NCBI RefSeq assembly: GCF_012933555.1
Contig: NZ_JABBPK010000001.1
Coordinates: 288,001-352,000 of the forward strand
Source: Niallia alba
GTDB taxonomy: Bacteria > Bacillota > Bacilli > Bacillales > Cytobacillaceae
Length of the DNA: 64,000 bases
Direction: 5' to 3'
Shown here in pieces: positions 1 through 64,000 of this stretch. The position numbers and the translations under genes were made by a program. The notes below the pieces were generated by a model. The model was given only the letters and a program-made list of their open reading frames with translations. It was not told where the DNA came from and did not search any database. Within the stretch, counting starts at the first letter, position 1. Each line of letters opens with the position of its first letter.

Positions 1-210
1 GGCAAGGGAAGGGAGTTGTTGTTAAGGGTTTTTAAACAACTTCACCCTATAAAATATAAAGAAGTAGAGAAGAATTGGACAAAACAGATTGACATGAAGA
101 CTTACTTCGAAAACATAGAAAATGATAAATCTGATTTTGCATTTGCTTTACATGAAGAACTATTAAAAGATAGTACAGGCTTTAAAATTCCTGATTATAT
201 AGTTTTGTAA
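1..210 (+). CDS. C-terminal part of an unidentified protein (5' end outside window)
   Basis: The reading frame is open from base 1 to the TAA at 208-210 and has no convincing start inside the window, so this is the tail of a gene beginning upstream. The visible 69 residues are charged and soluble, with no membrane segment or motif I recognise. It ends just before the Fur-type promoter of the next operon. Function unknown. Confidence 0.55.
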   Translation, partial: GKGRELLLRVFKQLHPIKYKEVEKNWTKQIDMKTYFENIENDKSDFAFALHEELLKDSTGFKIPDYIVL

Positions 211-257
211 TTGACAGAAAAATAAAAAACAAGTATTATAATTGAGAATGATAATCA
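211..257 (+). promoter_or_regulatory. Sigma-A promoter with Fur box
   Basis: A TTGACA -35 box (211-216), a 17-bp spacer and a TATTAT -10 box (234-239) are followed at once by TGAGAATGATAATCA (243-257). That matches 13 of 15 positions of the 7-1-7 Fur consensus TGATAATNATTATCA. Fur bound here would cover the transcription start, so the operon is probably repressed when iron is plentiful. The siderophore-uptake genes downstream agree with this. Confidence 0.85.
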
Positions 258-287
258 TTATAAAAATAGAAAAAGAGGGACATACAT

Positions 288-1337
288 ATGTTTAAAAAAC
301 AAAGAAAGCCATTTATTCATATTTTATTATTCTCAATTGTAGCAATCCTTTTATTAGCGGGTTGTTCAAGTCAGTCAACACCTAAATCAGATGAAACAAA
401 ATCAGATGATTCAAATACAGATTCTCAATATCCAATAACTATCAAACATGCGTTTGGTGAGACAGTAATTGAGGAGAAGCCTGAACGTGTTGCTACTATT
501 GCATGGTCCAATCATGATGTTGCACTTGCTCTTGGGGTTGTACCTGTAGGTTTCTCAGCAGCAAACTACGGAGTGCAAGATGAAAGCGGTATGTTACCTT
601 GGACGAAAGCGAAAATAGAAGAATTAGGGGAAAAAAATCCGAATATTTTTCAAGATACAGATGGTTTAGACTTTGAAGCGATTGCTGATTCTAATCCAGA
701 TGTTATTCTTGCAGCATATTCAGGTATTACGCAAGAAGAATATGATACATTAAGTGAAATTGCCCCAGTTGTTGCTTATCAAGAAAATCCTTGGGTAGCA
801 ACTTGGCGTGAACAAGTAACATACAATTCTATGGGAATGGGTATGGAAGAAGAAGGAAAACAGCTTATTGCGGATACAGAAAAATTAATTGCAGATAAAG
901 CAAGTGCACACCCTGGAATTAAGGGGAAAAAAGCAGCATTTGTAAGTGTCAATGGTGCTGATTTATCTAAGTTTTACATCTACACACCAGCAGATCCACG
1001 TGGTGAATTCTTGACAGAATTAGGAATGGAATATCCGGAAAGTATTACAAGTCAAATTACTGATCCAACTAGCTTCTATTTGGAAGTAAGTGCTGAAAAT
1101 GCAGATATACTAAACGATGTAGATATTTTTGTATCATATGGAAATGATCAAACACTTGCTGCTTTACAGGCTGATCCGATTTATGGAAAGATTCCTGCTG
1201 TAGAGAGAGGATCTGTTGTTATTATTGAGGATAATACTCCACTTGCAGCAGCAGGAACTCCAAGTACACTTTCTATTGAATACTCTATCGATGAGTACTT
1301 AACTTTACTCTCAGAAGCTGTAAGCAAAGTGAAATAA
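288..1337 (+). CDS. Siderophore-iron ABC transporter substrate-binding lipoprotein
   Basis: Extracytoplasmic receptor that delivers ferric siderophore to the FecCD-type permeases encoded next. Residues 1-26 are a lipoprotein signal peptide with lipobox LLAGC, so Cys26 would be lipidated. A Ser/Asp-rich linker follows, then a periplasmic-binding fold of the FepB/FhuD class (COG0614). The motif PERVATIAWSNHDVALALGV near residue 65 is typical of the N-lobe of iron-siderophore receptors. At 349 aa it has normal length. It is the first gene of a four-gene operon behind a Fur-box promoter. Which siderophore it binds cannot be read from sequence. Confidence 0.9.
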   Translation: MFKKQRKPFIHILLFSIVAILLLAGCSSQSTPKSDETKSDDSNTDSQYPITIKHAFGETVIEEKPERVATIAWSNHDVALALGVVPVGFSAANYGVQDESGMLPWTKAKIEELGEKNPNIFQDTDGLDFEAIADSNPDVILAAYSGITQEEYDTLSEIAPVVAYQENPWVATWREQVTYNSMGMGMEEEGKQLIADTEKLIADKASAHPGIKGKKAAFVSVNGADLSKFYIYTPADPRGEFLTELGMEYPESITSQITDPTSFYLEVSAENADILNDVDIFVSYGNDQTLAALQADPIYGKIPAVERGSVVIIEDNTPLAAAGTPSTLSIEYSIDEYLTLLSEAVSKVK

Positions 1338-2372
1338 ATGGAACATACATCCGTTTTAAAAAATAAGCAGTTAGTAATTCCGAGAAGATTTATTAGCGTA
1401 TTAATACTTTCAATTGTCTTACTCGGTATAAGTATATTGGTGTCTCTTGCTTTTGGGTCTCGTACTGTTGGATGGAACGAAATAATGGATGGTTTATTCC
1501 ATCCTGATGTCCAGTCACACGGAGCAAATGTTGTTCGCCAAAGAATTGCTAGAACTGTTTTTAGTCTTATGTGTGGTGCTGCATTAGGAGTTTCTGGGGC
1601 TCTTATGCAGTCCGTCACACGTAACCCTATTGCAGATCCTAGCATATTAGGAGTAAACACAGGTGCGGCACTATTCGTCGTTTGTGGAATATCCTTTTTT
1701 CATATTGGTACTGCTAGTCAATACATTTGGTTTGCATTAGCAGGAGCAATCTTAACTGCCATTTTTGTATTCGGAATTGGTTCGATGGGGAGTGGCGGTG
1801 CCACCCCCCTTAAACTCGTTTTAGCTGGGGCGGCGACAAGTGCAGCATTATCCTCTCTTGTAATGGCAATTATGATCCCGCGCTCAAATGTGATGGATCA
1901 ATTTAGATTTTGGCAGGTAGGCAGCGTTGGTTCTGGAAATTGGAACTCTATCTCTATTTTTATTCCTTTTCTTATCGTCGGTATTCTAATAGCCTTGTTT
2001 TCCGCTCCAGCCCTAAATGCTTTAGCGTTAGGGGATGAAGTTGCTACAGGATTAGGTGTACGTACTGGTACACTTAGACTTATCGCAGCATTTGGAGGAG
2101 TACTATTATGTGGTGCGGCAACAGCACTAGCAGGCCCAATTGGTTTTATTGGATTACTTGCAACCCATGTGATTCGTCTCATTATTGGTCCTGATTTGCG
2201 CTACATTATTCCGATGTCCGCTGTAGCAGGAGCTATTATATTAACTATTTCAGATGTATGTGGCCGAATCATCGGAAGTCCTGGTGAACTTGAAGTGGGA
2301 GTAGTTACTGCTTTTATTGGTGCTCCTATTTTAATCTTAATAACTATGAAAGCGAAAATGCGTACGTTATGA
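1338..2372 (+). CDS. FecCD-family iron-siderophore permease, subunit 1
   Basis: Integral membrane half of an iron-siderophore ABC importer (BtuC/FecCD family, COG0609), 344 aa with about nine or ten hydrophobic segments. The family motif GALMQSVTRNPIADPSILGVN lies near residue 85, and the conserved G-P-I-G-F-I-G-L coupling region that contacts the ATPase lies near residue 255. The start codon directly follows the stop of the binding-protein gene. The stop overlaps the next start as ATGA, so translation is probably coupled. It would pair with the following permease as a heterodimer. Confidence 0.92.
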   Translation: MEHTSVLKNKQLVIPRRFISVLILSIVLLGISILVSLAFGSRTVGWNEIMDGLFHPDVQSHGANVVRQRIARTVFSLMCGAALGVSGALMQSVTRNPIADPSILGVNTGAALFVVCGISFFHIGTASQYIWFALAGAILTAIFVFGIGSMGSGGATPLKLVLAGAATSAALSSLVMAIMIPRSNVMDQFRFWQVGSVGSGNWNSISIFIPFLIVGILIALFSAPALNALALGDEVATGLGVRTGTLRLIAAFGGVLLCGAATALAGPIGFIGLLATHVIRLIIGPDLRYIIPMSAVAGAIILTISDVCGRIIGSPGELEVGVVTAFIGAPILILITMKAKMRTL

Positions 2373-3400
2373 TGAATGAATCAATGAATCTTATTATGGT
2401 AGGTAGATTAAAAAGACGTCGTCGTTTTATACTTGTGACTTGCCTCCTAGCAATTATTTCTTTTGCGCTATGCTGGACGATGCTTATGTTAGGAAACACT
2501 ATATATCCTGTTTCAGATGTAATCAGTGTTTTACTAGGTGAGCAAGTAAAAGGAGCCTCCTTTGCAGTGGGAACCATCCGTTTTCCAAGAATGGTTGCAG
2601 GTGTTTTTGCTGGCTTTGCATTTGGTATCTCTGGATATGTGTTTCAAACGATGCTTCGTAATCCGTTAGCAAACCCAAATGTTATCGGAATAACAACTGG
2701 TTCAAGTGCTGCTGCTGTATTTTGCATCATTGTGCTTCATGCAAGTAGTACTTTTGTTTCGATTGCCTCTATTATCGGCGGACTAGTCACAGTAATTGTT
2801 ATTTTTCTATTGTCAAAAGGTTCTTCTTTTTCGATTGGTAGATTAATATTAATAGGAATTGGAATACAAGCAATGCTCAATGCGGTAATATCCTATCTAT
2901 TGCTTATCGGCCAACATCATGATGTACCTACAGCCATGAGATGGTTAAGTGGTAGTTTAAATGGAGCTAAAATGGAGAATGTTTATCCACTTATTATTGC
3001 TGTCCTTCTCTTTGCTCCAATTATCATCTTACTTGGCAAGCGATTAGATATGTTAGAACTTGGTGAGCAAACTGCAACTTCCCTTGGAATTCATACAGAT
3101 AGGACAAGGCTAATATTGATAATCAGCTCTGTACTTATTATTGCGCTGGCTACTGCTACAACAGGACCCATTGCATTTGTTGCTTTCCTTTCTGGACCTA
3201 TCGCCAAAAGACTAGTTGGTATTGGTTTTTCTAGTGTTATTCCAGCAGGTCTTGTGGGGATCATTTTAGTTTTAGCATCGGATCTTATTGGCCAGTTTGC
3301 GTTCGTTGCTAGATATCCAGTAGGTGTTATTACTGGTATTCTAGGTGCTCCGTACTTAATTATGCTATTAATTCGAATGAATCGAAGGGAAGAATTGTAA
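2369..3400 (+). CDS. FecCD-family iron-siderophore permease, subunit 2
   Basis: Second membrane subunit of the same importer, 343 aa. It carries the family motif FQTMLRNPLANPNVIGIT near residue 90 and the coupling-helix region GPIAFVAFLSGPIAKRLVG near residue 260. The start overlaps the previous stop (ATGA) and its own stop overlaps the ATPase start (TAATG), the arrangement of a tightly translated transporter operon. Together with the preceding gene it should form the translocation channel in the cytoplasmic membrane. Confidence 0.92.
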   Translation: MMNESMNLIMVGRLKRRRRFILVTCLLAIISFALCWTMLMLGNTIYPVSDVISVLLGEQVKGASFAVGTIRFPRMVAGVFAGFAFGISGYVFQTMLRNPLANPNVIGITTGSSAAAVFCIIVLHASSTFVSIASIIGGLVTVIVIFLLSKGSSFSIGRLILIGIGIQAMLNAVISYLLLIGQHHDVPTAMRWLSGSLNGAKMENVYPLIIAVLLFAPIIILLGKRLDMLELGEQTATSLGIHTDRTRLILIISSVLIIALATATTGPIAFVAFLSGPIAKRLVGIGFSSVIPAGLVGIILVLASDLIGQFAFVARYPVGVITGILGAPYLIMLLIRMNRREEL

Positions 3401-4203
3401 TGGAAAAGATACATGAATTTCGAGCTGAAAAGTTAACATCTGGCTATGAAAATAAAATGATATTACAAGACATTGAGCTTGAAATTCCGAGTAATAAAAT
3501 CAGTGTTATTATTGGAGCAAACGGTTGTGGAAAATCCACTCTCTTAAAAACGCTATCGAATCTTATTAAATCTTCGTCTGGTAACATAACACTGGACGGA
3601 AAATCGATTAGCAAATTTCCACCAAAGCAATTAGCACGGATTCTCGGTATTTTACCTCAATCTCCTATTGTGCCAGAAGGAATAACAGTAGCAGATTTAG
3701 TTGGTCGTGGGCGTTTTCCTCATCAGGCCTTATTTAGTGGTTGGTCCAAGAAAGATTATGAAGCAGTTGCGGAAGCAATGGAAATTATGAAGATAACAGA
3801 ATTTGCTAATCGTGATATCGATGAGCTATCAGGTGGCCAAAGGCAACGTGTTTGGATTGCAATGGCTTTAGCGCAACAAACGGATATTCTATTTCTTGAT
3901 GAGCCGACAACGTTTCTAGATATAACGTATCAAATAGAAATATTAGATTTGCTAACAGACCTTAATCGCAAATATGGTACGACCATTGTGATGGTTCTCC
4001 ATGATATTAACCTGTCCGCCCGTTATGCAGATTATATTTTTGCACTTGAGAAAGGTAAACTTGTTGGAGAAGGAAAACCGGTAGATATTATTACAAGTAC
4101 ATTGGTAAAAGATATTTTTGGTCTTAATTGCACGGTGATTAATGATCCTGTTTCAGGTACTCCTTTAGTTGTGCCTCGAGGAAGATACCATGTTAATGTT
4201 TAG
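3400..4203 (+). CDS. Iron-siderophore ABC transporter ATP-binding protein
   Basis: Cytoplasmic ATPase of the importer, FepC/FhuC type, 267 aa. Walker A is GANGCGKST (residues 39-47), the ABC signature is LSGGQRQR and Walker B is ILFLDEPTTFLD, followed by the switch histidine in VLHDINL. It is the last gene of the Fur-controlled operon and is followed by a hairpin at 4240-4261. Having its own ATPase differs from the B. subtilis systems that share YusV. Confidence 0.95.
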   Translation: MEKIHEFRAEKLTSGYENKMILQDIELEIPSNKISVIIGANGCGKSTLLKTLSNLIKSSSGNITLDGKSISKFPPKQLARILGILPQSPIVPEGITVADLVGRGRFPHQALFSGWSKKDYEAVAEAMEIMKITEFANRDIDELSGGQRQRVWIAMALAQQTDILFLDEPTTFLDITYQIEILDLLTDLNRKYGTTIVMVLHDINLSARYADYIFALEKGKLVGEGKPVDIITSTLVKDIFGLNCTVINDPVSGTPLVVPRGRYHVNV

Positions 4204-4239
4204 TAGAATAAGATTTAGATAGTTAATGGATATAAAGCC

Positions 4240-4261
4240 TGCCTCTATAGAAATAGAGGCA
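4240..4261. terminator. Bidirectional hairpin between convergent genes
   Basis: An 8-bp perfect stem (TGCCTCTA with TAGAGGCA, 6-nt loop) lies between the converging siderophore operon and SCIFF maturase gene. Neither side has a long T-run, so termination is inferred mainly from position. Confidence 0.45.
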
Positions 4262-4274
4262 GAATTAATATGGA

Positions 4275-5684
4275 TTATTCTTCTGTTAATGCATATTCTG
4301 ATTCTTCCATTGCTCGCAGCGTTTCAGCAACTTTCACCATCATGGAACATTCGACTCGTTTACGGAAAATATCGCAACTAAAGTCATGCGTGCCTTGTAA
4401 AGAACCAGTTGCATGTAGTGTGTTTGCAGGGCAGCCTCCACTACAGTAAAGCTTTGCCCAGCACTTTTGACATTCTTCCTTTGAATAACAATTATTTTCT
4501 TTAAACTGACATTGCAGTTCCGGCTTGGTGATGCCAGCCCATACATTGCCCATACTAAATTCTTTATCACCAACAAACTGATGACAAGGAAAGAGTTCTC
4601 CCCATGGAGTGACAGCTAAATACTCGGTTCCAGAACCACAGCCAGATATTCTTTTTTGAATGCAAGGGCCTTCAGAAAGATCCAGCATATAATGGTAAAA
4701 GGTAAAGCTGTTTCCATTTTTTCCGAGGTTTAGCATTTCTTTAGCTAGCACTTCATATTGATGGTAAATTTCCGGAAGGTCTGCTTCTGTTAATGCATAA
4801 GGTTCTGATGAATCACAAATAACTGGTTCCATCGATAGTTTATCAAATCCAAGATCTGCTATATGAAAAATATCATTGGTGAAATCAAGATTGTTATGGG
4901 TATAAGTTCCGCGAATATAGTATTCTTTATCCCCACGTTTTTCAACAAAGCGCTTAAATTTCGGGATGATATAATCATAGCTCCCTTTGTTATTAACCGT
5001 TTTTCGGAGATGATCATGAACTTCTTTTCTTCCATCCAGGCTAAGCACAACATTATCCATTTCCTTATTTAAAAAGTCAGTCACTTCATCATTCAATAAC
5101 ATGCCATTGGTTGTAAAGGTAAAACGGAACTTTTTATGATATTCTGCTTCTTTACTCCTAGCGTAATGGACAATATCTTTTACGACTTTCCATGCCATCA
5201 GTGGTTCTCCGCCGAAGAAATCAATATCAAGATTTCGATGGTGCCCAGAATTCTCTAAAAGAAAATCAATGGCACTTTTTCCAACTTGGTAGCTCATGAG
5301 GGCTCTTTCTCCATTGTATTTCCCTTGGCTCGCGAAACAGTAATCACAGGATAAATTACAAGTGTGGGCAACATTGAGGCAGAGTGCCTTTACGTATGTA
5401 CGTCGCTTTTTTAAATGGATAGATAAATCTCTATATTCATCCTCTGTAAACAGCTGCCCTGTAGTTTTTAAGTGTTCTATATCCTCGATTGTCTCGAAAA
5501 TTGCTTTTTCTGAGATGGTAGGGTCAGCGGTATACTTGTTAAGTAGGCCATCAATAATATCTTTAGTAGATGTCGTCTCATAAAGAGCAATGATTTCATA
5601 GGCAAGATCATCAACAACATGAACCGAACCACTATAAGTATCCATCACAATATTGTATCCATTAAGTTTATACTGATGAATCAT
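4275..5684 (-). CDS. Radical SAM/SPASM maturase of the SCIFF peptide (ranthipeptide thioether synthase)
   Basis: 469 aa enzyme expected to join Cys sulfurs to neighbouring residues of the precursor peptide encoded just upstream. Residues 1-80 resemble the PqqD-like peptide-recognition domain of this maturase family. CNLSCDYCF (Cys109, 113, 116) is the CxxxCxxC site for the SAM-binding [4Fe-4S] cluster, and FFGGEPL is the usual GGE motif. A Cys-rich C-terminal SPASM region includes GCGSG, PCHQF, CQKCWAKLYCSGGCP and SCDIF, for auxiliary clusters. Start chosen at 5684 behind AAGGAGC. The pairing with a six-Cys peptide makes this assignment firm (family recalled as the SCIFF maturase, TIGR03974). 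A radical-SAM enzyme of this kind works without oxygen. Confidence 0.92.
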   Translation of the reverse strand: MIHQYKLNGYNIVMDTYSGSVHVVDDLAYEIIALYETTSTKDIIDGLLNKYTADPTISEKAIFETIEDIEHLKTTGQLFTEDEYRDLSIHLKKRRTYVKALCLNVAHTCNLSCDYCFASQGKYNGERALMSYQVGKSAIDFLLENSGHHRNLDIDFFGGEPLMAWKVVKDIVHYARSKEAEYHKKFRFTFTTNGMLLNDEVTDFLNKEMDNVVLSLDGRKEVHDHLRKTVNNKGSYDYIIPKFKRFVEKRGDKEYYIRGTYTHNNLDFTNDIFHIADLGFDKLSMEPVICDSSEPYALTEADLPEIYHQYEVLAKEMLNLGKNGNSFTFYHYMLDLSEGPCIQKRISGCGSGTEYLAVTPWGELFPCHQFVGDKEFSMGNVWAGITKPELQCQFKENNCYSKEECQKCWAKLYCSGGCPANTLHATGSLQGTHDFSCDIFRKRVECSMMVKVAETLRAMEESEYALTEE

Positions 5685-5753
5685 TTGAAAATAAGCTCCT
5701 TTTGCTTATGTAGTTAGTTTAATTTTCACGGTGATATTCGGATTTCAACCAAT

Positions 5754-5772
5754 GGGGAATGAGATATTCCCC
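5754..5772 (-). promoter_or_regulatory. Small intercistronic hairpin between SCIFF precursor and maturase
   Basis: GGGGAAT and ATTCCCC form a perfect 7-bp stem with a 5-nt loop in the 125-nt gap between precursor stop and maturase start. No T-run follows. By position it could stabilise the precursor message or reduce maturase expression; both are inference. Confidence 0.35.
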
Positions 5773-5809
5773 GTTGAATAAAGGTAGTTCTTGGTAGACA
5801 ATGGGCAGT

Positions 5810-5959
5810 CTATCGGTTCCAAGGGTTCTCGCATTTTTGATTAGCAATTCCACAAGAAGTTTTGCAAGCTGATTGGCAGGAAGTTTGGCATTCCCCACAG
5901 CCACCATATTTTACGGTATCATTAAGTTTACGAGTGCTTAATGTAATAATTCTCTTCAT
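5810..5959 (-). CDS. SCIFF-type ranthipeptide precursor, six cysteines in 49 residues
   Basis: Small gene: ATG at 5959-5957 behind AAGGTG (7-nt spacing), TAG at 5812-5810, 49 aa. The N-terminal half is a leader beginning MKRIITLSTRKLNDTVKYGG. The core carries cysteines at 21, 24, 28, 32, 36 and 43 in the pattern C-G-E-C-Q-T-S-C-Q-S-A-C-K-T-S-C, followed by IANQKCEN. This is the hallmark of SCIFF peptides (recalled as TIGR03973), substrates of the radical SAM maturase encoded 125 nt downstream. The mature product should carry Cys thioether bridges. Known mainly from Clostridia. A longer open frame on the same strand at 5719-5907 is out of frame and lacks these features. Confidence 0.93.
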   Translation of the reverse strand: MKRIITLSTRKLNDTVKYGGCGECQTSCQSACKTSCGIANQKCENPWNR

Positions 5960-5981
5960 TTATTTGCACCTTCTTTCTAAC

Positions 5982-5987
5982 ATATTA
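5982..5987 (-). promoter_or_regulatory. Possible -10 box of the SCIFF operon
   Basis: On the minus strand TAATAT (5987 to 5982) could be a -10 element. Transcription would start near 5975, placing the centre of the Fnr/Rex palindrome about 40 nt upstream, the usual distance for Fnr activation. No good -35 box is visible, which fits an activator-dependent promoter. Confidence 0.4.
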
Positions 5988-6005
5988 ATGATGCAAAAGT
6001 TATTA

Positions 6006-6023
6006 TTGTGAATTTATTCACAA
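6006..6023. promoter_or_regulatory. Perfect Rex/Fnr-type palindrome upstream of the SCIFF operon
   Basis: TTGTGAATTTATTCACAA is an exact match to the Rex pattern TTGTGAA-N4-TTCACAA and also contains the Crp/Fnr pattern TGTGA-N6-TCACA. It lies 47 nt upstream of the SCIFF precursor start. Either regulator would tie expression to low oxygen or high NADH; the sequence alone does not separate them. Confidence 0.7.
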
Positions 6024-6093
6024 ACTTTTACATCCTGTATTTTAACAAGACCTGATTAGGTCGTCAAATCATGAGAAGCTCAGCTATTGTCGA

Positions 6094-6235
6094 TTTATCC
6101 CACTCTTAACGGACAGCAAGATTCCCTCCTCAAGCTTATGAGTATACGAGGAAGATAGGTGGGAGATCAACTATCCGTAAAGGTCAGATTGTCAGCTAAC
6201 CATCAGTGGGGAGGAAGGAAAACCCCTCTAATGGA
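6094..6235 (+). repeat. bcr1-like dispersed element, copy 1 (diverged 3' end)
   Basis: Starts with TTTATCCCACTCTTAACGG and contains the paired arms TTAACGGACAG and TGTCCGTAA-like (here changed to ATCCGTAA), then the AACCATCAGTGGGG arm. Its 3' hairpin and the terminal TTTCACTTTAT are degraded, so this looks like the oldest full-size copy in the window. It sits between the divergent SCIFF operon and the membrane-protein gene at 6330. Confidence 0.8.
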
Positions 6236-6244
6236 TAAAATAAT

Positions 6245-6283
6245 ATAGCATATTTTGTCAGAAAATATGCTATTATTATTTTA
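6245..6283. terminator. Perfect 12-bp hairpin with T-rich flanks
   Basis: ATAGCATATTTT (6245-6256) pairs perfectly with AAAATATGCTAT (6262-6273) around a 5-nt loop, followed by TATTATTTTA. T-rich sequence also follows on the minus strand. It lies 47 nt before the start at 6330, so it may be an attenuator or an insulator after the repeat rather than an end-of-gene terminator. Confidence 0.45.
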
Positions 6284-6329
6284 TTCGCAATACAATGAGA
6301 ATTAATTTGAAACAGCATGGGGGAGTAGG

Positions 6330-7904
6330 ATGAAGACCTGGATACTACAAAAACTATATTGGATCATACCAGTTGTGCTGATTTTATTAGGACTGTTTTT
6401 ATTATTTGTCGAAAATTTTTCTAAGGTTACAGCACAACCAGAACCAGATTGGAGTAGAGGATTATTAGTTGGGAAATCTCAAGTAAATAAATTACCAGCA
6501 ATAATAGAAACAAAGGATGGTCATTACTTGTTCTCCTTTTTTCAGGAAAATAAATTGCATACCGTGACCATGAACAAGGAGTTTCAGATAGCGGAAGAGA
6601 AGAATTATGATATACCTGTAGACAAATGGACGCAAATATATCAGGGAAATAATCAGCTTATTTATTTTGACTATAAAAATATTTTTGACCAAGATAAGAC
6701 GCAATTGGTTGCAGATGTAGAGGCGTTCTTTCCGTTACGGACGACCATTCTTTATGTAAAAGAAAACAAGCTTTTTCAATTAAATCCTGAAACAAAAAAA
6801 TCATCGGAAATAATGGCGATTGATTTAGAGAAAGAAAAGGTATCGATAGAGGAAAAGGAGGATGGTATTCACCTTCTGTTATTTGCAAAGGCAAAAGGTA
6901 ATGTAGATCTCACTTTATATCGTATTGAAAATGGGAAGATCAATCGTTTATATAACACAAAAGTAAAGGTCGATCCTGGCAAAATAGTGAATAATATTTC
7001 CTTTACTTTTGAGGAGCAAAAGCTGGCATTATTGCTTCAGGAAGAACTGGAATTAACGCAAGGAAAACCAGAGTATTTCAACTATTTTGCTGAAATTGAT
7101 ATAACAAAAGGACAACAACCTGAACAGTATGAATTAAAGTTTGAGGATCCTGCGATAGAAAGCGGCAAGTTAACGGAAATTTCGGATATTGCTTTTACAT
7201 ATAGAGATGGAAAGCCACGTCTTTTATTTAAGGCGAATGGTTTTACAGAAACAAAATATAATGAGAAAAAGGGCTTCAATATTTATGAAGCGGAAATAGG
7301 TGAGGAAGGTAAAACAAAGTCAGAACGACGCAGTAACACAGCTGCTATTTCCACTATTCCTCAATGGTTAAATGAGGATACAGTTGCGTGGATGGATCTT
7401 GATGGAGCTGGCAATAAAGTTTATGTTTCTTCCAATGAGCTGGCAAAGATAAACAAACAAATTAAACATACATCTGAAGATTGGTTACAGGCATTTGGAA
7501 AGACATTTGGAATGATTTCGACTTCCTTCTTTGCCTTTGCGCTTTCCTTCATTTGGTTAATATGGCCAATTTTATTTGTCCTATTTATGTATGTATTTTT
7601 TAGTAGAACAGTAGATTATGATCGACCTTGGATTTTTCATACAGGTATCGGGGTCTATTTAATTGCAGCTGTCCTATTTAAGGATCGTTTCTTTGTGCCC
7701 AATATTTTATCAAGTGCGCCTGGGTATTTAACATTTACGGGGAGTACCTATTTCTACCTCTTTTTAATTGCGGTTATTGCTTATTTCTTAGCTATAATGA
7801 CAAAAAGAGTGAATGAATGGATAGGTGCTCCGAGGATTATCTATTTTGTTGGGGTACATATTATTTTGTTAACTATATTATTTGGACCATATATTATTTA
7901 TTAG
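6330..7904 (+). CDS. Membrane protein with large extracytoplasmic propeller-like domain, unknown function
   Basis: 524 aa. One membrane segment at about residues 10-28, a long hydrophilic region of about 370 residues rich in short beta-like repeats, then four hydrophobic segments between about residues 395 and 522. The central region would lie outside the membrane and resembles a beta-propeller by its rhythm of GK-LF-Y motifs; that is inference. I do not recognise the family. The start at 6330 follows GGGGGAG. It stands alone, flanked by two bcr1-like elements. Confidence 0.75.
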   Translation: MKTWILQKLYWIIPVVLILLGLFLLFVENFSKVTAQPEPDWSRGLLVGKSQVNKLPAIIETKDGHYLFSFFQENKLHTVTMNKEFQIAEEKNYDIPVDKWTQIYQGNNQLIYFDYKNIFDQDKTQLVADVEAFFPLRTTILYVKENKLFQLNPETKKSSEIMAIDLEKEKVSIEEKEDGIHLLLFAKAKGNVDLTLYRIENGKINRLYNTKVKVDPGKIVNNISFTFEEQKLALLLQEELELTQGKPEYFNYFAEIDITKGQQPEQYELKFEDPAIESGKLTEISDIAFTYRDGKPRLLFKANGFTETKYNEKKGFNIYEAEIGEEGKTKSERRSNTAAISTIPQWLNEDTVAWMDLDGAGNKVYVSSNELAKINKQIKHTSEDWLQAFGKTFGMISTSFFAFALSFIWLIWPILFVLFMYVFFSRTVDYDRPWIFHTGIGVYLIAAVLFKDRFFVPNILSSAPGYLTFTGSTYFYLFLIAVIAYFLAIMTKRVNEWIGAPRIIYFVGVHIILLTILFGPYIIY

Positions 7905-7937
7905 AAGGAGCAATTGCCGGTGAACCTTTTAGAACAT

Positions 7938-8080
7938 TTTATCCCACTCTTAACGGACAGTAATACTCCTCTCTCAAGGAAGAAAGGTAGGAGCTCAACT
8001 GTCCGTAAAGGTCCGATTGGTTCAACTAACTATCAGTGGGGGAGGAGGGAAAACCACCACTGATGGAAGTTTCACTTTAT
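7938..8080 (+). repeat. bcr1-like dispersed element, copy 2
   Basis: 143 bp bounded by TTTAT at both ends (7938-7942 and 8076-8080). It has the arms TTAACGGACAGTAA and CTGTCCGTAAAG, the small stem TGGTTCAACTAACCA, and the arms CATCAGTGGGGG and CCACTGATGG, then AAGTTTCACTTTAT. The segment between the first arms is shorter than in copies 1, 3 and 4. It lies just upstream of aadK. Confidence 0.88.
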
Positions 8081-8156
8081 ATAACAAGATACTATTTGGA
8101 TTCGTGTGCCGCCAATTATTAGAAAAAAACGATTAAACATAATTGGAGGAGATAAG

Positions 8157-9026
8157 ATGCGAACAGAGCAACAGATGCTAGATTTAGTGTTAAAAGTAGC
8201 GAATGAGGATAATAGAGTGAGAGCTGTTTGTATGAATGGCTCAAGAACAAATCTGAATGTACCGAAAGATGCTTTTCAAGATTTCGATATTGTTTATATA
8301 GTAGATGATATGCAGTCATTTTTGGCTGAACCAGATTGGATTGATGTTTTTGGTGAAAAAATCATCATGCAAACACCAGAAGATTTCTCGCTTTTTCCAG
8401 CAGAGCTTGGTGGAAGATTCACCTATCTTATGTTATTTACAGATGGCAATCGGATAGATTTAATGCTTATTCCAATTGAAGAGAAGGAGAAATACTGTCA
8501 AGAGGATGGACTGACAATTGTTTTGTTCGATAAAGATGGTAGTCTTCCTTATGTGCCACCTAGTACAGATAAGGATTATTGGGTAAAAAAGCCGACAGCC
8601 GAACAGTTTGCTGATTGCTTTAATGAATTTTGGTGGGTCTCTACCTATGTAGTCAAAGGGTTATGGAGACAAGAGATCCTTTATGCGATTGACCATATGA
8701 ATATTGTAAGAGCGATGCTGTTAAAAATGCTGGAATGGAAGGCTGGCATCGAAACAGATTTTTCACTTAGTGTAGGTAAAAACAGTAAGTATTTAAAGCG
8801 ATATATGGATGAGCAAACGTGGCAGAAACTCATGGATACCTACCCGAGTGGAGAGTATAATCAAGTCTGGGAAGCGTTATTTTCGATGACAGCATTATTT
8901 GAGGAAACAGGATTAGAAGTCGGAAAGCAGTTGAGTTATCGTTATTCAATAAAAGAGGCAGAAAAGGTGAAAAGCTATTTAAAACATGTCCGTACGTTGC
9001 ATCCTAATGCAACAGAGATATATTAA
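8157..9026 (+). CDS. aadK: Aminoglycoside 6-adenylyltransferase (streptomycin resistance)
   Basis: Transfers AMP from ATP to the 6-hydroxyl of streptomycin, inactivating it. 289 aa from the ATG at 8157 behind GGAGGAG; an upstream in-frame ATG at 8106 lacks a ribosome site. The nucleotidyltransferase core shows NGSRTNLN (near residue 28) and the metal-binding DFDIVY pair (near residue 43), and a later RIDLMLIP strand supplies the third acidic residue. Length and sequence resemble B. subtilis AadK (about 284 aa). It stands alone between a bcr1-like repeat and a terminator, as expected of a chromosomal intrinsic-resistance gene. Confidence 0.9.
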   Translation: MRTEQQMLDLVLKVANEDNRVRAVCMNGSRTNLNVPKDAFQDFDIVYIVDDMQSFLAEPDWIDVFGEKIIMQTPEDFSLFPAELGGRFTYLMLFTDGNRIDLMLIPIEEKEKYCQEDGLTIVLFDKDGSLPYVPPSTDKDYWVKKPTAEQFADCFNEFWWVSTYVVKGLWRQEILYAIDHMNIVRAMLLKMLEWKAGIETDFSLSVGKNSKYLKRYMDEQTWQKLMDTYPSGEYNQVWEALFSMTALFEETGLEVGKQLSYRYSIKEAEKVKSYLKHVRTLHPNATEIY

Positions 9027-9035
9027 GGGTTTTTT

Positions 9036-9073
9036 GGGCGGTTCTTTTGCATCAGCAGATTAACCGCCCTTTT
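9036..9073 (+). terminator. Terminator after aadK
   Basis: GGGCGGTT (9036-9043) pairs with AACCGCCC (9062-9069), followed by TTTT, ten bases after the aadK stop. The arm GGGCGGTTCTTTTGC looks distantly like the GGGACGGTTCT repeat family. Confidence 0.75.
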
Positions 9074-9102
9074 CACTCGCGTAGTAATGGGTGTCTTAAT
9101 TT

Positions 9103-9579
9103 TTAAATAAAAAGCTGAATATCTGATTTCAAAGCATCCTCCAGATAGACCTTGGCATCGACAATTTCGACTTCTGGATAAAACTCTTCTTGCTTAAATC
9201 CGAGTATATCAACAGATAGTTTGCAGGCAAGAAACTTTACTTGTTTCTTTCGTGCACCTTTTAAGAAGGCTATCAATGGCGGGGCATCTTCATCTTCAAG
9301 CATTTCTTTCATCATTGCTTTACCTAGACCAGCATAATTCATTTTAGATAAAGGAAGTTGCTCAATGTCTTTGGGAGTGAGAGTACTAAACATTTTTTCA
9401 TAGAGTGACTTGCCTTCCATATCGATTTTTTCTGGGTCTCTAAGCAATAAGAGCCCCCAAAAGGTGAAAAACATTGTTACTTCGATATTTATTTCCCGGG
9501 CACTATTGGCCAAGATTAAACCAGCCATTGCTTTATCATAATCACCACTGAACATTAACAAATTTAATCTTTTTTCCAT
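9103..9579 (-). CDS. DsrE/DsrF-like family protein
   Basis: 158 aa cytoplasmic protein of the DsrE/F/H fold (COG2210 group). The first strand and glycine loop read LNLLMFSGDYDKAMAGLILANSA. The segment VKFLACKLSVDILG near residue 115 holds the single conserved Cys (FLACKLS), the position that carries persulfide in sulfur-relay members. B. subtilis YrkE is a comparable protein. No sulfur gene is adjacent, so the partner is unknown. Start at 9579 behind AAGGGA. Confidence 0.8.
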   Translation of the reverse strand: MEKRLNLLMFSGDYDKAMAGLILANSAREINIEVTMFFTFWGLLLLRDPEKIDMEGKSLYEKMFSTLTPKDIEQLPLSKMNYAGLGKAMMKEMLEDEDAPPLIAFLKGARKKQVKFLACKLSVDILGFKQEEFYPEVEIVDAKVYLEDALKSDIQLFI

Positions 9580-9706
9580 TGAATAATCCCTTCTTTGTTT
9601 TAGAATATCCTTAGCTTTTTTTAAAATGATGTTTGATATGCGGACTTCACTAGATTGTCATAATTCCGGAACGGAAGATGAATAAACTATTAAGGGGATG
9701 ATTAGG

Positions 9707-10186
9707 ATGTTGTATCGAAAATTTACTGTAAATGATTTTGAGTTATATTTTCAGCTAGTATCTGATAAACGAGTGATGGCACAGATTACAGAGCGAGCCA
9801 TTCCATTAGAAGAAGCAAAAGCGAACTTCGAGAAGTTAGTAACTCGCAATGAAAGGGATCATGTCTTTGGGTCATATGCCTTTTTTCAACCAGAAACAGA
9901 AGTGTTTATTGGGCTTGGGCATTTGACTTTAGACGAACAAAAGTCTGATGAGGCAGAACTTGGCTATATGCTTTTGCCAGAACAATGGGGAAAGGGATAT
10001 GGCAGTACGATTGCGGGGATATTAATGTCATTAATGGAGCAAACAAATGTAAGGGTTATAAAAGCCATTATAGATCCGGCTAACAAGGCTTCGAGAAAAA
10101 TATTAATGAATAAAGGCTTTTCTTCAGATTGGGTGGGGGAGATGGATGGCTTACCAGGAGAGATTTTGAAGAAGGAACTAAGATGA
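9707..10186 (+). CDS. GNAT-family N-acetyltransferase (RimJ/RimL type)
   Basis: 159 aa, starting at the second ATG (9707), which is 8 nt from AAGGGG; the ATG at 9698 sits on the ribosome site itself. The acetyl-CoA loop reads PEQWGKGYGSTIAG near residue 95, and the C-terminal motif ANKASRKILMNKGF near residue 125 is typical of RimJ/RimL-like enzymes. The stop overlaps the next start as ATGA, so the two acetyltransferases are probably translated together. Substrate unknown. Confidence 0.85.
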   Translation: MLYRKFTVNDFELYFQLVSDKRVMAQITERAIPLEEAKANFEKLVTRNERDHVFGSYAFFQPETEVFIGLGHLTLDEQKSDEAELGYMLLPEQWGKGYGSTIAGILMSLMEQTNVRVIKAIIDPANKASRKILMNKGFSSDWVGEMDGLPGEILKKELR

Positions 10187-10728
10187 TACCTATTACAATT
10201 AAAAGACCAACAATAGACGATGTTGATTTATTGCATGATTTTTTCAAGCTTGTAATAACGGATACCTTTCAGAAAGAAGGGATAAAAGATCAAACGGGGG
10301 ATTTACTTGCCGAAATAGAAACGAAGAAACGTTATCTTGCAATCGATTTGGAAAGCAACGGGGAGGAACGGTATTTTTTAATTGCTAAACTAGAGGATTT
10401 AATAATTGGTACAATTGAATTCGGTCCTTCTAGTGCGCTTATTTGTCAATGTACCAACGATCAATTAAAAGATGTAAAGGAAGTAGGTACGATATTTGTA
10501 CACCCACACTATCAACAAAGAGGCATTGGAAGTCTTCTATTGAAGGAAATTTATAAGGAGATGGATAAAAGAGGAGTAGAGGCATTCTGCTTAGATAGCG
10601 GTTATGTTCATGCACAGCTTGTTTGGAAAAAGAAGTTTGGAACTCCTGACTATATCTTTAAGGATTATTGGGATATAGGGTATGACCATATGATTTGGAA
10701 GTTAAGTATACGGGAAGTTAGGAAATAA
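10183..10728 (+). CDS. GNAT-family N-acetyltransferase
   Basis: 181 aa, starting at the ATG that overlaps the preceding stop, with GAAGGA upstream. An alternative start at 10129 would overlap the first gene by 58 bases. The acetyl-CoA binding loop is VHPHYQQRGIGSLLLKEIY near residue 105. Its C-terminus (VHAQLVWKKKFGTPDYIFKDYW) differs from the first enzyme, so this is a distinct family member and not a duplication. Confidence 0.82.
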   Translation: MIPITIKRPTIDDVDLLHDFFKLVITDTFQKEGIKDQTGDLLAEIETKKRYLAIDLESNGEERYFLIAKLEDLIIGTIEFGPSSALICQCTNDQLKDVKEVGTIFVHPHYQQRGIGSLLLKEIYKEMDKRGVEAFCLDSGYVHAQLVWKKKFGTPDYIFKDYWDIGYDHMIWKLSIREVRK

Positions 10729-10762
10729 GAAGGTTGTTTTTAGAATATTCATTAAAAAGTGG

Positions 10763-10791
10763 TTGAGAACTTTTGATGATTCCCGTATTAT
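10763..10791 (+). promoter_or_regulatory. Sigma-A promoter of brnQ
   Basis: TTGAGA (10763-10768), a 17-bp spacer and TATTAT (10786-10791), followed by a GAAGGAG ribosome site and the brnQ start at 10830. No CodY or T-box signal was recognised here. Confidence 0.6.
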
Positions 10792-10829
10792 CTAATTTAT
10801 ATGCATTTTTATGAAGGAGTATTAGAACT

Positions 10830-12158
10830 ATGCAATCAAGAATTTCTTTATCAACGTATGCTCTAATTGGGACGATGCTTTTCGGTATGTTTTTTGGAGC
10901 AGGCAATTTAATTTTTCCTATTCAGCTTGGACAGCTTGCTGGAACAAATTTCTGGCTTGCGCTAGCTGGTTTTTTAGTTACGGCAATTGGCCTTCCGTTT
11001 CTCGGGATATTAGCAATTGGATTATCAGGGAGTAATGGGGTACGTGAGCTTTCGAATCGGGTTCATCCAGTATTCGGCTTTCTATTTTCTCTCTTTCTTT
11101 ACTTAACGATTGGCCCATTTTTTGCTATTCCACGCACAGCAACGGTTCCATTTGCTGTAGGGATTGAACCATATGTAGGGGATGGACATATCGCTCTATT
11201 TTTGGCTATTTTTAGTTTTCTTTTCTTTTTACTGGTTTACTATTTTTCATTAAATCCAGCAAAAATTATGGATGTGATAGGAAAATATTTAACGCCTGCT
11301 TTTTTACTGTTTTTATTTCTATTAATAATTATAAGCCTTGTTCGTCCAATGGGGAGTTTTCAAGAGCCGCAAGGAACTTATCTAAATAATGCTTTTATGA
11401 CAGGGTTTAAAGAAGGATACAATACGATGGATGCTCTAGCATCTCTTGCTTTTGGGATTGTTGTTATTAATGCAATTAAAGCGAAAGGGATTAGTGATGT
11501 AAAAAGTATTGCTAAAACGACATGGAAATCAGGAATATTTGCTATGTTGTTAATGATGCTGATTTACGGATTTATCACATATATGGGGTCTTCAAGTGTA
11601 CAAGCTGTGGGAATGTTTGAAAATGGCGGGCTCATCTTTGCAGCTGTTGCTAAACACTATTTTGGATCTTTCGGTGGAATTTTGCTCGCAATTATTATTG
11701 TACTTGCATGTTTAAAAACAAGCATAGGACTGATAACGTCTTGTAGTGAATTTTTTCATGAAGCATTTCCGAAGATTAGCTATAAAAGCTTTGTGTTTAT
11801 CCTATGTGCAGTTTCTTTCTTATTTGCAAATCTAGGCTTAAACAAAATTATTCAATTTGCTGTACCTGTGCTTATGTTTTTATATCCTTTAGCAATTGTG
11901 CTTATCGTACTTGCACTTGTTTCTCCATTATTCAAAGGAAAGCAGAGTGTGTACTTAATGGCGATGGTATTAACGTTTTTTGTAAGTATACTGGATGGTT
12001 ATCAGGCACTTGTTAAGAGTATGCCAGAAGCTAAGCTTATGTTCTTTAATCAGATTGGGGCATTTTACGAGAACATACTCCCATTTTACGATCTAGGATT
12101 AGGCTGGATAGTACCCGCACTTGTCGGTGCAGTGATTGGGTATTTTATTCATAAATAG
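10830..12158 (+). CDS. brnQ: Branched-chain amino acid:cation symporter BrnQ
   Basis: 442 aa membrane protein of the LIVCS family, importing leucine, isoleucine and valine with Na+ or H+. It has about 12 hydrophobic segments, and the N-terminal signature ALIGTMLFGMFFGAGNLIFP (residues 11-30) is diagnostic. Length is normal for BrnQ. Single gene with its own promoter at 10763-10791, ended by the palindromic repeat at 12162-12217. Confidence 0.93.
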   Translation: MQSRISLSTYALIGTMLFGMFFGAGNLIFPIQLGQLAGTNFWLALAGFLVTAIGLPFLGILAIGLSGSNGVRELSNRVHPVFGFLFSLFLYLTIGPFFAIPRTATVPFAVGIEPYVGDGHIALFLAIFSFLFFLLVYYFSLNPAKIMDVIGKYLTPAFLLFLFLLIIISLVRPMGSFQEPQGTYLNNAFMTGFKEGYNTMDALASLAFGIVVINAIKAKGISDVKSIAKTTWKSGIFAMLLMMLIYGFITYMGSSSVQAVGMFENGGLIFAAVAKHYFGSFGGILLAIIIVLACLKTSIGLITSCSEFFHEAFPKISYKSFVFILCAVSFLFANLGLNKIIQFAVPVLMFLYPLAIVLIVLALVSPLFKGKQSVYLMAMVLTFFVSILDGYQALVKSMPEAKLMFFNQIGAFYENILPFYDLGLGWIVPALVGAVIGYFIHK

Positions 12159-12161
12159 GAC

Positions 12162-12217
12162 GCAGAGGGGCGGTTCGCCTGCTTCCCTTTTTGGGGGGCG
12201 GAAGAACCGTCCTCTGC
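12162..12217. repeat. REPIN-like palindrome (GGGACGGTTCT family), copy 1, acting as shared terminator
   Basis: GCAGAGGGGCGGTTC (12162-12176) faces GAACCGTCCTCTGC (12204-12217). Inner CTTCC and GGAAG arms are also present. It fills the gap between the convergent brnQ and NTF2-like genes, so the strong hairpin may also terminate both. Confidence 0.75.
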
Positions 12218-12556
12218 TTATTCTAAATCAGCTTCTAAATTTGCAATAAATCCAGAGGAGTTAAGGGTGAATTTAAATAGCCCGTTAATTTCTTCACCTG
12301 GGAAATTACCTGTGAATAAGACTTTCATGTCGATAATATTTTCAGATGTGGTATATGTTAATACTTTTGTTTGTGTTTGGTAATTGATGAAGTATGTTTC
12401 AAAGTAATGCTGAATTTCCTTTTTTCCAACGAGCGCTTTTCCTAATGAGTCTTCCTTGATAATAGCATCCTCAGAAAATGTTGCTAAGTATCCTTGAGTA
12501 TCGTAGTTATTTGACACATTGATATAGTCAGATATGATTTGGGGAAGTTTATCCAT
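12218..12556 (-). CDS. NTF2-like / SnoaL-like small protein
   Basis: 112 aa protein with the NTF2-like cone fold pattern: an N-terminal helix (ISDYINVSNNYDTQGYLATFSEDAII) followed by strands ending in GLFKFTLNSSGFIANLEADL. Such proteins are enzymes or ligand binders; no catalytic residues can be assigned here. It lies downstream of the WYL regulator on the same strand, with a candidate operator (12627-12642) before it, so it may be a target of that regulator. Confidence 0.7.
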   Translation of the reverse strand: MDKLPQIISDYINVSNNYDTQGYLATFSEDAIIKEDSLGKALVGKKEIQHYFETYFINYQTQTKVLTYTTSENIIDMKVLFTGNFPGEEINGLFKFTLNSSGFIANLEADLE

Positions 12557-12626
12557 AGTGTTGAAACCTCACTTTTCAAAATAGTATTTTGCTTTGTGTA
12601 CATGGTCTACTTTAACCCCCAATACC

Positions 12627-12642
12627 TGACAACATTATGTCA
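12627..12642. promoter_or_regulatory. Candidate operator TGACA-N6-TGTCA
   Basis: TGACAACATTATGTCA is a perfect 5-6-5 inverted repeat 70 nt upstream of the NTF2-like start and just past the WYL regulator stop. A similar site (TGACACGCTGTAGTCA, one mismatch) lies upstream of the regulator at 13634-13649. Two sites around one regulator suggest they are its operators. Confidence 0.45.
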
Positions 12643-12644
12643 TA

Positions 12645-13574
12645 TTAAGAGTTGGATTTTGTATTTGAATATAGATTGAGCATTTGTTGGATTCTATTCT
12701 TTAATTCTTTCCTTATGTCTGTAGGCTCAATAACCTCTAAATAGTTCCCGTAGGATAAGAGATAGCTGTACAGCCATTCTCCTTTCATATGAGAGATTGT
12801 TATGTGATAAAATCCATCTTTCTCGATTGTAATATGTTCTTCATCGAATTCGTCAAATATACGATAGCTAACCTCAGGGCTAACTCTTAGAACTAAATCG
12901 GCTCGTTCTTGATGGTCATCGTGGAATGGGGGAGAAAACGAAAGAGTTTCAACGTTATCCATTTGTTCTAAATGATCATCTGTTACTTCTATTTTTGACA
13001 TACGATTAATCTTAAAAATTCGAGAAGCTGCTTTATCTAAACAGAAGGCTTCTAAATACCATGATTTGTCCTTAAATAATAATTTCGTAGGGAGAACTCG
13101 TCGGAAGCCTTTGTCTCCATTTGAATTTATATAGTGAAAAGAGATTATTTGACGATCTAATATAGCTTGTTTAAATAGAGAAAAATATTCCTTTTCTTTT
13201 GTGTCACTTCCCCAGGATGAAAAATCTACTTCAATCCATTTTGTATCACTTTTTTTAAATACATGACTCAGTTTCGTTAAGATCTCATCTATTTCTGGAT
13301 AATTTGTAACAGATAGACTTTGGAGGGAAAATAAGATTTCATCTTGTTCTTTTTCTAAAAGAAGTGACTTGTTCAATATAAACTGGTCCATCAAGGTAAT
13401 TCCTCCGCCTTTACCTTGGGTCGTATAGATAGGGATACCTGATTCAGTAAGTGTTTCAATGTCGCGGTAAATCGTTCGAACAGAAACTTCGAACTTTTCG
13501 GCTAATTCGTTTGCCGTTATGGATTTTTTTTCTAGTAAGATATATACAATTTGAAACAATCTACTTATTTTCAT
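12645..13574 (-). CDS. YafY-type transcriptional regulator (HTH + WYL domain)
   Basis: 309 aa. The N-terminal HTH_11 domain (MKISRLFQIVYILLEKKSIT and VSVRTIYRDIETL, residues 1-50) binds DNA. The middle and C-terminal region (from about residue 140) is a WYL ligand-sensing domain, with RQIISFHYINSNGDKG, and KSWYLEAFCLD supplying the W-Y-L core. Such regulators usually control adjacent genes. Upstream lie two inverted repeats (13631-13652 and 13656-13693), and the remains of a short-chain dehydrogenase gene on the divergent strand, a likely former target. Confidence 0.88.
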   Translation of the reverse strand: MKISRLFQIVYILLEKKSITANELAEKFEVSVRTIYRDIETLTESGIPIYTTQGKGGGITLMDQFILNKSLLLEKEQDEILFSLQSLSVTNYPEIDEILTKLSHVFKKSDTKWIEVDFSSWGSDTKEKEYFSLFKQAILDRQIISFHYINSNGDKGFRRVLPTKLLFKDKSWYLEAFCLDKAASRIFKINRMSKIEVTDDHLEQMDNVETLSFSPPFHDDHQERADLVLRVSPEVSYRIFDEFDEEHITIEKDGFYHITISHMKGEWLYSYLLSYGNYLEVIEPTDIRKELKNRIQQMLNLYSNTKSNS

Positions 13575-13630
13575 GTGTAAAAAGTCCTCTCCTTATCAAT
13601 GTTATTAATTCAGTTAAAAATGTTTTATAA

Positions 13631-13652
13631 ATATGACACGCTGTAGTCATAT
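13631..13652. promoter_or_regulatory. Candidate WYL-regulator operator
   Basis: ATATGAC and GTCATAT form a 7-bp inverted repeat; inside it TGACACGCTGTAGTCA resembles the site at 12627-12642. It lies 57 nt upstream of the regulator start. Confidence 0.45.
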
Positions 13653-13655
13653 TAT

Positions 13656-13693
13656 ACTCACTATATTTGAAAGGTAAGTAAAATATAGTGAGT
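13656..13693. promoter_or_regulatory. 13-bp perfect inverted repeat in the divergent control region
   Basis: ACTCACTATATTT (13656-13668) and AAATATAGTGAGT (13681-13693) pair perfectly around 12 nt. It lies between the WYL regulator and the broken dehydrogenase on the other strand. The long arms suit an operator; no T-run marks it as a terminator. Confidence 0.5.
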
Positions 13694-13702
13694 AGATAGG
13701 AA

Positions 13703-13903
13703 GGATCAAATAAAGGCGAAATTATAATTATCACAGGAGCTTCCAGCGGAATTGAGAAAGCTATAGCAATTGCTTTCAGAAAAGGGGGAAAAATCGTTCT
13801 TGCTGTAAGAAAAGAAGATTGTCTCCAAACGAATGTACCCCCTTTTCATTATTCAAAGAAAGGAGAAGAGGAATCAGAAGATGACATGATGTTGTCAGGT
13901 TAA
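13703..13903 (+). pseudogene. Remnant of a short-chain dehydrogenase (N-terminal fragment)
   Basis: In one frame the sequence reads ITGASSGIEKAIAIAFRKGG then KIVLAVRK, the Rossmann N-terminus of an SDR enzyme in which the usual GIG is GIE. There is no start codon in frame (a TAG lies just upstream). After about 40 residues the similarity ends in an unrelated 25-residue tail. The start side appears frameshifted, and the catalytic YxxxK part is absent. It follows a WYL regulator divergently, an arrangement common for regulator/SDR pairs. Confidence 0.65.
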
Positions 13904-13965
13904 TTAGTTTATACTAAATTTATATTACTATTTGATGATTTCATGGAAAGAGGATGGGGAAATAG

Positions 13966-14564
13966 ATGGAAACTAGATGTGCATGGGCAAATTCGAGTGA
14001 TTTGATGCGAGAATATCATGATAAAGAGTGGTGTGTTCCAAGTAATAATGATCAATATTTGTTTGAAATGCTAGTACTTGAAGGAGCACAGGCTGGATTA
14101 TCTTGGTCTATTGTATTAAAAAAGCGCGAGGCATATAGGAAGGCTTTTCATCATTTCGATTTAAAGTACTGTGCGAACCTGACAGAAATAGAAATGGAAA
14201 ATATCCGAACCAATACGGAAGTTGTTAAACATCTGTTAAAGATTAAGTCAGTTAAAAGCAATGCAATAGCAATTATGGAAATTCAACGAGAATACGGCAG
14301 TTTTGCAAAATTTTTATGGTCCTATGTAGACGGAAAACCAATCATATCAAATTGGCAGTATGATAGCCAAATCCCGGCAGAAACCGATCTTTCAAAAAAA
14401 GTCAGCAAAGATTTGAAAAAAAGGGGCTTCAAATTCGTCGGTCCTGTAACCATCTATTCCTATCTGCAAGCATTGGGGTAGTCAACGATCACATTACTAG
14501 TTGTGCTTTTCATGGGAATAAAGGGAAGCATGGGGACGGCTCTACTGATTCCCTTAATAATTGA
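13966..14564 (+). pseudogene. tag: DNA-3-methyladenine glycosylase I, frameshifted near the 3' end
   Basis: The continuous frame 13966-14481 gives 171 aa of Tag: Cys5, YHDKEW with His18 and LEGAQAGLSW with the catalytic-type Glu39. It stops at YLQALG, before the conserved C-terminus. Shifting one base after the GGGG at about 14476 continues as VVNDHITSC, which contains the His and Cys that complete the family's zinc site, and ends at 14564. So one base, most simply a G, is missing. The shifted tail runs into a GGGACGG repeat. It is either a true inactivating mutation or a base-calling error in the G-run. Confidence 0.8.
14521..14555. repeat. REP-like palindrome (GGGACGG family), copy 2, short form
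   Basis: AAGGGAA (14521-14527) and TTCCCTT (14549-14555) enclose GGGGACGGCTCTACTG. This is a single-unit form of the paired repeats at 14937, 18074 and 20994. Confidence 0.65.
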
Positions 14565-14580
14565 AATCAAAGGGATCGTT

Positions 14581-14935
14581 ATGAATAAAGAGAGCAAGGA
14601 AATAGATTTTACTGAAGCGCTGGAGCAAGCAAAATATATCCGTGGTTTATATAACCAGATGGAACAGTTAAGTATTGGAAGGAAATGGACAATGCAAGAA
14701 GATATGCTCGGGTTTTCAACAGATGTTGGTGTACTAGGACGCTTTAGTGATGGCAAGCAGTGGTACATGGGGGTATGCTGGAGACGAAAAGGAAGAACTT
14801 AAGCACAAGTTGTCCGGTGGATTATGGTATTAAGTAATCATCTAGATATTGATATAACAAAAGAATACCAAGCTTTTATAACCAAGCTCGATACAAACCT
14901 TACAAAGAGCATAAAGGAAGCGGAGGAAGGAAGCA
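14581..14935 (+). pseudogene. Broken MazG-like protein gene
   Basis: From ATG 14581 the frame reads a helical protein (TEALEQAKYIRGLYNQMEQL, KWTMQEDMLGFSTDVGVLGR) of the kind found in MazG-like nucleotide pyrophosphohydrolase relatives. The frame then breaks at about 14775. A second frame continues GDEKEELKHKLSGGLWY and a third gives LSNHLDIDITKEYQAFITKL up to about 14925, where the REP-like repeat begins. The three pieces in order make one protein, so at least two frameshifts are present. Family assignment is by pattern only. Confidence 0.6.
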
Positions 14936-14936
14936 G

Positions 14937-15016
14937 AGGGACGGTTCTACTGATCCCTCGCTTTTTTTGTTCACATACTAAGAAAAACGATCAAGGGAAG
15001 CGAAAGAACCGTCCCT
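14937..15016. repeat. REPIN-like palindrome, copy 3
   Basis: AGGGACGGTTCT (14937-14948) and AGAACCGTCCCT (15005-15016) are perfect arms, with inner TCCCTCGCTT and AAGGGAAGCG arms. It lies between the broken MazG-like gene and the convergent SDR gene, where it could also terminate transcription. Confidence 0.75.
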
Positions 15017-15020
15017 ATGA

Positions 15021-15983
15021 TCACTTAAATAAATGAGGAGTTTCTTCCCATAACTTAAGTGCAGTTCCTTTATCTATAGCCCAAGGTTTGACGCCGACTC
15101 GATTTTGATTACTATCGTCTGTGGCTAAAGGAGCTAAATCTCCATTTTCGCAATAAACCCCGCCATATCCTGCTAATTGTGGGCTTGTTGCACACCAAAC
15201 AATGGTTGCGGCACCTTCTTTTATTGTTTTATGTTCATTGTTATAGCTATCGTAACCACGTTCTCCGTTTTTATTGATTGCTCCCATTGCGGACAATTCT
15301 TCATCTGTTAAATTATGAGAAAGGTTTGTAACGATACTTCCTGGATGTACCGCGAAGGAGCGGATATTGTCTTTTTTATACAGTTCATCAAGAGCTACGC
15401 TAAATAATGAAACAGCTGTTTTGGATTGTCCATAAGCCACCCACTTATCATAAGGCGTGTGTGTAAAGTTAGGGTCCTCAAAATGAAAAGGAGAAAACCA
15501 GTGTGCTCTTGAGGTTAAATGGACAACTCTCGCTCCATTCGCTTGCTTTAGTTCGGGAAGCAACGCTTTTGTTAAAAAGTAATGGCCTAAATAATTTGTT
15601 GCTATTTGTAGTTCATTTCCCAAGCTATCATAGGATAGAGGAGTAGCCATGATTCCGGCACTATTAATTAGTATCTCTAATTTTTGATGATTTTTTTTGA
15701 ACCATTGGCTGAATGAGTTTATGGAATCCCTGTTGCTTAAATCAAATGAAGCAGGATAAAGCTCAATATTTGGAATTCCAGCTAAAGAAAGTTTAGCCTT
15801 ACCTGGATTTCTTACTGGAATAACAATTGTTACCCCGGCATTTGCTAATGTTTTCGTTGTTTCTAAACCAAGGCCAGCTGCTCCACCAGTAATAATGACC
15901 GTTTTACCTGTTAAATCTATATTTTCAATTACTTCATCTGTCGTTGTTCTTGCTGAATTTCCTGTTAGTAATGGTTGTTGCAT
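15021..15983 (-). CDS. Short-chain dehydrogenase/reductase (retinol-dehydrogenase-like)
   Basis: 320 aa NAD(P)-dependent oxidoreductase. The cofactor loop is TGGAAGLG (near residue 33), NSAGIM is the NAG motif, and the catalytic residues are Ser in TSRAHW and YGQSK. The length and the C-terminal extension after the catalytic site fit the WWOX/retinol-dehydrogenase-like subgroup rather than 250-aa FabG types. It directly follows the MerR-type regulator gene (one-base overlap at 15983) and is probably its main target. Substrate unknown. Confidence 0.85.
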   Translation of the reverse strand: MQQPLLTGNSARTTTDEVIENIDLTGKTVIITGGAAGLGLETTKTLANAGVTIVIPVRNPGKAKLSLAGIPNIELYPASFDLSNRDSINSFSQWFKKNHQKLEILINSAGIMATPLSYDSLGNELQIATNYLGHYFLTKALLPELKQANGARVVHLTSRAHWFSPFHFEDPNFTHTPYDKWVAYGQSKTAVSLFSVALDELYKKDNIRSFAVHPGSIVTNLSHNLTDEELSAMGAINKNGERGYDSYNNEHKTIKEGAATIVWCATSPQLAGYGGVYCENGDLAPLATDDSNQNRVGVKPWAIDKGTALKLWEETPHLFK

Positions 15984-16342
15984 TATTTTCCGCCACCTTT
16001 GAGGGTACTAAAGTGAGAAATTTTGTATTGCACCTTTTCTAAAATTTGCTGGCGTTTGGCTAATTCCGCTTTCATTTTTTCTGCATGTTCCTGTAAAATA
16101 CTATAACATTGCTGGTTATCGTTTTCTTTATAAGCATCTACATACTTTTTAATTTGTTCCAACGGCATATCGGTATCTTTTAAATTAACAATAAATCCTA
16201 AATATTGAACGATATTGTCATCATATACTTTGTAGCCTCTGTCATTTTTCATGGGGGCATCAATGAGTCCCAATTTTTCATAATAACGAATAGTAGGAAT
16301 CGATAAGCCAACAAGCTTAGCAACTTCTGATACTTGATACAT
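15983..16342 (-). CDS. MerR-family transcriptional regulator
   Basis: 119 aa. The N-terminal winged helix begins MYQVSEVAKLVGLSIPTIRYYEK, followed by GLIDAPMKNDRGYKVYD; a coiled-coil dimerisation helix forms the C-terminus. The pattern resembles AdhR-like regulators that control aldehyde or electrophile detoxification genes. A single Cys (NQQCYS, near residue 79) could be a sensor, but this is not established. It is the first gene of an operon with the SDR and is preceded by a 19-bp-spacer promoter with a dyad, as is usual for MerR activators. Confidence 0.88.
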   Translation of the reverse strand: MYQVSEVAKLVGLSIPTIRYYEKLGLIDAPMKNDRGYKVYDDNIVQYLGFIVNLKDTDMPLEQIKKYVDAYKENDNQQCYSILQEHAEKMKAELAKRQQILEKVQYKISHFSTLKGGGK

Positions 16343-16362
16343 TTTCTCACCTCGTATTTTAG

Positions 16363-16393
16363 ACGATACAACATGAAGTTAACTTTATGTCAA
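16363..16393 (-). promoter_or_regulatory. MerR-type promoter with 19-bp spacer and dyad
   Basis: On the minus strand TTGACA (16393-16388) and TATCGT (16368-16363) are 19 bp apart. Between them ACATAAAGTTAACTTCATGT (16390-16371) is a 20-bp dyad with one mismatch per arm. Overlong spacers carrying a dyad are the mark of promoters untwisted by MerR activators, so the regulator probably controls its own operon. Confidence 0.8.
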
Positions 16394-16426
16394 GGGGAAG
16401 CGTGGGGACGGTTTTACTGCTTCCGA
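16391..16426. repeat. REP-like palindrome (GGGACGG family), copy 4, short form
   Basis: GGAAGC (16396-16401) and GCTTCC (16419-16424) enclose GGGGACGGTTTTACT. It sits between the MerR promoter and the hflX leader promoter and overlaps the edges of both. Confidence 0.65.
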
Positions 16427-16443
16427 ATCATTTCCATTTATGG

Positions 16444-16449
16444 TATAAT
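16444..16449 (+). promoter_or_regulatory. Extended -10 promoter of the hflX leader
   Basis: TGGTATAAT gives a perfect TATAAT -10 box (16444-16449) with an upstream TG. The -35 region is poor. Transcription would begin near 16456, leaving an untranslated leader of about 355 nt before hflX. Confidence 0.65.
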
Positions 16450-16483
16450 AAAATTAATTAGATGAATGGAGGGTTGCTTTAAG

Positions 16484-16519
16484 ATGTGGAATTCTATCTC
16501 GATTTTATACTTTATGTAA
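16484..16519 (+). CDS. Putative 11-residue leader peptide of hflX
   Basis: ATG 16484 to TAA 16519 encodes MWNSISILYFM, with GGAGGG at 16468-16473 (10-nt spacing). Its place just after the promoter and before the antiterminator candidate is that of a regulatory leader peptide. A competing six-codon ORF (ATG 16463) covers the same ribosome site. Translation is not proven. Confidence 0.5.
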   Translation: MWNSISILYFM

Positions 16520-16627
16520 CTAATTTTATAGTACTTAAAGGCTCTGCCTGTGTGTAGAGTAATCGGGATTAGTCTGCCTATTTTTAATTTAACCTTTCAT
16601 TAACGTTATTAATAATGATGTGGTGTA

Positions 16628-16657
16628 AAAAGGGAGAGAAATGTGCTCTCTTTTTAT
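16628..16657 (+). terminator. First leader terminator upstream of hflX
   Basis: A stem of about 9 bp, with GGGAGAG facing CTCTC and two G-T pairs extended by A-T pairs, ends in TTTTTATTTATT. Confidence 0.7.
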
Positions 16658-16758
16658 TTATTAAAATTGAATAATATTTTTCTCTAGATACCCAATTTTT
16701 ATGAATTTAGGGTTTTTTCTGGATAAATGTTATTCCTTTTCCTTCTTCCGATTACTTA

Positions 16759-16788
16759 ACACGCAGGCGGCCACCTGTGTGTTTTTTT
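16759..16788 (+). terminator. Second leader terminator immediately upstream of hflX
   Basis: ACACGCAGG pairs with CCTGTGTGT (one G-T pair) around a 6-nt loop, followed by seven T. Read-through is required to transcribe hflX from the upstream promoter. Confidence 0.8.
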
Positions 16789-16812
16789 ATGAACAGAATG
16801 GAGGAATAGTAA

Positions 16813-18069
16813 ATGGCAGAAAGACAAAAGGCGATAATAGTAGGCGTTCATTATGATCAGAAAGAAGATTTTTCGAATTCGATGGAAGAGCTAGCTCAAT
16901 TAGCTGAGGCTTGTGATATAGAGGTAGTTGGGGAAGTAACACAGAAGTTGGATCGGGTTCATTCTGCCCATTATATTGGAAAAGGGAAGCTTCAGGAATT
17001 AACAGCTTTACTTGCTGAAAAGGATGTGCAAACAGTTCTTTTTAATGATGAGTTGTCTCCATCACAAGTTCGAAATTTGGAAGAAGCTACAAATTGTAAA
17101 ATCATTGACAGAACGGTATTAATTTTAGATATTTTTGCTCAAAGAGCGAAGACAAAAGAAGCTATGCTACAGGTTGAAATTGCAAAATTGCAGTATATGC
17201 TACCTCGATTAGCGGGTTTAGGCGAATCATTAGGACGCCAAGGCGGTGGATCTGGACTAATAAATAGAGGGTCTGGGGAAACAAAGCTAGAGTTGGATCG
17301 AAGACGTATTGAGGACAGAATCAGTCGTCTGCATAAAGAATTGGATACGCTTGTTGTCCAACGTAAGAATCAACGGAAAATGCGGAAAAAGAAAGAAATG
17401 CCAAGTATAGCACTAGTTGGCTATACGAACGCTGGTAAATCTACTTTAATGAATGTGCTGATTGAAAAATTTCACGCTGCGACAGAAAAAAAGGTTTTTG
17501 AAAAGAATATGTTGTTTGCAACATTGGAAACATCTGTGCGAAATATAACATTGCCAAATAATAAGTCCTTTTTATTAACAGATACTGTTGGATTCATCAG
17601 TAAATTGCCACACCAATTAGTAAAAGCATTTCGATCTACCTTAGAGGAAGTGGCTGAAGCTGATTTACTCATTCATGTCGTAGACTTCTCCAATCCGAAT
17701 TATAAGGAGCAAATAAACGTAACCAAGCAAACATTAAAAGAGCTAGGGGCAGAAAATATCCCTACTATTTATGCTTTTAATAAAGTCGATTTAGTAATGG
17801 AAGAAGTTTCAATGGCAGGAACAGATACAGTATACCTTTCTGCAAAAAAACAAATGGGAATAGATGAATTGATTGGAGTTATTACGGAAAATGTTTTTAA
17901 ACAATATATTTCCTGCGAAATGAACATCCCTTACGATAAAGGAAATATCCTGTCTTATTTAAAAGAAAGGGCAAATATCCTTTCAACCGAATACAAAAAC
18001 GAGGGAGTATATCTATCTATCGAATGCAAAGAAGAAGACTATAACCGCTATAGGGAATACGTAATGTAA
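16813..18069 (+). CDS. hflX: GTPase HflX (ribosome-splitting factor)
   Basis: 418 aa. HflX splits 70S ribosomes or stalled 50S complexes using GTP, and relatives give resistance to ribosome-targeting antibiotics. The N-terminal HflX domain with the glycine-rich linker GRQGGGSGLINRGSGETKLE (about residues 141-160) is followed by a coiled coil. The G domain has G1 GYTNAGKST (203-211), G3 DTVGF and G4 NKVD. Start at 16813 behind GGAGGA. Its long attenuator leader suggests induction by translation stress. Confidence 0.95.
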   Translation: MAERQKAIIVGVHYDQKEDFSNSMEELAQLAEACDIEVVGEVTQKLDRVHSAHYIGKGKLQELTALLAEKDVQTVLFNDELSPSQVRNLEEATNCKIIDRTVLILDIFAQRAKTKEAMLQVEIAKLQYMLPRLAGLGESLGRQGGGSGLINRGSGETKLELDRRRIEDRISRLHKELDTLVVQRKNQRKMRKKKEMPSIALVGYTNAGKSTLMNVLIEKFHAATEKKVFEKNMLFATLETSVRNITLPNNKSFLLTDTVGFISKLPHQLVKAFRSTLEEVAEADLLIHVVDFSNPNYKEQINVTKQTLKELGAENIPTIYAFNKVDLVMEEVSMAGTDTVYLSAKKQMGIDELIGVITENVFKQYISCEMNIPYDKGNILSYLKERANILSTEYKNEGVYLSIECKEEDYNRYREYVM

Positions 18070-18073
18070 GTGC

Positions 18074-18137
18074 GCAGAGGGACGGTTCTACTGCTTCCGC
18101 TATTTTGAAAAGGGAAGCGAAAGAACCGTCCCTCTGC
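18074..18137. repeat. REPIN-like palindrome, copy 5 (best copy)
   Basis: GCAGAGGGACGGTTCT (18074-18089) and AGAACCGTCCCTCTGC (18122-18137) are perfect 16-bp arms, with inner CTTCCGC and GGAAGCG-type arms. It lies between convergent hflX and the anti-sigma gene and nearly touches both stops. Confidence 0.82.
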
Positions 18138-18139
18138 TT

Positions 18140-19267
18140 TCATTCTACATCCTGTATATACATCGAAAAATCTGCTGACTCTCCGTTTACTATTAAGGCC
18201 CCATCATCGGTGAAGCGGGGCATGACTAAGCGTTCTTTTATTTTATTGAAAGTGGGAAGTTCCTCCAAATTTTCATTCTCTAATCGATATAGTTTTACTG
18301 TATCGGTATTTTTGTCCACTATACTTAGTGCAAGGTAATTTTTATATACTGCATAATTATTAAAGGGGGGAGTCTCTATTTTGTGAAAAGTGCCATCGGT
18401 GAGATCGATATAGCCTAAAATAGGTGAATTTTCATCCTCATTTGAAAATGCAGCATATATTTTATTGTTCATTAAGATAACATTTTCTGCCGCTTTATAA
18501 GGAGCTCCATATTTTCCAATTTGTTTTAGAGTGGTTAGATCATAGACGTAAAATTCAGTTGTATTTCCGTTATTTGATTTAAACTGTTCAGGTATAACAA
18601 GTAAATTATCATATAAACCGGCTTTGCTGTTTCTGCCTATTCCGGTGAAATCATGAAGGTTAGTTTCCTCCATTGTTATTAAATTTAACTGCTTATAACC
18701 CGAAGCATCATTATAAATTAACATATCCTCTTGGAGTTGAATATCCCCCAGAACGGTCTTTTTCTGTTCTTTCTGCAATGTTGTCTCTCGATTTAAAATA
18801 TAGATATTATTGTTTTTTTCTCCCCAAATAAGCCAATTTTTATTTGCAGCCAGTGTATAAATATCAATATTCTCACTAGACTCAATAAGTACTTCCCGTG
18901 AGTGAGACGAAAGGGAATAAGAATATATCGTTTTTTTATCTGCGTAAATTAATTCGTTTGTATCTTTTATAAAGATAGAATGAATGAAAGAAGAATAATC
19001 ACCATTTGGAATAGTTACTTTTTCCAATGGTAAATTAAAAGAAGATCTTGTTGAAAACCAATTGGATAGCGACGGACCAATTAAAATAATGAGAAGGCTA
19101 ATAATGGCAAGTGTGCTGAATATGGGACGAAATAATCGTTTTTTCGGATGAATGGTACTTTGTAACTGCTGATTTGCTTTTCGTAAAATTCTTTGTTTAT
19201 TTTCTTCGGAAAGGGTGATATCAGCTGGGATTGATTCATCTAATAATTGTTTAATGTTATTTGGCAC
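18140..19267 (-). CDS. Putative anti-sigma factor with extracytoplasmic propeller-like domain
   Basis: 375 aa. A cytoplasmic N-terminus of about 48 residues (with SEENKQRILRKANQQL) is followed by one membrane segment at about 49-68 (FSTLAIISLLIILIG). The remaining 300 residues lie outside and show repeated strand patterns (YDLTTLKQIGKYG, GYIDLTDGTFHKI) like a beta-propeller. It starts at a GTG behind GAGGAGG inside the end of the ECF sigma gene. An overlapping sigma/membrane-protein pair is the usual arrangement for an ECF sigma factor and its anti-sigma factor. No known anti-sigma motif was recognised, so the role rests on context. Confidence 0.72.
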   Translation of the reverse strand: MPNNIKQLLDESIPADITLSEENKQRILRKANQQLQSTIHPKKRLFRPIFSTLAIISLLIILIGPSLSNWFSTRSSFNLPLEKVTIPNGDYSSFIHSIFIKDTNELIYADKKTIYSYSLSSHSREVLIESSENIDIYTLAANKNWLIWGEKNNNIYILNRETTLQKEQKKTVLGDIQLQEDMLIYNDASGYKQLNLITMEETNLHDFTGIGRNSKAGLYDNLLVIPEQFKSNNGNTTEFYVYDLTTLKQIGKYGAPYKAAENVILMNNKIYAAFSNEDENSPILGYIDLTDGTFHKIETPPFNNYAVYKNYLALSIVDKNTDTVKLYRLENENLEELPTFNKIKERLVMPRFTDDGALIVNGESADFSMYIQDVE

Positions 19268-19784
19268 GATCTATTTCCTCCTCACTTATGGTTAATTGCG
19301 CTTTTTTCCGTCCTCTCGCTAGTCTTGTTTTAACAGTGTTGCTGGAACAGTTTAATATCTCGCTAATTTCTTTTATAGATAATTCAGCATAGTAATATAA
19401 CCATATGACTTCCTTGTATTTAGCTGGAAGTTTATTAAGCAATGCGGCAAGATAATGCTTATCTTCTTGTTTTAAATAGGCTTCTTCTGGTGTCTCCTTA
19501 TAGATTAGAAAAGTGCTAGCAAGCTTGGAAACTTCTATTTTTCGAAAGGCCCAGCTTTTAAAATAATTTCGGCACTCATTTACAGTCATACGATATAAAT
19601 ACGTTTTAACACTAGATCGACCCTCAAATTGTTCGAGATGTAAGTAATAACGGATAAATACTTCTTGCACAATGTCCTCTGCTTTTTCTTTGTCTTTCAC
19701 AAGGGCATAGGCAAGTCGGGTTAAATAATGGCCATATACATCCATCGCGTTTGTGAGCAATTTATCTCTTTCATGCTTTTCCAC
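19257..19784 (-). CDS. ECF-type RNA polymerase sigma factor
   Basis: 175 aa. Region 2 includes YALVKDKEKAEDIVQEVFIRYYLHLEQFEG (about 26-55) and the promoter-melting helix; region 4 includes LLNKLPAKYKEVIWLYYYAELSIKEISEILNCSSNTVKTRLARGRKK (about 115-161), the -35 recognition helix-turn-helix. Start is GTG at 19784 behind GGAGAGGG. It is followed by an overlapping membrane protein, the likely anti-sigma factor. A fitting ECF promoter lies just upstream (19811-19839), which suggests autoregulation. Confidence 0.92.
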   Translation of the reverse strand: MEKHERDKLLTNAMDVYGHYLTRLAYALVKDKEKAEDIVQEVFIRYYLHLEQFEGRSSVKTYLYRMTVNECRNYFKSWAFRKIEVSKLASTFLIYKETPEEAYLKQEDKHYLAALLNKLPAKYKEVIWLYYYAELSIKEISEILNCSSNTVKTRLARGRKKAQLTISEEEIDRAK

Positions 19785-19810
19785 ATTTCCCTCTCCTTTC
19801 TACCTATTGT

Positions 19811-19839
19811 TTAGACAAAGCAAACAGAAGAACGGTTTC
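19811..19839 (-). promoter_or_regulatory. Probable autoregulated ECF sigma promoter
   Basis: On the minus strand GAAACC (19839-19834), 17 bp and GTCTAA (19816-19811) fit the AAC / CGTC-like ECF pattern, 27 nt upstream of the sigma start. A bcr1-like element begins 15 bp further upstream. Confidence 0.55.
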
Positions 19840-19853
19840 TATTTTATAAAAAT

Positions 19854-20012
19854 TTTATCCCACTCTTAACAGGCAGTAAGACTCTCCCCTCAAGCTTATG
19901 AGTATACGAGGAAGATAGGTGGGAGATCAACTGTCCGTAAAGGTCCGATTGGTTCAACTAACCATCAGTGGGGGAGGAAGGAAAATCCCCACTGATGGAA
20001 GTTTCACTTTAT
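19854..20012 (+). repeat. bcr1-like dispersed element, copy 3
   Basis: 159 bp with TTTAT at both ends (19854-19858, 20008-20012). The arms are TTAACAGGCAGTAA and CTGTCCGTAAAG (some mismatch), the middle stem TTGGTTCAACTAACCA, and the 3' arms CATCAGTGGGG and CCCCACTGATGG. It lies between the divergent ECF sigma gene and the flavoprotein gene. Confidence 0.9.
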
Positions 20013-20077
20013 TCTAGCACTACAAAGTAAACAATGTTCATATAATTTAAATGGAAGCAAAAAGGGGGCCAATTGAG

Positions 20078-20983
20078 ATGAATGTTTATGATTGTGTGGT
20101 TATAGGGGCTGGTCCAGCGGGAATGAGTGCGGCGCTTATGTTAGGGAGGGCAAGAAGAACGGTTGCTGTATTTGATGATGGGACGAACAGGAATAGAGTA
20201 ACCCATGAATCACATGGTTTTCTTACGAGAGATGGGATAAGTCCTCAAATGTTTAAAGATTTAGGTATAAATGATCTGATGAAATACCCAAGTATTTCTT
20301 ACCATAGAGCTACAATAACGAAAATCGAAAAGGTAAAAGCAGGAGGAGCTTTTCTTGTTAAAACAAAGAATCACGAAGAATACTTAACGGAGAAAATCAT
20401 TTTAGCAACTGGAGTTCAAGAGGTAATCCCGATTCCAAATGTGAGACAATATTATGGAAAAAGCCTATTTAGTTGTCCGTACTGTGATGGGTGGGAACTA
20501 AGGGATCAAGCCCTTATTCTCATTGTCCATACCGAAGCGCAAATCTTACATATGGGGAAATTAGTTTATAATTGGTCAAAGGATTTAGTGATAACAACTA
20601 ATGGAGCAGCTGTTTCAGCAGAGACTAAGGGGGCTTTTCAAAAGCGAAATATCCCAATTATCACAGAACCGATAAAAGGCATAATTGGAGAAAATGGATT
20701 CCTTCAACAAATCGAGTTTAGATCAGGAAGGAAAATGGCACGAACTGGTGGTTTTGTTGTTCCCTCTTATTACCGTTCCAATCAGTTTGTGGAACACCTT
20801 GGATTAGAAGTTCATCCTAATGGGGCAATAGTAACGGATGGATCCGGCCGCACAACAGTCAAAAATATTTATGTGGCAGGAGAAGTGGAAAAGGTAGCTT
20901 CATCCTCTATTCTCCTGTCCGCTGCAGATGGAAGTAAGACTGCTATAGCGGTGAATACAGACTTAATGCTGGAACGATTTTAA
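20078..20983 (+). CDS. Thioredoxin-reductase-like FAD disulfide oxidoreductase
   Basis: 301 aa from ATG 20078, behind AAGGGGG; the ATG at 20051 lacks a ribosome site. The N-terminal FAD loop is GAGPAGMSAALMLGRA, and FSCPYCDGWELRD holds the redox CxxC pair. The usual NADPH loop (GGGDSA type) is replaced by LILIVHTEAQILHM, with no glycine triplet. The C-terminus has NIYVAGEVEKVASSSILLSAADG where classical enzymes have AAGD. So it belongs to the thioredoxin-reductase-like flavoproteins but may not use NADPH, as in dithiol oxidases of that fold. Stands alone. Confidence 0.82.
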   Translation: MNVYDCVVIGAGPAGMSAALMLGRARRTVAVFDDGTNRNRVTHESHGFLTRDGISPQMFKDLGINDLMKYPSISYHRATITKIEKVKAGGAFLVKTKNHEEYLTEKIILATGVQEVIPIPNVRQYYGKSLFSCPYCDGWELRDQALILIVHTEAQILHMGKLVYNWSKDLVITTNGAAVSAETKGAFQKRNIPIITEPIKGIIGENGFLQQIEFRSGRKMARTGGFVVPSYYRSNQFVEHLGLEVHPNGAIVTDGSGRTTVKNIYVAGEVEKVASSSILLSAADGSKTAIAVNTDLMLERF

Positions 20984-20993
20984 AGGAATTAAA

Positions 20994-21055
20994 GGGGTGG
21001 TTCTTGTGCTTCTATTCTTTCTAGTAGAGAAAAGGGAAGCACAAGAACCGTCCCC
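20994..21055. repeat. REPIN-like palindrome, copy 6
   Basis: GGGGTGGTTCTTGTGCTTC (20994-21012) faces GAAGCACAAGAACCGTCCCC (21036-21055), 11 bases after the flavoprotein stop. Here the two halves form one long stem. Confidence 0.78.
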
Positions 21056-21149
21056 ATGATTCCCTACTAGTTTAGAAAAAACATCGCTTAGAAGAACTGT
21101 AATGGTAGAATAGATTCAAGTAATATAAACGGCAAGAGGTGGAATGAAA

Positions 21150-21656
21150 ATGCGATTTATCATGGCAAGTGCCTATATGTTAGAGGAAGTTAATGAGATT
21201 TATTTAAAATGTAGAGAAAATTTAATAAAGCAAAATATCTTTCAGTGGGACGATCAATATCCAAATATTGAATATTTTCAAGTGTGCATAGATAATAAAG
21301 TATTATTCGTTTTATTAAAAGAAGACAGGATAGTTGGACATGTTGTATTAAATGAATGGCAAACAGGGGAGTGGGAGGTTATTCAGTGGAAGCGAAATAA
21401 GCCTTTGATTATTCATTCTTTCATGATTGATCCCAGTTATCAAGGAAAAGGGATCGGTTCTACGTTTGTACAATATATGGAAGAATATGCCCTTGCCCAA
21501 GGATATGATAGCATCCGATTAGATTCATTTTCAGGAAACCTTCAAGCTTTAAATTTATATAAAAAGCGTGACTATGTGGAAAGAGGAGAGATTTTCTATA
21601 AATCTAAGCCGGAAGGACATCGCAAATACCTTTGTATGGAGAAGGAACTAATATGA
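21150..21656 (+). CDS. GNAT-family N-acetyltransferase
   Basis: 168 aa from the ATG at 21150, 7 nt behind AGGTGG; an ATG at 21144 is too close to that site. The acetyl-CoA loop is MIDPSYQGKGIGSTFVQYMEE and the C-terminal motif is DSFSGNLQALNLYKKRDYVERG. Substrate unknown. It is the first of a run of acetyltransferase genes on this strand, and its stop overlaps the start of a broken GNAT gene. Confidence 0.85.
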   Translation: MRFIMASAYMLEEVNEIYLKCRENLIKQNIFQWDDQYPNIEYFQVCIDNKVLFVLLKEDRIVGHVVLNEWQTGEWEVIQWKRNKPLIIHSFMIDPSYQGKGIGSTFVQYMEEYALAQGYDSIRLDSFSGNLQALNLYKKRDYVERGEIFYKSKPEGHRKYLCMEKELI

Positions 21657-21821
21657 ATATGACCTCTATTAACGAAACCAATTGTGAAAAAGTACAGCTA
21701 TTTTTTCAATCTCAGTGGGGAAGCCCTGAGATAGATACCTTTCCATGGAAATGACGGAATTTCTATTAGAGATGAAATAGTACTTGTAAAGAAGTTATCG
21801 GATAAGCTACAAAAAATTTGA
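21653..21821 (+). pseudogene. Internally deleted GNAT acetyltransferase
   Basis: ATG 21653 opens MNMTSINETNCEKVQLFFQS then QWGSPEI, the start of one GNAT subfamily, and stops at 21754. About 10 bases later another frame reads GISIRDEIVLVKKL to a TGA at 21819-21821, the HGIPIRDEIEL-type C-terminus of the same subfamily. The 100 or so residues between, including the acetyl-CoA site, are missing. This is a deletion remnant. Confidence 0.65.
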
Positions 21822-21831
21822 GGTGAGAAAC

Positions 21832-22305
21832 TTGTCTATCGCATTAGCATTTTATGAAGAAAAATATAAACCAGAGCTGGAAAATTACCTTTTATCAGAG
21901 GAACAATTATATTATACGAGTACACCTCTTGATGCTCTAGAGAAATGTTTAGTGGAAGAGGATCGCCATCCGGTCGTTATCTTAAAAGATGGTATGGTTG
22001 CTGGCTTTTTTGTCCTTCATGGCTGGGACGGAGTAAAAGATTATAGTGAGAATAAAGGGGCGATTTTAATGCGGGCTTATTCTATTCAGCATTCTTATCA
22101 GGGGCAGGGAATTGGAAGGGAATCAATGGAGCAATTAATCCCTTTTATAAAAGAACAATTTCCAGCTAAAAAGGAAGTAATCTTGGCTGTAAATGTGAAA
22201 AATACTCGAGCCCAATACGTATACCATAAAGCAGGATTTGATGATAATGGAAGAAGAGTAATGGGGCCAAAAGGAGAACTAATTATTTTTAGCAGAGAAT
22301 TGTAA
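21832..22305 (+). CDS. GNAT-family N-acetyltransferase
   Basis: 157 aa from a TTG at 21832, 6 nt behind GAGGTG; the GTG at 21823 overlaps the ribosome site. The acetyl-CoA loop is YSIQHSYQGQGIGRESMEQL, followed by the C-terminal AVNVKNTRAQYVYHKAGFDD. The pattern is like small polyamine or unknown-substrate acetyltransferases; the substrate is not predictable. Confidence 0.82.
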   Translation: MSIALAFYEEKYKPELENYLLSEEQLYYTSTPLDALEKCLVEEDRHPVVILKDGMVAGFFVLHGWDGVKDYSENKGAILMRAYSIQHSYQGQGIGRESMEQLIPFIKEQFPAKKEVILAVNVKNTRAQYVYHKAGFDDNGRRVMGPKGELIIFSREL

Positions 22306-22429
22306 AAGGCCTGTTCCGATTTAAGCAGTCAAAATTAAATAATTACAATATGCAATAAATTAACTATTATGATAGAAGAAGTGGGAAAAAAGCAAGGAGA
22401 CTGGTGTGAGATTAAGGAGGAAAGAGAGG

Positions 22430-22936
22430 ATGAACGTAAAGCTTAGGCAGATTTCGGAGGATCATTGGGAAGAGGTAGCGAATATTTATAGGTTGGGGAT
22501 TCAATCAAAGCAGGCAACATTTGAGACGAGTGTTCCAACTTGGGAGAAGTGGAGCAGTAGTAAAGATTTATCATCCAGCTTTGTTCTACTGGATGAAGAC
22601 GCAGATAGAGTAATCGGTTGGACTGCTATCAGCAAAGTATCAAATCGCAGTGTATATCAAGGGGTAGGCGAGCATAGTCTTTATTTGCACCCAGATTATC
22701 AGCGAAAAGGATATGGGAAATTTTTATTGGTTAAATTAATCGAACATTCTGAATCAAGTGGTTATTGGACACTGCAATCAGGTATATTTCCAGAAAATAT
22801 TGCAAGCATCCAGCTTCATAAAAGCTGCGGATTTAGAGAAGTTGGTATGCGTGAGAAAATTGGCAAGTTAGATGGAGTTTGGAGAGATGTTGTATTGATG
22901 GAAAGAAGAAGTGCGAATAAGAATTTTACTGAATAA
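22430..22936 (+). CDS. GNAT acetyltransferase of the phosphinothricin/methionine-sulfoximine type
   Basis: 168 aa from ATG 22430, 9 nt behind AAGGAGG. The N-terminus reads ANIYRLGIQSKQATFETSVP, the IY-GI-ATFE pattern of phosphinothricin-type acetyltransferases such as B. subtilis YwnH. The acetyl-CoA loop is LHPDYQRKGYGKFLL and the C-terminus is LHKSCGFREVGMREKIG. Such enzymes detoxify glutamine-synthetase inhibitors; here that is by family only. Confidence 0.87.
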   Translation: MNVKLRQISEDHWEEVANIYRLGIQSKQATFETSVPTWEKWSSSKDLSSSFVLLDEDADRVIGWTAISKVSNRSVYQGVGEHSLYLHPDYQRKGYGKFLLVKLIEHSESSGYWTLQSGIFPENIASIQLHKSCGFREVGMREKIGKLDGVWRDVVLMERRSANKNFTE

Positions 22937-22997
22937 GTTAGCTACATCTCAGAAAATATACCGAAAATAAAAAGCAGAAAGGGGAAGTTATTTTAAA

Positions 22998-23363
22998 ATG
23001 AGCCCTATTAATCTATTAAAACAATACATTGACGCGACAAACACTCATAACTTCGAAAATGTTGAACGATTATTACATCCAAAAGCGGTATATTGGTTTA
23101 CAGATAAAACATGTACAGGTATGGAAGAAATAAAAAAATATTTTGAGATTGCATGGGATACGATTAAGGAAGAAAAGTATTCAGCCGCAGATGTAGAGTG
23201 GCTAGTTGTGGAGAATGACTCGGCAACATGTATTTACAATTATCATTATGAAGGATATTTTAAAGGGAAATTCATAAAAGGAAGTGGACGAGCAACAAAT
23301 GTTTTTGTAAAAGATAGTGAACAAAATTGGAAAATTATTCATGAACACTTGAGTAGCATCTAA
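22998..23363 (+). CDS. NTF2-like / SnoaL-like protein
   Basis: 121 aa with the NTF2-like pattern: the helix LLKQYIDATNTHNFENVERLL, then HPKAVYWFTDKT and the end strand NWKIIHEHLSS. Functions of this fold vary; no active site is assigned. Single gene behind GGGGAAG, followed by a hairpin at 23383-23431. Confidence 0.75.
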   Translation: MSPINLLKQYIDATNTHNFENVERLLHPKAVYWFTDKTCTGMEEIKKYFEIAWDTIKEEKYSAADVEWLVVENDSATCIYNYHYEGYFKGKFIKGSGRATNVFVKDSEQNWKIIHEHLSSI

Positions 23364-23382
23364 TGAAATTGATAAAAGAGGA

Positions 23383-23431
23383 CCACTCAGTTTACTATCG
23401 TCTCATCAAGATTCGAAGAAAAACTGAGTGG
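23383..23431. terminator. Hairpin between convergent genes
   Basis: CCACTCAGTTT (23383-23393) pairs perfectly with AAACTGAGTGG (23421-23431) across a 27-nt loop. There is no long T-run, so it could terminate weakly in either direction. Confidence 0.5.
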
Positions 23432-23488
23432 CCGACTTCATGTTCAGTACAAAATCATCGGATTATGATTGAAAAAACTGGCACCCTG

Positions 23489-23944
23489 TTATAACTTCAA
23501 CGTCATAAACACACTATTCGGATCTTCCACATAATCCGAAAACGGGCCGCAATACTGAAATCCTAAATTTTCATATAGTCTTTTGGCAGGCAAGAAAGCA
23601 TCCATGGAACCTGTCTCTAAACTTAATCGGCTATAACCACGATTTTTGGCTTCTGTGATAATATGGACAAGTAATTTTTTCGCTACGCCTTTGCGTAAGT
23701 GATGAGGAGATGTTTTCATCGATTTTATCTCTCCATGCTTGTTATTAAGTTCCTTTAACGCACCGCAGCCAGTTAGCTCCCCGTCTTCCCATGCACTCCA
23801 AAAAGTTACTTCTGGTTTTCTCAATCCTTCTACATCAAGAGCATGTATGCTTTCAGGCGGTGAGTGGAGGGTCATGCTATGTAAATGATCTTCTAATAAA
23901 GCGATAACTTCTTTTGATGTAACATGATCGATAATAATTTTCAT
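23489..23944 (-). CDS. ysnE: N-acetyltransferase YsnE-like
   Basis: 151 aa from the ATG at 23944, chosen for its 9-nt distance from AAAGG; longer starts at 23950 and 23953 exist. The sequence is closely like B. subtilis YsnE from memory: HLHSMTLHSPPESIHALDVE, FWSAWEDGELTGCGALKEL, GEIKSMKTS, HLRKGVAKKLL and LSLETGSM are its signature stretches. YsnE has been linked to indole-acetic-acid formation in Bacillus; the reaction is not settled. Monocistronic, divergent from azoR. Confidence 0.88.
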   Translation of the reverse strand: MKIIIDHVTSKEVIALLEDHLHSMTLHSPPESIHALDVEGLRKPEVTFWSAWEDGELTGCGALKELNNKHGEIKSMKTSPHHLRKGVAKKLLVHIITEAKNRGYSRLSLETGSMDAFLPAKRLYENLGFQYCGPFSDYVEDPNSVFMTLKL

Positions 23945-24061
23945 CCCCATCAACCTTTCTATTTATTTAATACTATTCTACTTTTTTACTTGTTCCAGTG
24001 GAATGAATTATGTGCATTTTAATTGGAAATATTTAATGGAAATATCTTTAGTTAAAAATGT

Positions 24062-24117
24062 TTGCCTTTGAGGTATTTTTTTTGTTATTATATTCACATT
24101 AGATTTCAATTTGAAAT
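24062..24117 (+). promoter_or_regulatory. azoR promoter with downstream palindromic operator candidate
   Basis: TTGCCT (24062-24067), 18 bp and TATTAT (24086-24091) make a plausible promoter. ATTTCAATTTGAAAT (24103-24117) is a palindrome with only the centre unmatched, lying just past the start point. Its layout resembles the MhqR/MarR-type operators that control quinone-responsive azoreductases in B. subtilis. Confidence 0.5.
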
Positions 24118-24139
24118 AGGGAAAGGAAAATGAAATAAA

Positions 24140-24781
24140 ATGAATATCTTAGTAGTAAAAGCAAACAATCGTCCAGCTTCTGAAGCTGTATCAAGCAAAA
24201 TGTATGAAACGTTTATGGAGTCTATTAAAGGTGCTGAAAACCTTAATGTAAATGTATATGATGTATATGCAGAAGATACTCCTTACTTTGGTCAAGAATT
24301 ATTTGATGCTTTTGGTAAAGTACAAAGCGGAGAAGAATTAACAGATATCGAACAACGCTTATTAGCTGCTAAACAAAAAGCGATGGATGCTTTAACAGCT
24401 GCTGATGTAGTAGTTTTTGCATTCCCACTTTGGAACTTAACTATTCCAGCTAAATTACAAACATTTATTGATTATGTATATGCTGCAGGCTTTGCATTTA
24501 AATTTGATGCAGAGGGTAACATGATCCAATTAATGACAGATAAAAAAGCAATTCTTTTAAATGCTCGTGGTGGCATTTATTCTACTCCAGAAGCTGCTTC
24601 ATCTGAAATGGCAGTTAACTATATGCGTGCTGTATTTGGCGGCGTATTCGGAATGGAAATCATTGACGAAGTGATTATCGAAGGTCATAATGCAATGCCT
24701 GATAAAGCTGCTTCTATCATTGAAGAAGGTCTACAAAAAGTAACTGCTGCTGGAACTAAATTAGTAGCACAAACTGTTTAA
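24140..24781 (+). CDS. azoR: FMN-dependent NADH:quinone/azo reductase
   Basis: 213 aa flavodoxin-fold enzyme reducing quinones and azo bonds with NADH, part of defence against electrophiles. FPLWNLTIPAKLQTFIDYV is the FMN-binding region and LLNARGGIYS the second phosphate/isoalloxazine loop. The length fits AzoR proteins (B. subtilis AzoR2, about 211 aa). The palindrome in its promoter region suggests induction by quinones. A terminator follows at 24808-24842. Confidence 0.92.
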   Translation: MNILVVKANNRPASEAVSSKMYETFMESIKGAENLNVNVYDVYAEDTPYFGQELFDAFGKVQSGEELTDIEQRLLAAKQKAMDALTAADVVVFAFPLWNLTIPAKLQTFIDYVYAAGFAFKFDAEGNMIQLMTDKKAILLNARGGIYSTPEAASSEMAVNYMRAVFGGVFGMEIIDEVIIEGHNAMPDKAASIIEEGLQKVTAAGTKLVAQTV

Positions 24782-24807
24782 TTAATAGATAAGATAGCAA
24801 GCTAAAC

Positions 24808-24842
24808 TCTGTCTGAAATTTATTTTTCAGATGGGTTTTTTT
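24808..24842 (+). terminator. Terminator after azoR
   Basis: An 11-bp stem including GTCTGAAA with TTTCAGAT and three G-T pairs, followed by seven T. Confidence 0.8.
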
Positions 24843-24954
24843 ATGGAAAAAAGATTATACTAGGAAAAGGGCATATTTAGGACATATGTCCTTTTCCTAT
24901 TTTTAGAATTCGATTATCTTTAAAAAGGAAATTAAATAACAAGGGGTCGAACAA

Positions 24955-25380
24955 ATGAGAGGTATTTTATTTGCATTTATGGGTGGTGCATTTATTACTC
25001 TACAAGGAGTGGCAAATGCAAGAATTAGCCAAGATATTGGTTCATGGCAGGCAGCTGCAATTACACAATTTACCGGGTTTGTACTTGCCTTTTTAATCTT
25101 ATTGCTTGTTAAAGAAGAAACCTTTTCAAAATATAAACAAGTAAAGCCGCTGTATTTGGCTGGAGGATCTTTTGCATCAGTTATTATTTTTAGTACGATT
25201 ACAGCGATGCATTTAGTGGGCGCTACATTAACAATCTCAACGGCTTTAATTGCACAGCTATTTATGACCTTTATAATAGATAGCAATGGCTGGTTCGGAT
25301 TAGAAAAAAAGCAAATGAAGGCTCCGCAGTTTATTGGCATTGGTATGATGATAATAGGTGTTCTTTTATTAAAAATGTAA
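24955..25380 (+). CDS. DMT-superfamily membrane protein, YdcZ/DUF606 type
   Basis: 141 aa with about five membrane segments, half the size of EamA transporters, so it must pair with another subunit. It begins MRGILFAFMGGAFITLQGVANARIS, typical of the YdcZ family. It is separated by 12 nt from a Crp-type regulator gene, and a second YdcZ-type gene follows, so the two may form a heterodimer. Substrate unknown. Confidence 0.85.
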   Translation: MRGILFAFMGGAFITLQGVANARISQDIGSWQAAAITQFTGFVLAFLILLLVKEETFSKYKQVKPLYLAGGSFASVIIFSTITAMHLVGATLTISTALIAQLFMTFIIDSNGWFGLEKKQMKAPQFIGIGMMIIGVLLLKM

Positions 25381-25392
25381 GGAGAACCATTC

Positions 25393-26106
25393 ATGAAAGT
25401 AATTGGTAATCTGGAACAGGTAGAAGAATATATTCGCACATTTCAATTAGAAGCAATTTTTCCTGAGAAGTTGAAAGAGCATTTACACCTTTATGCCTTT
25501 AAACAAGGGGAGTTTATTTGTACACAAGGGCAGACGGCTGAATATATTTATATTTTGGTGGATGGGAAAATTAAAATATATACAACTACAGCGGAAGGAA
25601 AAACATTAATCCTTTCTTTTAAAACGCCATTGGAAATGGTAGGCGACGTGGAATATATAAGAGATACGGATATTCTTAATACAGTGGAAGCTATAACAGA
25701 CGTAATGATGATCGGTGTTCATAAACGACATTTAAAACAATATGTGAGCGATTATGCACCCTTTTTACAGTTTTTGTTGGATATTATCACGAAGAAGTTT
25801 TATATCAAATCAAGTTCGATGCGCTTCAATTTATTTTATCCAGTCGAAGTAAGATTGGCTAGTTATTTATTGTCTGTTTCCTTTGATAAGGAGGATCCAT
25901 TATATGATACGGAGCGTAATAAGATTAACCTAAAAGATACAGCCAATCTAATTGGTACTAGTTACCGTCATTTAAACAGAGTGATACAGCAATTTTGTCA
26001 GGATGGCTTGATTGAACGGAAAAAAGGGTTTATTGTGGTGAAAAATCGTGATGGTTTAACAAATTTAGCTGGTAAAAGTATTTATGAAGAAGGATTGGGT
26101 GAATAA
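25393..26106 (+). CDS. Crp/Fnr-family transcriptional regulator (YeiL-like)
   Basis: 237 aa. The cyclic-nucleotide-binding-type beta barrel covers about residues 20-125 (FKQGEFICTQGQTAEYIYILVDGKIKIY), followed by the long dimer helix. The C-terminal winged helix includes LKDTANLIGTSYRHLNRVIQQFCQDGLIERKKGFIVV (about 180-216). There is no cluster of cysteines for an Fe-S centre, so it is not an oxygen-sensing Fnr. It sits between two YdcZ-type transporter genes and is probably their regulator. Start behind AAGGAGA. Confidence 0.88.
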   Translation: MKVIGNLEQVEEYIRTFQLEAIFPEKLKEHLHLYAFKQGEFICTQGQTAEYIYILVDGKIKIYTTTAEGKTLILSFKTPLEMVGDVEYIRDTDILNTVEAITDVMMIGVHKRHLKQYVSDYAPFLQFLLDIITKKFYIKSSSMRFNLFYPVEVRLASYLLSVSFDKEDPLYDTERNKINLKDTANLIGTSYRHLNRVIQQFCQDGLIERKKGFIVVKNRDGLTNLAGKSIYEEGLGE

Positions 26107-26111
26107 AAAAT

Positions 26112-26588
26112 ATGATTTATGGCTTACTTATTGCTTTTATTAGCGGTAGTCTTGTTGGGTTGCAAAATATATTTAATAATCGAGTAAATCAGAAGGCGGG
26201 CCTTTGGGCTACTACAACGCTTGTGTTAGCGTTAGGGTTTATTGCGTCTTTTATTCTGGGCTTTATTACGGAAGGAACAGGACTTTTTCATTTAGAAAAT
26301 ATGCAGACATGGTACTGGTTTAGTGGAATTATCGGGGTCGGTGTTGTTGTTTGTATGACAAAGGGGATTAGACATTTGGGGGCAACATATGCTGTTTCGA
26401 TCTCCTTATCTTCTCAGCTTATTTTTGCTTTGCTGTTTGATTCCTTCGGTTTATTGGGATTAGATAAAGTTCCATTTACTTCAAAGCAGTTAATTGGAGT
26501 ATTGGTCATTATCGGTGGAATCCTTGTTTTTAAAATGGGTGGAACATCAGAGAAGAAACAGCCAGTGAAAGAACTGGTGAAAAGATAG
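26112..26588 (+). CDS. DMT-superfamily membrane protein, YdcZ/DUF606 type
   Basis: 158 aa with about five membrane segments, beginning MIYGLLIAFISGSLVGLQNIFNNRVNQ. It is a paralogue of the protein at 24955-25380 (shared GLQ/N-R pattern in the first helix and LI-GV-IIGG-L-FKM at the end). Five bases separate it from the regulator gene; the three genes form one operon. Confidence 0.85.
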   Translation: MIYGLLIAFISGSLVGLQNIFNNRVNQKAGLWATTTLVLALGFIASFILGFITEGTGLFHLENMQTWYWFSGIIGVGVVVCMTKGIRHLGATYAVSISLSSQLIFALLFDSFGLLGLDKVPFTSKQLIGVLVIIGGILVFKMGGTSEKKQPVKELVKR

Positions 26589-26600
26589 GAGAGGATTTTT

Positions 26601-27380
26601 ATGCAGGGATTATTGAATAATAAGGGAGAGACAATGCTAAATACGACTCCAGCAACTAAGGAAAAAAGGAACATAAAGTACTATCAAACTTTGCTTTTTG
26701 ATGTGGATGATACCTTATTAGACTTTGTAGCTGCAGAAGATCAAGCTTTTCGCTTATTGCTACAGGAACAAGGGATATCATACAGTGATGAATGGAAAAA
26801 GCAGTATCAAGAGCTAAATCAAGGTCTATGGAAGGCGTTTGAAGGAGGAGAAATTACGCGTGATGAGGTAGTCAATACAAGATTTACGCTCTTCTTTGAA
26901 AAGCTGGGCAAGAAAGTAGACGGCGTTTTATTACAGCAAAGCTATCGTGCGTATTTAGGAGAAGGAAGTCAGTTACTAGATGGAGCGCTTAATCTAATAC
27001 GAAAGATTTCAAATCATTTTGATTTATATATTGTGACCAATGGTATATCTAAAACGCAAGAGAAGCGTTTAAAATCCTCTGGACTATACCCATATTTTAA
27101 AGCAGTATTTGTCTCAGAAGACACTGGCTATCAAAAGCCAATGAAGGAGTTCTTTGATTATTGCTTTGAGCGAATTCCACAGATCAACAAAGAGTCTACT
27201 TTAATTATTGGTGATTCATTAAGCGCCGATATACAAGGCGGTTACAATGCAGGAATTGATACATGCTGGGTCAATCCATTGAAAAAGGAAAATAATTTAG
27301 ATGTGCAACCAACATACGAAATCACAAGTCTTCAAGAGCTGCTCGTTCTTCTTGAACGAGAAAAACAATCGGACCATTAA
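26601..27380 (+). CDS. HAD-family nucleotidase of the YjjG/YfnB type
   Basis: 259 aa phosphatase. Motif I is FDVDDTLLDF with the nucleophile/acid Asp pair, motif II is IVTNGIS, and motifs III/IV are K in GYQKPMKEFF and GDSLSADIQGG. These match pyrimidine 5'-nucleotidase YjjG, which removes non-canonical pyrimidine nucleotides. The start at 26601 has AGGAGAGG; the family's usual N-terminus would begin nearer ATG 26634, so the first residues are uncertain. Follows the YdcZ gene closely. The 3' end overlaps the convergent gene by 4 bases. Confidence 0.88.
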   Translation: MQGLLNNKGETMLNTTPATKEKRNIKYYQTLLFDVDDTLLDFVAAEDQAFRLLLQEQGISYSDEWKKQYQELNQGLWKAFEGGEITRDEVVNTRFTLFFEKLGKKVDGVLLQQSYRAYLGEGSQLLDGALNLIRKISNHFDLYIVTNGISKTQEKRLKSSGLYPYFKAVFVSEDTGYQKPMKEFFDYCFERIPQINKESTLIIGDSLSADIQGGYNAGIDTCWVNPLKKENNLDVQPTYEITSLQELLVLLEREKQSDH

Positions 27381-27396
27381 TGGATCGATTGTTTTT
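27361..27396. terminator. Bidirectional terminator over two gene ends
   Basis: AAAAACAATCG (27361-27371) and CGATTGTTTTTT (27385-27396), with CCATTAATGG inside, form a long stem with T-runs on both sides. It covers the last codons of both converging genes. Confidence 0.8.
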
Positions 27397-27862
27397 TGTC
27401 TTCCTTATCAAATTTTTGAATAATGCCAAGACAAGTTCTGGAAAGTAAGAAAGTACATGTTTCTGTCAACAAAGTATGATACCAATGCCAGCCCTTTTTA
27501 TATTTTATTAAATTTGTGTATCTTTCGAACAGAGCTTCCAAGATAGTCATTGGAATACTAAAGTAAAAGGATTTGAGTATAATTCCAGGTATTTTGGAAT
27601 GATAACTTATTTGATTAAAAGCGACGCAAGTGATTGGGAATAACAGATAATCAAATAAAATATTGATTTGAAAATTTTTGGGGAGAAATCGAACAGGGAA
27701 ATTAAGCCATTTTTCAGTAGTAACAATACTATCAATAAAGCTGGACACATAGCCTTTAAAAAAGAAAACCAGAAACCAATCCTTTACTGGTTTTTTTCTA
27801 AAAATAACTGGTAAAAGCCCAATTCCCAAAAATAAGAGAAATCTTAATATCTTCCGTTCCAC
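27377..27862 (-). CDS. CBO0543-family membrane protein
   Basis: 161 aa from the GTG at 27862 (behind GGGTG; a GTG at 27871 is an alternative). It has four or five hydrophobic segments and the motifs KPVKDWFLVFFFKGYVSSFIDS, PVRFLPKNF, FDYLLFP and IKYKKGWHWYHT, recurring in this uncharacterised Bacillaceae family. Function unknown. Confidence 0.78.
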   Translation of the reverse strand: MERKILRFLLFLGIGLLPVIFRKKPVKDWFLVFFFKGYVSSFIDSIVTTEKWLNFPVRFLPKNFQINILFDYLLFPITCVAFNQISYHSKIPGIILKSFYFSIPMTILEALFERYTNLIKYKKGWHWYHTLLTETCTFLLSRTCLGIIQKFDKEDKKQSIH

Positions 27863-27952
27863 TATAATCACCCGTCTAGTTGCAAATTATCCTTCCTTCT
27901 GGTCGTGATAGGATTTTATTATCTTACCCAGATAGCAAGAAAATATGAAAAA

Positions 27953-27972
27953 AAGCATCCGAATAGATGCTT
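27953..27972. terminator. Small hairpin, first of a duplicated pair
   Basis: AAGCATC and GATGCTT around CGAATA. The same 18-bp core recurs at 28142-28159. Confidence 0.4.
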
Positions 27973-27982
27973 CAGATTGTAG

Positions 27983-28029
27983 AAAAACCCCCTATTTTTA
28001 AAAGTATGATTTTGAAAAAGGGGGTTTTT
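27983..28029. terminator. Hairpin with A5C5 / G5T5 arms
   Basis: AAAAACCCCC (27983-27992) and GGGGGTTTTT (28020-28029) are perfect arms with a 27-nt loop. Both strands end in a T-run, so it can act as a terminator in either direction. Confidence 0.6.
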
Positions 28030-28115
28030 GATGTTTTAATTGATTTTTACCACAACATATGGAATATAAGGTATTATTAAAACACTATATGTTGTATATC
28101 GGAATTGTAAAAAAA

Positions 28116-28168
28116 GCTGTCGAGACTTTCTCGACAGCCTGAGCATCCGAATAGATGCTTTTTTGTCT
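28116..28168. terminator. Two consecutive hairpins downstream of the LacI gene
   Basis: GCTGTCGAGA pairs with TCTCGACAGC (28116-28138), then AGCATC with GATGCT (28142-28159) followed by TTTTTTG. The second hairpin is an exact copy of that at 27953. With the hairpin at 27983 they fill the 387-bp gap between the CBO0543 gene and the LacI gene. Confidence 0.6.
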
Positions 28169-28175
28169 TTTTAGC

Positions 28176-29260
<1,085 letters not shown>

Positions 29261-29299
29261 CTAAAAGCACTGTTCTACAATACTTTCATTATAAGCTAT

Positions 29300-29330
29300 T
29301 TACTAATAAATTAGTAATGTTTTTTAGTAA
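29300..29330. promoter_or_regulatory. Candidate LacI-type operator cluster
   Basis: TTACTAATAAATTAGTAA (29300-29317) is a perfect-armed palindrome, followed by a second TTAGTAA (29324-29330). A further TTACTAA occurs at 29436-29442, just before the ganS promoter -35. Shared half-sites between divergent regulator and operon fit repression with looping; inference. Confidence 0.55.
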
Positions 29331-29447
29331 ATTGTTTTCCTTCGGTTGTTCTATGGTAAGTAAAGTGATTGATTGGTTTTTATAAGAAGGTTAAATTTAT
29401 TTGGTGTTGAATCGTTACTTATTAAATAAAAAATGTTACTAAATATA

Positions 29448-29476
29448 TTTACAAAGAAATAGATGTGTAGTATCCT
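29448..29476 (+). promoter_or_regulatory. ganS promoter
   Basis: TTTACA (29448-29453), a 17-bp spacer and TATCCT (29471-29476), directly upstream of the cre site and ganS. Confidence 0.6.
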
Positions 29477-29482
29477 TTTGTT

Positions 29483-29496
29483 AGAAAACGTTTTCA
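29483..29496. promoter_or_regulatory. cre site (CcpA operator)
   Basis: AGAAAACGTTTTCA matches 13 of 14 positions of the cre consensus TGWNANCGNTNWCA and is centred on the transcription start region. Carbon catabolite repression by CcpA is therefore likely. Confidence 0.8.
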
Positions 29497-29528
29497 GTAA
29501 AATATTAAAGCAAAGGGTGGAAAAAAAG

Positions 29529-30797
29529 ATGAAAAAAAGGCTGACAACAATACTTTTGAGTAGTTCTTTAGCTTTGGCACTAGCAGGTTGTGGACCGTCT
29601 GGTGAAACAAATAACGATACATCTTCCAAGAAAAATAATAATGGATATGATCTCCTTGTATGGGAAGATCAAAGTAAATCCGATGGGATTGCAGATGCAA
29701 TTAAAAAATTTGAAGAAGAAAATAATGTGAAAATTAAAGTGGAAGAAAAAGCATATGCAGATCAATTAGAGGATTTACGATTAGACGGTCCTGCAGGCAC
29801 AGGTGCTGATGTTATTACGATTCCCGCTGATCAAATTGGAACAGCTGTCACAGAAGGGATTTTAAAAGAAATCACAGTGGATGATACCCTTAAGGCATCG
29901 TATACAGAGGCAGCGATGGATTCTCAAATTGTAGATGGTAAAGTATACGGGCTTCCTAAAGCAGTAGAAACAACCATTTTATACTATAACAAGGACTTAG
30001 TGAGTGAAGACCAATTGCCTAAAACCACCGAAGAATGGTACGAGTTCTCTAAAAGTGTAACAAAGGACGGTAATTATGGATTATTGGCATTATGGGATCA
30101 AATCTATTATGCAAATGGTGTTTTAAGCGGATATGGCGGTTATGTATTCGGGCAGGATAGTTCTGGCACTTATAATCCAGAGGATATTGGCTTAGCGAAC
30201 GATGGAGCTATCGATGGAGCAGAATATATTTCTAAATTCTATAAAGACGGATTATTCCCATCAGGCATTATCGGTGAGCAAGGTATTAACGTTCTAGACT
30301 CTCTATTTACAGAAGGAAAAGCAGCGGCAGTTATTTCTGGACCATGGAATTTAGAACCATATGCAAAAGCAGGCATCAATTACGGGGTAACGGAACTTCC
30401 AATGTTAGCGAATGGAGAGCATATGGGCTCCTTTATCGGAGTTAAAAGCTATAACGTAAGCACATATAGCAAAAACGCTGAGTTAGCGGAAGAGTTAGTA
30501 AAGTTTTTAGCGAATGAAGAAAATTCGAAAACACGTTATGAAATTACGAAAGAGGTCCCAGCAGTGAAAGCATTGGCAGAGGATCCAGCTGTAACAGAAA
30601 GTGAAAATGCGAAGGCGGTAGCCAATCAATCTCAATATTCTCAACTAACACCAGGCATTACAGCAATGGATGCAGTTTGGCAACCTGTTGACTCTGCACT
30701 TCAAACGATTGCTACTGGAAAAGCAAAACCAGAAGAAGCTCTAACTACGGCAGTAGAAACAATTAAAGGTTCTATTGCTGCGAATAGTGGAAACTAA
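29529..30797 (+). CDS. ganS: Galactooligosaccharide/maltodextrin-type ABC substrate-binding lipoprotein
   Basis: 422 aa from ATG 29529 (an upstream in-frame start at 29463 is not supported). Signal peptide with lipobox LALAGC, so Cys21 is lipidated. The body is a MalE-type solute-binding fold (LVWEDQSKSDGIADAIKKFE, AVISGPWNLEPYAKAGINYG). Followed by two MalF/MalG-like permeases and a GH42 beta-galactosidase, it matches GanS of the B. subtilis ganSPQAB operon. Expression should be LacI-repressed and CcpA-repressed. A hairpin after the gene can raise its expression above the downstream genes. Confidence 0.9.
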   Translation: MKKRLTTILLSSSLALALAGCGPSGETNNDTSSKKNNNGYDLLVWEDQSKSDGIADAIKKFEEENNVKIKVEEKAYADQLEDLRLDGPAGTGADVITIPADQIGTAVTEGILKEITVDDTLKASYTEAAMDSQIVDGKVYGLPKAVETTILYYNKDLVSEDQLPKTTEEWYEFSKSVTKDGNYGLLALWDQIYYANGVLSGYGGYVFGQDSSGTYNPEDIGLANDGAIDGAEYISKFYKDGLFPSGIIGEQGINVLDSLFTEGKAAAVISGPWNLEPYAKAGINYGVTELPMLANGEHMGSFIGVKSYNVSTYSKNAELAEELVKFLANEENSKTRYEITKEVPAVKALAEDPAVTESENAKAVANQSQYSQLTPGITAMDAVWQPVDSALQTIATGKAKPEEALTTAVETIKGSIAANSGN

Positions 30798-30808
30798 CTT
30801 GAGACAAG

Positions 30809-30841
30809 AAGGGACAGTACGAAAAATTACTCGTCCCTTTT
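30809..30841 (+). terminator. Intercistronic hairpin after ganS
   Basis: AAGGGAC (30809-30815) pairs with GTCCCTT (30833-30839), followed by TT. A partial terminator or stability hairpin between a binding protein and its permeases is common. Confidence 0.6.
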
Positions 30842-30866
30842 AAAAGGAGAGAGGTGAAGTTTAGGT

Positions 30867-32156
30867 ATGAGCTTCCAGGCAAATACAGTTGATAAGGATA
30901 CAAAGTTTGCGAAAAAGGCTGCGTTATTATCCATTATTCCAGGATTAGGACAGTTTTATAATAAGCAGTGGGGTAAGGGAGCATTCTTCCTTGTCTTTTC
31001 TATCGCATTTATTATTGTTTTTAAGGATTTATTTAATATGGGGCTTTGGGGGATTGTTACACTTGGTGAACAAGTACCCCGGGATAATTCGATCTTCTTG
31101 CTGGCAGAAGGGATCATCGCTTTAATTGTAATTTTTTTCGGATTAGCATTTTACTACTTTAATATAAAAGACGCTTATGCGATCGGAAAGAGGAGAGAAG
31201 AAGGCTTTGATATTCCTTCTATAAAAGAGCAGTATCAAGTTCTTTTGGCAGAAGGCTATCCATATATCATTACAAGTCCAGCCTTTATTTTACTTGTTTT
31301 CTCCGTTATTTTTCCTATTCTATTTTGTTTTGCCCTTGCGTTTACTAATTACGATTTATATCACTCAGCACCAGCTAACTTAGTGGATTGGGTAGGGCTG
31401 GAGACATTTAAGAAAATATTTACTGTTGATATATGGCGTGCTACTTTTTTTGATGTATTAGGATGGACATTAATTTGGACATTAATCGCCTCAACGCTTC
31501 AAGTAGCAATTGGGATATTCTTAGCAGTGGTCGTTCACCAGAAGGAATTACGCTTTAAAAAATTCTTTCGGACCATTTTAGTATTGCCATGGGCAGTTCC
31601 TGGATTTGTTACGATTTTAGTTTTTGCTGGAATGTTTAATGATAGTTTTGGAGCAATTAACAATTCTATCTTGGCATTCCTTGGAATAGATGCCATCCCT
31701 TGGCTAACAAGTCCGAATTGGACGCGACTTGCATTGTTGCTTATTCAAGGCTGGCTAGGGTTCCCATATATATTTATTGTAACAACAGGGGTACTTCAAT
31801 CTATTTCAGATGATTTGTATGAAGCAGCTACTATTGACGGAGCATCGCCTATTCAAAAATTTAAGAATATCACCTTGCCATTAATTTTATATGCAATGGC
31901 ACCAATTATCATTACGCAATACACGTTCAATTTTAATAACTTCAATATTATATATTTGTTTAATGCTGGAGGGCCAGCAGTTCCAGGCTCCACTGCAGGC
32001 GGTACAGATATTTTAGTTTCTTGGATATATAAATTAACGATGCAGAACAGTCAATATGCGCTTGCTGCTGCATTAACGATTCTACTAAGTATTTTTGTTA
32101 TTAGCATTGCTTTATGGCAATTCAGAAGAACGAATTCGTTTAAGGAGGTAAAATAA
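30867..32156 (+). CDS. ganP: Sugar ABC transporter permease, MalF-like
   Basis: 429 aa with about eight membrane segments. The N-terminus (LLSIIPGLGQFYNKQWGKGA, then two segments) is the extra domain seen in MalF-like proteins. The EAA loop EAATIDGASPIQKFKNITLPL near residue 320 contacts the ATPase. Second gene of the gan operon; it pairs with the following MalG-like subunit. No ATPase gene is present, so a shared one (MsmX-type) encoded elsewhere is expected, as in B. subtilis. Confidence 0.9.
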   Translation: MSFQANTVDKDTKFAKKAALLSIIPGLGQFYNKQWGKGAFFLVFSIAFIIVFKDLFNMGLWGIVTLGEQVPRDNSIFLLAEGIIALIVIFFGLAFYYFNIKDAYAIGKRREEGFDIPSIKEQYQVLLAEGYPYIITSPAFILLVFSVIFPILFCFALAFTNYDLYHSAPANLVDWVGLETFKKIFTVDIWRATFFDVLGWTLIWTLIASTLQVAIGIFLAVVVHQKELRFKKFFRTILVLPWAVPGFVTILVFAGMFNDSFGAINNSILAFLGIDAIPWLTSPNWTRLALLLIQGWLGFPYIFIVTTGVLQSISDDLYEAATIDGASPIQKFKNITLPLILYAMAPIIITQYTFNFNNFNIIYLFNAGGPAVPGSTAGGTDILVSWIYKLTMQNSQYALAAALTILLSIFVISIALWQFRRTNSFKEVK

Positions 32157-32157
32157 G

Positions 32158-33018
32158 ATGACGAAAAAAATAGTCAGTATCAAAAAACAGCGGACGATTC
32201 GAATGACGCTGACTTACCTTCTTTTACTTTTTGTATGTGCTGCTATCATTTATCCGTTAGTCTGGACCATTGGTGCAAGCTTTAATCCTGGAAATAGCTT
32301 GGTGAGTACGCGTGTTGTCCCTGATAATCCAACGATAGGTCATTATAAAGACCTATTCCAACAGGAAGGTACTCTATATTATGGAAAATGGTATATGAAT
32401 TCCATGAAAATTAGTATTCTAACGATGGTATTTTCCATCTTATGTGTATCCTATACAGCTTACGCTTTCTCCCGTTTCCGATTTAAGGGAAGAAAAAATG
32501 GTCTCATGCTATTTTTGTTATTACAGATGATTCCACAGTTTTCCGCTTTAATCGCGATTTTTGTTTTAGCGCAAATGCTTGGATTAATCAATAGTCACTG
32601 GTTGTTAATATTCATTTATGTCGGCGGTCAAATACCAATGAATACGTATTTGATGAAGGGATATATTGATTCCATCCCATTGGATTTGGACGAGAGTGCG
32701 AAGATTGATGGTGCTAGCAACACAAGGATTTTTTGGAGAATACTCATGCCTTTATCTCGACCGATGCTGGCAGTAGTTGCGATGAACGGATTTACTGCTC
32801 CATTGGGTGATTTTGCGATATCTTCAGTAATCTTGAGAAATCCAGAGTACTATACACTTCCAATAGGGCTCTATAAATTAGTCAGCGATAAAATGGGAGC
32901 AAGCTACACCACCTTTGCAGCTGGAGCTATTCTGATAAGTATTCCGGTTGCGATTGTATTTGTAGCTTTACAGAAGCATTTCGTATCTGGATTAACAGCA
33001 GGAGGAACAAAAGGATAA
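32158..33018 (+). CDS. ganQ: Sugar ABC transporter permease, MalG-like
   Basis: 286 aa, six membrane segments. The EAA loop is DESAKIDGASNTRIFWRILMPL near residue 183, and the C-terminus ends HFVSGLTAGGTKG as is usual for MalG proteins. Starts one base after the ganP stop, behind AAGGAGG. Forms the membrane channel with GanP. Confidence 0.92.
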   Translation: MTKKIVSIKKQRTIRMTLTYLLLLFVCAAIIYPLVWTIGASFNPGNSLVSTRVVPDNPTIGHYKDLFQQEGTLYYGKWYMNSMKISILTMVFSILCVSYTAYAFSRFRFKGRKNGLMLFLLLQMIPQFSALIAIFVLAQMLGLINSHWLLIFIYVGGQIPMNTYLMKGYIDSIPLDLDESAKIDGASNTRIFWRILMPLSRPMLAVVAMNGFTAPLGDFAISSVILRNPEYYTLPIGLYKLVSDKMGASYTTFAAGAILISIPVAIVFVALQKHFVSGLTAGGTKG

Positions 33019-33036
33019 GAATCGGAGGGCATTAAG

Positions 33037-35082
33037 ATGACAGATAAAACAGTAGCAGATAATCGCTTATTGCATGGTGGAGATTATAATCCTGATCAAT
33101 GGCTCGATTATCCAGAAATATTGAAAGATGATTTACGACTGATGAAACAAGCCAAAACAAATACATTCACATTGGGCGTATTTGCGTGGAGTGCACTTGA
33201 ACCAACAGAAGGTGAATTTCAGTTTGGTTGGCTCGATGAAAGAATCGATGCTATTCACAAAATGGGCGGAAGAGTAATTTTGGCAACACCAAGTGGGGCA
33301 AGACCAGCATGGATGTCGAAAAAATATCCAGAGGTATTAAGAACTTCTGAGAAGCGTACGAAAATGTTGCAGGGGGGACGTCATAACCATTGCTTTTCTT
33401 CTCCCATTTATCGAGAAAAAGTTGCCATCATTAATAGAAAACTAGCAGAACGTTATGGAAATCATCCTGCATTACTAATGTGGCATATTTCTAATGAATT
33501 TAGTGGTGACTGTCATTGTGATTTTTGCCAAGCGAACTTCCGCAGCTGGTTAAAAGATAAGTATGAAACATTGGAAAAACTAAATCATGCTTGGTGGGGA
33601 CCGTTTTGGAGCCATACGATTACTGAGTGGTCGGAAATTGAATCGCCTTCTTCTATTGGAGAGAGTATGGTACATGGATTGAATTTAGATTGGAAGCGTT
33701 TTGTCACTGACCAAACAATTGATTTTTACAAGCATGAAATAGTGCCATTAAGGGAAATCTCTCCATCTATCCCTATTACAACAAACTTTATGGCAGACAC
33801 GCATGATTTAATACCCTTTCAAAGTTTGAATTATAGTGAGTTTGCAAAGCATGTGGATATTGTTAGTTGGGATTGCTATCCTGCTTGGCACAATGATTGG
33901 GAGGAAACAAAGGACTTAGCTGCAAAAGTTGGTTTTATCAATGATTTGTATCGCTCTTTAAAACAACAGCCTTTTCTCATTATGGAAAGTACACCAAGTG
34001 GGGTAAACTGGCATGATGTGAATAAAACGAAGAGACCTGGTATGCATTTGCTATCCTCCATGCAATTTATTGCACATGGTTCAGACAGTGTTCTGTATTT
34101 TCAATGGAGAAAATCAAGAGGATCCTCTGAGAAATTTCACGGGGCAGTAGTGGATCATGATAATAGTGAAACGAATCGAGTCTTTCAAGAGGTTTCAGCA
34201 GTTGGTGGAGCTTTAGAGAAGATTGCTGAAGTAAAGGGAACGCATAAACAAGCAAGAGTAGCAATTGTATATGATTGGGAAAATAACTGGGCTTTAAACG
34301 ATGCACAAGGATTCTCCGATTCAACAAAGCAATATCCTCAAACGTTGCAAAAGCATTATCAAAGTTTTTGGAAAAAGGATATTAGTGTCGATATAGTTAC
34401 ATTAAATCAAGAGCTTGCTTCCTATGATTTAGTTATTGCTCCAATGCTTTATATGATGTCTGACGAGACTATTTCTAAATTAGAAAGCTATGTTTTTAAT
34501 GGAGGGACATTAGTAAGTTCTTATATTAGTGGTCTTGTCGATGATACGGATCTTGCACATCTATCAGGGTGGCCAGCCCCATTAAAACGTATATTTGGCA
34601 TGGAAGTAAAAGAAACAGATACACTTTATCCAAAAGATCGAAATGCGCTTATTTATAATGGAAAGCAATATGAAATAAAGGATTACTGTACTATTTTTGA
34701 AAATAAGGAAGCAGATGTTTTAGCAACTTATATGGAAGACTTTTATCAAGGAAATCCTGCAGTTGTAAAAAACAGCTATGGTAAAGGAAAAACTTATTTT
34801 ATAGGGGCTAGAACAGAACAGTCCTTTTTAGACGATCTCTATGAAGAAATTCAACAGGAAGTAAAGCTTCATACAGAAACTAACATTTTGCATGAAGAAG
34901 GTGTGTCTGTTCAAACAAGAGAATCAGACGATTACTATTACTTCTTTGTGATGAATTTTACCGAACAAAAGCAAACCATTATGTTAAAGGAATCCTTCTA
35001 TGATTTGCTTACACAGGAAACAATAGATGAGCATGTAGAGCTTTCCCCTTATGAAGTAATGGTATTGAGAAAAGAAAAGTAA
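33037..35082 (+). CDS. ganA: Beta-galactosidase, glycoside hydrolase family 42
   Basis: 681 aa cytoplasmic enzyme cleaving terminal galactose from imported galactooligosaccharides. GH42 features: the acid/base Glu154 in WHISNEF, the nucleophile Glu317 in LIMESTPSG, and the zinc cysteines 119, 159, 161 and 164 (HNHCF and CHCDFC). A trimerisation domain (VAIVYDWENNWAL onward) and a C-terminal beta domain follow. No signal peptide. Last gene of the operon: the ganB endo-galactanase of B. subtilis is absent, so this strain may use short oligosaccharides rather than galactan. Start behind GGAGGG. Confidence 0.95.
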   Translation: MTDKTVADNRLLHGGDYNPDQWLDYPEILKDDLRLMKQAKTNTFTLGVFAWSALEPTEGEFQFGWLDERIDAIHKMGGRVILATPSGARPAWMSKKYPEVLRTSEKRTKMLQGGRHNHCFSSPIYREKVAIINRKLAERYGNHPALLMWHISNEFSGDCHCDFCQANFRSWLKDKYETLEKLNHAWWGPFWSHTITEWSEIESPSSIGESMVHGLNLDWKRFVTDQTIDFYKHEIVPLREISPSIPITTNFMADTHDLIPFQSLNYSEFAKHVDIVSWDCYPAWHNDWEETKDLAAKVGFINDLYRSLKQQPFLIMESTPSGVNWHDVNKTKRPGMHLLSSMQFIAHGSDSVLYFQWRKSRGSSEKFHGAVVDHDNSETNRVFQEVSAVGGALEKIAEVKGTHKQARVAIVYDWENNWALNDAQGFSDSTKQYPQTLQKHYQSFWKKDISVDIVTLNQELASYDLVIAPMLYMMSDETISKLESYVFNGGTLVSSYISGLVDDTDLAHLSGWPAPLKRIFGMEVKETDTLYPKDRNALIYNGKQYEIKDYCTIFENKEADVLATYMEDFYQGNPAVVKNSYGKGKTYFIGARTEQSFLDDLYEEIQQEVKLHTETNILHEEGVSVQTRESDDYYYFFVMNFTEQKQTIMLKESFYDLLTQETIDEHVELSPYEVMVLRKEK

Positions 35083-35095
35083 TTTGCTGATGATG

Positions 35096-35128
35096 AAGGG
35101 ACGACAGGGAAGTACTGTTGTCCTTTTT
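35096..35128 (+). terminator. Terminator of the gan operon
   Basis: AAGGGACGACAG pairs with CTGTTGTCCTTTT (G-T allowed) 13 bases after the ganA stop, ending in five T. Confidence 0.8.
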
Positions 35129-35136
35129 GCTAGTTC

Positions 35137-36033
35137 CTAAGTAGCAACCATCGCACCACCGTTTACATGAATTGTTTGCCCTGTGATATAAGAACCGTCA
35201 TCGGAGGCAAGTAGCACATATACCGGGGCGATTTCATATGGCTGGCCAGCGCGCTTCATTGGTACATCCGTACCTAAAATGGCAATACTTTCGGCAGGTT
35301 TGGTTGCAGGCTGGATCGGTGTCCAAAATGGACCTGGAGCCACCGCATTAACTCGAATTTCTTCGCTTACAAGATTATTAGCGAGTGCTCTTGTATAGCT
35401 AACAATCGCACCTTTTGTAGTTGCGTAATCGATCATTTTACTTGCACCGATATAGGCAACAACTGACGTCGTGTTGACAATGCTAGCTCCTTTTTTTAAA
35501 TGAGGTAAGGTGGCTTTTGTTAAATGGAAATAGGAATGAATGTTAACATCAAAGGTCAATTCCCATTGTTCATCTGTTATTGACATTAAGTCCTCTTGTA
35601 AAAATTGGACAGCTACATTATTTACTAGAATATTGATTTTTCCAAACGCCTCTAACGTTTTTTGCACAATGAATTCACAGTGTTCTTTTCTTCGTAAGTC
35701 TCCTGGAATAAGCAAGCATGAACTGCCGTAATGCTCGATTGCCTGTTTCGTTGTTTCTGCATCTGTATGCTCATCGTAATAAGAGATAACGATATTTGCC
35801 TCCTCTTTTGCAAAGGCCACTGCCACCGCTCTTCCGATGCCACTATCTCCCCCGGATATAATAGCGGTACGACCTTTTAATTTACCTGTTCCAATATAAT
35901 TGGGATTATCAAAAATGGGAAGGGGTTCCATAAGGTATTCAAAGCCAGGCTGTCTTGTTTGGTGTTGAGGCGGAAAAGTCCATTTCATCTCTTCACATTT
36001 TGTTTCCGATCCATAATATTTTTTCTTCGTCAC
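35137..36033 (-). CDS. SDR oxidoreductase of the general-stress-protein-39 (YdaD/YhxC) type
   Basis: 298 aa from the GTG at 36033, 8 nt behind GGAGG; longer in-frame starts run into the cupin gene. The N-terminal 45 residues (FPPQHQTRQPGFEYLMEPLP, then IFDNPNYIGTGKLKGR) are the lead-in typical of this subgroup. The cofactor loop is SGGDSGIGRAV, the NAG equivalent NNVAV, and the catalytic pair YATTK. The end ITGQTIHVNGG is standard. Members are sigma-B stress or spore proteins in B. subtilis. It follows the cupin gene by 22 nt, probably in one operon. Confidence 0.88.
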   Translation of the reverse strand: MTKKKYYGSETKCEEMKWTFPPQHQTRQPGFEYLMEPLPIFDNPNYIGTGKLKGRTAIISGGDSGIGRAVAVAFAKEEANIVISYYDEHTDAETTKQAIEHYGSSCLLIPGDLRRKEHCEFIVQKTLEAFGKINILVNNVAVQFLQEDLMSITDEQWELTFDVNIHSYFHLTKATLPHLKKGASIVNTTSVVAYIGASKMIDYATTKGAIVSYTRALANNLVSEEIRVNAVAPGPFWTPIQPATKPAESIAILGTDVPMKRAGQPYEIAPVYVLLASDDGSYITGQTIHVNGGAMVAT

Positions 36034-36055
36034 GGTGTTAACCTCCAAATCACAT

Positions 36056-36676
36056 TTAATAAGGGGTAGGCGGAGGGGAGAGATCAATATAAGGATGGGT
36101 AGTAGGTGAAGGCTGCGTGACATGGTGTGGATGGTTCATTGTGCCGCCATGTTGATTACAGTTTAGTGGTGGTCCAAGAATAGTGGATTGATTAATAGGT
36201 GCAATCGCATTTGCATAAGCCGCTTCATTTACACAATAAGCTCTGTTAGCAATCTCTTTAGGCAAAAAGCGGAGAAAATCAGAGCCATAAACAATATCCG
36301 GTGTTGGTTGATCAAAAATAGTAAGAAAATGAGTATTGTTTCTCAATGCAACAATCCAGTGAAACCATCCTTTAGGGAACTGAGAAGCCTGCCCTGGTTT
36401 TACATGATAAGTCATAATACTTTGCGTAAAAGGATTGAAGACAGATGTTATTACTTCCCCGCTAATGACAAAAACAAGTTCATTTACATTTGTATGCCAG
36501 TGCGGCTGTACGATGATTCCTTGATTTAGATGCACATTGAATAACCCAGTATGTATAGCTGGTAATTGATCAGAAAATAATTGTGTAATGTAATTATAGG
36601 AATCCCTTTTATAATTCACAGACTGAGTTGAATCGCCAAAGAGCTGAAAGGAAGGAGAAGCTGGATTAACAGACAT
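36056..36676 (-). CDS. Cupin-domain protein
   Basis: 206 aa from the ATG at 36676 behind AGGAGG. One cupin barrel: motif 1 is HWHTNVNELVFVISGE (metal ligands H-x-H and Glu), motif 2 lies around KPGQASQFPKGWFHWI with a His. The last 40 residues are rich in His and Pro (NCNQHGGTMNHPHHVTQPSP). The barrel resembles half of an oxalate-decarboxylase-like protein; activity cannot be stated. Precedes the SDR gene on the same strand. Confidence 0.82.
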   Translation of the reverse strand: MSVNPASPSFQLFGDSTQSVNYKRDSYNYITQLFSDQLPAIHTGLFNVHLNQGIIVQPHWHTNVNELVFVISGEVITSVFNPFTQSIMTYHVKPGQASQFPKGWFHWIVALRNNTHFLTIFDQPTPDIVYGSDFLRFLPKEIANRAYCVNEAAYANAIAPINQSTILGPPLNCNQHGGTMNHPHHVTQPSPTTHPYIDLSPPPTPY

Positions 36677-36824
36677 AATGTAGCCTCCTAGTTGTTTAGT
36701 AGAGAATTTTTCATGTATTACAAGCTTAAATATATACAAAATTAGGTTGGCCTATGAGTGGAAAATTAGTTTGTTTTATAGTGGACTGAAATGCAATGGT
36801 GGAAAATCTCATGAAAATATAGAT

Positions 36825-37300
36825 ATATCAGCCAAAGCGGTGGGGAAATCAGCCAAACAATGAAAATATCAGCCAAAGCGGTGGGGAAATCAGCCAAACA
36901 ATGAAAATATCAGCCAAAGCGGTGGGGAAATCAGCCAAACAATGAAAATATCAGCCAAAGCGGTGGGGAAATCAGCCAAACATCGAAAATATCAGCCAAA
37001 GCGGTGGGGAAATCAGCCAAACATCGAAAATATCAGCCAAAGCAACAAGGAAATCAGCCAAACATCGAAAATATCAGCCAAAGCAGCAAGGAAATCAGCC
37101 AAACATCGAAAATATCAGCCAAAGCAGCAAGGAAATCAGCCAAACTCCGAAAATATCAGCCAAAGCAGCAAGGAAATCAGCCAAACATCGAAAATATCAG
37201 CCAAAGCAACAAGGAAATCAGCCAAACATCGAAAATATCAGCCAAAGCAGCAAGGAAATCAGCCAAACATCGAAAATATCAGCCAAACCAGCAAACATAA
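36825..37300. repeat. Tandem array of a 41-bp unit, about 11.5 copies
   Basis: The start ATATCAGCCAAA recurs at 36825, 36866, 36907, 36948 and onward every 41 bp. Each unit holds two ATCAGCCAAA half-repeats 20-21 bp apart. The first five units carry GCGGTGGGG between halves and the later ones GCAACAAGG or GCAGCAAGG, so two sub-families expanded in blocks. Because 41 is not a multiple of 3, the array stays open in all plus-strand frames and mimics Lys/Ser/Gln-rich proteins without a ribosome site. It lies between the cysI terminator and the cupin gene. Confidence 0.92.
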
Positions 37301-37326
37301 CGATACCCCACCACCAACCTCAATCC

Positions 37327-37366
37327 CAAAAAACACCACCCAATCAAAAATGATTAAAGTGGTGTC
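37327..37366 (-). terminator. Terminator of cysJI
   Basis: On the minus strand GACACCAC faces GTGGTGTTTTTT (37334-37339 against 37359-37364), 14 bases after the cysI stop. Confidence 0.75.
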
Positions 37367-37379
37367 AACTATTCAACAA

Positions 37380-39104
37380 TCAATCGTGAAAATTAGTACC
37401 ATCTGTTACTTCTTTAACAACGCCAGCGCGTATGACAAAATCTCCAAAATGTTCATGTTCTAGGCGTTCTTTTGCATAACGAGGGAGCAGCACACGGAGC
37501 TCTGAAAGGATTTCTTCCTCGCCAACATTTTCGCGATAGAGTTTGCTTAAGCGACTTCCATTAAAGGCAGCTCCTAAATACATATTGTATTTTCCGGGAC
37601 CTTTCCCGATAAAACCAATTTCTCCTAAAGCATGGCGGGCACAGCCGTTAGGACAGCCAGTCATACGAATGGTAATCTCTTCTTCGCGCAATCCATTTTC
37701 ATCAATAATTTTCTCAATCTTATCAATTAATACTGGTAAATATCGCTCTGCTTCGGCCATGGCTAGTCCGCAAGTTGGTAGTGATACACAAGCGATTGAA
37801 TTACGGCGTAGAGCAGAGAAAAGCTTTCCATCCATTATGCCGTATTGTTCTATTAAATTAGCAATTTTCTTTTTATTACGGCTTGAAACATTAGCGATAA
37901 CCAGGTTTTGATTGGCAGTTAATCGGAAATCTCCAGTGTGTACTTTAGCAATTTCACGTAATCCGGTCATTAAAGGATAGTTCTCATAATCTTTAATACG
38001 ACCGCCTTCCACAAATAAAGTGAAATGCCATTTTCCCTTGATGCCTTTTTCCCAGCCATAGCGATCTCCATTATGATCGAAGCGGAATTCTCTTGCTTCT
38101 TGTAGCTTCCAACCTAATCGATTTTCTAGTTCTTCTACTACATTCTCTAAACCAAGGCGATCCACGGTATATTTGAAACGAGCATTTTTACGAACAGAAC
38201 GATTACCGTAATCACGTTGGATCGTAATTACTTTTTCAGCAATCTCAAGAATTTGCTCTGGAGTACAATACCCAATCACTTTTGCAAGCTGAGGGTAAGT
38301 TGCTTTGTCTCCATGAGTCATTCCCATCCCACCGCCGATTGCTACATTGAATCCAACTAATTTTTGATCTTCTGTAATAGCAATAAACCCAAGATCCTGA
38401 GAAAAAACATCAATATCATTGGAAGGAGGAACGGCAATACCAATTTTAAATTTTCTAGGCAAGTAAAGTTTTCCGTACATTGGCTCTACTTCAGTTTCCT
38501 CCACTGTTGGAGAGAAAGCAACTTTTTCCTGATCTAACCAAAGTTCATGATAAGCGCGTGTACGAGGTAATAAATGATCACTTAATTTTTGAGACCATTC
38601 ATAAACCTCACTATGTAACTCTGATTGATACGGATTTGGGTTACACATAACATTACGGTTTACGTCTCCACAAGCAGCAATTGTATCAAGCAAGGATTGA
38701 TGAATATCTTGAATAGTTTGTTTCATATTCCATTTTAAAATGCCATGCATTTGGAAAGCTTGGCGTGTGGTTAATTTTAATGTATGATTTCCATATTTTT
38801 GAGCTAAATCATCCATTGTCAACCATTGAGCAGGTGTTGCTACTCCACCTGGAGTTCGAACACGGAGCATAAATTGGTAGGCAGGCTCTAGCTTTTGTTT
38901 AGCTCTTTCATTGCGAATATCACGGTCATCCTGCAAATAACTGCCATGGAATTTCATTAAACGGTTATCATCTTCTGAAATACCAGAGCTTATTTCTTCT
39001 TCCATGGATTCTTTTAATGTGCCACGTAAATAATTACTTTCTTCTTTAATTCGTTCCACATCACTTGGTGATCCATCTGGTGCTTTTAATACTTGTTTAG
39101 CCAT
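37380..39104 (-). CDS. cysI: Assimilatory sulfite reductase, hemoprotein subunit
   Basis: 574 aa enzyme reducing sulfite to sulfide with six electrons from CysJ. The [4Fe-4S]-siroheme ligands appear as CVSLPTC (C-x5-C) and GCPNGC (C-x3-C) in the C-terminal half. The duplicated sulfite-reductase repeats are visible ([13 protein letters not shown] and [12 protein letters not shown]). Its length is close to E. coli CysI (570). Lies 31 bases after cysJ in one operon. The siroheme it needs can be made by the sumT-sirB-sirC genes at 48-50 kb. Confidence 0.96.
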
Positions 39105-39135
39105 TTATAGAAAACTCCTTTCCTGTAAAAATTAA

Positions 39136-40959
39136 TTAATAAACGTCACGTTGATAACGCTTGTTTTGAATCATAGCTGCTACATATTCTTCCGCTTTTT
39201 CTAAAGACATTTGGCCTTCTTTTTGAATAATAGCAAGAAGTGTTTGATGTACATCATGTGCCATATGCTTTTCATCTCCACAAATATAGAGAACTGCCCC
39301 GTCCTCTAGCCATTCAAATAGCTCTTTGCTATGTTCAAGCATACGATGCTGAACGTAAACCTTTTCTGCTTTATCTCGAGAAAAAGCGATATTCAATTTC
39401 GTTAACACGCCATCCTTAAGCCAATTTTGCCATTCTGTTTGATAGAGAAAGTCTGTTACGAAATGCTGGTCTCCAAAAAATAGCCACGATTTTCCTTGTG
39501 CACCAATTTCCTCTCTTTCTTGCATAAAAGAACGGAATGGGGCAACGCCTGTTCCAGGTCCGACCATAATAATAGGTGTTTCTGGATTTTCAGGAAGTTT
39601 GAAATTTTCATTGTTTTGGATATAGATAGGCAGCTTATCACCTGGCTGGATACGTTCTGCTATTTGAACCGAACAAACGCCATTGCGATCTCTTCCGTTT
39701 GCGTGGTAACGAACTGCCCCGATTGTTAAATGTGCTTCATCAGGATTTGCTTTGTAGCTACTGGCAATCGAATAAAGCCGAGTAGGCAGCTTACGAAGCA
39801 AGGATACAAATGTTTGAGCATTTGTGTCTAATGGACCAAACTCACGGATAAGATCTAATAAGTCTCGACCATTCATATAATCTTTTAATTTTTCCTCGTT
39901 TCCTTTACCTAGCAATGCAGCTAAAGACTTATTAGCTGTTATTGCGGAAAACTTTTGTAATAGTGGCTTTGTTAAAACGGTAATTTCGTAGTAGGTTAAT
40001 AGAGCTTCACGAAAAGCGAGCACTTCACCTTGTTTATTGATCGTTACACTTTCTGTTGGTGAGAAGTCTAGCTCTTTTATTAAAAGGTCGACCAGCTCTG
40101 GATCATTGTTTGGAAATATTCCAAGGCTATCGCCTGGTTCGTAGGAAATTCCAGAATCCTCAAGAGAAAGTTCAACATGGAATGTTTCTTTATTTGAACC
40201 GCGACCATTCAAATTAATGACATCAAGTACTTCAGCATAATACGGATTGGTGCGGGAGTAGCCAGAATCTTGGACAGATGTTGGTGCTGTATTTACTGTA
40301 TTGGTGACTGTTGACTTCGATTGGAGATTTAAGCCACTTACTACACCTTCAAACCACTCATTTGCCGGTTCATCATAATCAAGATCGCAATCTACACGTG
40401 GGTAAAGTCTGATTCCGCCTAATTCCTCTAAACGCTTATCAAATTGTTTGCCTGTTTCACAAAAGAACTCATAAGAACTATCGCCAAGCGCCAATACGGA
40501 GTACTGGAGACCCTCTAGCTTTGGTGCGCGTTTTCCATGTAGAAATTCGTGGAATGCTATTGCTGTATCTGGCGGGTCACCTTCGCCATGTGTACTAACA
40601 ATAATAAGAAGATTTTGTATTTTTTTAAGATTATTAGGCTTAAAGTCACTCATTGATTGCACAGTAACATTAAATCCGTTTTCTTTTAAACGGTTACCAT
40701 GATTTTTGGTAAGATTTTGTGCATTGCCTGTTTGAGAACCAAAAAGAATTGTAATGTCTTTGGTAATTGGCTTTGCTGCCTTTTGTTCTGTTATTTCAGT
40801 TGTTAAGTTAGGTAATTCTGCTGTTGCCACTGTTGTCGTGGAAGCAGATAAATAGCCACTTAGCCAAATTTTTTGTGATTCTGTTAAAGTTGGTAATAGG
40901 CTGTTTAATAATTCAGTTTGTTCTTGATTAAATGGGCTGTTTATTACTTGAAGCTGCAA
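39136..40959 (-). CDS. cysJ: Assimilatory sulfite reductase, flavoprotein subunit
   Basis: 607 aa from the TTG at 40959, 6 nt behind GAGGTG, giving an N-terminus MQLQVINSPFNQEQ that matches B. subtilis CysJ as recalled; the GTG at 40968 is too close. Domains: flavodoxin (FMN; LFGSQTGNAQN, about 75-210), FAD-binding (RLYSIASS, GVCSVQIAER) and NADPH-binding (IMVGPGTGVAPFRSF), ending KRYQRDVY. It passes electrons from NADPH to CysI. The divergent neighbour is a CysL-type activator. Confidence 0.95.
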   Translation of the reverse strand: MQLQVINSPFNQEQTELLNSLLPTLTESQKIWLSGYLSASTTTVATAELPNLTTEITEQKAAKPITKDITILFGSQTGNAQNLTKNHGNRLKENGFNVTVQSMSDFKPNNLKKIQNLLIIVSTHGEGDPPDTAIAFHEFLHGKRAPKLEGLQYSVLALGDSSYEFFCETGKQFDKRLEELGGIRLYPRVDCDLDYDEPANEWFEGVVSGLNLQSKSTVTNTVNTAPTSVQDSGYSRTNPYYAEVLDVINLNGRGSNKETFHVELSLEDSGISYEPGDSLGIFPNNDPELVDLLIKELDFSPTESVTINKQGEVLAFREALLTYYEITVLTKPLLQKFSAITANKSLAALLGKGNEEKLKDYMNGRDLLDLIREFGPLDTNAQTFVSLLRKLPTRLYSIASSYKANPDEAHLTIGAVRYHANGRDRNGVCSVQIAERIQPGDKLPIYIQNNENFKLPENPETPIIMVGPGTGVAPFRSFMQEREEIGAQGKSWLFFGDQHFVTDFLYQTEWQNWLKDGVLTKLNIAFSRDKAEKVYVQHRMLEHSKELFEWLEDGAVLYICGDEKHMAHDVHQTLLAIIQKEGQMSLEKAEEYVAAMIQNKRYQRDVY

Positions 40960-41701
40960 CACTTTCACCTCGCATAGATAATAACGTTTCTTGGCATTGT
41001 TTGATTAGTAAGATAATTCTTGAGATTCATTTTATAATGAAAAGGGAGGATTGTCACTGTATATTTATTAATCCTATCAGACAAATCGGATTAGAAAAAC
41101 AAAAGAAGCCTGTTACTATTTGGAACAAGCAGTGGAATAATGTTTTTCTAAGGTTGTTTTCGTAAAGTTTGTTGCGATTACCCGTAGCCGGAATACACTT
41201 CGCTTTCCGTGGGGCTCGCTCTGAGCCTCCTCAGCTTCGCCTGCGGGGTCTCAGGCTGTCTCGCTAATCCCCGTGGCCTCTTCGTGTATTTCGGCTGCTC
41301 CATTTTTCCAACTAATTCTTTTTTTTCGATTGATAAAACAACAATCCTTTAGAAAAAAGCCTTTTCTAAAAGCCTTTCATCTATTCCAAAAGCTAAGGAT
41401 TGGATAGATGTCTTTTAGAATCACCATCTAATAGTAGATTTATCTAACTAGTGACTGAAAGTTGGATAGGCGACAAGACGTTAAAACGCCAAAAACAAGC
41501 CAAACATAAAGAAAAACGCCTAAACCATCCTCATATGACACGTATTCTAATTGTACTTTACTGCAAATAAAGGAATTAGTAAAATACATATAAATAATTG
41601 CAACTATTAGTAATTTTAATAATTGGCTACTATCCTTCTCATTCAAAAAAGCGGAAGTAACAACTCATCTAAACTAGTTAAACCATATGGAGGAAAAAAT
41701 C
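40960..41701. other. 742-bp gap between cysJ and cysL
   Basis: Holds the divergent control region of cysJI, a GC-rich MITE-like palindrome at 41186-41297, and AT-rich sequence with partial inverted repeats (AATCCTTTAG near 41350, CTAAGGATTG near 41392). CysL-binding motifs could not be fixed. An open frame at 41440-41646 (minus) has no ribosome site and looks spurious. Confidence 0.6.
41186..41297. repeat. GC-rich MITE-like palindromic element
   Basis: Outer arms AGCCGGAATACAC (from 41186) and GTGTATTTCGGCT (to 41297) bound about 112 bp with CGCTTTCCGTGGGG, CTCTGAGCCTCCTCAGCTTC, GCCTGCGGGGTCTCAGG and TCTCGCTAATCCCC. It is far richer in GC than its surroundings. I recall near-identical blocks dispersed in many Bacillaceae genomes. 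It lies in the cysJ-cysL gap. Confidence 0.7.
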
Positions 41702-42595
41702 ATGCAGTATGATGCCTTAAAAATATTTGTAACACTTGTTGAAGTGAAAAATTTTACAAAGACAGCAGAAATGTTGCTGATGTCACAGCCAAGTGTTAGT
41801 TTGCATATAAAGAATCTCGAAAAAGAATTTCAAACAAAATTACTGGACCGCTCACCCAAGTATCTAAAGGTAACCCCAACAGGTCAAATGCTATATGATT
41901 GTGCGGTTCAGATGATACGCTTATATGAGCAGACAAGACAGCATATTACAGAGCACCATCATGCGATAAAAGGGGAGCTTAAAATAGGTGCGAGCTTTAC
42001 AATTGGTGAATATATACTCCCTTCTTTATTACTTGATTTGCAACAGCAGCATCCTGAGTTGCAAATACAAGCAACGATTGGGAATACGGAGGAAATTGTG
42101 GAAGCGGTAAGATTGTATGAAGTAGATATTGGCTTAATTGAAGGACAGACAAACAATAAGGAATTGCAGGTTGTGCCTTTTATGGAGGATGAGTTATTTA
42201 TTGTTGCATCTGTCCATCACCCGCTAGCAAAGCGAGAGCAAGTTTCGATTTCAGAACTCCATGATCAAGCATGGATTACAAGAGAGGTCGGATCGGGGAC
42301 AAGGGAATACTTGAATCATGTTATTCGTTCCAATGGACTAAGAGCAAAATCATTTTTGACAATTAGCAGTAATCAAGGAATTAAGGAAACCATTATTAAT
42401 GGGTATGGCTTATCTCTTTTATCCAAAAGTGTAATAGAAAGAGATGTAAAGAATGGGAACCTGTGTATTATCCCAGTAGTAAATACTCGTTTTACAAGAA
42501 GATTATCCTATCTATTTGCTCCAATTATGAAGGAGAAGCAAAATGTTCTTACATTTATGGAAACTCTTAAAGCGACATTTCCTTATACAGAGTAA
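41702..42595 (+). CDS. cysL: LysR-family activator of cysJI
   Basis: 297 aa from ATG 41702, 8 nt behind TGGAGGA; the ATG at 41687 overlaps the ribosome site. LysR helix-turn-helix: ALKIFVTLVEVKNFTKTAEM and SQPSVSLHIKNLEKEF (residues 4-45). The effector domain follows (GELKIGASFTIGEYILPSLL). The length and divergent position next to cysJI agree with B. subtilis CysL, which activates cysJI; CysL there lies elsewhere on the chromosome, so the direct link here is informative. Confidence 0.86.
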   Translation: MQYDALKIFVTLVEVKNFTKTAEMLLMSQPSVSLHIKNLEKEFQTKLLDRSPKYLKVTPTGQMLYDCAVQMIRLYEQTRQHITEHHHAIKGELKIGASFTIGEYILPSLLLDLQQQHPELQIQATIGNTEEIVEAVRLYEVDIGLIEGQTNNKELQVVPFMEDELFIVASVHHPLAKREQVSISELHDQAWITREVGSGTREYLNHVIRSNGLRAKSFLTISSNQGIKETIINGYGLSLLSKSVIERDVKNGNLCIIPVVNTRFTRRLSYLFAPIMKEKQNVLTFMETLKATFPYTE

Positions 42596-42782
42596 GTAAC
42601 ATTGTCTAGGTGAAATGTATAACTGGAAGTAATTAGTTCCATCCTATAAAGGAAAAAGCAGAAATTCCTTCTATAATCATAGAAAAATGACTAGCGTTTG
42701 TAGTATGATAACAAAGGAATTTTATTATATAGAAGAAAAAGTGATGAACCTTCCTTTTTCTAATAAGGAGAACTACTCGCAG

Positions 42783-43370
42783 ATGAAGAAAAAAAATAAA
42801 ACAACTCGCTTGGTTCTACTAGGACTGCTTTCAGCAATTATAATTATTCAAACTTTCGTTCCGATATTAGGATATATCCCGACTCCTGCACTAAGCTTAA
42901 CAATCATTCCGGTTACCGTTATTATCGCGGCGATTGTTTTAGGACCATTAGATGGCGCGATTATCGGAGGAGTATGGGGAGTTATCACGTTTATTCGCGC
43001 ATTCACTTTTCCAACAAGTGCCCTAGCACCGATAATTTTCACAAATCCATTGATATCTGTTTTTCCAAGAGTAATGATTGGAGTTGTAGCAGGAATCTTA
43101 TTTTATAAAGTACTGAAAGACAGAATGAATGAGACTTTAGCAATGAGTATATCTGGTGTTATTGGGTCCTTAACCAATACTATTCTTGTGCTTGGCTTTG
43201 TCTATTTATTTGTAAGAGAACCTTATGCAAATGCTATTGGAGTGAATGTAGAAAAACTTCTACCCGCAATCTTGGCCGTTGTTGGTACAAATGGGGTCCC
43301 AGAAGCGATTTTATCAGGTATTTTAACGCCAATCATTGCCAAGCCATTATTAAAAATAAGAAAGAAATAA
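42783..43370 (+). CDS. ECF transporter S component (vitamin-type substrate unknown)
   Basis: 195 aa from ATG 42783 (AAGGAG 12 nt upstream; longer in-frame starts at 42687 and 42744 lack good sites). Six hydrophobic segments. The stretch TIIPVTVIIAAIVLGPLDGAIIGGVWGVITFIRAF is typical of S components near the pantothenate (PanT) branch. It would bind a vitamin and use a shared EcfAA'T energising module encoded elsewhere. Ligand not certain. Confidence 0.8.
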   Translation: MKKKNKTTRLVLLGLLSAIIIIQTFVPILGYIPTPALSLTIIPVTVIIAAIVLGPLDGAIIGGVWGVITFIRAFTFPTSALAPIIFTNPLISVFPRVMIGVVAGILFYKVLKDRMNETLAMSISGVIGSLTNTILVLGFVYLFVREPYANAIGVNVEKLLPAILAVVGTNGVPEAILSGILTPIIAKPLLKIRKK

Positions 43371-43553
43371 GAAATGGAAAATAGCTGATGTAGCCTAGTG
43401 CTAATCAGCTATTTTTGCAAAAGAAAAAGGGTCATTTTTAAGTTTGGTCATGCACTAGTAAAATCTTATTTTATATAATGAGAGAGAGTATCTCCCTTCT
43501 TAAATACTAGGAGATACCAAAAATAATTCCGACTAAACAACTAGTAAAACTTA

Positions 43554-43581
43554 TTGACAATAATAACAATTATGATAAAAT
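43554..43581 (+). promoter_or_regulatory. Promoter of the S-box leader
   Basis: TTGACA (43554-43559), 16 bp and TAAAAT (43576-43581), with the riboswitch beginning about 15 nt downstream. Confidence 0.7.
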
Positions 43582-43596
43582 TTAGAAAATAACGAT

Positions 43597-43754
43597 GCTT
43601 ATCAAGAGAGACTGAGGGAATTGGCCCAAAGAAGTCCGGCAACCTGCTCACAGGCAAGGTGCTAAATCCAACAAAATGGATAACCATTTTGAAAGATAAG
43701 GTAAGGAATAAGTACCTACAATCTTTCCGAATGGGAAGGATTTCTTTATCTTTT
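43597..43754 (+). ncRNA. SAM-I riboswitch (S-box) with terminator
   Basis: CTTATCAAGAGAGACTGAGG starts the aptamer, with GGCCC, AGAAGTCCGGCAACCTGC, AAGGTGCTAAATCC and the closing GAAAGATAAG (43691-43700). AATCTTTCC and GGAAGGATT (43720-43742), followed by TTTCTTTATCTTTT, form the terminator. High SAM would stop transcription before yezD and, by read-through, the sulfate-assimilation operon. Confidence 0.95.
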
Positions 43755-43886
43755 GGGTTTGTCTATTTCTAAACGCTAAAAATTCAAACAGCCATTTGGT
43801 AAGAGTATTGGATATCAAAAAATGTCTGGCATAAGGGCTATTCAAAAGGTTTTATAAAGATTTCACCTTTCTTAAGGAGGGATTTG

Positions 43887-44036
43887 TTGGTGGGGGAAAC
43901 AAATCAGCTAGACAAAGTGAAAACTCAATTAGAGGCAATTCTAAAAACCATGAAATTTGGATCTGTCACATTAGTGATACAAGACGGGAAAATAATCCAA
44001 ATTGAAAAAAATGAAAAAATACGCTTAGGAAAATAA
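43887..44036 (+). CDS. yezD: YezD-family small protein (DUF2292)
   Basis: 49 aa, TTG start at 43887, 6 nt behind AAGGAGG (a GTG at 43890 is nearly as good). The core FGSVTLVIQDGKIIQIEKNEKIRL is the YezD/DUF2292 pattern, a small protein often next to sulfate-assimilation genes. It is the first gene after the SAM riboswitch. Function unknown; S-box control and position suggest a role in sulfur assimilation. Confidence 0.88.
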   Translation: MVGETNQLDKVKTQLEAILKTMKFGSVTLVIQDGKIIQIEKNEKIRLGK

Positions 44037-44106
44037 GTGGTAGTAGCCTGTTATGAGGGAATATTCTGATTAAGGCGTTTTATAAAGAGGCTGACTAGAA
44101 AACTAG

Positions 44107-44147
44107 AGGCAACTTTAACTGAGAAAGTGGGTTAAAGCTGCCTTTTT
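44107..44147 (+). terminator. Hairpin between yezD and cysH
   Basis: AGGCAACTTTAAC pairs with GTTAAAGCTGCCT (one unpaired A/C position), then TTTT. It could be a partial terminator that lowers cysH expression from the S-box promoter. Confidence 0.65.
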
Positions 44148-44266
44148 GTGTTAATTGTCACATAATCCGTGATAGTTGAACTAGTGTTTGGTAAAAGGGA
44201 CTAGCGGCTTTTGCCCTTGCTTAAATAGGTATTAACGTTTTTCTAATAAGATTGGAGGGTTTTTTT

Positions 44267-44983
44267 ATGAGTCCATTATTAACTTATGAAACTATTGATA
44301 CGTATCCTCCTGTTGACTTTTCAAGTGAAACGGAAACAAAGGGAGCCTTAGAGGTTTTAAAGTGGGCTTATGATACGTACGAAGATGATATTGTCTATGC
44401 ATGTAGTTTTGGAATAGAAGGAATTGTCCTAATCGATTTAATTTCCAAAATAAAAAAAGATGCACATATTGTCTTTTTAGACACAGATGTACATTTTGAT
44501 GAAACATATAAATTAATTGAAAAAGTAAAAACACGGTATCCAGATTTGCAAATTGAAATGAAAAAACCAGCGATTACATTGGAAGAACAAGCTGCTCAAT
44601 ATGGAGATGAACTTTGGTTATCAAATCCAAATAAATGCTGTGAGATTCGTAAAGTTATTCCTTTAAATGAAGTATTGTCTGAACCGATTGCTTGGATATC
44701 AGGCCTTCGAAGAGAACAATCCGAATCAAGAAAAAATACGCAATATTTTAATAAAGATAATAAATTCAAGTCCGTTAAAGTTTGTCCGCTTATTCATTGG
44801 ACATGGAAAGATGTTTGGAGATATGCCCATAAGAATTCTTTAGATTACAATATTCTTCACGATAAGGGATATCCTAGCATTGGCTGCAGGACATGTACAC
44901 AGCCTGCCATTAATATGGATGATTTACGATCTGGAAGATGGACAGGAAAAGGCAAAACAGAATGTGGGTTACACTTACAATAA
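44267..44983 (+). CDS. cysH: Phosphoadenosine/adenosine phosphosulfate reductase
   Basis: 238 aa from ATG 44267, 7 nt behind GGAGGG. Reduces APS or PAPS to sulfite with thioredoxin. The cysteines of an Fe-S-type enzyme are present (NKCCEIRK, Cys124-125; GCRTCTQP, Cys207 and 210), which points to APS-capable reductase, and the catalytic Cys233 lies in the C-terminal ECGLHLQ. First gene of the cysH-cysP-sat-cysC-sumT-sirB-sirC run, as in B. subtilis. Confidence 0.94.
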
Positions 44984-45002
44984 GGAGTAGAGGTATAGGG
45001 AT

Positions 45003-46079
45003 ATGATCGTTATTTTAGCAGGTATTATGTCATTGTTTTTTGCAATGAACATTGGCGCGAGTGGTGCAGCAGCAAGTCTTGGTGTTGCATATGGATCTGG
45101 CGCCATTCCTAAAAAAAGAGTTGCTCTTCTCATATGTGGGGTTGCCATTTTTCTAGGCGCTGTTATTGGAGGAAGCGAAGTAGTAAAAACGGTTGGGGAA
45201 GGGCTCATTCCAAGTGATATCCTTGATGCCAAAATCGTCTTAATCATTTTATCATCAGCGGCTCTCTCCTTATTTATTGCTAATATAATGGGGATTCCCC
45301 TATCAACAAGTGAAATTACAGTTGGTAGTGTAGTAGGAGTAGGTGTGGCCTTCAAAAGTTTGTATATTGCTAATATTTTATGGATTGTTTTCTTTTGGAT
45401 TTTAGTTCCTATTGTTTCTTTTTTTATCGCCTTAGGTGCTGGGAAATATATAAGGAAGTTAGAGGATCAAAATGAATGGATCCGCAATCCAAACAATGAA
45501 AAATATTTATCGATTTTTGTCATTATCATTGGGTGCTTTGAAGCATTCTCAGCAGGAATGAACAATGTTGCAAACTCTATTGGCCCATTAGTTGGTGCCA
45601 ATCTCATATCGATGAATACAGGAGTAGTTATTGGAGGATTCTTTATTGCAATTGGCGCCTTTTTCTTAGGTGGTAGAGTATTACAGACAAATGGAAAGAA
45701 AATTGTTCAATTTAGCAAGCTTGAAGGAGGATTAATCTCAGGAACCGGTGCAACATTAGTAATGATTGCGTCTATCTTTGGAATACCAGTTCCGTTAACA
45801 CAAGTAACTAGCTCTGCAATTATAGGAATAGGTGTTTCTAAGAATGGATATGAGATACTGAAAAAGAAATTGGTGTTAAGAATATTTAAGGTATGGCTTG
45901 TTTCTCCAATTTTATCACTAGTTATTTCGTATAGCTTGGTTCAATTATTTATTAAAGCAGATATCTATAGTGTTCTTATCATTCTTAGTGTATGTATTGC
46001 TACACTTGGAATTATAAGTTTAATGAAAACCATTCGTGAAGATAACAGTACTATTTATGAAGACGGTGGCGGTATTTAA
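45003..46079 (+). CDS. cysP: Sulfate permease of the PiT family
   Basis: 358 aa membrane protein with about ten or eleven segments. The duplicated PiT motif is present (GASGAAASLGVAYGSGAIPKKR near residue 18, and AGMNNVANSIGPLVGANLI near residue 185). PiT proteins usually carry phosphate, but in this operon position the B. subtilis homologue CysP imports sulfate. Starts 20 bases after cysH. Confidence 0.92.
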   Translation: MIVILAGIMSLFFAMNIGASGAAASLGVAYGSGAIPKKRVALLICGVAIFLGAVIGGSEVVKTVGEGLIPSDILDAKIVLIILSSAALSLFIANIMGIPLSTSEITVGSVVGVGVAFKSLYIANILWIVFFWILVPIVSFFIALGAGKYIRKLEDQNEWIRNPNNEKYLSIFVIIIGCFEAFSAGMNNVANSIGPLVGANLISMNTGVVIGGFFIAIGAFFLGGRVLQTNGKKIVQFSKLEGGLISGTGATLVMIASIFGIPVPLTQVTSSAIIGIGVSKNGYEILKKKLVLRIFKVWLVSPILSLVISYSLVQLFIKADIYSVLIILSVCIATLGIISLMKTIREDNSTIYEDGGGI

Positions 46080-46143
46080 AATTAATAACTTAGTAAAAAA
46101 AGTTAACTACTAAAATAGTCGAAAAAAGAAAGGTGTGCTAAAA

Positions 46144-47292
46144 ATGTCACTAAGCCAACCACATGGTGGAAAATTAATTAATTTATACAACCCTAATTTT
46201 GATGTATCTAAACTCACGGCAGAACTAGAAATAGACACTATTGCACTTAGTGATTTGGAGTTGATTGGCAACGGAGCGTATAGCCCACTAACAGGATTTT
46301 TATCACAAAAAGATTATGAAGCAGTGGTAGATAACATGCACTTGTCAACTGGAGAAGTGTGGAGTATTCCTATTACATTGCCTATTTCAAAAGAACAATC
46401 AGAAACTATTGAACTTCACGAAACCGTAAAATTAGTACATCAAGGAGAAGTGTATGGTGTACTTACAGTGGAGGATATTTATATTCCTGATAAAAATAAA
46501 GAGGCTGTTTCCGTTTATCGTACCGATGATTTAGCACATCCTGGTGTCAAGAAAATGTATGACCGGGGAAATATTTATCTTGGCGGCCCAATTAATCTTT
46601 TAAAGAAAGTAGAAAAAACAGATTTTAGTAGCTTTTACTTAGACCCGGCGGAAACGAGAGCAGTGTTTGCAGAAAAAGGGTGGAAGACAGTAGTCGGATT
46701 CCAAACAAGAAATCCTGTTCATCGTGCCCATGAATATATCCAAAAATCAGCCCTTGAAATAGTGGATGGTTTATTTTTAAACCCATTGGTAGGAGAAACA
46801 AAAGCGGATGATATTCCAGCCGATGTACGTATGGAAAGTTATCAAGTACTATTAAAAAATTACTATCCAGAGGATCGTGTCTTCCTAGCAGTATTCCCAG
46901 CAGCTATGCGTTATGCAGGGCCGAGAGAGGCAGTGTTCCATGCCATGGTTAGAAAGAATTATGGCTGTACTCATTTTATTGTAGGTCGTGATCATGCTGG
47001 TGTCGGAAGTTACTATGGAACCTATGACGCCCAAAGAATTTTCGATCAATTTACACAAGAAGAGCTAGGAATTAATCTATTATTCTTTGAACATAGTTTC
47101 TATTGTAAGAAATGCGAAAACATGGCTTCCACAAAGACTTGTCCACATGGCAGTGAGCATCATGAAATTTTATCTGGTACGAAGGTTCGTGAACTTTTAA
47201 GAAATGGAGAGATTCCACCAAGTACATTTAGCCGTAAAGAAGTAGTGGAAGTGTTGATCAAAGGATTGCAGAAACAAGAAATTCATTCTTAA
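46144..47292 (+). CDS. sat: Sulfate adenylyltransferase (ATP sulfurylase)
   Basis: 382 aa from ATG 46144, behind AAAGGTG; an upstream GTG at 46135 is less likely. Makes APS from ATP and sulfate. [11 protein letters not shown] is the HxxH nucleotide-binding motif, [20 protein letters not shown] the second. A CxxC zinc pair ([16 protein letters not shown]) fits the single-subunit Sat family. The same length as recalled for B. subtilis Sat. Confidence 0.95.
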
Positions 47293-47306
47293 AGGAGAGA
47301 GAACTT

Positions 47307-47912
47307 TTGAGCCAAAGTGCAAATATTACATGGCATGACCATGCTGTAACAAAGAAGGAAAGAAGAGAAAGAAACAAGCATCACAGCTATGTATTATGGT
47401 TTACTGGGTTATCTGGTTCCGGAAAATCAACGGTTGCGAATGCTGTTGCCAAAAGATTATTTGAAGAACAAACAAATAGCTATGTGTTAGATGGAGATAA
47501 TATTCGTTTTGGAATTAATAAAGACTTAGGATTCTCAGATGAGGATCGTAAAGAAAATATCAGAAGAATAGGAGAAGTCAGCAAGCTGTTTGTAGACAGT
47601 GGCCAAGTAGTATTAACTGCCTTCATTTCTCCATTTCAAGAAGATCGTGATAGAGTAAGGGCTTTATTAGAAGATAATGAGTTTATTGAAGTATATATAA
47701 AGTGTTCGATAGAGGCTTGTGAGGCTCGAGATCCAAAGGGATTATATGAGAAGGCAAGAAAAGGAATCATTAAAGAATTTACAGGGATTAGTTCTCCGTA
47801 TGAGGAACCGGCTCATCCAGAAATAATAGTGGATACCGAAAAACATTCTATTGAAGAGTGTGTGGAACAAATCGTACAATATTTAAAAGGAAAAGGTTAT
47901 TATATCTCTTAA
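47307..47912 (+). CDS. cysC: Adenylylsulfate kinase
   Basis: 201 aa, starting at a TTG (47307) behind AAGGAGAG. Phosphorylates APS to PAPS. Walker A is GLSGSGKST (near residue 35), with [27 protein letters not shown] the APS-binding stretch and [13 protein letters not shown] the lid region. Follows sat by 14 bases. Confidence 0.95.
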
Positions 47913-48030
47913 TGTAGGGAAAAGGAGAAACTTGGGCGAAAGTCAAGATAATTACTTTCCGTTCATCGTTATTTCCTTTCCCCACTTTTTTAATTGATCC
48001 TATAAAGAAACAACAAGAAGGGTGGATAAA

Positions 48031-48801
48031 ATGGGGAAGGTATACCTAGTAGGTGCAGGACCAGGAGATCCAGATTTAATAACGGTAAAAGGACTAAAAT
48101 GTATCAAAAATGCAGATGTTATTTTATATGATCGCTTAGTAAATCGAGAGTTATTAGAATATGCCAGACCCAAAGCTGAACTGATTTATTGCGGTAAGCT
48201 GCCGCATCATCATGCCATGAAGCAAGAGTTGATCAATCAAACCTTGGTCAAACATGCCAAAAAGGGCAAAATCGTAACAAGGCTAAAAGGCGGTGATCCT
48301 TTTGTATTTGGAAGAGGTGGAGAAGAAGCCGAAGAATTAGCAAAAAATCAGATCCCTTTTGAAATAGTCCCAGGCATTACTGCAGGCATTGCTGCGCCAA
48401 GTTATGCAGGTATCCCGGTGACTCATCGTAACTATGGATCTTCGTTTGCGTTTGTAACAGGACATATGAAAAATGGAGAGGAAGACCATATTAAATGGGA
48501 GGCACTTTCTCAAATTGATACTCTGGCCATCTATATGGGAGTGAAAAATCTACCATATATTCAGTCAAAGCTTCTGTCTTTTGGAAAAAATAGCACTACA
48601 CCAGTTGCATTAATTAATTGGGGAACAACCTTTAAACAAAAAACAATTATAACGGACTTGTATCATGTAATAGAGGATGCAGAAACAGGGAAGATTGAAA
48701 ATCCATGTATGATTGTGATTGGCGAAGTAGTAAAAATGAGAGAGAAAATCCAATGGTTTGAGGAAAGCTTCGGAGAAACCATTCCGAAAGAGGTAGTTTA
48801 A
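48031..48801 (+). CDS. sumT: Uroporphyrinogen-III C-methyltransferase (siroheme branch)
   Basis: 256 aa from ATG 48031, 7 nt behind AAGGGTGG (a GTG at 48022 overlaps it). Adds two methyl groups from SAM to make precorrin-2. Motifs VGAGPGDPDLITVKG (residues 6-20) and RLKGGDPFVFGRGGEE are the tetrapyrrole methylase signatures. Equivalent to B. subtilis YlnD. It supplies siroheme for CysI. The stop overlaps the next start (TAATG). Confidence 0.94.
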   Translation: MGKVYLVGAGPGDPDLITVKGLKCIKNADVILYDRLVNRELLEYARPKAELIYCGKLPHHHAMKQELINQTLVKHAKKGKIVTRLKGGDPFVFGRGGEEAEELAKNQIPFEIVPGITAGIAAPSYAGIPVTHRNYGSSFAFVTGHMKNGEEDHIKWEALSQIDTLAIYMGVKNLPYIQSKLLSFGKNSTTPVALINWGTTFKQKTIITDLYHVIEDAETGKIENPCMIVIGEVVKMREKIQWFEESFGETIPKEVV

Positions 48802-49568
48802 TGGAAGCAGTATTATATATATGTCATGGAAGCAGAGTAAAAGAGGCAAGCGAGCAGGCTATCTCATTTGTTAAGAAGTGTATGGAGACAAATGAATTTC
48901 AAGGCATACAAGAATATTCCTTCTTAGAGTTGTCGGAACCTTCCATAGAAGAAGGATTTCGAAATTGCGTAGAAAAAGGTGCTACTACTATTCGTATTAT
49001 ACCGGTTCTGCTGCTTACAGCGGCCCATGCTAAAAAAGATATTCCAGAAGTATTAGAAAAGCTTTCATTGGAATATCCGCACGTCCAATTACAATATGGC
49101 AGGCCGATTGGTGTTCATCCTCAAATGGTTGAAATTGTGTCAGATAAAATCAGAAATAATTCCCTTTACAAAAAAAACGATGAAAAGATCCATGTCATTC
49201 TTGTTGGGCGTGGCAGTAGTGATCCAGATGTGAAACGGGATTTAGGTAAAATCGCATCTTTAATCGAAAAACAAGTAGATCGGATTGATGTACAAGATTG
49301 TTATTTAACAGCAGCACAACCTAGCTTTGAAGAAGCGCTTCAAATGGCAGAACATTCTTCCTACCGCCATATATTAGTGATTCCCTATCTGCTTTTTACG
49401 GGGATTTTAATGAAATCCATGGAAAAGACAATCAAAGAAATGAACAGTATTGATAAGGAATACGTGTTGGCTCCTTATTTAGGCTATGATCCATTCATTG
49501 CAGAGATTTTAAAAGAAAGAATAGAAGAAATGAGTGTTGGTGACGAATATGCTATCATTACTAGTTGA
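48801..49568 (+). CDS. sirB: Sirohydrochlorin ferrochelatase
   Basis: 255 aa. Inserts iron into sirohydrochlorin. Two CbiX-like halves: YICHGSRVKEA at the start with the catalytic-type His9, and VILVGRGSSDPDVKRDL in the second half. Overlaps sumT by one base and sirC by 20 bases, so the siroheme genes are translationally linked. Equivalent to B. subtilis YlnE. Confidence 0.92.
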   Translation: MEAVLYICHGSRVKEASEQAISFVKKCMETNEFQGIQEYSFLELSEPSIEEGFRNCVEKGATTIRIIPVLLLTAAHAKKDIPEVLEKLSLEYPHVQLQYGRPIGVHPQMVEIVSDKIRNNSLYKKNDEKIHVILVGRGSSDPDVKRDLGKIASLIEKQVDRIDVQDCYLTAAQPSFEEALQMAEHSSYRHILVIPYLLFTGILMKSMEKTIKEMNSIDKEYVLAPYLGYDPFIAEILKERIEEMSVGDEYAIITS

Positions 49569-50154
49569 TATAAAGGATAAATATTGTGTAGTAGTAGGTG
49601 GTGGCAAGATTGCTTATCGAAAGGTAAGAATGCTTCTTGCGGAAGGGGCAAGTGTAACAGTGATTAGCCCTGAAGTTTGTAGTGAAATAGAAGAACTTTC
49701 AAAAAACGGAGAAATAAAGTTGGTTAGAAGAAAAGGAATGGAAGAGGATTTTGCCGAAGCCTTTCTAACCGTTGCAGCAACTAATGACTCGCAAGAAAAT
49801 CGTCGTATCTCCCAACAACTTAAATCAATTAGTTTGGTTAATGATGCTTCCTCCTATGAAGAAGGAAATTGTCAGCTTCCTGCTAGCTTTAAAAAGGGGC
49901 GTCTTCATTTAACTGTTTCCACTAATGGGGCAAGTCCGAAACTCGCAAAGAAGATAAAGGAAGAATGGCAGCATACGTATGATGATAATTATATTGCGTA
50001 TATTGATTTTTTATTTGAGGTTCGTACTCTTATAAAGAAAAAGTCACTTTCTCCGGAAGTTTCTGATGCTATCTTAGGAGAGATATTAGATGATGCTTAT
50101 AAAGAATCGGCAACTTTAAGACATATTTATTATGAAAAACTCCTAAACCTTTAA
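49549..50154 (+). CDS. sirC: Precorrin-2 dehydrogenase / sirohydrochlorin synthase
   Basis: 201 aa from ATG 49549 (GGTGA 6 nt upstream; ATG/TTG starts further upstream overlap sirB more). NAD-dependent oxidation of precorrin-2. The Rossmann loop is CVVVGGGKIAYRKVRMLL and the second motif LTVSTNGASPKLAKKIKEE. Equivalent to B. subtilis YlnF. Last gene of the operon; the terminator overlaps its stop. Confidence 0.93.
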   Translation: MLSLLVDIKDKYCVVVGGGKIAYRKVRMLLAEGASVTVISPEVCSEIEELSKNGEIKLVRRKGMEEDFAEAFLTVAATNDSQENRRISQQLKSISLVNDASSYEEGNCQLPASFKKGRLHLTVSTNGASPKLAKKIKEEWQHTYDDNYIAYIDFLFEVRTLIKKKSLSPEVSDAILGEILDDAYKESATLRHIYYEKLLNL

Positions 50155-50181
50155 ACAGATAACCAGGTTTAGGAGTTTTTT
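50136..50181 (+). terminator. Terminator of the cysH operon
   Basis: AAAACTCCTAAACCT (50136-50150) pairs with AGGTTTAGGAGTTTTTT (50165-50181), a long stem ending in T6. Its left arm encodes the last residues of SirC. Confidence 0.9.
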
Positions 50182-50351
50182 AATACTTTAGTACCCTTTA
50201 TAAAAATTACTTTTTGTCTCCAAGTATTATGTTGTTCTCCATCTCTGTTACTCCTAGTTTCATCCATTTATCATATTGTGTCATTTCCTTATTTAACATA
50301 TAATTTTCTTATAATGGCATTATTTACATAACTTTAAAAAGTCTTCATTTG

Positions 50352-50506
50352 TTTATCCCACTCTTAACGGCCAGTAAGACTCCCCTCAAGCTTATGAGTA
50401 TGCGAGGAAGAGAAGTGGGAGATCAACTGTCCGTAAAGGTCCGATTGGTTCAACTAACCATCAGTGGGGGAGGAAGGAACCCCCACTGAAGGAAGTTTCA
50501 CTTTAT
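50352..50506 (+). repeat. bcr1-like dispersed element, copy 4
   Basis: 155 bp with TTTAT at both ends (50352-50356, 50502-50506). Arms TTAACGGCCAGTAA and CTGTCCGTAAAG, middle stem TTGGTTCAACTAACCA, 3' arms CATCAGTGGGGG and CCCCCACTGAAGG. The rest of the 407-bp gap between sirC and the kinase gene is AT-rich with no other feature seen. Confidence 0.9.
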
Positions 50507-50561
50507 AAAAAAATAATCTTCCAAGCTTCGCCTTTTAAACTGTAGATTGATAGGAGGATAC

Positions 50562-53267
50562 ATGAGATTTAGTACAAAGCTTTATTTTGGTTTAGGAATT
50601 ATCTTTATTTTAATCACCATTCTAATTATTGTACTCCTGAGTATGCTTCGACAGCAAAATGACAAAATGCATCTACTTGTCCATGACAAAACAGAAAGAA
50701 TAAATGCTGCTTATACATTAAAGAATGAAGTGAATAATTTAAGCAGGCAGCTTTATGAATTGTCCTCCCAATCTTCTAAAACGCTCAATGATATAACGAT
50801 GAGACATATGGAAGATACAAGAAAGGAAATAAACAAAGCACATAATTTTTTAACAGAGAATGATAAAAGAGAAGAGGCGCAGGATCTTTTAATAAAATTT
50901 GAAATCCTTTACGAACCATTTGAAGAAAAAGGGCAACAGATAATAGAAGCTGAAAATAAAAAAATGAATACAAATTTTTGGGTCAGAGAAAATGATGAAA
51001 AAAATAGATTACTGCAAATTGCCAGTTCCCTTTATACAGTACAGATTCAAGAAATGCAGGATGACCTAGAAAATTCGAAAAAAACATATGATATCGTTGT
51101 ACTGATGACGTATATTTATATTATTGTCGGGGTCGTATGCAGTATAGCGCTAGCTATCTATTTAATTAGAGGATTAACGAAAAATTTGCGCCAAGTTACT
51201 ACTGTTATGTCTGGTATATCCTACAAAAAAGGTATAAAATTCCCACGATTAAAGGTTGCGTCAAAGGATGAAATAGGAGAAATTTCCCGTGCCTTTAATG
51301 AAATGGTAACAACTTTAGAAAATTATTCTCAGGATGAAATAGAAAGCCGTGCAAAGGCAGAAGAGAAAAGTTGGCTTGATTCACAATTGGCAGAAATTAC
51401 AACGAATTTTTCTATGGCAGAAACAATGGAATCTCTTGCAGACTACTTTATTAGCAAAATAACACCAGCAGTTGGTGCCCAATATGGTATCTTTTATCTA
51501 TTAAATAAGAAGGGGAATGTTCGTTATCTAGAGGAAATAGCAAATTATGCTTTTCATAGTCAAGAACAACAATCTATTATCCAACTTGGGGAGGGGCTAG
51601 TAGGACAAGCTGCGAAAGAGAATAAAAGTATCAGTCTTATTGATATCCCTAAAGGATACATAAAGATTAAATCCGGGTCAGGAGAGGCAGAGCCAAAGCA
51701 GGTCTTGATTCAACCTATTTCCTATGAAGGAAAGGTATTGGCAATTGTGGAATTAGCCTCTTTACAATATGTTAGACCTTTGCAACAAAGTTTACTTAAA
51801 GAAGTGGTGGAATATTTAGGTATATCGATTCAAGGGATTATCAATCGACTGGAAGTTAAGAGATTGTTAGAAGATGAACAACGTTTGACAGAGGAGCTAC
51901 AAAGCCAATCGGAGGAGCTGCAAGCACAGCAGCAAGAATTAATGGCTATTAATGAGGAACTGCAGACTCAATATAGAGTTTCAGAAGAAAAAAATGCAGA
52001 ACTCGAAAAAATAAGCAAGAAATTAGAAGAAAAAGCACAGCAGTTGATTTATAGTTCCCAATATAAATCAGAGTTTTTAGCTAATATGTCTCATGAACTG
52101 AGAACACCTTTAAATAGTATGCTGATATTGTCGCAAATGCTAGTGGAAAAGGAAAATGAAAATTTAAATGCAAAGCAAATTCAATATTTACAAACAATCT
52201 ATTATTCTGGCAATGAATTATTAAGGTTGATTAATGAAATTTTAGACTTGGAAAAGATTGAGACTGGGATGATGGAGATAATAGAGGAGCCTGTGAAAAT
52301 GGAGGGAATCCTAAATTGTTTGAAAAACCAATTTTCTCCTATCGCTAATCAAAAGAAGCTTGATTTTCTGATAAAAATTGATAAAGAAGTTCCTACTTGT
52401 ATTGAAACAGATAGCCATCGTTTAAATCAGGTATTAAAAAATCTACTGTCTAACGCGTTTAAATTTACGGAAAAGGGAAAGGTAGAGCTCTCTGTTCAAA
52501 TGGAAGATACTTCTAAGTTGGCCATACCTGATGAAGTGGTTTTATCCTTTACTGTGAAGGATACAGGGATTGGTATTCCTGAGGAAAAAATGAGTATTAT
52601 TTTTGAGCCATTTAAGCAAGCGGATGGAACCATTAGCAGAAAATACGGTGGTACAGGACTTGGATTATCTATCTGTAAGGAAATTTCCCGCTTGCTTGGA
52701 GGGGAATTAGAAGCAACCAGTATCGAAGGAATGGGAAGCTCCTTTTCCATTTATTTGCCTATAAAAGGACAAACGAAAAAGGGAACAGTCTTAGCTAAAG
52801 AACCTATTTCTATGGAAGGGAGTTATCGGCAGATTGCAACCGCAAAGGGAGAGTTAATAGAGAACATCGACTCTAATAAGAGTGTTCATTTAACGGGAAA
52901 GAAAGTCCTAATCATAGATGATGATATACGCAACATCTTTTCCATCCATGCAGCTTTAGAGGAGTATAATATTGACATACTTTATTCGGAAAATGGTAAG
53001 GATGGTATAAATCTTTTAGAGGAAAACCCGGACACTGATCTTGTATTAATGGATATTATGATGCCAGAAATGAGTGGTTTAGAAGCTATTTCCATCATAA
53101 GAAAAAAGGAGAAGTTTAAAACATTGCCAATTATTGCATTGACTGCAAAGGCGATGAAACATAATCGAGAGCAATGTATAGAAGCGGGAGCATCTGATTA
53201 TATTAGTAAACCAGTTAATTTAGAACAATTATATTCGCTTATTCAAGTTTGGCTTTATAAGGAATAA
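50562..53267 (+). CDS. Hybrid sensor histidine kinase (HAMP-GAF-HisKA-HATPase-REC)
   Basis: 901 aa from ATG 50562 behind TAGGAGGA. Order: membrane segment (about 7-27), extracytoplasmic helical sensor (28-180), second segment (about 182-203), HAMP (205-257), GAF (280-425), coiled coil (QSQSEELQAQQQELMAINEE), HisKA with FLANMSHELRTPLN (His near 511), HATPase with GTGLGLSICKEI, and a receiver with VLIIDDD and Asp near 830 (LVLMDIMMPE). A phosphorelay kinase whose final partner is not encoded here; the next gene begins with its own receiver domain. Confidence 0.92.
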   Translation: MRFSTKLYFGLGIIFILITILIIVLLSMLRQQNDKMHLLVHDKTERINAAYTLKNEVNNLSRQLYELSSQSSKTLNDITMRHMEDTRKEINKAHNFLTENDKREEAQDLLIKFEILYEPFEEKGQQIIEAENKKMNTNFWVRENDEKNRLLQIASSLYTVQIQEMQDDLENSKKTYDIVVLMTYIYIIVGVVCSIALAIYLIRGLTKNLRQVTTVMSGISYKKGIKFPRLKVASKDEIGEISRAFNEMVTTLENYSQDEIESRAKAEEKSWLDSQLAEITTNFSMAETMESLADYFISKITPAVGAQYGIFYLLNKKGNVRYLEEIANYAFHSQEQQSIIQLGEGLVGQAAKENKSISLIDIPKGYIKIKSGSGEAEPKQVLIQPISYEGKVLAIVELASLQYVRPLQQSLLKEVVEYLGISIQGIINRLEVKRLLEDEQRLTEELQSQSEELQAQQQELMAINEELQTQYRVSEEKNAELEKISKKLEEKAQQLIYSSQYKSEFLANMSHELRTPLNSMLILSQMLVEKENENLNAKQIQYLQTIYYSGNELLRLINEILDLEKIETGMMEIIEEPVKMEGILNCLKNQFSPIANQKKLDFLIKIDKEVPTCIETDSHRLNQVLKNLLSNAFKFTEKGKVELSVQMEDTSKLAIPDEVVLSFTVKDTGIGIPEEKMSIIFEPFKQADGTISRKYGGTGLGLSICKEISRLLGGELEATSIEGMGSSFSIYLPIKGQTKKGTVLAKEPISMEGSYRQIATAKGELIENIDSNKSVHLTGKKVLIIDDDIRNIFSIHAALEEYNIDILYSENGKDGINLLEENPDTDLVLMDIMMPEMSGLEAISIIRKKEKFKTLPIIALTAKAMKHNREQCIEAGASDYISKPVNLEQLYSLIQVWLYKE

Positions 53268-53336
53268 TAGAGCGATACTGATATATAGGTAACGTTGGTA
53301 AATGGCTTGTTAATAGATAGGAGGCTTCATATATTT

Positions 53337-55394
53337 ATGCAGTATTCGGCTCAATCTATAGAACAAAAGAAAAATCTATCTTCTTCTGTATCGGAACCAA
53401 TCTACATTTTAATGGTAGATGATTTACAAGAAAATCTTTTGGCGCTAGAAGCAGTATTAAATTCTCCTCGTTATCATTTAGTATTTGCTAAATCAGGTGA
53501 AGAAGCTTTAAAATGCATTTTAAAATATGACTTCGCTGTTATTTTACTCGATGTCCAAATGCCAGGTTTAAACGGGTTTGAAACAGCAAAATTAATTAAA
53601 GAACGAAAAAAATCACGACATATTCCCATTATTTTTATTACCGCCATCTCACAAGATATTCAACATATTACACAAGGTTATCAAGTAGGGGCAATTGATT
53701 ATATTGTAAAACCTTTTAATCCAGAAACATTAAGAAGTAAAGTGGCTCAGTTTGTTCAAATTTATGAAAGCCATACGAAAAGTCTCCATGAGATTAACTG
53801 GCAAACAACATCAGAACTGGAGAAAATGAATAAGGAACTAAGAATAACGAAAATGGATTTGACTAAAAATACGGTATTCTCTTCTGTCTTACAGAAAGCG
53901 TTACAGGATACAATTGTCACCTTCGATGAAGATGGAACCATTATTAGTGTTAATCCAAGTGTAAGAAATATGTTTGGTTATGAAGAAGATGACCTTATTG
54001 GGTCTTCTATCGAAGTTCTCTTGCATTCTGTTGAATCAGAAGTTTCTGGAGAGACACCTATTACCTTCGATATACTCATGCCAAATTTTATTGGTAGAAT
54101 GATAGAGGCAAAAGCGAAGCGGAAGAATAATATTATTTTTCCCGTTGATTTATATATTGGGGATGCAATGGTTGAAGATTATCAGCTATTCGTATGTACG
54201 ATTCGAGATATTTCTGAAAGAAAAGAGGTAAAGCTATTAAGAAAACAACAAGTTGATCAACTAGAGCATGCTGTAGAAGAAAGAACGCTAGAGTTATTAT
54301 CTATGAATCATCAGCTGCATAGGGAACGGGAGGAAAAATCTAGGGTAACAGATGATTTAATGCTTTCCGAAGGACGATTTCAACAAATATTCGAGGCGAG
54401 TCCATGCATGATGGCAATTCGTTCCTTGCAAAACCCAGTTTTTATTGCTGTAAATAAAAACTGGGTGGCAAGTACAGGTTATACGATGGAAGAGTTGAAG
54501 GAAGACAGTTATCAATGGGAGATATCCAAAGATATAAATGGCTTAGAAGAGAAATTTCATGAGGATGAATGGCAGACCCCATTTAAAAATCAAAGAGTCT
54601 TTTTCATGCTGAAAAATGGGGAACAGAAGCAAGGATTATTATCTACGGAGATTATAACAATTGAGAATAAAAATTGTGTGTTAATCGTTTTGAACGATAT
54701 AACAGAAAGATTGGCTTTTGAAAAGGAAATGGCAAGACTAGATCAATTAAACCTAGTTGGGGAAATGGCCGCTGGAATAGCTCATGAGATTCGTAATCCG
54801 ATGACAACAGTTCATGGATTCTTGCAAATTGGAAAATCGAATCCTTCAAATTTATCATTAGAGCATATGGAGTTAATGATTGATGAGTTAGATCGGGCGA
54901 ATAAGATTATCAAAGAGTTTCTAACATTAGCAAAAAATAAGACGAGCGATAAGAGAAAGTACTCGTTAAATAAGATTATTGAAATTATTTATCCCTTAAT
55001 TAATGCAGAGGCATTATTGACTGGAAAAAAGGTGAATCTCCAGTTGGATGATTGTCCTGAACTTTATTTGGATGAGAAAGAAATAAGGCAGCTTTTACTG
55101 AACCTTGCTTTAAATGGTTTAGAAGCTATGGATGCAGAAGGAATTCTCACAATAAGAACATTTTGCCAAGAACAATATCTTGTGTTGGAAATCATCGATA
55201 GCGGTACTGGAATTGATGAGGAAATCTTAAATAAATTAGGAACACCTTTTTTTACAACGAAGGACAATGGTACAGGACTTGGCCTTGCGGTGTGTTATCG
55301 AATTGCAGAACGTCATAAAGCGAGAATAAAAGTTAAGACAAGCGAGAATGGTACGAGATTCTCTGTATATTTTGAAATAGTGGAAGGAAAATAG
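53337..55394 (+). CDS. Receiver-PAS-PAS-histidine kinase
   Basis: 685 aa from ATG 53337 (AGGAGG lies 12 nt upstream; an in-frame start at 53295 has no site). The N-terminal receiver has LMVDDLQENLLALEAVL and Asp near 70 (ILLDVQMPG). Two PAS domains (about 185-300 and 340-460), then HisKA with AAGIAHEIRNPMTTVHGFLQ (His near 482) and HATPase with DNGTGLGLAVC. No membrane segment, so it is cytoplasmic. It could accept phosphate from the hybrid kinase encoded 69 bases upstream. The HEIRNP form resembles Bacillus sporulation-type kinases. Confidence 0.9.
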   Translation: MQYSAQSIEQKKNLSSSVSEPIYILMVDDLQENLLALEAVLNSPRYHLVFAKSGEEALKCILKYDFAVILLDVQMPGLNGFETAKLIKERKKSRHIPIIFITAISQDIQHITQGYQVGAIDYIVKPFNPETLRSKVAQFVQIYESHTKSLHEINWQTTSELEKMNKELRITKMDLTKNTVFSSVLQKALQDTIVTFDEDGTIISVNPSVRNMFGYEEDDLIGSSIEVLLHSVESEVSGETPITFDILMPNFIGRMIEAKAKRKNNIIFPVDLYIGDAMVEDYQLFVCTIRDISERKEVKLLRKQQVDQLEHAVEERTLELLSMNHQLHREREEKSRVTDDLMLSEGRFQQIFEASPCMMAIRSLQNPVFIAVNKNWVASTGYTMEELKEDSYQWEISKDINGLEEKFHEDEWQTPFKNQRVFFMLKNGEQKQGLLSTEIITIENKNCVLIVLNDITERLAFEKEMARLDQLNLVGEMAAGIAHEIRNPMTTVHGFLQIGKSNPSNLSLEHMELMIDELDRANKIIKEFLTLAKNKTSDKRKYSLNKIIEIIYPLINAEALLTGKKVNLQLDDCPELYLDEKEIRQLLLNLALNGLEAMDAEGILTIRTFCQEQYLVLEIIDSGTGIDEEILNKLGTPFFTTKDNGTGLGLAVCYRIAERHKARIKVKTSENGTRFSVYFEIVEGK

Positions 55395-55555
55395 GGATTG
55401 CTTAACTAGCAGTTCTTCTATTTTTCTTTTTTATTGTTAGAAATCCATTTCCTTTATAGCAAATGAATAAGGATTTTAAAATTCATGTTATTTAAAAAGG
55501 AATTCTAGAAAGAAAAAACGAAAGTATACAAAAAATGATAGAGAGGAGATTTCAA

Positions 55556-55987
55556 ATGGTTCCACAAAGGGTTTCGTTGCTAACGTTAGGAGCTTTCCAA
55601 TTACCGGAATTGCGCAGGTTTTATCAACTTCTTGGCTGGGAGGAAAAAGAATCTAGTTCGAATCAATATGCTATTTTTACGACAGCTGGCGTTTTGTTAA
55701 CCTTGTTTCCATTGGAGGAATTAGCGAAGGATGCTGGGATAGAACTACAAAATCCAAAGGAGGGCTTTAGAGGAGTTACCTTTGCTATTATTGTAAATAC
55801 GCCAGAGGAAGTAGACGTTGTAATGGAAAAGGTGAAAGAAGCGGGAGGAAAGGTTCTTAGAGAACCAAGTGATGCATTTTGGGGCGGAAGAACCTCTTAT
55901 TTCGCTGATCCAGAAAATAATATTTGGGAAGTAGCATGGAATCCGAGCGCGGTATTTGATGAACGTGGAGCAATGATTGAGTTCTAA
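55556..55987 (+). CDS. VOC-family (glyoxalase-like) protein
   Basis: 143 aa from ATG 55556 behind GAGAGGAG. It shows the paired beta-alpha-beta modules of the vicinal-oxygen-chelate fold: SLLTLGAFQLPELRRFYQLLGW at the start and SYFADPENNIWEVAWNP at the end, the latter with the family's usual metal Glu. Substrate unknown; members include antibiotic-binding and lyase proteins. Single gene with a terminator at 56001-56039. Confidence 0.83.
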   Translation: MVPQRVSLLTLGAFQLPELRRFYQLLGWEEKESSSNQYAIFTTAGVLLTLFPLEELAKDAGIELQNPKEGFRGVTFAIIVNTPEEVDVVMEKVKEAGGKVLREPSDAFWGGRTSYFADPENNIWEVAWNPSAVFDERGAMIEF

Positions 55988-56000
55988 TCGATGAAATAAT

Positions 56001-56039
56001 AAAAAACCAATGGTGTTTGTGTTTTCCATTGGTTTTTTT
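56001..56039. terminator. Bidirectional terminator between VOC gene and nrnB
   Basis: AAAAAACCAATGG (56001-56013) and CCATTGGTTTTTTT (56026-56039), with A- and T-runs on both sides. Confidence 0.9.
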
Positions 56040-56070
56040 GACAGTCCGACTTCTGCTTTTCTTACATAGA

Positions 56071-57249
56071 TTACTTATGTTTTACAAAATCCATTACGTA
56101 GCGGATATATTTATCATCTCTTGCAAGCCAAGCCCCATAGTTTCTGCGGAGGAAGATTTCCCCTTGCAAGAAGGTCGGAAATGTTTGCGGGAGTTTGGTT
56201 TTTTTATGATTGATTGCCCACTGGTTTTTGCTTACTTGATAAAGGAAGAATATATCATCTTGTTTATTTTCAAACAAGGTTCCGAGTGGAGAATCTTTTT
56301 TATTGTATTCATTCTTTTTTGGATCTTCTCTTAACGGTTCTAATGCAAAAGTATCTAAGCAATAATTTTGATAGGCTTTATCGGTTAAGTTGCAGCCAGA
56401 TGCTTTGACATGACCACCACCGCCATAGGTACCTGCTACTTTGGATACATCTACATGATCATGAATGGTACGGAAACCAAGCTTTTTCCCGCCAATATTA
56501 ACAATCGCTATGTAATCTAAATGAGGGTACTCTTTTCCGAGCTCATTCCCTAATTCAGAATGGTATTGCTCTGCATATACAACGCCTGCATATAAACCAT
56601 CAATCTCCTTTTGCACGAGTTCACGTCGTTTGCGTCGGATGTAACGGTCAATTTTCTTTTCTTCCATATCTAGTATCTGTACTTCTAGCTCATCAAAAAA
56701 GAAATGCTCATTTTCCTTTAAACGTGTTACCATTTTCTCAACAAATTCATCAAAAGAAATTAGATAAAAAAGTGCATTTAGACGTTGTGCTTCTAAATTA
56801 TTATTTCTTTCCCAATCCCAGGTATCGTATTGTCTTACTAGTTCAACAAATTCATCCACCGCTGGAGAGGGTGTCATATAGCCATTTTTGACAAGGTATT
56901 CATATAATAAAGAAGTGGCACTAGTTAACGTTCCATCCTCATCTTGAACAGAAACAAATCCCCATTCAAAATCATTTAAATGAAGTGCCGTTTTATGATG
57001 GTCAATAAGTTGAACTTTTCCACCCTTTTTATAATAATCATCTAGTCGAATTGTATTTTCCTCATTAACAGAAAGATCGGTAATAAAGAGGAAGGTATTT
57101 TCTATTTTTTGATCTAAGAATTTTTCTACTTCTTGATTCAGAAAAGAAACGGAGTTATAACGAATCTCTACGTCTTCTCCGAAAGCCAGCTTTGCCACAA
57201 TGCCGCAGCCAACTCCATCTAGGTCATTATGCGATAATAGTTTGTACAT
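56071..57249 (-). CDS. nrnB: Oligoribonuclease NrnB (DHH family)
   Basis: 392 aa from the ATG at 57249, 7 nt behind GGGGTG. The longer in-frame open stretch upstream is not coding-like. Degrades short RNA oligomers to mononucleotides. DHH-family motifs: SHNDLDGVGCGIVAK (residues 6-20), LIDHHKTALH (DHH at 83-85), and the DHHA1-type GGGGHVKASG near residue 300. Strongly like B. subtilis NrnB (YngD) from memory. Stands alone downstream of ileS. Confidence 0.93.
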   Translation of the reverse strand: MYKLLSHNDLDGVGCGIVAKLAFGEDVEIRYNSVSFLNQEVEKFLDQKIENTFLFITDLSVNEENTIRLDDYYKKGGKVQLIDHHKTALHLNDFEWGFVSVQDEDGTLTSATSLLYEYLVKNGYMTPSPAVDEFVELVRQYDTWDWERNNNLEAQRLNALFYLISFDEFVEKMVTRLKENEHFFFDELEVQILDMEEKKIDRYIRRKRRELVQKEIDGLYAGVVYAEQYHSELGNELGKEYPHLDYIAIVNIGGKKLGFRTIHDHVDVSKVAGTYGGGGHVKASGCNLTDKAYQNYCLDTFALEPLREDPKKNEYNKKDSPLGTLFENKQDDIFFLYQVSKNQWAINHKKTKLPQTFPTFLQGEIFLRRNYGAWLARDDKYIRYVMDFVKHK

Positions 57250-57407
57250 TTTTTTCACCCCTGCCCAATAGTATAATCTAATATGGAAAAAATAGAACAG
57301 CTTACGACTAATTTCTTTTAGAAAACAATCTGAAAAACAATTCATTGGAAAGAAAAAAGGTGTCTCAAATAGGTTATGCACCCTGCTTGAGACAGCCCTA
57401 CGTATAG

Positions 57408-60400
57408 TTATTTCAATCCAATGTATACAATTTCGCCGTCTATTTGAATTTCTTTCATTTCTGCTATTCTTTCAAAGAGGAGCTTATGAAGAATAACGCC
57501 TTTATGAATGAGGGAATGATATTCCATCATTGTATTTTTGAAAATGGATGAACTGTCGATATATAAATCAATTTTTTTATCGACAGGCAGATTTTTCTCT
57601 TTGCGCAAATCTTGGATAGACCGAATCAGTTCTCGGATGTTCCCTTCCTTTTTTAATGCTACTGATACGGTAGTATCAAGCATTACGGTAAAGTTCTTAT
57701 TAGAGGCCTCATGATATCCAGGTAAATTTGTTTTTCTTTGAAGGAGTATTTCCTCTCCTGCTAGGGTAACACTTTCTTTACTTTCTAGCTGAAAAGTTAA
57801 ATATCCTTTATTTCTGAAGAAATTTATCTCTTCTTGTGTAGCGGTTTGTACTCTCTCTTTAAGTTGCTTTGTATTACTTCCTAGTTTTGGTCCTGTCTTT
57901 TGAAAATTGAGCTTTAAGGAATATTGAACATAATTATCTTGAGAATCTATCCAGTTAATGCTTTTTACATTAAGTTCATCTTTTATAATTGGCTCAAATT
58001 TAATAAGCTCGATATCTGGCGAATTCGTTGCTGAGAAAATCAGTAGTGTTGCTAAAGGTTGCTTTGTTTTTAGTTGAAACCGGTGACGGAGACTTCGCCC
58101 TAGTTCAACTATCTCTTTAACCTGTTCCATTTGTTCTTCTAATTGTTTATTCATTCTTTCTGAATTCTTTGAAGGAAAGTTAGTCAGATGGACGCTTTTC
58201 CCTGTTAAGGCAAGATAAATGCTTTCAGAAGTGAAAGGAGTAAAAGGAGCAAGCAATTGTGATAACTGAGTTAATACAGTATATAGTGTTTGAAAGGCAG
58301 AAATTTTATCCTCAGACATTCCGGCTATCCAAAACCGTTCGCGATTTCTACGAATATACCAGTTGCTTACATCGTCCATTAACTCACCAAGTTTCCGAGC
58401 TGCATTAGTCACTTGATATTGTTCCATCTCTGATTGCACGACCATTGTCGTCGTTGCTAAGCGAGAGAGAATCCAGTGATCCATATTAGGCATATTTTTA
58501 ACTTTAGGTAAATCTGTCTCAAAACCATCTATCTCAGCGTATAAGGAGTAGAAATGAAATAAACTTAAAAATGTATCAATGATTTTTGATTTTGCCTCTT
58601 GGACATTTTTTGCTGAGAATCTTTTTTGGTTCCATGGAGCGCTATCTGCGATAAGCGCCCATCGTAGTGCATCTGCACCATATGTTTGGATAAGCTGGAC
58701 AGGGTCTAGCGCATTGCCCTTACTTTTAGACATTTTTTGCCCATCCTCATCTAATACATGCCCTGTAGCCACAACATTCTTATATGGTACTTTACCAGTA
58801 TAGAGGACAGATACAGCCAATAGCGAATAAAACCATCCTCTTGTTTGGTCAATTCCTTCTACAATAACATCTGCAGGAAACTGCCGTTGAAATACTTCAT
58901 TATTTTCAAATGGAGTATGATATTGGGCAAATGGCATGGAGCCACTATCAAACCATACGTCGATTACTTCAGGTGTTCGATACATCTCTCCACTGCAAGA
59001 TGGACATGTTAAGACAAGTTCATCTACGTAAGGTTTATGCAATTCTAACTGGTCAAATGGGGCCTTAGTATATTTTTTTACTTGTGCAATACTTTTTGGA
59101 GCAATCTCCTTTTGACAGGAAGTACATTGCCAAACATTTAGTGGTGTTCCCCAATATCGGTTTCGACTTATATTCCAATCGACTAAACCATCAAGAAATT
59201 TTCCGAAACGACCATCCTTTATATGCTCAGGATGCCAAGTTACTTCTTGATTTCTAGTGATAAGCATTTCTTTTACGGCAGTAGTTTTAATAAACCAGCT
59301 TTCTGTCGCGTAATACAAAAGAGCTGTGTCACAGCGCCAGCAATGTGGATAGGAATGTTCATACTTTTCTTTATGGAATAACAACCCCTTTTGGTGAAGC
59401 ATTTTGATTATCTCCACATCCACTTTCCCGTCTTTTACAAAGGCGCCAGCTAGAGGAGGAATACATTCTTTGTATCTTCCCCTTTCATCGACTACGTGTA
59501 CAAAAGAAAGATTGTTTTCTTGCACAAGTCGATAGTCATCCTCTCCATAAGCAGGAGCAATATGGACAATTCCTGTTCCGCTTTCACTTGTGACGAAATC
59601 GCCATGATGAATGGTATGACCTTTCACAACTTGAATATAGGAAAATGGTGCTGAATAGGAGAGACCAACTAAGGCTGATCCCTTTAATTGTTCGATTACT
59701 TCCCCTTCTGTGCCAATAACCTGCTGCAATCTATTTTGAGCAACAATGAATATTTCTTCCCCTACTTTTACTTTTACATAATCTAAGTCTTTATGAACTG
59801 CTAAGGCCACGTTCGCTGGTAGCGTCCAAGGTGTCGTTGTCCAACCTAGTATATATTCATTTGCTTTTGTAGTTAATTTAAATTTAACGGTTGCACTTAA
59901 ATCTTTTACATCTTTATAGCCTTGTGCCACTTCATGTGAGCTTAAGGAGGTTTGGCAGCTAGGGCAGTATGGAGAGACGCGGTGTCCTTTATACAGCCAG
60001 CCCTTTTCATGAATAGTTCCAAGGATATTCCAAACCGATTCCATATATTCATTACTCATGGTCATATATGGTTCATCCATATCAACCCAATATCCTAATT
60101 CTTTCGTAAAGGTTCTCCATTGCTTTTCATAAGAGAATACACTTTCTTTGCACTGTTCAATAAATGGAATAACCCCGTATTTTTCGATTTCTTGTTTTCC
60201 AGAAATACCGAGTTTTTTTTCTACCCCTAATTCAACAGGGAGTCCGTGGGTATCCCAACCGGCTTTGCGAATTACTTGTTTTCCGTTCATTGTTTGAAAG
60301 CGGGCAATAATATCTTTGATAGTTCTGCCTAGTGCATGGCCGACGTGTGGAAGGCCATTAGCTGTTGGCGGTCCTTCGTAAAATACAAAAGAATCATTGT

Positions 60401-60500
60401 TTTTGCGCTGTTCGATTGATTTTTGAAAAATTCGTTCTTTTTCCCAAAAGGCGAGTATTCTTTTTTCACGGGCTCTGTCTGTTTCTTTTGGTTTTTCCAT
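57408..60500 (-). CDS. ileS: Isoleucyl-tRNA synthetase, type 2 (eukaryotic-like)
   Basis: 1030 aa, behind GGAGGG. Charges tRNA-Ile. The class I signatures are PHVGH (residues 51-55) and KMSKSKGN; the editing domain lies between, with zinc-type pairs CPSCQTS, CWRCD, CTSCQKE and CPSCSGE. It is about 110 residues longer than the usual Bacillus IleS and has a long C-terminal domain without the final zinc finger, which places it with type-2 enzymes such as MupA and those of eukaryotes. Type-2 enzymes resist mupirocin. Many Bacillaceae carry it beside a type-1 ileS. Controlled by a T-box. Confidence 0.92.
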   Translation of the reverse strand: MEKPKETDRAREKRILAFWEKERIFQKSIEQRKNNDSFVFYEGPPTANGLPHVGHALGRTIKDIIARFQTMNGKQVIRKAGWDTHGLPVELGVEKKLGISGKQEIEKYGVIPFIEQCKESVFSYEKQWRTFTKELGYWVDMDEPYMTMSNEYMESVWNILGTIHEKGWLYKGHRVSPYCPSCQTSLSSHEVAQGYKDVKDLSATVKFKLTTKANEYILGWTTTPWTLPANVALAVHKDLDYVKVKVGEEIFIVAQNRLQQVIGTEGEVIEQLKGSALVGLSYSAPFSYIQVVKGHTIHHGDFVTSESGTGIVHIAPAYGEDDYRLVQENNLSFVHVVDERGRYKECIPPLAGAFVKDGKVDVEIIKMLHQKGLLFHKEKYEHSYPHCWRCDTALLYYATESWFIKTTAVKEMLITRNQEVTWHPEHIKDGRFGKFLDGLVDWNISRNRYWGTPLNVWQCTSCQKEIAPKSIAQVKKYTKAPFDQLELHKPYVDELVLTCPSCSGEMYRTPEVIDVWFDSGSMPFAQYHTPFENNEVFQRQFPADVIVEGIDQTRGWFYSLLAVSVLYTGKVPYKNVVATGHVLDEDGQKMSKSKGNALDPVQLIQTYGADALRWALIADSAPWNQKRFSAKNVQEAKSKIIDTFLSLFHFYSLYAEIDGFETDLPKVKNMPNMDHWILSRLATTTMVVQSEMEQYQVTNAARKLGELMDDVSNWYIRRNRERFWIAGMSEDKISAFQTLYTVLTQLSQLLAPFTPFTSESIYLALTGKSVHLTNFPSKNSERMNKQLEEQMEQVKEIVELGRSLRHRFQLKTKQPLATLLIFSATNSPDIELIKFEPIIKDELNVKSINWIDSQDNYVQYSLKLNFQKTGPKLGSNTKQLKERVQTATQEEINFFRNKGYLTFQLESKESVTLAGEEILLQRKTNLPGYHEASNKNFTVMLDTTVSVALKKEGNIRELIRSIQDLRKEKNLPVDKKIDLYIDSSSIFKNTMMEYHSLIHKGVILHKLLFERIAEMKEIQIDGEIVYIGLK

Positions 60501-60559
60501 GCATATCCCTCCATTTTTAATCAGTAAACATTCCAGTATAGAAAGATATTTTCGGAAAT

Positions 60560-60870
60560 AAAAAACACCCGTCCCTTTGTAGGGACGAGTGTATTATTCA
60601 TAACCCGCGTTACCACCCAAATTCTGTTTGGCAAAAAAGCAAACAGCGCTTAGTCAACGTACTATCATACGTGTTCCTTTTAACGGTGGAAATCCGTCAA
60701 GACTTACTAACGGTTCAGCCTTGCATCTCAGAGATGATTTTTCCGGTTTGCTTTCCTTACTGGCTTTCACCATACCCAGCTCGCTAAAAGGGACACAAAA
60801 CGTACTTTTTCTCTTCATTGATTTCTATGAATTGGAATGTTTTGTATAGGATAGCACTTTTAAATGGGAA
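60560..60870 (-). ncRNA. T-box leader of ileS (Ile specifier)
   Basis: On the minus strand TGGGTGGTAACGCG (60619-60606) is the T-box core, followed by the terminator with CACTCGTCCCT and AGGGACGGGTG and a T-run (60592-60560). In stem I, ATC (60738-60736), followed by ATCTCTGAG, is the likely isoleucine specifier. Uncharged tRNA-Ile would allow read-through. Confidence 0.93.
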
Positions 60871-61017
60871 GTTCAAGAGGCATATGCCTATATTTCATCA
60901 TGAAAAAAAGCTTAATAAATAAGTGAAAATACAGCCACAAATCTGTCATAGTATCGAGACTGGGATTTTGTTAGAATGGTAGGTAGTGATTGAATAGGCT
61001 TGAAAGGGAGTAGAGAC

Positions 61018-61446
61018 ATGAAGAAAGTATTAAATATAGCCTTCTTTTATGCTATTTTAGGATTAGTTAGTGGTGTTTACTATAGAGAATTTACAAAAAT
61101 GAGAGATTTTGCAGGGGAAACTCAGCTCTCCGTTGTTCATACCCACTCATTTGCCTTAGGAATGATGATTATGCTGATTGTCTATTTATTCTGTTATACG
61201 ATGAAAATACATACGCTTAAAAATTTTGATGTGTTCTTTTATTTTTATAATATTGGTGTACTTTCAACGATTACATTAATGATTATTCGTGGGACACTGC
61301 AAGTGCTTGAATTTGATTTATCAGTTGGGGTAGACTCTGCTATTTCTGGAATTGCAGGCTTAGGCCATATTTCTGTTACGATTGGATTAGTGTTGTTTTT
61401 TCTTCTTTTGAGAAAAAATCATAGCGAAAATATTCGAACGAAGTAG
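61018..61446 (+). CDS. DUF2871-family membrane protein
   Basis: 142 aa from ATG 61018 behind AAGGGAG (61000 is an in-frame alternative). Four hydrophobic segments with the motifs GVYYREFTKMRDF and LSVVHTHSFALGMMIMLIVY, conserved in this uncharacterised family; the HTH histidines and similar size recall heme-copper-associated or hydrogen-bonding helices, but no function is known. Monocistronic with a terminator at 61457-61498. Confidence 0.82.
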   Translation: MKKVLNIAFFYAILGLVSGVYYREFTKMRDFAGETQLSVVHTHSFALGMMIMLIVYLFCYTMKIHTLKNFDVFFYFYNIGVLSTITLMIIRGTLQVLEFDLSVGVDSAISGIAGLGHISVTIGLVLFFLLLRKNHSENIRTK

Positions 61447-61456
61447 AAAAGATCTG

Positions 61457-61498
61457 TTTTTCCGAAGCCAATTCGTAGGAGTGTTGCTTCGGAAAAAC
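61457..61498. terminator. Hairpin between DUF2871 gene and sqhC
   Basis: GTTTTTCCGAAGC (61457-61469) pairs perfectly with GCTTCGGAAAAAC (61486-61498). T-rich left arm serves the minus strand. Confidence 0.7.
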
Positions 61499-61522
61499 AA
61501 TCGATTTTATGGTAAAGCTTTG

Positions 61523-63415
61523 CTACCTTGTTTTTCTATCGCTTATATAATGGGAAAGAGCCAATAATGGAAAAATCTTATTATAGCTATGATAATAGAT
61601 ATAGAATTGATTTGGTAAACCAATTCCTGTAGGATAGGTAATTGCATCATCCTCTTGTTTTTTTTCTAGTATATAGCTTATTCCCCTTTTTACTTCTTTG
61701 CTTGCTCCTTCCCCTGCTGCAACTAATGCATCAACAGCCCAAGCCGTTTGTGATTCTGTGCTGAATGGGAGAGACACATAGGATAATTTTTCACAGCTTT
61801 GGCAAGATTCGCCCCATCCTCCATCTGATTGTTGAATTTTTTTCAACCAAGCTATAGCTTTCTTGATTGTTGGGTGATTTACATCCATACCAACAGCGGC
61901 TAAACCAGTAATTGCTGCCCATGTTCCGTAAATATAACAAACACCCCATCTGCCATACCAAGAACCATCTTTTTCCTGATGGTCGATTAGCCAGCTTTTG
62001 GCTCGCTTTATATGAGGATGCGTGTAGTCTAAATGCGCAAAGTTTCCCAAGTATTCTAGCACTCTTCCTGTCAAATCAGCAGTAGAAGGATCAATTGCTG
62101 CATCTTTTGCATTTTCAATTGGAACTAATTTAAGTATTTCCCAATCGGTATTTTTTTCAAAGGCTCCCCATCCTCCATCTCTGTTTTGCATGGAAAGTAA
62201 ATAGTTTGTTCCTTTTTGCCAAGCCTGATGGACAGTTTGGTCTATTGCTGCTGGAGCTGTTATGGCTCGTAAAACTGCAGAGGTATCATCATTGTCTGGG
62301 TTATTTGTATTAATGTCAGAAAAGCCCCATCCACCAGGTTCTGTATGGGGGTTATGAACCTGCCAATCTCCTTTTTTTGTATGCTGTTTTGTCAGTAGAT
62401 ATTTCGTTGCTTTTCTTATCGGGGTAGTGTCAGTAGCCATTCCCGCTTGCTGTAACGTATAACTAATTAACCCTGTATCCCAAACGGTGCTGGTAGAATT
62501 CTCGAGGTGACTTTGTTCCCCTCTTTTATCAATGAGGGATGAGAGACCAGTAACTGCTTTTTGAATAACAGGAGAGTCCTTTTTATAGCCAAGCGCAAGT
62601 AGTGCATAAATCATAAAGAAAGTTGCGCTTGCATAACTGTAAAGCGTTCCATCTTCTTCTAGTCGATCTAACATGTACTTTTCTCCGTATTGAAAGCCTA
62701 GGTGATGGAGATAAGACGGGAATTTTCCTATTCGTTTCATCTCTTTCCATAGGAAGGTAATTGGAGAGCGCTCATCTTCTAAGTGAGCATAGGATGGATA
62801 AAGGGCTATATCTCTTGCAAATAAGTCATCTAGCTGTGGTTTTGTTTTAGCATCGATAGTGAATTTTTTATTCGCTGCTATTAACATTGGTATGAAATGA
62901 ATACGAGCATAGGCACTAAACTGATAGAAATTAATAGGTTGAAAGGTGGGCAAAAGTAGAAATGTCATCGGAATATAGATCATATGGGACCATGGGTAAA
63001 GACCATTGACGGAAAGCATCCATTTTATCATAAAATGAGCTTTCGCTAATCCGCCATTTTTTACTATAAATGCTTTTGCTTTCTTCATTTGATTGTCGTT
63101 CTTCGAATAATGTCCAGAGTATAAAAGAGCAGTATACGCAATAATGGTTGCGGATAAATGCCCGTTAGGCTCATCACTATATGCTTTCCAATAGCCCTCT
63201 CTATGCTGAGTGGCACGCAGTGTCTTCGTTAAAAGGCGAATATTTTCTTCTTCTGTCTGGATGTCTAAAGCTCTTATGGTGATGATATAAAATGCATCTG
63301 TCATTAAGCTTCCCTGAAAACGAAAAGGAAAAGATCCATTTGCTTGCTGATGTTCGACAAGTTCTTTTACACGTCTTTGTTGTTCTGTTTTAACCGATTC
63401 GAGAAATGTATTCAA
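61523..63415 (-). CDS. sqhC: Squalene-hopene/tetraprenyl-curcumene cyclase
   Basis: 630 aa from the TTG at 63415, 6 nt behind GAGGTG (a GTG at 63424 overlaps that site). Cyclises a linear isoprenoid at the membrane. With this start the protonating motif DNDD falls at residues 374-377, the same numbers as DVDD in Alicyclobacillus SHC. QW-type repeats include QNRDGGWGAFEKN, EKDGSWYGRWGVCYIYGTW and QSDGGWGES. In B. subtilis the homologue makes sporulenes from tetraprenyl-beta-curcumene, so that product is as likely as hopene. Single gene. Confidence 0.93.
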   Translation of the reverse strand: MNTFLESVKTEQQRRVKELVEHQQANGSFPFRFQGSLMTDAFYIITIRALDIQTEEENIRLLTKTLRATQHREGYWKAYSDEPNGHLSATIIAYTALLYSGHYSKNDNQMKKAKAFIVKNGGLAKAHFMIKWMLSVNGLYPWSHMIYIPMTFLLLPTFQPINFYQFSAYARIHFIPMLIAANKKFTIDAKTKPQLDDLFARDIALYPSYAHLEDERSPITFLWKEMKRIGKFPSYLHHLGFQYGEKYMLDRLEEDGTLYSYASATFFMIYALLALGYKKDSPVIQKAVTGLSSLIDKRGEQSHLENSTSTVWDTGLISYTLQQAGMATDTTPIRKATKYLLTKQHTKKGDWQVHNPHTEPGGWGFSDINTNNPDNDDTSAVLRAITAPAAIDQTVHQAWQKGTNYLLSMQNRDGGWGAFEKNTDWEILKLVPIENAKDAAIDPSTADLTGRVLEYLGNFAHLDYTHPHIKRAKSWLIDHQEKDGSWYGRWGVCYIYGTWAAITGLAAVGMDVNHPTIKKAIAWLKKIQQSDGGWGESCQSCEKLSYVSLPFSTESQTAWAVDALVAAGEGASKEVKRGISYILEKKQEDDAITYPTGIGLPNQFYIYYHSYNKIFPLLALSHYISDRKTR

Positions 63416-63554
63416 TAAGCTCACCTCAAATTCAACATCGTATTAGTAAACTTTATGCAACTTAGGGAAAGTCATATTCAGAAATATTTATATTTTCTTT
63501 TTTTAGTGGTTGAAATTGGAAAGATAGAGGACTATAATAAAACATAATTTCATC

Positions 63555-63800
63555 GAGCGAACATGTAGATCAGAAGGAGTATCCTAAAAAACTTTTTCAA
63601 AAGAGAGCAGTCGGCAGCTGAAAAGATTGTGTTGAAGTCTTAGGAGAAGACATCTGTGAGTGTTACTTTGAACGTTGTATAACTAACTAGTAGAAGTAAC
63701 CGGCCGTCACCGTTATGATACAAGTGGTTTTTTTAAAAGAACAATTTGGGTGGTACCGCGGATAATCCGTCCCTTTTATAGGGGCGGATTTTTGTTGTTT
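63555..63800 (+). ncRNA. T-box leader with Asp (GAC) specifier
   Basis: The T-box core TGGGTGGTACCGCGG lies at 63747-63761. The terminator is AATCCGTCCC with GGGGCGGATT (63764-63790), then a T-run. GAC (63649-63651), followed by ATCTGTGAG, sits where the ileS leader has ATC followed by ATCTCTGAG, so aspartate is the likely specifier. It precedes an aspartyl-type synthetase gene. Confidence 0.9.
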
Positions 63801-63829
63801 TTTTGCATAAATTTAAGGAGGTGAGTACC

Positions 63830-63955
63830 GTGGATGACGATGATGATAACGATATGAATCAAGAGAATTTACTAACTTTAGGAGGAACAACGATATGGAA
63901 TTTTCAAAAAGGGTACTCATTTCTGAGTGTGAGCAACATATTGGTAAAGAAGTAA
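63830..63955 (+). CDS. Asp/Asn-rich leader peptide overlapping the synthetase start
   Basis: GTG 63830 to TAA 63955, 41 aa, with the near-perfect ribosome site AAGGAGGTGA 5 nt upstream. The first 13 codons encode MDDDDDNDMNQEN: six Asp and three Asn. It lies after the T-box terminator, runs through the ribosome site and start codon of the synthetase gene in another frame, and ends 58 bases inside it. Ribosome speed over the Asp/Asn codons could therefore affect synthetase translation. Whether it is translated is not proven. Confidence 0.6.
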   Translation: MDDDDDNDMNQENLLTLGGTTIWNFQKGYSFLSVSNILVKK

Positions 63956-64000
63956 TATTAAAGGGCTGGGTGAAGAAAATTCGCCAACTAGGAAAGGTTG
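63895..64000 (+). CDS. aspS: Aspartyl-tRNA synthetase, probably non-discriminating (3' end outside window)
   Basis: Only the first 35 residues are visible, MEFSKRVLISECEQHIGKEV then ILKGWVKKIRQLGKV, the OB-fold anticodon-binding domain of class IIb synthetases. The RVLISE...HIG-EV-LKGWV-KIR-LGK pattern is that of archaeal-type AspRS (Asp-tRNA(Asn) ligase), but AsnRS has a similar start. The Asp specifier of the T-box favours AspRS. Start at 63895, 8 nt behind AGGAGGA. Confidence 0.7.
   Translation, partial: MEFSKRVLISECEQHIGKEVILKGWVKKIRQLGKV

Follow-up and report, generated by a model that had tools for sequence, protein, structure and literature searches.

SCIFF systems, in which a precursor peptide (ScfA) is encoded beside a radical SAM/SPASM maturase (ScfB), are among the most widespread peptide-modification systems of Clostridia; their product and role are unsettled and the position of the bond is disputed. 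The closest described examples are CteA/CteB (thermocellin) and Tte1186a/Tte1186. According to the accessible parts of two reviews (PMC8326336, PMC8172795), CteA carries a Cys32-Thr37 bond in vitro and a Cys32-Thr34 bond (through Cgamma) upon co-expression, a discrepancy said there to need clarifying, and the former (PMC8326336) gives Thr37 as the in vitro acceptor for both Tte1186a and CteA. The same two reviews, in those parts, extend the term SCIFF to freyrasin (PapA/PapB) of Paenibacillus polymyxa, another ranthipeptide whose maturing enzyme is of the radical SAM/SPASM type, with six Cys-Asp bridges.

Here we describe a locus sharing with the clostridial systems the peptide and maturase families, the six-cysteine spacing, Cys32, Thr34 and the gene order from peptide to maturase. 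It differs from them in its Bacillaceae host, in having Gly37 where CteA and Tte1186a have Thr37, in lacking an upstream gene of the Orn/Lys/Arg-decarboxylase type and in lacking the terminator-like intergenic hairpin present in 60 of 98 Clostridia gaps. The locus lies in the window, by which we mean the whole 64,000-nucleotide stretch analysed (bases 288001-352000 of a 5.23-Mb contig). Its features are as follows.

4238-4263, minus strand: terminator-like hairpin with T-rich tail directly 3' of scfB (one found, 1.3 expected in shuffles, hence weak)
4275-5684, minus strand: scfB, radical SAM/SPASM SCIFF maturase, 469 aa, intact, matching TIGR03974
5685-5809, minus strand: scfA-scfB gap of 125 nt, with a hairpin without T run at about 5744-5782
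5810-5959, minus strand: scfA, SCIFF precursor peptide gene of 49 codons, matching TIGR03973 and PF13165; leader MKRIITLSTRKLNDTVKYGG, core beginning at Cys21
5967-5978, minus strand: ribosome-binding site AGAAAGAAGGTG of scfA, predicted from sequence, ending 7 nt 5' of the ATG
6039-6067, minus strand: promoter-like site TTGACG-17-TAAAAT with extended -10, about 80 nt upstream of the SCIFF start
6094-6235, plus strand: copy of an interspersed repeat, one of four in the window, ending where congener synteny resumes

The open reading frame at 5810-5959 translates into MKRIITLSTRKLNDTVKYGGCGECQTSCQSACKTSCGIANQKCENPWNR. It scores 81.5 bits (E 3e-23, cut-off 50) against TIGR03973 and 82.2 bits (cut-off 27) against Pfam PF13165, far above chance level, and none of 14 control genomes yielded a TIGR03973 match; a chance reading frame is ruled out by these scores. 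The cysteines, at positions 21, 24, 28, 32, 36 and 43 in the C-terminal part, have the spacing of the SCIFF family, and residues 34 and 37 are Thr and Gly. In the accessible part of PMC5300114 a SCIFF precursor is recognised by a maturase gene at most 500 bp away; scfB starts 125 nt downstream of scfA. The first-pass annotation, which had proposed a six-cysteine SCIFF precursor with a good ribosome site followed by its matching maturase, was thus right on each point.

ScfB matches TIGR03974 over its full length with 730.3 bits (cut-off 425) and stays below the cut-offs of rival models: NF040492 (534/855), PapB (279/340) and the quinohemoprotein-type TIGR03906 (263/453). Its closest sequence in PDB is 5wgg (531 bits, residues 1-454; table title 'Radical SAM domain protein'), which we take to be CteB. 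Aligning 58 maturases gives twelve columns in which every ungapped row shows cysteine (one row is gapped at position 414, one at 418 and two at 437). The window ScfB has all twelve: the CxxxCxxC motif 109/113/116 together with 102, and in the SPASM part C341, 349, 367, 405, 408, 414, 418 and 437. The catalytic cysteines are intact, and the predicted cluster ligands are among them. Both genes are full-length relative to their models and preceded by good ribosome sites. The freyrasin type does not fit (the core contains neither Asp nor a Cys-X3-Asp repeat, and the PapB model falls short). The pair is an additional member of the known SCIFF family.

With a probability of roughly 85%, we favour the following explanation as a whole: a complete SCIFF system, with a Cys32-Thr34 ring, obtained by an old transfer and making a regulatory or housekeeping peptide. 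By analogy with CteA/CteB, ScfB would bind the N-terminal leader of ScfA, and its radical SAM and SPASM clusters would join the Cys32 sulfur to a non-alpha carbon of Thr34, closing a small thioether ring. The pair would act as a free-standing two-gene unit that most likely reached Bacilli from a Gly37 subgroup of Clostridia, then spread and was frequently lost; in the window species it occupies a variable gap between conserved genes.

Distribution of the pair agrees with what the first-pass annotation had stated, namely that it is near-universal in Clostridia but atypical for Bacillaceae. Among sampled Clostridia, whose genome completeness was not stated, 245 of 291 contain a SCIFF peptide over cut-off, versus 16 of 193 genomes (8 of 25 genera) in the window's family. 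The maturase passes its cut-off in the identical 16 genomes, so that no maturase-bearing relative there lacks the small reading frame. For Bacilli as sampled the figure is 13 of 398 over cut-off (19 at E 0.001), and in the window's genus peptide or maturase was found in one of 13 genomes only, the window's own. Among the best 80 of 564 relatives, carriers with names include Mesobacillus zeae, Neobacillus rhizosphaerae, N. massiliamazoniensis, Robertmurraya korlensis, Paenibacillus alvei and others, Brevibacillus laterosporus, Anaerobacillus, Trichococcus and Sporolactobacillus; the pair is scattered, among these 80, over Bacillaceae, Paenibacillaceae, Sporolactobacillaceae and Trichococcus. 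Mesobacillus, Neobacillus and Robertmurraya belong to the window's family, as identical maturases indicate. SCIFF carriage in Bacilli is evidently wide but thin. Many Bacilli carriers are easier to grow than strict anaerobes, and carriers with close relatives devoid of the pair provide a clean setting for deletion tests.

Mobile carriers were also considered and set aside. One plasmid record matched, a 2.6-Mb replicon of Acetoanaerobium noterae with 50% identity; 13 unannotated gut contigs matched in the phage search, each below 60% identity and perhaps bacterial DNA. A contig labelled Sedimentibacter sp. SX930 (L072) bears a SCIFF locus nearly identical to that of Trichococcus alkaliphilus, with the same gap sequence, and is therefore mislabelled, contaminated or the result of a very recent transfer.

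Next, we asked where the window maturase belongs. In a tree of 61 maturases (8 duplicates of identical maturases omitted; 16 of the 43 Clostridia loci used), 45 Bacilli rows are split from 16 Clostridia rows at 100/100. The window falls into the Bacilli branch, together with Mesobacillus, Neobacillus, Robertmurraya, Paenibacillus, Brevibacillus laterosporus and Trichococcus, whose maturases are up to 82% identical to its own (best 80 of 564 relatives) and whose peptide cores are near-identical; it differs from them in Glu23 (Ala23 in 48 of 60 main-branch Bacilli loci) and in its own chromosomal site. Its nearest fork, with L016, is weak (92/63). The window copy is thus no recent gift from a clostridium, which sharpens the earlier alternative of transfer or overlooked distribution, both of which hold.

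A wider tree of 58 rows, for which 27 of 79 further loci yielded no maturase and, of the others, 13 of the 19 Bacilli rows and alternate Clostridia rows were kept, places the main Bacilli branch (21 rows) beside nine Clostridia rows with Gly37 peptides, drawn from the loci nearest the window. The maturase filter had missed all seven Gly37 peptides of the Clostridia class sample; an extended tree adds them and drops four long rows (L214, L228, L170 and L153), while L207 (Ala37) gave no maturase and L099 no peptide on its short contig. There, the 37 Gly37 rows, of which 21 are Bacilli and 16 Clostridia, unite in a single clade (100/100), with one change at residue 37 on the whole tree. The main Bacilli branch keeps its 21 rows (100/99), and the tree singles out no Clostridia rows as their nearest kin. 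The position of the main Bacilli branch inside the Gly37 clade fits an old transfer with later spread and loss. As the roots are midpoints, transfer from Clostridia to Bacilli is the likelier direction rather than a proven one.

Maturases of those Bacilli whose peptides have lost Cys36 are placed away from the main Bacilli branch, and a single clade for all 32 Bacilli rows of the 58-row tree is rejected (p-AU 5e-5), so that Bacilli hold at least two SCIFF lineages. A single clade is not rejected for Paenibacillaceae (p 0.348) and is marginally rejected for the window's family (p 0.041); these values suggest, but do not prove, transfer between Bacilli families. The 'orphan' ScfB-like group NF040492 of NCBI was tried as a home of the Cys36-less maturases and dismissed: the eight tested all matched TIGR03974 best and over its cut-off (469-597 bits). 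Peptides of two Cys36-less families fall below the 50-bit line of NCBI (39-47 bits, four tested).

A separate observation concerns the Bacilli locus L139, where a six-cysteine SCIFF peptide (1465-1632, plus strand) lies just upstream of a maturase (1661-3058, plus strand) whose best model is NF040492, below cut-off (784.5/855), with TIGR03974 also passed (635.5). Relatives of the 'orphan' group may therefore have a precursor.

Which bond ScfB would form can be approached through natural variants. Peptide cores were read at 174 loci (143 distinct peptides, some organisms occurring twice), comprising 60 main-branch Bacilli loci including the window, 11 Cys36-less Bacilli loci, L139 and 102 Clostridia loci. 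The last consist of 42 named loci nearest the window, the 30 top-scoring matches of the class sample and 30 from its weakest, the middle being unsampled. Cys24, Cys28, Cys32 and Cys43 are unchanged in all 174. Losses of Cys21 and Cys36 occur in Bacilli only: Cys21 is replaced by His at 10 of the 60 main-branch loci, nine of them named Sporolactobacillus (L082-L084, L087, L088, L090-L093) and the tenth L148, whose gap equals that of S. terrae, while Cys36 gives way to Ala (6), Ile (2), Leu, Met or Val at 11 loci of four other Bacilli families (L140, L141, L149-L155, L170, L171). Residue 34 is Thr at 173 loci and Ser at one (L151). Residue 37 is Gly at 109, Thr at 64 and Ala at one; Gly37 is found at 60/60 main-branch Bacilli and 49/102 Clostridia loci, Thr37 at 52/102 Clostridia and 11/11 Cys36-less Bacilli loci.

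Gly37 makes a side-chain bond at residue 37 impossible in the window peptide, leaving Cys32-Thr34 as the better candidate of the two published ones. The one acceptor shared by every peptide read is a hydroxyl residue at 34. Natural variants therefore favour the Cys32-Thr34 bond, short of proof. Conservation is silent on the bonded carbon, and Thr34 could be kept for recognition. Moreover, Gly37 arose once on the tree and represents one natural experiment, not many, and Thr37 is present at 52 of 102 Clostridia loci and accompanies all 11 Cys36-less loci as well as the Ser34 peptide, which runs counter to the Thr34 reading.

The Thr37 counts in Clostridia and in the Cys36-less loci would suit a different chemistry, in which bridges start from several cysteines or from all six, as they do in freyrasin, or else Cys32 pairs with residue 37. 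We consider it a distinctly less probable outcome, at odds well short of even: it can point to six cysteines invariant in 102/102 Clostridia loci and to the reported in vitro acceptor of Tte1186a and CteA (accessible part of PMC8326336), but in the window only an alpha bond could form at Gly37, the Cys-X3-Asp motif is missing, and both Cys21 and Cys36 are replaced in Bacilli, the latter next to maturases that pass their cut-off in all eight tested. Returning to the Cys32-Thr34 bond, we give about even odds to a more general proposal drawn from these alignments, namely that the essential unit would be SCQSACK[T/S]S with one thioether from Cys32 to residue 34, and not the six cysteines. Two five-cysteine SCIFF types in Bacilli (His21, and Ala, Ile, Leu, Met or Val at 36) speak for dispensability of Cys21 and Cys36, and the whole Gly37 branch, window included, for that of Thr37. 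If true, it would settle the published conflict in favour of Thr34; in any case, natural Cys and Thr changes name the peptides able to decide SCIFF chemistry. Five-cysteine SCIFF variants were not named in titles or opening lines of abstracts among the open-literature papers listed, which is not a claim of absence from print, and a search of the open literature for ranthipeptide and Sporolactobacillus found no paper.

In two Clostridia genomes we noticed double SCIFF genes, reading frames of 88-89 aa (L220, 1495-1764, plus strand; L222, 1366-1632, plus strand) with two complete cores, each with its own leader-like stretch (R/H-I-x-T-L-x-T-R-N-L).

The first-pass annotation had not described the promoter-like site, the missing intergenic terminator and the repeat abutting the locus. 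The promoter-like site agrees with the consensus at 10 of 12 positions, and 17 such sites occur in the region versus 9.4 in shuffles; promoter-like and terminator-like matches being frequent in shuffles, both are weak evidence. For the intergenic gap we scanned for a stem of at least 6 pairs with at least 4 G-C pairs, a loop of 3-10 and then at least 5 T in 7, taking 110-130 nt past the peptide stop for gaps that were short or had no clear end. Such a hairpin occurs in 46 of the 49 non-redundant Bacilli gaps besides the window (L139 counted, Cys36-less loci apart), in 4 of 11 Cys36-less loci and in 3-5% of shuffled gaps, and two of the three missed Bacilli gaps show a CCGCCC...GGGCGG hairpin by eye. 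Because the hairpins were picked by pattern, their pair counts are not proof of covariation. The hairpin probably lets the precursor outnumber the enzyme. The same scan found none in the window gap, which also differs from other Bacilli in lacking the CCGCCC...GGGCGG type; its own hairpin has no T run and a fold z of -0.9.

The gene to the right of the locus was found in five of 12 congeners, and all five regions were compared. In each, sequence alike to the window's runs in kept order up to about position 4198 and again from about 6230 on; their gaps of 3.1-5.3 kb hold nothing that matches the window in between. Content of the gap was read in three congeners, with Pfam run on three proteins: TrkH, a CPBP-type protease and other genes in L164, a protein resembling the L164 TrkH by eye in L167, an MFS transporter and others in L168. 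As flanks are conserved and gap content differs, the scfAB locus represents a lineage-specific replacement or insertion. The segment particular to the window ends at 6235 with the repeat copy. This repeat, of 130-146 bp, has copies at 6094-6235, 7938-8067, 19854-19999 and 50352-50493 and a partial one at 28185-28250, 77-90% alike to the queries; it gave no plasmid match and no Rfam match at gathering scores.

Sole carriage among 13 congeners, together with the missing terminator, leaves room for altered regulation or early decay. That the locus is already a decaying relic of transfer is nevertheless very unlikely in our estimate: its sole carriage, the repeat abutting it and the absent hairpin would fit such a remnant, but both reading frames are intact and full-length, with all invariant cysteines and good ribosome sites.

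Genomic neighbourhoods were clustered for 38 Bacilli loci, window included, and 43 Clostridia loci with flanks. ScfB was recovered in 38 Bacilli and 33 Clostridia loci. Besides it, one gene family (3 loci) is common to three Bacilli genera and about eight to two genera, not counting the pairing of Trichococcus with the SX930 locus; apart from ScfB, the window locus has no neighbour family in common with the others. The Orn/Lys/Arg-decarboxylase-type gene occurs at 32 of the 43 Clostridia loci, at five Trichococcus loci and at the 'Sedimentibacter SX930' locus. In 36 of these 38 it sits 103-290 nt upstream of the core, in the other two 1.9 kb away. A dedicated exporter, protease, receptor or immunity gene common to the neighbourhoods was not found in the 38 Bacilli and 43 Clostridia loci.

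A near-frozen core and the lack of common neighbouring transport or immunity genes render an antibiotic unlikely. We regard a conserved peptide with a regulatory or housekeeping role as the likeliest product, though confidence in any finer role is low. When the pair was disrupted in C. beijerinckii, sporulation genes went down and agr went up (Chen et al. 2020, as given in the accessible part of PMC8102284). This phenotype would suit a secreted quorum signal cut at Gly19-Gly20 by a C39-peptidase exporter, the more so because Gly19-Gly20 is conserved at 60/60 main-branch Bacilli loci, including those without Cys21. Such a signal appears unlikely, however, given that Gly19 is not kept at 30 of 102 Clostridia loci and that the window's genome shows no C39 peptidase at E 0.001. 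Among the 16 carriers of its family a strong C39 match is present in G111 only (that of G161 is under cut-off), as compared with 14 of 177 non-carriers. C39 being rare among carriers, a double-glycine exporter is not a general partner, and its absence from the window's genome, together with the lack of a common exporter, protease or receptor in the neighbourhoods, argues mildly against a secreted signal of the double-glycine type.

The near-frozen core and missing exporter could also mean that the cross-linked product is retained inside the cell, where it would act like a cofactor or as a metal- or redox-active peptide tied to low-oxygen growth, a tentative idea to which we assign a minor share of the probability. 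The anaerobic ribonucleotide reductase NrdD is present in 9 of 16 carriers versus 30 of 177 non-carriers (Fisher p 0.0009, kinship ignored), a weak link to anaerobic lifestyle at best; seven of the 16 carriers lack NrdD, all 12 congeners have it without SCIFF, and no partner enzyme is known. In several genomes of the family (G027, G004, G028, G138 and G078), nrdD was seen in pieces, suggestive of an intron, intein or frameshift.

Elsewhere in the window, 57408-60500 on the minus strand encodes a 1030-aa isoleucyl-tRNA synthetase preceded by a T-box leader (60578-60827, minus strand). This enzyme shares some 52-55% identity with its best plasmid-borne IleRS matches, which include MupA, and is presumably an IleRS of the second type.
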